Assembly (NCBI GenBank): GCA_020722945.1
Contig: DYJV01000047.1
Span: forward strand, 1-17,914
DNA length: 17,914 nt
Direction of reading: 5' to 3'
From: Candidatus Methylomirabilis sp.
GTDB lineage: Bacteria; DYJV01
Under the pieces are notes generated by a model that was not told where the DNA came from, ran no database searches, and saw nothing but the letters and a program-made list of their open reading frames with translations. Of the stretch, positions 1-17,914 are shown piece by piece. Position 1 is the first letter of the stretch, and each line of letters opens with the position of its first letter. The position numbers were made by a program, and so were the translations under genes.

Positions 1-72
1 GGTAAAACCTGTGATTCGTAAAAAATCTAATAAAAAACAGGTAAAACCTGTGATTTGTGAAAAATCTAATAA
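1..72 (+). repeat. 39-bp-period tandem repeat (two copies, reaching the window edge)
   Basis: Positions 1-33 and 40-72 carry nearly the same 33 bases, starting GGTAAAACCTGTGATT, with two differences and a 6-bp spacer. The period is 39 bp (13 codons), so the reading frame is kept. The encoded repeat is V-K-P-V-I-x-x-K-S-N-K. More copies may lie upstream of the window. Confidence 0.85.
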
Positions 73-403
73 GTTTACTTCAAACCCATTGTTAGTAAAT
101 GCTAATGAATTTTTTAAAACAATATACGCTTATAATCGGCTAAAAATAGAAAAATTTTTGGATGTTGAATTAACTAATGCAGAAATTCAACAGCTAAAAA
201 TTCCGAACTATGTGTTTAAACTCAGCCAAGATTTTAAAATTCCACTTCCCGAGTTAATTAATTATATTTTAAGAGATTTTGTAATAAAATTTAATTATGG
301 TGAAGGAAAATTAAAAAAATCTATCTGGAAAAATTTTCAGAAGATTACAAGTTTGACACCTGAACAAAAATGTGATGTATATATAGCATTATTCAAAAAG
401 TAG
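2..403 (+). CDS. Hypothetical protein, 5' end outside the window
   Basis: The frame is open to the left edge, so the true start probably lies upstream; the GTG at 11 has no ribosome binding site visible and sits inside a repeat. The visible 133 residues start with two copies of a basic 13-residue repeat (VKPVI..KSNK). A mostly helical, lysine-rich region follows, and the stop is TAG at 401-403. A lysine-rich repeated N-terminus next to a helical domain suggests nucleic-acid or protein binding, but that is inference only. The family is not recognised. The next gene starts 17 bp downstream, so the two are probably co-transcribed. Confidence 0.6.
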   Translation, partial: VKPVIRKKSNKKQVKPVICEKSNKFTSNPLLVNANEFFKTIYAYNRLKIEKFLDVELTNAEIQQLKIPNYVFKLSQDFKIPLPELINYILRDFVIKFNYGEGKLKKSIWKNFQKITSLTPEQKCDVYIALFKK

Positions 404-420
404 CGCGGAGATTAAGATTA

Positions 421-699
421 ATGCAATACAAAATATTACAACTCGGAAAAACAAGTGAGTGGTATTCAGAAGCATTAAAAACTGTTTTAAAAGAAAAACC
501 AAACACAATTATGTTTATTTGTAAAAACATGTCAGAAGCAAAACGACAATATAACAACTTTATGCAATATATAGATGAACAAAAATCAATAATTATTAAG
601 TCTTTTAAACAAACAAAACATAAATTAATTATTACGTTTAAAAATAATTCAACACTTGTATTTACCATGTCTTCCAGCATTGAAAACCCCTCGCTTTAG
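421..699 (+). CDS. Hypothetical protein, probably truncated by repeat element D1
   Basis: The start ATG follows a GGAG at 407-410. The first 82 residues look like normal phage protein: alternating strands and helices, with stretches such as NTIMFICKNM and KLIITFKNN that resemble part of an alpha/beta fold. The last ten residues (MSSSIENPSL) and the TAG stop are encoded by element D1 (667-714), whose first 21 bases recur at 4749. The native C-terminus was therefore replaced by the insertion, and no continuation is visible downstream. It may be a non-functional remnant or a shortened protein. The family is not recognised; a fragment of a P-loop or terminase-like domain is possible but unsupported. 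Confidence 0.5.
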   Translation: MQYKILQLGKTSEWYSEALKTVLKEKPNTIMFICKNMSEAKRQYNNFMQYIDEQKSIIIKSFKQTKHKLIITFKNNSTLVFTMSSSIENPSL

Positions 700-714
700 C
701 CGTGGGGAGGCAAC
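667..714 (+). ncRNA. Element D1: omega-RNA-like 3' terminal hairpin (IS200/IS605 right-end type)
   Basis: This 48-bp segment begins ATGTCTTCCAGCATTG and contains a GAAAACCCCTCGCTTTAGC / CCGTGGGGAGG hairpin, ending GGCAAC. That is the typical layout of the right end of IS200/IS605-type elements, where the omega-RNA scaffold finishes with a GAA-rich hairpin just before the guide. A second copy lies at 4749-4798. No tnpB-like coding vestige is seen upstream. Bases 715 onward (AGCATATAGGTAGC) would be the guide. A further hairpin, GCAAG/CTTGC, lies near 727-746. Confidence 0.5.
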
Positions 715-756
715 AGCATATAGGTAGCAAGAGGGTTTTTACTTGCTCCTGTGGAG

Positions 757-908
757 TAAAATTAGACAGGGATTTATCAGGAGCCAGGAATATATTTCTC
801 AAGAATATATCCCTGGCGACGAAAGATCTTTCCATGCTGCAGATTTAAGGTCTGTAGTATGAACCTTTGTTAATAGGTAGAAGTATCTATTAACGGAAAT
901 AGATCGGA
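757..908 (+). ncRNA. Element A1: TnpB C-terminal vestige plus omega-RNA-like scaffold
   Basis: Bases 762-848 encode LDRDLSGARNIFLKNIS and a stop, which matches the last RuvC motif (D-R-D-x-N/S-x-A-R-N) and tail of TnpB. No upstream part of a tnpB gene is present. Three hairpins follow one another: 784-816 (CCAGG/CCTGG), 833-861 (CATGCTGCAG/CTGTAGTATG) and 869-894 (GTTAATAG/CTATTAAC). The tail is GGAAATAGATCGGA. The element is identical, base for base, to A2 at 4483-4634. In TnpB systems the omega-RNA overlaps the 3' end of tnpB and the guide lies directly downstream; here that is the start of the phosphoesterase gene (909 onward). The terminal CGGA may also serve as that gene's ribosome binding site. 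Confidence 0.75.
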
Positions 909-917
909 ATGGTGTGT

Positions 918-2297
918 ATGAAAAACTTGAAATATAAATCCAGAGAAGAAATAAGTAAGTACTGTAAAAAACTAAGACAAGAAGGAAAATTTGCATCAGA
1001 AATTTCAAGAGAACTTAAAAAAGCTGGTGTTAACTGGACTACAAGACAAATTAATAACTGCATAAGACATGTTATAAAAACAAATAAATTAGGTAAAACA
1101 GAAAGAAAACCAAAATATAAATTTGAAAATGGTGTATATACTGTTTTTTATGGGAAGAATAAAAAAGTTTCAGCAACAGAAGAACAGATACAAAAAGCAT
1201 TTAGTTTATATTGTACAGCAGACTTAACACTTAATCAAGTTTCTACGGAAATGGGCTGGAGTAGAGATGAATTTTATGCTATCAAAACAGCGTTTAGTAT
1301 CACAAAAGATTCATTGCCATTCACACCAGAACAGATAGATTTACTAACGCCAGAAGAAATATCTGAACGAGTTAGAATAGAAAAGAAAAGATATGCTTTA
1401 AAGAAATACCAAGATTCAAAATACAAAGATATAAAACGTGAAGTTGATAAATTTAATAAATCTGACTATTGGTACAAAGAATTTGCAAATAGAATTAATG
1501 CTATAAATCCTAGTGTTTATCCTGTCACTAAGTTGAATATAGATAATGAAATTGAACGCCTATTAATAATAACAGATATTCATTCTGGATTGAAAATCGA
1601 CAGTCCTTGGAATAAATACGACTTTGAAGTAATGAAACATAGGTTCAATATTCTTGCTAATACTATATGTAGCACAATTAGACCATGTAGATTAACAATA
1701 GCAGAACTTGGTGATTCTGTTCATGGGATTATTAAAGGTAATATCAAACATCATTCAGAAAATGTCATAGATTCTGTTTTTAATGTAACTGAGTGTCTAT
1801 CCAATCTGTTTGTGACACTGATTAATTCTGGTTTTTCATTAAGATTTACTAAAGTCAATGGCAATCACTCAAGTATTGAAAAAACATATGAAGATAGAAC
1901 AGATGATGAAAACTTTGGAAGAATTGTTTACTGGGGATTAAAGATTAAATTCCAAAATTTCAAACAGATAGAATTTATTGATCCTATTTATAATATGTCA
2001 TTGATTAAATTCTTCGATTATAGTATAATTTGTTGTCATGGTCATCAAGGCGATATTAAGCGATTAGCTGAAATGGAAAAAATGTGGAGAAATGACAATG
2101 TAATTGAAATTCAAGCTGGTCATTTGCATCATAGAAAAATTGAAGAGTTCAATGGAATATCTGTGTTTTACAATGAATGTTTCTGTGGCAATGATCACTA
2201 TTCAATTTCTAAAGCTCTCGGTAGTAATTGTGGTTGTAGATTAGTAACCTATGATAAATCAGGTCGTAGAGAAGAAAGATTGATTTTATTAAAATGA
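918..2297 (+). CDS. Calcineurin-like metallophosphoesterase with N-terminal helix-turn-helix region
   Basis: About 459 residues. The N-terminal 120 or so are basic and helical (SREEISKYCKKLRQEGK...), resembling a DNA-binding helix-turn-helix. The C-terminal half has the metal-binding motifs of calcineurin-like phosphoesterases in order: TDIHSG, GDSVH, NGNHS, CHGHQ and AGHLHH. Many phage members are nucleases or phosphatases of the Mre11/SbcD type; DNA repair or recombination is inferred. ATG at 918 is preferred over ATG at 909 because the GGA at 906-908 then has a workable spacing. The 5' end abuts element A1, so any A1 guide would be the first codons of this gene. Confidence 0.85.
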   Translation: MKNLKYKSREEISKYCKKLRQEGKFASEISRELKKAGVNWTTRQINNCIRHVIKTNKLGKTERKPKYKFENGVYTVFYGKNKKVSATEEQIQKAFSLYCTADLTLNQVSTEMGWSRDEFYAIKTAFSITKDSLPFTPEQIDLLTPEEISERVRIEKKRYALKKYQDSKYKDIKREVDKFNKSDYWYKEFANRINAINPSVYPVTKLNIDNEIERLLIITDIHSGLKIDSPWNKYDFEVMKHRFNILANTICSTIRPCRLTIAELGDSVHGIIKGNIKHHSENVIDSVFNVTECLSNLFVTLINSGFSLRFTKVNGNHSSIEKTYEDRTDDENFGRIVYWGLKIKFQNFKQIEFIDPIYNMSLIKFFDYSIICCHGHQGDIKRLAEMEKMWRNDNVIEIQAGHLHHRKIEEFNGISVFYNECFCGNDHYSISKALGSNCGCRLVTYDKSGRREERLILLK

Positions 2298-2413
2298 AAA
2301 TAATAGAATATTTTTTAATTGTTTTGTTGGTTTTGGCTTTCTATGATATAATTGAAATAGCTCTTAACAATCGGAAAGCTTATGAAAACAATAACAAGAC
2401 GAAGAAGTTTTAA
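2294..2413 (+). CDS. Possible 39-residue membrane peptide
   Basis: ATG overlaps the phosphoesterase stop as ATGA, which allows translational coupling. Residues 5-20 (EYFLIVLLVLAFYDII) could form one membrane helix, followed by a polar, basic tail. It overlaps the next gene by 32 bp. A promoter-like sequence lies inside it, and there is no clear ribosome binding site, so it may be fortuitous. Confidence 0.3.
   Translation: MKIIEYFLIVLLVLAFYDIIEIALNNRKAYENNNKTKKF
2324..2352 (+). promoter_or_regulatory. Sigma70-type promoter for the 2382 gene
   Basis: TTGTTG (2324-2329), a 17-bp spacer, then a perfect TATAAT (2347-2352). Transcription would start near 2359, giving a short leader before the ATG at 2382. 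Confidence 0.45.
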
Positions 2414-2678
2414 CAATTTAATAGTTTATGCTAATCAAGAAGAATTAGATCGCTGTTTAGCCATTCTAATTCAATTTAAAAATTCATTACAAAAGATAAT
2501 CCCGTATAGAATACATAGATTATCAATTGATATTATTAATTTTGATTTTTTTTCTTGTTCTTTAATATCAAATTGTGATAAGATAGAGTTCATGTTAGAT
2601 AGGCAACAAGTATTATCTATCATAAACGGTAACACAAAACTAATAAATCAGGTGCTAACGTTGACAGCAAGTAATTAA
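2382..2678 (+). CDS. Hypothetical protein (98 residues)
   Basis: Begins at an ATG preceded by GGAAAG at 2373-2378, a reasonable ribosome binding site. The N-terminus is basic (MKTITRRRSF), and the rest alternates hydrophobic and polar stretches, including SIDIINFDFFSCSLIS, that look like a small alpha/beta protein. No membrane helix or metal motif is evident and the family is not recognised. It sits just after a TATAAT promoter and ends inside the next conserved phage promoter: the -35 at 2661 lies within its last codons. Confidence 0.6.
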   Translation: MKTITRRRSFNNLIVYANQEELDRCLAILIQFKNSLQKIIPYRIHRLSIDIINFDFFSCSLISNCDKIEFMLDRQQVLSIINGNTKLINQVLTLTASN

Positions 2679-2689
2679 TATATTAACAT
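2661..2689 (+). promoter_or_regulatory. Conserved phage promoter, solo copy without an omega-RNA element
   Basis: TTGACA (2661-2666), 17 bp, TAACAT (2684-2689). The sequence GTTGACAGCAAGTAATT.AT recurs at 7041 and 12776, and a variant at 9605. In this copy the leader runs straight into AGGAGATTAAACATG of the next gene. The other copies have a TnpB vestige and hairpins between promoter and gene. This copy therefore shows what the promoter looks like without the element. Confidence 0.7.
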
Positions 2690-2708
2690 CTATAATAGGA
2701 GATTAAAC

Positions 2709-3092
2709 ATGAATTTTTATTTGAAACTGGGTGTAAATGCTGACAAGAACCGTGTTCGTTTTAACTTTGTTAATGCTATTCATATAATTAACAATATTAA
2801 TATCCTTGAACATTTTGTAAATGTTCAGATAAGAGCATATGCTTCTCTGGAAGCATACAATTACACGTCCACAATAATGACAAATTCCCCAAAAATACCA
2901 GATAATATTGCTATGATAGATGATAATCGTCACATTTCTGAAACAAATCAAACAATTCCCATAGCATCACTTAAAAAATTCGATGTTCCTGATACAATCA
3001 CAGACCCTGTTGAACGTATTAAATATGCTGTTTATCAATATTTGATTGCCGATGTCATTGATTATAAGAATGGCGTTGTTGAAGAAATTTAA
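2709..3092 (+). CDS. Hypothetical protein (127 residues)
   Basis: A strong ribosome binding site (AGGAG at 2697-2701) and the conserved promoter at 2661 mark this as a real gene. The N-terminal half is rich in I, N and V (NFVNAIHIINNINILEHFVN) and may form beta structure. The C-terminal half is acidic (PDTITDPVERIKYAVYQYL) and probably helical. There is no signal peptide or recognisable motif. Early or middle expression is inferred from its sharing a promoter type with replication genes. Function unknown. Confidence 0.65.
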   Translation: MNFYLKLGVNADKNRVRFNFVNAIHIINNINILEHFVNVQIRAYASLEAYNYTSTIMTNSPKIPDNIAMIDDNRHISETNQTIPIASLKKFDVPDTITDPVERIKYAVYQYLIADVIDYKNGVVEEI

Positions 3093-3111
3093 TAATATTT
3101 GTGTAATAAAA

Positions 3112-3141
3112 AAGCCCTGTTTTTAAATAGGAATAGGGCTT
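3112..3141. terminator. Stem-loop terminator, better oriented for the minus strand
   Basis: AAGCCCT (3112-3118) pairs with AGGGCTT (3135-3141). Read on the minus strand the stem is followed by a run of Ts (from the A-tract at 3108-3113), as in an intrinsic terminator. On the plus strand only TTAAATTT follows. It sits in the gap after a plus-strand gene, so it may act both ways or block antisense transcription. Confidence 0.55.
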
Positions 3142-3168
3142 AAATTTGAAAAAATGGAAATGTCTTTT

Positions 3169-3348
3169 ATGAGCGAAACCAATATTAAACGTGAAGATAT
3201 TGCTAATTCTATTTTTGATGCACTTGCTTTATATATAGTTGAACAGAAGTTTCATAGCTTTTTAAAGAACTTAACACAAGAAAATTTAAAACCGATTCAA
3301 GATGAAGTTGAAAAGCTTTTAATCAAAAATGGATTTGGAATAGAATAA
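3169..3348 (+). CDS. Small acidic helical protein (59-64 residues), unknown function
   Basis: Three in-frame ATGs (3154, 3160, 3169) are possible. The last is preferred because GGAA at 3156-3159 gives a usable ribosome binding site. The protein looks fully helical (EDIANSIFDALALYIVEQKF..., IQDEVEKLLIKNGF) and mildly acidic, like many small phage accessory proteins. It lies between a stem-loop and an AT-rich leader for the glycosyltransferase gene. Not recognised. Confidence 0.5.
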   Translation: MSETNIKREDIANSIFDALALYIVEQKFHSFLKNLTQENLKPIQDEVEKLLIKNGFGIE

Positions 3349-3415
3349 TTTGATAATGATTAACAAATGATATTATAATTTAAATTATTTAATTTTAAAT
3401 ATGTAGGTATAACCA

Positions 3416-4426
3416 ATGAACAAACAAAAAGAATTCTCAGAAATTAGACACATTAATTGGCGTTCTGGTGGTGGTCTTGGTAAACAGATTATGGCAACTG
3501 CTGTACTAAAAGCACTTAGATCACAGAATCCAAATGCAGTTATTCATGCTATGACAAGTTATCCAGAAGCTTTTACAGGACTTGAAGATGTTATTGATCG
3601 CATTTATCCTTTGAACGTAGTTCCTCATTTTTATGAAGATCACAAAGAATATGAAGTTATGGAAGTTGAACCTTATACTGATCTTCATTATAGAAAAGGC
3701 GAAATGCACCTAATTGAAGCATGGTGTAAGATGCTTGGTATTCAGGCTCCTTCTACTTTGGTTGGTATAATTAAGCTTCTTGATGAAGAAAAGAAAGCTG
3801 CTGAACAATTTATAGCACAGGTTAAACTTGATCGTCCATTGATTGCATTTCAACCATTTGGTGGCACTTCTTACTATTCACCACAGGAAGCCAATAATCC
3901 AACCAGACCGATGCACTACAGAGAAATTCCTGTTAATACAGCACAGGAAATTATTGATTATCTTGTTAATCTTGGTTATGCTGTCATCCATATTGGACTT
4001 CCAACAGAACCACAATTAAAAAATTGCTTAAGATTATCAGATAAAGACCCGCTCAATCCTCGTTATATTTTCGCCCTTCTTGATCGTTGCCATTATGGTA
4101 TTTTCATTGATAGCTTTTGTCAACATGCATGGGCAGCACTTGGGAAGAAAAATGCGATTGTTCTATGGGGTGGTACCAATCCAAAAACACTGGGTTATCC
4201 AACTAACGTGAATATGACTCAGCCAAAATCTTGTACAAATTTACATTGTAACAGACCAAATACTTTCATGTTTGATTTTGGTGGTAATGGTCAACATTGG
4301 CGTTGTGTAGTTGGTGGTAAATGTATGAAATTTGATGCAAAGGATGTTGTCAGACGTTTCATTGAAATTAATGAAAGTAGCAAGATCGAACAGTTTGAAA
4401 AGATGCTAAAAAAAACAGCATCATAA
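3416..4426 (+). CDS. GT9-like glycosyltransferase (heptosyltransferase-type fold)
   Basis: 336 residues with the two-domain GT-B layout. The N-terminus has GGGLGKQIMATAVLKAL, matching the G-D-x-x-x-x-x-P-x-L-x-x-L loop of ADP-heptose transferases. The middle has IAFQPFGGTSYYS. The C-terminal half has GIFIDSFCQHAWAALGKK and VLWGGTNPKTLGYP, like the donor-binding VGNDSGPMHLAAALG...GPT.P of the family. Cysteines near residues 274-304 (CTNLHC, CVVGGKC) could bind metal. Known GT9 enzymes build lipopolysaccharide core; phage members may alter the host surface or phage DNA or protein, and the sequence does not decide. Its wording is slightly less AT-rich than its neighbours, which hints at acquisition from a host. 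Confidence 0.75.
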   Translation: MNKQKEFSEIRHINWRSGGGLGKQIMATAVLKALRSQNPNAVIHAMTSYPEAFTGLEDVIDRIYPLNVVPHFYEDHKEYEVMEVEPYTDLHYRKGEMHLIEAWCKMLGIQAPSTLVGIIKLLDEEKKAAEQFIAQVKLDRPLIAFQPFGGTSYYSPQEANNPTRPMHYREIPVNTAQEIIDYLVNLGYAVIHIGLPTEPQLKNCLRLSDKDPLNPRYIFALLDRCHYGIFIDSFCQHAWAALGKKNAIVLWGGTNPKTLGYPTNVNMTQPKSCTNLHCNRPNTFMFDFGGNGQHWRCVVGGKCMKFDAKDVVRRFIEINESSKIEQFEKMLKKTAS

Positions 4427-4482
4427 ATTGTTGATAATATTCCTATCACAAACAAACCAAAAAAAAAAATAATATCAATTGT

Positions 4483-4634
4483 TAAAATTAGACAGGGATT
4501 TATCAGGAGCCAGGAATATATTTCTCAAGAATATATCCCTGGCGACGAAAGATCTTTCCATGCTGCAGATTTAAGGTCTGTAGTATGAACCTTTGTTAAT
4601 AGGTAGAAGTATCTATTAACGGAAATAGATCGGA
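4483..4634 (+). ncRNA. Element A2: TnpB C-terminal vestige plus omega-RNA-like scaffold, identical to A1
   Basis: Base-for-base identical to 757-908 (offset 3726), including the LDRDLSGARN coding vestige, the three hairpins and the GGAAATAGATCGGA tail. The tail is followed by a second partial copy, AAATAGATCGGA, a direct duplication of 11 bp. Here the element does not lead into a gene start; it lies in the gap after the glycosyltransferase. The putative guide starts at 4635 and would read into the duplicated tail. Confidence 0.75.
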
Positions 4635-4748
4635 AATAGATCGGAGAACTCTGCTTAGCTGGGAAAATAGCGGCAAGCTTGTTTCCTAAATGTTGCTGAT
4701 TCAATGAATTGTAAATTTATTATGCTAACTGGTAAATACAATATTACT
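4635..4748 (+). other. Spacer between elements A2 and D2, with one stem-loop
   Basis: No gene is supported here. GGAAAATAGC (4662-4671) can pair with GCTTGTTTCC (4677-4686) around a 5-nt loop, with two mismatches. The sequence from CTCTGCTTAGC onward could be the 5' part of the D-type omega-RNA, since D2 follows, but this part is not found before D1. The rest, to 4748, is AT-rich and featureless. Confidence 0.4.
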
Positions 4749-4798
4749 ATGTCTTCCAGCATTGAAAACCTCTCGCTTTAGCCGTGGGAAGTAGTCAC
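4749..4798 (+). ncRNA. Element D2: omega-RNA-like 3' terminal hairpin
   Basis: Second copy of D1: the first 21 bases are identical, followed by CTCTCGCTTTAGCCGTGGGAAG and ending GTAGTCAC. That ending is characteristic of IS200/IS605 right ends. The sequence directly downstream (4799 onward), where a guide would lie, contains 20 bases identical to an internal part of the intact gene at 5332-5351. Confidence 0.55.
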
Positions 4799-4802
4799 AA
4801 TA

Positions 4803-4886
4803 GATGGCCCTGTTAATACATGTTTTATTATTCATTTGATTTGTGATATTGTAGAAAGAGAGTTATCAAAAAAATATGGCCAATAA
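4803..4886 (+). pseudogene. 3' remnant of a paralogue of the 4876 gene
   Basis: Bases 4803-4822 are identical to 5332-5351. The encoded DGPVNTCFII matches DGPVNTCFIV near the C-terminus of the downstream protein, after which the two diverge. The remnant runs on to a TAA at 4884-4886, overlapping the start of the intact gene. Everything upstream of the match is replaced by element D2. This is a partial gene duplication whose left border is an omega-RNA-like end. Confidence 0.6.
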
Positions 4887-5454
4887 ATACTTTGTTTTGC
4901 CAGATGAAACTAAAGTGTTTCTTATGCAATTGCCAGTTGAATGTGAAACCGCTGCAATTGCTACATGTACACAAGTTAACTATGATATAGTAAATGAAGT
5001 TATGCACAGAATTAGAAAACTTCCTGATGTTATTGAAAATCCTATTTATGGTAATCTTTTAACTATATTATATACTTTATTAAAACTTGGGTTTTGGAAA
5101 AAAGAATTAACATTAACACAGTTTATTAATAAAGAAGCAGTACCAAATAAAACAATGATGTTAGTTAAGCGAAATGTAACACAGCAACATTGGGTTGTGT
5201 TTGCTGGAATAACAACTGTTCAAGATAATAGCGAAATTAATAGAACTATAGATTTGTATCACTTTCATTGGGGTTACGAATTGAAACCAAAAGCACTAAC
5301 AAGAGAACAAGTTATTGATTATTTTACAACGGATGGCCCTGTTAATACATGCTTTATTGTCTATAAATGTAATATAATTAAAAAGTTAACCGAATCGCTC
5401 AAAATATGGGTTTTGGCTAAAATAAATTGTATAAAGGGTTTGTTTAGAAAGTGA
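4876..5454 (+). CDS. Putative papain/C39-like cysteine peptidase-fold protein
   Basis: 192 residues. The N-terminus has VECETAAIATCTQVNYDIV, similar to the Cys-containing helix (C-x-x-A-A-x-A) that starts the papain-like C39 fold. QQHWVVFAG near residue 105 would supply the histidine strand, and DLYHFHWG near residue 128 a later acidic or aromatic strand. The exact nucleophile is uncertain: the cysteine precedes ETAA, and another follows at ATC. Such proteins occur in phages and may process proteins or cleave host peptides; none of this is shown here. The C-terminus is hydrophobic and basic. The upstream AGAGAG is a weak ribosome binding site. A paralogue remnant overlaps its start. Confidence 0.5.
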   Translation: MANKYFVLPDETKVFLMQLPVECETAAIATCTQVNYDIVNEVMHRIRKLPDVIENPIYGNLLTILYTLLKLGFWKKELTLTQFINKEAVPNKTMMLVKRNVTQQHWVVFAGITTVQDNSEINRTIDLYHFHWGYELKPKALTREQVIDYFTTDGPVNTCFIVYKCNIIKKLTESLKIWVLAKINCIKGLFRK

Positions 5455-5468
5455 TTTTATGCTATAAT
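5440..5468 (+). promoter_or_regulatory. Sigma70-type promoter before the lysis cassette
   Basis: TTGTTT (5440-5445), a 17-bp spacer and a perfect TATAAT (5463-5468). It overlaps the end of the preceding gene and would transcribe the 5524, 5852 and 6210 genes as one unit. Confidence 0.5.
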
Positions 5469-5523
5469 AAAAGTTGGTAAAAGTATTATATTTAACACTC
5501 TGTAATAAAGTTGAGTTATATCT

Positions 5524-5841
5524 ATGAGCTTTCCAAAAGAAAATTTTCGTGATGATGAAGAATTCGTCAAAATAGTAGAAAGACAAGCAGAACAGAAAGT
5601 TCTGTTAAACGTGCTTGATAAGAAAGTAGATCAAGGATTTAATGAAATAAAACAAACTCTTGAAAAACTTGGTAATGATTTTCATTATACTCAGAATAAC
5701 TGTAAGAATTTTGTACCAAAAGATTCAATTAATAATAAATCTTTTTTAATGAAGTTAAACCCAAATATTGTTAAGTTCTTGTTTGTTATAATTATATTGA
5801 TTATTGGTAAATTGTTAGGCGTAGAGATACCAATTAAGTGA
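5524..5841 (+). CDS. XhlA-like small membrane protein (possible holin or lysis accessory)
   Basis: 105 residues. Residues 14-50 form a likely coiled coil (FVKIVERQAEQKVLLNVLDK...), followed by a polar linker. One membrane helix lies near residues 83-100 (IVKFLFVIIILIIGKLLG), with a very short tail. This coiled coil plus C-terminal helix matches XhlA-type phage lysis proteins in size and layout. It is the first gene after the 5440 promoter, and two genes downstream is a lysozyme, so a role in membrane opening or as holin partner is plausible. A spanin-like or other membrane role cannot be ruled out. No sequence motif proves the family. Confidence 0.55.
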   Translation: MSFPKENFRDDEEFVKIVERQAEQKVLLNVLDKKVDQGFNEIKQTLEKLGNDFHYTQNNCKNFVPKDSINNKSFLMKLNPNIVKFLFVIIILIIGKLLGVEIPIK

Positions 5842-5851
5842 CAAAAATATA

Positions 5852-6223
5852 ATGAAAAAACCAAAAGAAGTTCGATCTAAAACTTCTGAAATAAAACAAA
5901 CAGAACGAATAGAACAAACAATAGCAGAAAAAAAATTTAACAGGTGTGAATTTTGTAAAGAAGAATTTAGTATAAATCATTTAACAAGATGTAATTCCGT
6001 TTCAATTTGTGAAAACTGTCTTAAGGATTATTGTGAATATTGTAAAGAAATTAAACCATTTATCACTGTTAGAAAAGATTTTAACAATAAAGAACATACA
6101 TTTAAACAATTATGTTCAGATTGTTACTTAAAATTATGTGATATAATATATATAATGGATAAGAACTACGGAATAAATAATTTGAATAAAAATAACTTAG
6201 GTGACACAAATGAAGATATCTAA
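5852..6223 (+). CDS. Zinc-finger protein with four CxxC pairs
   Basis: 123 residues: a basic, charged N-terminus, then four CxxC pairs at C32-C35, C53-C56, C61-C64 and C88-C91, plus C47 and C96. The spacing suggests two zinc sites, possibly cross-braced like a RING or LIM-type fold. It starts 10 bp after the membrane protein gene and its 3' end overlaps the lysozyme start by 14 bp, so it is part of the same operon. Its role is unknown; binding to nucleic acid or to a host protein is typical of small phage zinc proteins. Confidence 0.6.
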   Translation: MKKPKEVRSKTSEIKQTERIEQTIAEKKFNRCEFCKEEFSINHLTRCNSVSICENCLKDYCEYCKEIKPFITVRKDFNNKEHTFKQLCSDCYLKLCDIIYIMDKNYGINNLNKNNLGDTNEDI

Positions 6224-6674
6224 TATTGGATTAGAACTGGTTAAACATTTTGAAGGTAAACATCTTAAAGGTTATTTGTGTCCTGCCAATGTACCTACAA
6301 TTGGATATGGCCATACTGGGTTGGTTGATGGCAAACCTATTAAAATAGGAATGATTATTACAGAAGAAAAAGCAGATGAATTGCTTAGACAGGATATGAA
6401 TACGTTTGAAAAGGCGGTTAAATCTTTGGTTAAAGTTCCTTTATCTCAAAATCAATTTGATACACTTGTATCATTTGTATTTAATGTTGGTATTGGTGCT
6501 TTAAGATCATCTACCCTTTTAAAGCTATTAAATAAAGGCTTATATAACGAAGTTCCAGCTCAATTGATGCGTTGGAATAAAGGTGGTGGTAGAGTATTAG
6601 CTGGTCTAACAAGACGTAGAAAATCAGAAGGCTACTTGTGGTCAACTGGTAAATTTAATCATTTTAATGAGTGA
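6210..6674 (+). CDS. T4-type lysozyme endolysin (GH24)
   Basis: 154 residues, a normal length for the family. The N-terminus HFEGKHLKGYLCPANVPTIG carries the E-(8)-D/C-(5)-T catalytic triad: E15, C24 and T30 (numbered from ATG at 6210), with Cys in place of the Asp of T4 lysozyme, as in some phage relatives. The YGHTG motif follows. The C-terminal part has FVFNVGIGALRSSTLL and GLTRRRKSEGYLW, both typical. It hydrolyses the MurNAc-GlcNAc bond of peptidoglycan. There is no signal peptide, so release needs a holin. ATG at 6210 is preferred to GTG at 6201 because the AGGTGA just upstream is then well spaced. The phage also encodes an amidase endolysin on the other strand. Confidence 0.93.
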   Translation: MKISNIGLELVKHFEGKHLKGYLCPANVPTIGYGHTGLVDGKPIKIGMIITEEKADELLRQDMNTFEKAVKSLVKVPLSQNQFDTLVSFVFNVGIGALRSSTLLKLLNKGLYNEVPAQLMRWNKGGGRVLAGLTRRRKSEGYLWSTGKFNHFNE

Positions 6675-6681
6675 TATATTG

Positions 6682-6841
6682 TAACTGCATCTAAATATTA
6701 GAAGTATAGGACTAAGTACGCTGGGGCACAGCAGATTTTAAGCTTGTGGAGATAGTTCATTAGAGCTGTGTCATTGAAGTAAGAAAAAGAATGCTTAGTA
6801 AACTAAGCAGAAGCCACAGGGCTTGTCCCGTGGAATGACAC
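6682..6841 (+). ncRNA. Element E: decayed TnpB C-terminus plus omega-RNA-like scaffold
   Basis: Bases near 6684-6730 read NIRSIGLSTLGHS when followed in frame, matching the TnpB tail and the parallel NIRNIGLYTVG in element C. The coding frame is broken (small deletion near 6691, TAA near 6740). The RNA part is intact: TGCTTAG/CTAAGCA hairpin at about 6792-6809, then GAAGCCACAGGGCTTGTCCCGTGG, the typical right-end hairpin, ending GAATGACAC at 6841. The coding vestige has decayed while the hairpins persist. The guide position starts at 6842 (AGGAATATATATTTAAATG). No tnpB or tnpA gene is nearby. Confidence 0.65.
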
Positions 6842-6979
6842 AGGAATATATATTTAAATGATAGGAGTTTTTAAACAATGAATAACACAGAAACAGATAA
6901 GAATATATCAGAACAGAATAATAAAACAGCTGGAGTACCAAAGAAAAATGGTTCTGGTGGTGGAATGCGTAAAAATCAG
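6842..6979 (+). repeat. Copy of the 5' end of the minus-strand methyltransferase gene
   Basis: Bases 6842-6979 match 16951-17085 read on the minus strand, at roughly 90% identity by eye, with one single-base indel. The shared segment covers the last bases of the 99-residue gene (Gly-Ile-x-x-stop in the minus copy), the leader with GATAGGA, and about 30 codons. Element E sits exactly at its left border. Confidence 0.8.
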
Positions 6980-7033
6980 GGTCGTGGTGGTTGTGCAAAT
7001 CCAAGACAAAGTGGAAAAAGCAAAAATCGTTAA
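6878..7033 (+). CDS. Small Gly/Arg/Lys-rich protein sharing its N-terminus with the methyltransferase
   Basis: 51 residues from an ATG with a good ribosome binding site (AGGAG at 6862-6866). The first 30 residues (MNNTETDKNISEQNNKTAGV, then PKKNGSGGGM) nearly match the N-terminus of the methyltransferase at 16328-17050. The C-terminus differs: a glycine- and arginine-rich basic tail (RKNQGRGGCANPRQSGKSK). The charged, low-complexity composition suggests a disordered, perhaps RNA- or DNA-binding peptide. Either this is the ancestral small gene whose start was fused to the methyltransferase, or the duplicate moved the other way. Confidence 0.6.
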   Translation: MNNTETDKNISEQNNKTAGVPKKNGSGGGMRKNQGRGGCANPRQSGKSKNR

Positions 7034-7041
7034 TTTTAATG

Positions 7042-7070
7042 TTGACAGCAAGTAATTGATATGTTAACAT
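7042..7070 (+). promoter_or_regulatory. Conserved phage promoter with palindromic -10 region (before B1)
   Basis: TTGACA (7042-7047), 17 bp, TAACAT (7065-7070). The -10 lies within the perfect 10-bp palindrome ATGTTAACAT (7061-7070), a possible operator. The leader then reads AGAGATTAATAGATG TTT ATG TAG, like the start of a gene that stops after three codons. Confidence 0.75.
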
Positions 7071-7092
7071 CTGTTACAAGAGATTAATAGAT

Positions 7093-7241
7093 GTTTATGT
7101 AGACAGAGATATGAATGGAGCAAGAAATGTATTCTTACAGAATATATCTCTTGGTCTAATAGATTCTTTTATACTGGACGTATATTCCAGTATAAAGCTC
7201 AGTTAACAACCAGTAACAGTTGTTAATGGAAATAAATCGGA
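7093..7241 (+). ncRNA. Element B1: TnpB C-terminal vestige plus omega-RNA-like scaffold
   Basis: The frame with GAC at 7102 encodes DRDMNGARNVFLQNISLGL and continues to a TAA at 7204-7206. This is the TnpB terminal motif without the rest of the gene. Hairpins: an AAGAAATGTATTCT / AGAATATATCTCTT arm, TTTATACTGGA/TCCAGTATAAA (11 Watson-Crick pairs), and TTAACAAC/GTTGTTAA. The tail is GGAAATAAATCGGA, ending at 7241. In this copy the usual TTAACGG is TTAATGG, which creates an in-frame ATG at 7226. The guide position (7242 onward) covers the start of the helicase-loader gene. Confidence 0.75.
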
Positions 7242-7246
7242 AAATT

Positions 7247-8095
7247 GTGGGAAAGTTATTAGATGCTTACAGAAAGTTGTCCTTGGGTTTCTATGAAAAG
7301 CTTAAATCTTCGTGTGATAAATGTAATGGGGAAGGTATAATAAAAACATCACCACAAACATTTGTTGATTGTAATTGCACAAAGATATTTCTGAAATACA
7401 AAGAATTTATAAAATCTGGAATATCTATCAATTATCTGATAGGTGGTTATAAAACAGAGTCAGATATTTTTGATGATGAGAACAAAAACAGAATTAACAA
7501 ATTAATAAAGTACTTAATGCGATTAAACCAGTTAAGTTTATCTGGTAGCGTATTGGTGACTACAAGTGATGACAATTCAGAATGTACTTCTTTGATATCA
7601 AATAAGATAACGAAATATCTAGTAGAGTTGGAAAAGTCGGCAATATTGATAAAGGGTATAGATATCATACGTGCTATTTCCAATTATGATTTTATGAATG
7701 AGATGATCGAAGAATTAAACAAATTTCAGTATCTTATAATAGATAATTTTCCTACAGATACTAATAAATATCTTACTGATAAAAGTTCATTTTCACATAT
7801 TCAGTTTATGCAGTTTTTGTCATATAGATTATCTGCTAATCTTAAAACCATAATTTGTTGTGATGGTTCTGTCGATTCTATTTCTAAGAATTACTCTGAT
7901 GAAATATTTGCTTTCTTATACAAGAATTACTTACAATGTATTGTAACTTCATTAAAAGGAAAACAGAGTGCTACTTTGAAAGTTATAAAAGAAAACCCAG
8001 AATATGCTGAAGTATTTTCAGATATTAAAATATCTTCAGAAAGCAAATCAAAAGGTATTAATAAAAAGCCAACTAGGGGTCAATCTTTAATATGA
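7247..8095 (+). CDS. Helicase-loader-like protein (DnaC-type AAA+ fold, degenerate P-loop)
   Basis: About 282 residues from GTG at 7247. ATG at 7226 and TTG at 7220 are alternatives, but both lie inside element B1. GTG fits the pattern of the other copies, where the terminal CGGA serves as ribosome binding site. The N-terminus has a small zinc knuckle (CDKCNGEG...DCNC). The middle resembles DnaC/DnaI ATPases: LSGSVLVTTSDDNSE stands where the Walker A loop should be but lacks GKT, and KFQYLIIDNFPTD matches Walker B. Stop and next ATG overlap as ATGA, coupling it to the DnaB-type helicase. That context supports loading the helicase on phage DNA. Loss of the P-loop lysine suggests a non-ATPase or structural role. 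Confidence 0.65.
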   Translation: MGKLLDAYRKLSLGFYEKLKSSCDKCNGEGIIKTSPQTFVDCNCTKIFLKYKEFIKSGISINYLIGGYKTESDIFDDENKNRINKLIKYLMRLNQLSLSGSVLVTTSDDNSECTSLISNKITKYLVELEKSAILIKGIDIIRAISNYDFMNEMIEELNKFQYLIIDNFPTDTNKYLTDKSSFSHIQFMQFLSYRLSANLKTIICCDGSVDSISKNYSDEIFAFLYKNYLQCIVTSLKGKQSATLKVIKENPEYAEVFSDIKISSESKSKGINKKPTRGQSLI

Positions 8096-9567
8096 AATCA
8101 GAATGTTTAGATACAGAACTATCTGTGTTATTTGCGCTGTTTAAATTTGGATGTTCTGCTTTAAAAGAGCTAGAAAATCTTGGTACAAAATCTGAATACT
8201 TTGCTAATCTTATTCATCGTGAAATATTTATAGAAATGTCACAGATTCTTGGTAAAACACAGACAATTACGCTCAGTGCTTTTTTGACTTATTATAAAAA
8301 TAACAAACAGACAAATCCAAAGGAAATAATAAAGCTAGAAACATGTTTAAAAGATATTAAGAATCATTCCTGTTTAATAACTGATCTTAAAAGCTATGTA
8401 AGTGATCTTAGGAAGTATTATTGTATAAGAACAGTTCTTGCAAAAATAAGCACCAAGATTGATAATCTTGATATCAATTTTGATGATAATATTTCTGATA
8501 TAAAGGATGTTCTTGACAAAGTAACAAAAGAAATGAATCCTACACAAATTAAACGTGTTATGGGTATGAAAGAAAGTTTAAATGAAAGAATACAACATGT
8601 TCATGATGTTAAGAATCAACCGGATAAGCTAGGTCTTATTGAAACTGGACTAATTAATATAGATAAATATATAGGTAGGCAGTCTGGTGGTGATTTTATT
8701 ATTTACAATGCAAAAACAAACATGGGTAAATCTATGTTTATGGCCCATACCGCTGTTCATAATTGGCTTAAAGGTAGAAAAGTTATTGTTATAACCATAG
8801 AAATGTCAGCAAGTCAGTGGTTATTTAGAATGGATTCAAAGCTTACAAGAATAGAACATAGAGAATTCCACATGGGAAGTATTAGTGAAAGTTCAGAACT
8901 ATTGGATAAATGGAAAAATACAATAAATAATATAAATAATCCTTTTGATTTATTATGTTATTGGGTACCATCGGATTGTACAATAGCTAAAGTTCGTTCG
9001 ATTATAGAAAATAATCCATTTAAACCTGATTTGGTTGTAGTAGATTATGCTGGTGATATGAAGTCTAATTTATATGGAAAGTCTGATTTTGAAGCAGCAG
9101 CACAGGCAGAAATTTACTCAGGTTTAAAAGAATTAGCGGGTGATTATGACTTAACACTTTATTCAGCACAACAAATTCGTAGAGATGTTAAAAAGATAGA
9201 TTCAGAGTCTGGAGCATTAACGCAGGTAGCTGCAAATAAAGCAGATATTATTATAGCAATAGAATGTACTAAAGAAGATGAAGATTTTATCACTGAACAT
9301 AATGGAATTATTTATAATGGTCGTCTTAGTCTATCAATAGTTAAAGGGAGAAATATACCAAAATGTAAAACACAGATTATACCAAACTTTTCAAGAATGG
9401 ATTTTATTGAAAAAGAATTTGATGAAATGATGCCAGTTGGGTTTACTTCTGTTAAGAGCCAAAAGACTATTAATCAGGAAAAGATTCAGCAATTAGAAAA
9501 GAAACTAGATGATAAACAATTAAATGAAAATAATTTTAATGAAAATGAAATAATTTTGCTTGACTAA
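8092..9567 (+). CDS. dnaB: Replicative DNA helicase, DnaB type
   Basis: 491 residues. A helical N-terminal domain is followed by the RecA-like ATPase. Walker A is AKTNMGKS (about residues 207-214), preceded by SGGDFIIYN as in DnaB. ITIEMSASQW is the H1a region, and LVVVDYAGDM holds the Walker B aspartate (D318). SAQQIRRDVKK and VAANKADIIIAIE are the DnaB H3/H4 motifs, including the Gln sensor. The C-terminus adds a lysine- and asparagine-rich tail. It unwinds duplex DNA ahead of the phage replisome and would work with the upstream loader and the downstream primase. The start overlaps the loader stop by 4 bp. Confidence 0.95.
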   Translation: MKSECLDTELSVLFALFKFGCSALKELENLGTKSEYFANLIHREIFIEMSQILGKTQTITLSAFLTYYKNNKQTNPKEIIKLETCLKDIKNHSCLITDLKSYVSDLRKYYCIRTVLAKISTKIDNLDINFDDNISDIKDVLDKVTKEMNPTQIKRVMGMKESLNERIQHVHDVKNQPDKLGLIETGLINIDKYIGRQSGGDFIIYNAKTNMGKSMFMAHTAVHNWLKGRKVIVITIEMSASQWLFRMDSKLTRIEHREFHMGSISESSELLDKWKNTINNINNPFDLLCYWVPSDCTIAKVRSIIENNPFKPDLVVVDYAGDMKSNLYGKSDFEAAAQAEIYSGLKELAGDYDLTLYSAQQIRRDVKKIDSESGALTQVAANKADIIIAIECTKEDEDFITEHNGIIYNGRLSLSIVKGRNIPKCKTQIIPNFSRMDFIEKEFDEMMPVGFTSVKSQKTINQEKIQQLEKKLDDKQLNENNFNENEIILLD

Positions 9568-9588
9568 TCGTTTATCTTATGTTATTCT
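9560..9588 (+). promoter_or_regulatory. Sigma70-type promoter at the end of the helicase gene
   Basis: TTGACT (9560-9565), 17 bp, TATTCT (9583-9588). It lies just upstream of the repeated promoter before element B2, so the clamp gene may have two tandem promoters. Confidence 0.4.
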
Positions 9589-9605
9589 ATTAAATATTCA
9601 GGATG

Positions 9606-9634
9606 TTAACAATAAATAATTGATATGTTAACAT
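9606..9634 (+). promoter_or_regulatory. Variant of the conserved phage promoter (before B2)
   Basis: TTAACA in place of TTGACA (9606-9611), 17 bp, TAACAT (9629-9634). It keeps ATTGATATGTTAACATCTGT, including the palindrome ATGTTAACAT around the -10. Confidence 0.6.
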
Positions 9635-9639
9635 CTGTT

Positions 9640-9769
9640 ATAAAAATTTAGACAATGTGTTCTTAAAGAATATATTTCTTGGTCTAATAGATTCTTTTAT
9701 ACTGGACGTATATTCCAGTATAAACTTCGGTTAACAATTGGTAATACTTGTTAACGGAAATAAATCGGA
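9640..9769 (+). ncRNA. Element B2: omega-RNA-like scaffold lacking the DRD motif
   Basis: Same family as B1 and B3, but an in-frame 21-bp deletion removes the seven residues RDMNGAR; the frame now reads LDNVFLKN and ends at TAA 9732-9734. All downstream hairpins remain: AATGTGTTCTT/AAGAATATATT (formed with G-U pairs), the 11-pair TTTATACTGGA arm, and GTTAACAA/TTGTTAAC. The GGAAATAAATCGGA tail is intact. The TnpB catalytic residue is gone but the RNA is kept. CGGAG at 9766-9770 is the likely ribosome binding site of the clamp gene, and a guide would start there at 9770. Confidence 0.75.
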
Positions 9770-9776
9770 GTAATAA

Positions 9777-10550
9777 ATGGATGTCGTCGTTAATACCGAA
9801 AAGTTTAAAGCATTCCTTGAACGTTGTCACTTACAAGGAATAATTAAAGACTTGGTTATTCATACTACCGGCCAAAGTGGTCTTATGAGTAAATTTTCAG
9901 ATAAAGGTAAATCAATGTATTGCGAAGTTTATTTGTCTGAAAGCAAAACTCATGAAGAAGGTAATATCAGAGTACCATCTTTGAAGAAGATTATAGAAAT
10001 TATGAAAAGATGTGATTCTGAACTTATCAGAATTAAATCAACAAAGGACGCTATAGCTTTTACAGATGGAAATGTTGTTGGTAAATTTAATGCAAACATT
10101 TTACAATCATCGGATGCAGAGTTGGTAGAATCTTATGACCCGATTGCAAAAAATTTAAATTTGTTTGATAAGACGTCTTTGTGTTATGTAAATGGTATTG
10201 TTAATTATAAAAATGGATTTGAACTACCAATTAGTATGTTAGTAACTGTTGTGGAAGATGCAAAGGCATTTTCATATGAAGTGTTTACGCTGGAATATGT
10301 TAAAGGTAATCTTAAATGTAAGCTTGAAAATACAGCAACCACTGAAAAATTCACAAGAGTTATTTCTGATGGCAATAGCTTTGGAGATGTTGCAAGTTTA
10401 CCATCGGTAGAGTTAGCTATGGGTTTTAAAGAAATGGTAAAGTGTTTAGATAAAACCTGTGGCAAAGAACAGATTAAACTTTATATAGATGAAAAAGCAG
10501 TACTTTTCACAAATGGAAAAGATGTTTTTTATAATTTAAATTGTATCTAA
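9777..10550 (+). CDS. Sliding clamp (DNA polymerase processivity factor, PCNA/gp45-like)
   Basis: 257 residues, in the range of the two-domain clamps that form trimers. The N-terminus (MDVVVNTEKFKAFLERCHLQG) and the repeated pattern of a helix followed by strands (VPSLKKIIEIMKRCDSELIRI, LYIDEKAVLFTNGKDVFYNL) match the clamp fold, with two similar halves. A clamp encircles DNA and tethers the polymerase. It lies between the helicase and a gp32-like protein, a typical phage replication order. No strong family motif exists for clamps, so the call rests on fold pattern, length and context. CGGAG, 6 bases before the ATG, comes from element B2. Confidence 0.65.
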   Translation: MDVVVNTEKFKAFLERCHLQGIIKDLVIHTTGQSGLMSKFSDKGKSMYCEVYLSESKTHEEGNIRVPSLKKIIEIMKRCDSELIRIKSTKDAIAFTDGNVVGKFNANILQSSDAELVESYDPIAKNLNLFDKTSLCYVNGIVNYKNGFELPISMLVTVVEDAKAFSYEVFTLEYVKGNLKCKLENTATTEKFTRVISDGNSFGDVASLPSVELAMGFKEMVKCLDKTCGKEQIKLYIDEKAVLFTNGKDVFYNLNCI

Positions 10551-10565
10551 TAAGGAGAAATTAGA

Positions 10566-11639
10566 ATGGCTTACTACAATGCATCAGAATTAAAGGCTAA
10601 ATTGAATGGTGGTAAAACACGTGAACTTGTTATGGGTAAAAATGAACAGAAATCTATCTGGATTCCAAAAGATGCTTTCTTTTTTGTTAGAAAACATTAT
10701 GAAATTCAGAAAGTACCTGGTGTTACAACAAACAAGAAATCGTGTTGGTGTCTTAACACAGAATATGGAAAAGATAGTAAACAGTGTAGAATTTGTAATC
10801 ATATCAATGATCTGTGGAATAAATGGAGAAATACTAGCAACAAAGAAGAAAAACAAAAACTTCAATTGTTGATTAATAGATTTAACGGTGAGTATTTCTA
10901 CGTTAATGCTATTGATTTTTCTGATCCTGAACAGAAATTTGTTGCTGTTAAATTTACCCCAGCAAAAATTAGAGAAGTGATGAATGTAATTGAAAGACAT
11001 CAAATCGAACATATAAAATGGCTTTATAAAAAAATCATTACTCCTATGGCAAATGGTAAAGATAAAGTTGGGTATGTTCTTACGGAACTTATAGACGACA
11101 AAGAAGCAATAGAACTTGCTTCTCATTACGAAGAATTGGCTAGTAGAGATTACGACAAGGGTGGTCTTATTGATTTGGAATCTGCTTATTACAAAAAACA
11201 GACTCCAGAGGAACTAGAAGCATACCTTACAAGTACATTTACAGAAGATGATTCTGATTGTGATTCGGAAGTTGATGTATTAGAAACAAATACAGGGAAA
11301 AAATCAGAACCTACAGCAAATGTTATTGTTAATAAACAGGAAACAACAAGTATTGATTCTCTGTCGCTTAATGATGGTCTTTCGTTGGATGATGATTTAT
11401 CTTTAGATGATCTTTCATTAGATGATAAAGTAAAACTCGTTAAGCTTACACCGGAATTTATTAATAAGAATAAAAATGATAGAAAGCTGGTTGGTTCTAT
11501 TATTGAACACTTCAACGAAAAAGGTTGGATTAAATCTACAAATGATTATGCTGGTGATATCAAACTGGTATATGCTTATGTTAAATCCAACAATGTTGAA
11601 ATACCTGAATCATTATTTGGCGATGTGGTTCCATTCTAA
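10566..11639 (+). CDS. gp32-like single-stranded DNA-binding protein
   Basis: 357 residues with a strong AAGGAG ribosome binding site. A basic N-terminus is followed by a zinc-site candidate C60-x-C62...C74-x2-C77 (CWCL...QCRIC) in an OB-fold-like region. An acidic, low-complexity segment around residues 225-295 (DDSDCDSEVD, SLDDDLSLDD repeats) follows, then a C-terminal helical domain. A zinc-bearing core plus an acidic tail that recruits replication proteins is the layout of T4 gp32-type proteins, though the zinc spacing differs and the extra C-terminal domain is unusual. The gene follows the clamp by 15 bp. Other ssDNA or recombination proteins are possible. Confidence 0.55.
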   Translation: MAYYNASELKAKLNGGKTRELVMGKNEQKSIWIPKDAFFFVRKHYEIQKVPGVTTNKKSCWCLNTEYGKDSKQCRICNHINDLWNKWRNTSNKEEKQKLQLLINRFNGEYFYVNAIDFSDPEQKFVAVKFTPAKIREVMNVIERHQIEHIKWLYKKIITPMANGKDKVGYVLTELIDDKEAIELASHYEELASRDYDKGGLIDLESAYYKKQTPEELEAYLTSTFTEDDSDCDSEVDVLETNTGKKSEPTANVIVNKQETTSIDSLSLNDGLSLDDDLSLDDLSLDDKVKLVKLTPEFINKNKNDRKLVGSIIEHFNEKGWIKSTNDYAGDIKLVYAYVKSNNVEIPESLFGDVVPF

Positions 11640-11656
11640 TAACTTTCTTACTCTCT

Positions 11657-11684
11657 GGGTAGGTAGTTATCCCACTACCTACCC
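11657..11684 (+). other. Strong 11-bp hairpin after the ssDNA-binding gene
   Basis: GGGTAGGTAGT (11657-11667) pairs perfectly with ACTACCTACCC (11674-11684) around a 6-nt loop. No T-run follows, so it is more likely an mRNA-stabilising or processing structure between the mRNA and the tRNAs than an intrinsic terminator. Confidence 0.65.
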
Positions 11685-11694
11685 ACCTACCTTT

Positions 11695-11777
11695 ACCAGT
11701 GTGGTGGAATGGAATACACATCTGACTTAAACTTAGACGACTATATCCCATGATGACTTTAAGTCCTTTCACTGGTA
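11695..11777 (+). tRNA. tRNA-Leu(UAA), T-arm poorly paired
   Basis: The acceptor arm ACCAGTG/CACTGGT pairs fully. The D-arm GTG...CAC with GGTGGAAT matches the tRNA-Leu signature. The anticodon arm TCTGA-CTTAAAC-TTAGA gives anticodon UAA. The variable arm is long, as in class II tRNAs, and the 83-nt length fits. The T-arm is abnormal: ATGAC does not pair well with CCTTT around TTTAAGT. No CCA is encoded. It is either a degenerate tRNA or one with a weak T-arm. It would read UUA, a common codon here. Confidence 0.65.
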
Positions 11778-11784
11778 TTTTAAT

Positions 11785-11858
11785 GGAAGTATAGCTCAGA
11801 CGGTTAGAGCAATGTGCTTATAACGCAGAGGTCGTTGGTTCAACTCCAACTACTTCCA
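11785..11858 (+). tRNA. tRNA-Ile(UAU)
   Basis: A full cloverleaf of 74 nt: acceptor GGAAGTA/TACTTCC, D-arm GCTC/GAGC, anticodon loop CTTATAA with anticodon UAU, T-arm GTTGG-TTCAACT-CCAAC. The CCA is not encoded. It reads AUA, a codon rare in many hosts but frequent in these AT-rich phage genes. Confidence 0.92.
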
Positions 11859-11899
11859 TTGATAGGATTACTTATAGCTGTGCTATGGTGTCCTACAAT

Positions 11900-11932
11900 G
11901 TAAATCAACTATTGATAGCGATAGTGGTTTAC
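11900..11932 (+). other. Stem-loop downstream of the tRNAs
   Basis: GTAAATCAACTAT pairs with ATAGTGGTTTAC (12 pairs, one G-U, one bulge) around a TGATAGCG loop. It lies between tRNA-Ile and the terminator. The 11859-11948 stretch shows no cloverleaf and no gene; it could be a small stable RNA. Confidence 0.4.
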
Positions 11933-11948
11933 TAGTTTTCCAGTTTTT

Positions 11949-11986
11949 GTGTCTGTCATTTTATAAATTATGACAGACACATTTTT
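11949..11986 (+). terminator. Intrinsic terminator after the tRNA cluster
   Basis: GTGTCTGTCAT (11949-11959) pairs perfectly with ATGACAGACAC (11970-11980), followed by ATTTTT. It ends the transcript carrying the clamp, the ssDNA-binding protein and the tRNAs. Confidence 0.85.
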
Positions 11987-12016
11987 AAAAAAATATTTAT
12001 AGGAGTTTGTTTTCAG

Positions 12017-12196
12017 ATGGATAGAAAAAAAATTCAAGATTTGGAAGCAATAATTTCGACAATGGATATACCATTTTACAGAAAAATTATAAAAAGTAAA
12101 AACAGTATAAGATGGTTGAATAAAAATTTAAAAATCAGAAACTTTCAACATAAAGATTACCAACTGGCTGAACAATTAATTAAGGATTTACTATGA
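12017..12196 (+). CDS. Small basic protein coupled to the resolvase gene (59 residues)
   Basis: ATG at 12017 follows AGGAG at 12001-12005. The 59-residue product is helical and basic (MDRKKIQDLEAIISTM, FYRKIIKSKNSIRWLNKNLK). Its TGA overlaps the resolvase ATG as ATGA, so the two are translationally coupled. The charge suggests nucleic-acid binding, perhaps as a partner of the resolvase. No family is recognised. Confidence 0.6.
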   Translation: MDRKKIQDLEAIISTMDIPFYRKIIKSKNSIRWLNKNLKIRNFQHKDYQLAEQLIKDLL

Positions 12197-12780
12197 GTAA
12201 ATATTATTTGGGAATAGATCCCGGAAGAAATGGAGCATTTAGTATAATAAATTCTGATGGAAATATAGAGTTATATGGATTATTTGATTATTCTGGTGAT
12301 TTATTTCTACCAAGAGAATTTGCTAAAAAAATAAATCCATATAAAGAAAATACTATTTGTGCATTTGAACACGTATTTGGTATGCCAAATCAGTCGTCTG
12401 TTGCTACTTTTACATTTGGAAAAACTACAGGTGAACAATTGTGTGTTATTAAAATGCTACAGATACCATATTTTGAAGTAAGTCCTGTAGAATGGAAGAA
12501 AAATGTATTAAAAGGAATGCCTTGGAAAGCAAATATAGAAAGATTCAAAGTACCAAAAAACACACCAAGAAATATAGTAGCAAGATTAAGGACAGAATTT
12601 AAAAAAGAGAATGCTAGTAAAAATAATGCAGCGAAGAAGAAAGCAAAAGAAGCATCTATTGTATTTGTACAAAGAATGTTTCCAACCGTTGATTTATATC
12701 ATGGTAAAAAAAATCCACATGATGGAATAGCTGATGCTATTTGTATAGCTTATTATGGATATCTGAAAGATAGAGGTTGA
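12193..12780 (+). CDS. RuvC-like Holliday-junction resolvase
   Basis: 195 residues of the RNase H fold. LGIDPGRNGAFS carries the first catalytic aspartate (D9), FEHV gives the glutamate (E59), and NPHDGIADAICIAYYG near the C-terminus gives H176/D177 and D181. This is the classical D-E-D(H)-D set of RuvC-type resolvases. A basic insertion (residues about 125-155, RLRTEFKKENASKNNAAKKK) may bind branched DNA. The enzyme would resolve recombination and replication junctions before packaging. The stop codon overlaps the -35 of the next conserved promoter. Confidence 0.9.
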   Translation: MSKYYLGIDPGRNGAFSIINSDGNIELYGLFDYSGDLFLPREFAKKINPYKENTICAFEHVFGMPNQSSVATFTFGKTTGEQLCVIKMLQIPYFEVSPVEWKKNVLKGMPWKANIERFKVPKNTPRNIVARLRTEFKKENASKNNAAKKKAKEASIVFVQRMFPTVDLYHGKKNPHDGIADAICIAYYGYLKDRG

Positions 12781-12805
12781 CAGCAAGTAATTGATATGTT
12801 AACAT
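12777..12805 (+). promoter_or_regulatory. Conserved phage promoter with palindromic -10 region (before B3)
   Basis: TTGACA (12777-12782), 17 bp, TAACAT (12800-12805), within the palindrome ATGTTAACAT (12796-12805). Nearly identical to the promoter before B1. Confidence 0.75.
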
Positions 12806-12827
12806 CTGTCACAAAAGATTAACAAAT

Positions 12828-12976
12828 GTTTATGTAGACAGAGATATGAATGGAGTAAGAAATGTATTCTTAAAGAATATATCTCTTGGTCTAATAGATT
12901 CTTTTATACTGGACGTATATTCCAGTATAAACCTTGGTTAACAATTGGTAATACTTGTTAACGGAAATAAATCGGA
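12828..12976 (+). ncRNA. Element B3: TnpB C-terminal vestige plus omega-RNA-like scaffold
   Basis: GAC at 12837 opens a frame reading DRDMNGVRNVFLKNISLGL and ending in TAA at the GTTAAC of the last hairpin. Hairpins at 12857-12887, 12903-12931 (11 perfect pairs) and 12937-12962 (GTTAACAA/TTGTTAAC) are followed by GGAAATAAATCGGA. CGGAG (12973-12977) is the ribosome binding site for the ParB-like gene. The guide position starts at 12977 (GTAAACAATGAACAAAG). Confidence 0.75.
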
Positions 12977-12983
12977 GTAAACA

Positions 12984-13817
12984 ATGAACAAAGTAATTGC
13001 TAGTATTGACGATCTTGATGATTTAGATTTAGACCTCGAAGATACAAATATAAACAAGGTTGACGATGAAATTAATTTGGAAGAAGCTTCTATAGAAGAT
13101 ACGACTATTGATGATCTGGAACTTGAAGATGTAATACCAGAAGAACCAGTAAAAGATGATGTTGAAGTTGAAGCTACAAAAAAAGATCCATTTGATGAAG
13201 AAATAGAATTTGATCTCGATCTGGAACTAAATGAACAGAAAAAACCAGAAGAACCAGTAAAAGATGATGTTGAAGTTGAAGTTGAAGTTACAAAAAAAGA
13301 TACACTTGATGAAGAAATAGAATTTGATCTCGATCTGGAACTAAATGAACAGAAAAAACCAGAATCAATTGTTGAAAATAAAGTTACAGAAGAACCTAAA
13401 AAACGTGGTAGAAAATCAAAAACAGAAACATCTATGGTTGTTACAACAAATAAACCTGTAAAAACTGAAATGTGTCAAAAAGTAATACCATCAAAAAGTA
13501 AAACTAATGAATGTTATTTAGACACAGAGTTTGATATTACAAAGATCAATTCCAAACACTATAGATTTCTTGTAAAACCTCTTAATCTTCATAATTATGA
13601 AAAAATGATAGAAGATTGTATTAATATTAATGGTGAAATGTTAAATCCATTACAAGTAGTTATGGAAGAAAATGAATTTAGACTTATTTCTGGGTTTAAT
13701 ACATTTGACGTTCTTATGAATATGAATATTAAGACGGCCAAAGTAATTGTTTTCTTAAAAATGAATACTTATGATATTGTAAGACGTTATATAACTGCAA
13801 CTCACCATCTGGACTAA
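12984..13817 (+). CDS. Acidic repeat protein with ParB-like C-terminal domain
   Basis: 277 residues. The first 130 are very acidic and include two near-identical repeats (residues 53-88 and 89-126, EEPVKDDVEVE ... LNEQKKP). Next comes a basic patch, EEPKKRGRKSKTE, close to an AT-hook. The C-terminal 95 residues (KHYRFLVKPLNLHNYEKMIE..., NPLQVVMEENEFRLISGFNTFDVL) look like the ParB/sulfiredoxin N-terminal fold: a hydrophobic strand, N-P-L-x-V, then R-L-I-S-G. In phages such domains occur in DNA-binding and some transcription-regulating proteins. The acidic arm may mimic DNA or bind partners. Start ATG is 7 bp after the CGGAG supplied by element B3. Confidence 0.55.
   Translation: MNKVIASIDDLDDLDLDLEDTNINKVDDEINLEEASIEDTTIDDLELEDVIPEEPVKDDVEVEATKKDPFDEEIEFDLDLELNEQKKPEEPVKDDVEVEVEVTKKDTLDEEIEFDLDLELNEQKKPESIVENKVTEEPKKRGRKSKTETSMVVTTNKPVKTEMCQKVIPSKSKTNECYLDTEFDITKINSKHYRFLVKPLNLHNYEKMIEDCININGEMLNPLQVVMEENEFRLISGFNTFDVLMNMNIKTAKVIVFLKMNTYDIVRRYITATHHLD
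13140..13361 (+). repeat. In-frame tandem repeat in the ParB-like gene
   Basis: Two units, 13140-13247 (108 bp) and 13248-13361 (114 bp), nearly identical at the DNA level; the second has a two-codon VEV insertion. High identity suggests recent duplication. Confidence 0.85.
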
Positions 13818-13830
13818 TTTATGAATAAAC

Positions 13831-14016
13831 TGTTTATCAGTGCTTGACAGAAACATCAATGCAGCGATAAACATACGCAATATAGGTTTATATACGGTTG
13901 GAATAGCCGGGAATTTACGCCTGTGGAGAGGAAACCTCTACTGTTGAACTCTCAGTTCTTCAGCAAGTTACCTCGCTGAAACAGGAAGTTTCTGCCTTTA
14001 GACAGGAGTAATTCAC
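13831..14016 (+). ncRNA. Element C: TnpB C-terminal vestige plus omega-RNA-like scaffold (distinct family)
   Basis: From 13831 the frame reads CLSVLDRNINAAINIRNIGL and on to a TGA at 13945: the last cysteine of the TnpB zinc ribbon, the DR-x-I-N-A-A-I-N-I-R motif and tail, with no upstream gene. Hairpins follow: AGAGG/CCTCT near 13927, TTCAGC/GCTGAA at about 13963-13981, and GTTTCTG/CAGGAGT at about 13988-14009. The segment ends GGAGTAATTCAC, the classic IS200/IS605 right end. A fortuitous TTGACA lies at 13844. The guide would start at 14017 and cover the primase start. Confidence 0.7.
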
Positions 14017-14026
14017 TAGAATAACT

Positions 14027-14980
14027 ATGAGTGAAGTTGTAACTGTTTTTGAAAAGCTAGGTATTGAATACAAAGAACATAAAGCAGGAACAGAATTACA
14101 GTTTAAATGTGTTCACCCACAACATAATGATAAAAATCCATCTGCGTTTATAAATACAATAACTGGCAGATGGTTATGTTTTTCTTGTGGAAGAAAAGGC
14201 TCGCTATTAACTATAATAAAACTAGTTAAAGGTGAAGATGTAGATGTTGGTTCATTTCTATCACAAACAGAACTATTACAAATGAAAATATTTGGTGTTT
14301 ATAAACAGAGTGTTAATAATATATTAAAATATGACAATATATTAAAATTCCAAGAATCAATAGAATATGAATCATCTTTTTTTATACCATTAGAATCGAA
14401 TAAAGAGGCGTTGGATTATGTTTTAAAGCGTGGGATTAATCTGAATACCATAAATCAATTTGGATTGAAATTTGCCTCATCTGGTAACTACAGAAATAGG
14501 ATTATTATCCCATACTATAAAAACGAACAATTGATAGGTTTTAATTCCAGAACTATAGACCCAAATGAAAGAATTAGATACTTGTATTATTTAAACCAAG
14601 AAGCATTTAAAGGATTTATATACAATATAAATAATATCATAAACTATAACTATTGTATTGTTGTAGAAGGCCCATTTGATTTGTTGTATTTACATTCAAT
14701 TGGTATTAAAAATGTTATATCAACGTTAAATACAAATGTATCATTTGACCATGCAAAAGAACTTATTAGATTTAAAAAGATAGTATTTATGTTCGATAAT
14801 GACATAGAGTCAAAAGCTGGTTATAAAGCCATGATTAAAGCGTCTGATATAATTTATTCAATTACTAACAATTCAAAAATATTTTATGCAGAATTACCAG
14901 AAGGGAAAGACCCAAACTCTTGTTCTATTGATGAAATTAAACTATCACTTAGTAAGATATACAAAATAGAAAGCAAATAA
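14027..14980 (+). CDS. dnaG: DNA primase, DnaG type
   Basis: 317 residues. The N-terminal zinc site is C28-x4-H33 ... C51-x2-C54 (CVHPQH...WLCFSCGRKGS), the CHC2 domain. The central RNA-polymerase domain includes LLNTINQFGLKFA-type and IIIPYYKNEQLIGFNSR motifs. The Toprim motif shows E214 in IVVEGPFD, and D257/D259 in VFMFDNDIESKAG. There is no helicase-binding C-terminal domain, so it is shorter than bacterial DnaG. It makes primers at the phage fork with the DnaB-type helicase. No clear ribosome binding site precedes ATG 14027; the GGAG of element C is too far away (18 nt), so translation may need another signal. Confidence 0.95.
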   Translation: MSEVVTVFEKLGIEYKEHKAGTELQFKCVHPQHNDKNPSAFINTITGRWLCFSCGRKGSLLTIIKLVKGEDVDVGSFLSQTELLQMKIFGVYKQSVNNILKYDNILKFQESIEYESSFFIPLESNKEALDYVLKRGINLNTINQFGLKFASSGNYRNRIIIPYYKNEQLIGFNSRTIDPNERIRYLYYLNQEAFKGFIYNINNIINYNYCIVVEGPFDLLYLHSIGIKNVISTLNTNVSFDHAKELIRFKKIVFMFDNDIESKAGYKAMIKASDIIYSITNNSKIFYAELPEGKDPNSCSIDEIKLSLSKIYKIESK

Positions 14981-15010
14981 AAAAGGCCATCAAAATTGAT
15001 GGCCTTTTTT
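14981..15010. terminator. Bidirectional intrinsic terminator between convergent operons
   Basis: AAAAGGCCATCAA pairs with TTGATGGCCTTTT around an AA loop, with an A-run on one side and a T-run on the other, so it works on both strands. It separates the plus-strand replication block from the minus-strand lysis and tail block. Confidence 0.9.
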
Positions 15011-15053
15011 CATATTAGCCAAACTTATTATAACACATGCTTAAAAATGTCAA

Positions 15054-15317
15054 CTAAAATTTAAAAGTTTTTTCAACATAAATACGATGATTGTTTTTGA
15101 AGTCTGTGTTAACATAAGCCTTAAATGAAGCTCTTTTAAAAGTGGTACCATATCTGATATCTAATTTACCATCAGTGACACTTTTAAATGCCTTAAAATG
15201 GAAGCCTTCTTTATCACAGTGACTCAAATCTTTTCGGAATTTATCTAGCAGAGTTGTAGTTTTGAATAGATTATCAAAAGCTATAGCTTCTAATAACTCT
15301 GCTATTTCGTTAAAGGG
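15054..15317 (-). CDS. -1 frame extension of the holin gene (frameshift product)
   Basis: In the -1 frame, starting at the CCCTTTA site (15311-15317), an open frame of 85 codons runs to TAG at 15054-15056. It has no ATG, GTG or plausible start, and an in-frame TAA lies just upstream of the slip site, so it can only be translated by frameshifting. The fused product would be about 232 residues (147 from the holin plus 85). The extension is polar and aromatic (LLEAIAFDNLFKTTTLLDKF, DIRYGTTFKRASFKAYV), and not recognised. It ends 44 bp before the bidirectional terminator. The alternative is a recent frameshift mutation in a once longer gene. Confidence 0.6.
   Translation of the reverse strand, partial: PFNEIAELLEAIAFDNLFKTTTLLDKFRKDLSHCDKEGFHFKAFKSVTDGKLDIRYGTTFKRASFKAYVNTDFKNNHRIYVEKTFKF
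15268..15317 (-). promoter_or_regulatory. Programmed -1 ribosomal frameshift signal
   Basis: On the minus strand: slippery heptamer C-CCT-TTA (15311-15317, read in the holin frame), a 10-nt spacer (15301-15310), then a stem-loop (15268-15300) with 15 base pairs, two G-U pairs and one bulged G, around a TATA-rich loop. The holin TAG stop (15302-15304) lies within the spacer. Heptamer, spacer and structure all match the X-XXY-YYZ rule. Confidence 0.7.
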
Positions 15318-15751
15318 AAATTCTTAACAAACCCCAACTTTTCTTTAGCGTAATCAATTATATACTTCTGGACAAGATTTTTAACAAATACTTCAAGTCC
15401 TTCACCTAAGAAATACTTAGTAATTGTTGGTATTTCTGTTTTTAATGTTGATATTACATTTTTTGTAACATCTTCAACTATTTTAGCAACTTCATCATTT
15501 GTTACAACACCATCAGCAAGTGCAGCTTGGGCATCTTTTGAAAGAGTATTAAATGCGTTTCCTGAAAGAATAGCAGTAACCATTTTCATTTTTTCAATAG
15601 CATCAAAAACACGCTGACTAATTTTGTTACCTTTGTTTTTTTCAGTCCAAGTTGAAAGAACGCTAGAAAGATACCATACAATAACAACAAATCCACCAAT
15701 ACCAATAAACAAACCACCAATTTTCAACACATTTAGAATAGTTTCAGTCAT
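15302..15751 (-). CDS. Holin (LL-H-like, one membrane helix), 0-frame product
   Basis: 149 residues. One membrane helix near residues 8-32 (VLKIGGLFIGIGGFVVIVWYL), followed by a long helical, acidic domain (AIEKMKMVTAILSG, DAQAALADGVVTNDEV). This matches holin families with an N-terminal helix and a long cytoplasmic coil. It overlaps the amidase stop by 8 bp and has its own AGGAG, so the pair is a holin-endolysin cassette. The holin makes membrane holes that free the endolysin. A -1 frameshift near its end would give a longer form, which could act as an inhibitor or timer of lysis, as dual-product holins do; that role is inference. Confidence 0.65.
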   Translation of the reverse strand: MTETILNVLKIGGLFIGIGGFVVIVWYLSSVLSTWTEKNKGNKISQRVFDAIEKMKMVTAILSGNAFNTLSKDAQAALADGVVTNDEVAKIVEDVTKNVISTLKTEIPTITKYFLGEGLEVFVKNLVQKYIIDYAKEKLGFVKNFPLTK

Positions 15752-16283
15752 ATTTTACTCCTGTTCTTGACTGGATTTTCCGTATCATATTTGTAAGATG
15801 ATGACCCGGACATAAAGTTAATTTTAAATCACAATGATTAAAAATACAAGCAGGAATATTCATGTGTGGATATTTATTTTTTATATATTTCATCAATAAT
15901 AAAAAAGAATGTATTTGTTCTCTTTTTGGTTCTTCAACATTAAAATTACCAAATATCATAATACCTATACTATGATTATTATGTGAATCACAGTGATAAC
16001 CAGCAGTACCAAGTGGCCTACCTTCATAAACGTCACCATTTGGTGCTATAACAAAATGATATTTTATATCAATCGTTCCTAATTGTTTAATATGTTTTTG
16101 TTGAAGTGCACGTAATGTTTTTATACCTTTAAATAAGTGAGAACGCTTCTTTTTGGCATAAATACTTTTAAAACAATAACTATGAACTATAATTTTTTCC
16201 GGAAATATATTAAAATATGGTTTATTTGGTTTATAATTAGACCATTCTTGATATTTAATTATTTTAAGTTCATTGTTTTGCAT
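15744..16283 (-). CDS. N-acetylmuramoyl-L-alanine amidase endolysin (PGRP/Amidase_2)
   Basis: 179 residues, mostly the single catalytic domain. IIVHSYC gives zinc ligand H34, YHFVIAPNGDVYEGRP carries the catalytic tyrosine Y75, NNHSIGIMIFGNF is the central strand, and HCDLKLTLCPGHH gives H150 and C158. This is the T7-lysozyme/PGRP zinc set. It cleaves the bond between MurNAc and the stem peptide. There is no signal peptide or cell-wall-binding domain, as in many endolysins of Gram-negative phages. It sits upstream of the holin gene. A second lysin, of glycosidase type, is encoded at 6210. Confidence 0.92.
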   Translation of the reverse strand: MQNNELKIIKYQEWSNYKPNKPYFNIFPEKIIVHSYCFKSIYAKKKRSHLFKGIKTLRALQQKHIKQLGTIDIKYHFVIAPNGDVYEGRPLGTAGYHCDSHNNHSIGIMIFGNFNVEEPKREQIHSFLLLMKYIKNKYPHMNIPACIFNHCDLKLTLCPGHHLTNMIRKIQSRTGVKYD

Positions 16284-16327
16284 AATTATTACTTTTTAAG
16301 ATATATTTTTTTTCTATTTTTATAAAA

Positions 16328-17050
16328 TTATTTTCTCAATATGAAATTTAACCACTGATTGTCCGCAGCAAGTTTATGTGCCAATAATCTTGGTTCATAT
16401 TCATCGGTGCAAATTTCAAAACCACATTCAAGAAAAATTTCATGCCATTTACTTTTTTCAAAACAAGAAATATGAGTTGGATCACCTATATCTTCATTTG
16501 GTTTTGGTGGATTTACAGTAGAAATATAAAAAATAGCACCTTTTCGCATTGTTCTTTTAATATCATGTAAATTGGCAACAATATCGACCTCTGGAATGTG
16601 TTCAATTACTTGTGACATTAGCACAAAATCAAACATATCACTTTTGAAAGGCATCTTATTATTAATAATTACACCAAGATTTGGTTTAATCAAAGGAAAT
16701 GGGCAATTATCAATATACCATTGAGAAACATCAGCACCAAAGCCTTTTATGTTTTTACGATATAATGCTTCAAGGTTAGCACCCATTGCTGTACCCACAT
16801 CAAATAATATCATTGTTTCCTTAAGTCCAAAAGTATCAATAAGCATATCGGCAAATTCTTCTTGCCATTTGCCACAACATCGCATATCAAATCCTCGATG
16901 ATTTTTTGAAAATTCAAAATATTCTTGACCATATTTTATTTTATTTTCTTGATTCTTATACATTCCGTCATCAGAACCATTTTTCTTTGGTACTCCAACT
17001 GTTTTATTGTTCTGTTCTGATATATTCTTATCTATTTCTGTGTTATTCAT
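16328..17050 (-). CDS. SAM-dependent methyltransferase (class I) with a duplicated N-terminal leader
   Basis: 240 residues. Residues 83-90 (FDVGTAMG) are motif I for S-adenosylmethionine; GADVSQWYID is motif II, with D107. FDFVLMSQVIEHIPEVD (140-156) is the methyltransferase-11 motif IV, and GAIFYISTVNPP is motif V. The target is not evident; relatives methylate small molecules, sugars or tRNA. The first 30 residues (MNNTEIDKNISEQNNKTVGV...) match the small gene at 6878 and look unstructured, so a small gene appears to have been fused to the enzyme. It sits between tail-fibre-linked genes and the lysis genes. Confidence 0.8.
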   Translation of the reverse strand: MNNTEIDKNISEQNNKTVGVPKKNGSDDGMYKNQENKIKYGQEYFEFSKNHRGFDMRCCGKWQEEFADMLIDTFGLKETMILFDVGTAMGANLEALYRKNIKGFGADVSQWYIDNCPFPLIKPNLGVIINNKMPFKSDMFDFVLMSQVIEHIPEVDIVANLHDIKRTMRKGAIFYISTVNPPKPNEDIGDPTHISCFEKSKWHEIFLECGFEICTDEYEPRLLAHKLAADNQWLNFILRK

Positions 17051-17085
17051 TGTTTAAAAGTCCTATCATTTAAACATCAATTCCA
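16951..17085 (-). repeat. Duplicate of the 6842-6979 segment
   Basis: Minus-strand copy of the segment next to element E. It covers the end of the 99-residue gene (G-I-D-V-stop), the leader and the N-terminal codons of the methyltransferase. No omega-RNA-like element lies here, so this looks like the uninterrupted site. Confidence 0.8.
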
Positions 17086-17369
17086 GAATATTTCGGGTTT
17101 GTTTTTAAATAAGCATAAGCCGCTGTGAATAAGCCAGCTTGTGTAAAATTTGGAATGGTTAAAGCATCTAATTGAACTTTTTCGGTTATCTTTTTAATAG
17201 ATGAAGCACCAGGAGTATTTCTAGCTTCTTTATTAGCAAATATCAGAATTCTAATCCATGCTTCATTTGTTGATAATCTGATTTCTACGTCATGGACTTT
17301 GAGATAAGCATTTGGAAATTCTGCTTTAATCTCATTATCCAGCTTATTTGAGATAATTTCAATAGCCAT
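17070..17369 (-). CDS. Hypothetical protein downstream of the tail fibre (99 residues)
   Basis: ATG lies just after the tail-fibre stop (1-bp gap), so the genes are coupled. The protein is a compact alpha/beta candidate with strands in the first half (YLKVHDVEIRLS, AWIRILIFANKEA) and a helix later (FTQAGLFTAAYAYLK). No transmembrane segment. Position suggests a tail-fibre assembly or accessory protein, but no motif supports that. The last codons (G-I-D-V-stop) are part of the segment duplicated at 6842. Confidence 0.5.
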   Translation of the reverse strand: MAIEIISNKLDNEIKAEFPNAYLKVHDVEIRLSTNEAWIRILIFANKEARNTPGASSIKKITEKVQLDALTIPNFTQAGLFTAAYAYLKTNPKYSGIDV

Positions 17370-17370
17370 A

Positions 17371-17913
17371 TTAATTTAAACTAAGCCTTTCTTCGATCAA
17401 TTTGAGCTTGTATGATATTTGTTCAATACATGATTTTAACACAATATTCTCATTTTTTAAATAAGAAATACAAGATTCATGAACTTGAACATTTTCATCA
17501 ATTTCTTGAGCAGCTTTCAACGCAATACCATCAAGAGTATAATAGCCATCATCTTTAAATGTCAAGCCCCATGCTTTTTGTACTTCTTCTGCAACTGGTG
17601 CTACAAATTCATCAAATCCACGTTGATTTGCATCAGCCCAAGTCCACTTTTGAATACAAATATTTCTTAAACCACTTAAGATACAAATATCTTCAAAGTT
17701 CTGTTTAAGTGTTCTTGTTGAAGTGTTGTAATAAGCACCATTCCCAGCTACTGCAATTGATGTACTTGCGTATCCATAAACACCGTAGCAAGAAGCATAT
17801 CCATAAACACCGTAGCACTGAAAAGCAACTCCACGAACACCGTAGCACTGAAAAGCAACTCCATAAACACCGAAGTAGTTAGAAGCAATTCCATAAACAC
17901 CGTAGGAAGAAGC
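17371..17913 (-). CDS. Tail fibre/spike C-terminus with intramolecular chaperone (peptidase S74), 5' end outside the window
   Basis: Open to the right edge of the window. Five YGV-repeats come first, then STSIAVAGNGAYYNTST. The C-terminal 110 or so residues resemble the S74 intramolecular chaperone: TSTRTLKQN (the site where self-cleavage follows S-D-x-x-x-K in relatives), NICIQKWTWAD (Y-x-W strand), RGFDEFVAPVAEEVQKAWG (G-x-x-A-Q-E-V) and DGIALKAAQEI. These trimerise fibres and are cleaved off. A coiled-coil tail (KLKLIEERL) ends the protein. It would recognise the host. The start codon lies upstream of the window. Confidence 0.75.
   Translation of the reverse strand, partial: ASSYGVYGIASNYFGVYGVAFQCYGVRGVAFQCYGVYGYASCYGVYGYASTSIAVAGNGAYYNTSTRTLKQNFEDICILSGLRNICIQKWTWADANQRGFDEFVAPVAEEVQKAWGLTFKDDGYYTLDGIALKAAQEIDENVQVHESCISYLKNENIVLKSCIEQISYKLKLIEERLSLN
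17768..17913 (-). repeat. 27-30-bp repeats encoding YGV(Y/R)G motifs in the tail fibre
   Basis: Five units of 9 or 10 residues (YGVYGIASN, FGVYGVAFQC, YGVRGVAFQC, YGVYGYASC, YGVYGYASTS), with a DNA consensus around TACGGTGTTTATGGA. More units may lie beyond the edge. Such units usually form a beta-helical fibre shaft and can change copy number by recombination. Confidence 0.85.
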
Positions 17914-17914
17914 A

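Follow-up and report, generated by a model that had tools for sequence, protein, structure and literature searches.

A probable programmed -1 ribosomal frameshift near the end of a phage gene for a putatively membrane-anchored lysis-region protein

A phage gene found on a contig from a Candidatus Methylomirabilis sp. assembly very probably contains a canonical programmed -1 ribosomal frameshift signal, which would join its 149-codon reading frame to a further 85 codons. It is encoded by the minus strand of the window (the whole stretch of DNA analysed, 17,914 nucleotides) and its sole relative in a scan of IMG/VR is carried by the viral contig IMGVR_UViG_3300028388_003030 (hereafter L003). That slippage itself occurs is inferred from a slippery heptamer, its phase, a downstream stem, the conservation of this arrangement and coding selection in two frames.

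The 0-frame ORF (15302..15751, minus strand) comprises 149 codons and encodes a protein of 149 aa (16.5 kDa). Its 3' end reads TTC-CCT-TTA-ACG-AAA-TAG, in which the heptamer CCCTTTA (15317-15311, minus) stands in the -1 phase (C_CCT_TTA), as the sequence-only reading of this DNA had stated, and ends 6 nt before the 0-frame TAG (15302..15304, minus). The -1 frame extension (15054..15311, minus) is open for 85 codons up to a stop at 15056-15054, again in agreement with that reading. A -1 shift at CCCTTTA is predicted to give a fusion of 232 aa (about 26.2 kDa), the junction of which is bridged by the tryptic peptide NFPLNEIAELLEAIAFDNLFK. Upstream, a TAA (15324..15326, minus) that is present in L003 as well terminates the -1 frame, so that in both phages the shift is confined to about 20 nt before the 0-frame TAG. 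Within this overlap of the two frames CCCTTTA, a heptamer of the X_XXY_YYZ type in the -1 phase, is the only in-phase heptamer common to both phages. A second in-phase heptamer, TTTCCCT, overlaps it in the window and was set aside, L003 having TATCCCT at this place. A genetic code in which TAG is read as an amino acid was ruled out, as the 0 frame contains many further stops.

In E. coli, C_CC.U_UU.A shifts above 0.10% without a stimulator, and stimulatory structures are generally found 5-8 nt downstream of the heptamer (PMC4066793). CCCTTTA is not among the strongest E. coli shift motifs. Here the heptamer is followed by a spacer of 6 nt (ACGAAA; 15305..15310, minus), not of 10 nt as first described, and then by a stem that opens at the TAG itself, the stop codon supplying its first three bases (UAGCAGAGUU pairs with AACUCUGCUA). 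The basal stem is formed by a 5' arm, TAGCAGAGTT (15295..15304, minus), and a 3' arm, AACTCTGCTA (15246..15255, minus), and has 10 bp in the window and 11 bp in L003. A second helix lies within the loop in the window, where the minimum free energy structure has 19 bp altogether; the 15-bp stem originally proposed corresponds to neither count. The inner part of the loop adopts another fold in L003, so that the two phages have just the basal stem in common.

The 71 nt on the 3' side of the heptamer fold with -19.9 and -20.2 kcal/mol in the two phages. When this region was recoded synonymously, preserving the peptide and following the codon usage of the phage itself, none of 2000 recodings folded as well in either phage, and against dinucleotide shuffles the z-scores of the stem were -4.5 and -4.3. 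A pseudoknot was considered by eye and is not supported. Both arms are invariant in L003 rather than compensated, so this one homologue provides no covariation. The run of identity around the signal is not exceptional between the window and L003 (it is reached by 7639 of 20000 codon shuffles), and synonymous-site conservation there is not significant (P = 0.09). Support for the structure comes from the energy and position of the stem, and not from tests of primary-sequence conservation.

Across 21 ORFs of the window there are 42 heptamers of the X_XXY_YYZ type in phase (Y being A or T, and Z any base but G), four of them within 15 nt of a gene end, so a heptamer by itself would mean little. 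CCCTTTA is the only one of the 42 at which the -1 frame continues for more than 3 codons past the 0-frame stop (81 codons). Taken with a stem that surpasses all 2000 recodings and with its retention in L003, this upholds the earlier judgement that a chance coincidence of these features is improbable.

The match to the protein predicted from L003 covers residues 1-232, running through the frame break that both phages have, with 78% identity over all 232 residues, and the DNA aligns without gaps over 698 nt (548 identities). The heptamer, spacer, TAG, both arms of the basal stem and the frame break are identical in the two phages. Between them dS is about 1, and dN/dS is 0.137 for the upstream half in frame 0 and 0.108 for the extension in the -1 frame. 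In the other two frames the extension gives dN/dS values of 0.99 and 2.3, with many stops in both, and its differences are distributed 16/6/29 over the three codon positions of the -1 frame. As both halves are under purifying selection at a dS of about 1, both halves and the break between them have been maintained, the arrangement being conserved with coding selection in both frames in one homologue. The comparison thus lends good support to the programmed -1 frameshift predicted from the window. The sequence-only reading had advised looking for the signal in homologues and had held that one with a single intact frame would speak against it; the only homologue found, L003, has the same broken arrangement.

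The frameshift gene is the last in its same-strand gene run. It overlaps by 8 nt the upstream gene (15744..16283, minus), which encodes an endolysin-like Amidase_2 protein (PF01510), and the order amidase, frameshift gene and convergent primase is common to the window and L003. An intrinsic-terminator-like hairpin (14979..15010, minus) is located between the frameshift gene and the primase gene; it sits beyond the extension, not beyond the 0-frame stop. Hydropathy reveals one N-terminal hydrophobic segment in the 149-aa protein, within residues 4-36, and the several lysines that follow it suggest, by the positive-inside rule, a cytoplasmic location for the remainder of the protein. With a pI of 9.3, the extension is basic. 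Only low-confidence structure predictions were obtained from two sequences (mean pLDDT 48.5 and 51.5), and a helix-helix-four-strand pattern seen for the extension in such a model is tentative. A sequence search of the PDB gave nothing significant.

The gene had been labelled a holin, and dual-product timing of lysis had been proposed on that ground. The claim that it encodes a holin, with the frameshifted product acting as an antiholin or as a variant that times lysis, concerns function and is compatible with frameshifting; we regard it as possible, though not the likelier outcome. The overlap with the amidase gene points this way, as does the N-terminal segment, a holin needing at least one transmembrane segment, which is indicated here by hydropathy alone. 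The best holin match, that of the L003 protein to PHROG 36209 (E 0.029), is non-significant and a lead only. However, neither half of the protein has a significant match to any family, holin families included, in Pfam, PHROGs or NCBIfam, and a small protein bearing a hydrophobic stretch at its C-terminal end, encoded at 5524-5841 two genes upstream of a T4-type lysozyme gene (PF00959; 6201-6674), could equally be a holin. The lysozyme is a second possible lysin, and both of these genes are also present in L003. Known dual-product holins use two start codons and not frameshifting. The label of holin, drawn from the hydrophobic segment and adjacency to the amidase, is not established; the evidence takes the description no further than a membrane-anchored protein encoded in the lysis region.

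Alternatively, coupled re-initiation might produce the extension as a protein in its own right, for example from the ATA that shares bases with the TAG (ATAG). The stop/ATA overlap occurs in both phages, as with coupled genes, and the extension of L003 contains a TTG, six codons in. However, AUA is a very rare start codon, a Shine-Dalgarno site is not evident, and re-initiation would not explain why a heptamer in the right phase is followed by a stem at a suitable distance. The extension was first described as devoid of start codons, which is correct for ATG and GTG in the window but overlooks one TTG about 29 codons in; as the TTG positions differ between the two phages, no ATG, GTG or TTG stands at a conserved place. 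Two cistrons are accordingly quite unlikely. Least credible of all is that the gene once had a single frame and was broken by an error of sequencing or assembly or inactivated by a recent frameshift mutation. A single-base change could produce such an arrangement in one sequence, but an independent contig at a dS of about 1 has its break at the identical position, with purifying selection on both halves. Short of both contigs sharing the same error, this argues strongly against an error, a recent mutation or a dead gene.

No further homologue was detected in GenBank phages, in the genome contigs, in 192 genomes, in the phylum of the assembly (two genomes), in plasmids (queried with the 0-frame part only) or in the rest of the viral contigs, to which two DNA patterns and additional queries with peptides, primase and amidase were applied. 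The phage L013, which is more distant, has a related primase and amidase (37% identity); these two genes are directly convergent and the frameshift gene is absent between them. Beside the amidase gene of L013 (8853-9315) are two ORFs overlapping in different frames, one of which encodes an N-terminal hydrophobic segment and a coiled coil; the pair are possibly embedded spanins (Rz/Rz1-like).

Several other features of the window and its assembly were observed. On another contig of the assembly, L002 (G000:C166), an isolated fragment of 66 nt (1501-1566) has 91% identity to the frameshift gene at codons about 22-44; next to it are a palindrome and an IS605-like end. A long intergenic stretch of the window (4480-4840) ends in GCTTTAGCCGTGGGAAGTAGTCAC, common (23/24) to the same contig C166, and we take this to resemble the end of an IS200/IS605-type element. 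It is followed by GATGGCCCTGTTAATACATG..., which looks like a duplicated piece of the 3' end of the gene at 4876-5454. By eye, the ORF at 273-1412 of L002 has a dUTPase-like end and a front like an inserted LAGLIDADG-type (intein/homing endonuclease) stretch. At 11695-11859 of the window ARAGORN calls a tRNA-Tyr gene whose anticodon, AUA, is unusual; Rfam gives a second, weaker tRNA-like match just before it.

The -1 shift that is widely conserved among tailed phages is that of the tail chaperones (PMC5009743; PMC10885494). Of one set of 2476 frameshifted genes in SEA-PHAGES genomes, 2397 were tail chaperones and the other 79 hypothetical (PMC10885494). The present case resembles gpG/gpGT of long-tailed phages such as lambda in that a -1 slip close to the 3' end of the gene would yield a minor, C-terminally extended form. 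In contrast, gpG/gpGT are soluble and encoded just before the tape-measure gene, whereas the protein described here has a putative membrane anchor and its gene adjoins that of an amidase; no sequence relation was detected between them. The gene does not belong with the G/GT tail assembly chaperones, having an amidase and a primase gene as neighbours and encoding an N-terminal hydrophobic segment. The -1 signals of the IS3 family likewise combine an X_XXY_YYZ heptamer with a downstream structure at 5-8 nt, but the heptamer (CCCUUUA) and the kind of gene are different here. Dual-start holins (lambda S105/S107) are alike in that two forms of a lysis-region membrane protein would be made in a fixed ratio; the lambda forms differ N-terminally, by start codon, whereas the putative forms here differ C-terminally and the role as a holin is itself only putative. 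Titles and abstract openings of open-access papers that mention both holins and frameshifting yielded no description of a frameshift in a holin or of a -1 frameshift signal in a phage lysis-region membrane protein, which does not prove that none exists.

The mechanism proposed is that ribosomes translating the mRNA of the membrane-anchored 149-aa protein would reach C_CCU_UUA and meet a stable stem 6 nt downstream. A fraction of them would slip tandemly by -1, bypass the UAG and append 85 residues, giving a minor 232-aa long form alongside the short form. The membrane anchor would be common to both, and the conserved basic C-terminal domain presumably confined to the long form. We suggest, tentatively, that two forms of a lysis-region membrane protein, encoded in an operon shared with the amidase, may thereby be held at a fixed ratio, and that the long form may act on the short form as a modulator or bind a partner. 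More doubtful is the fuller proposal that this is a holin or other lysis effector of an undescribed phage group, with two C-terminally different forms whose ratio, fixed by -1 frameshifting, sets or gates lysis.

The signal is exact and testable. Gene callers would miss the 85 conserved codons of the extension, and a conserved signal of this type in a lysis-region membrane protein would show a device of tail chaperones serving another purpose.
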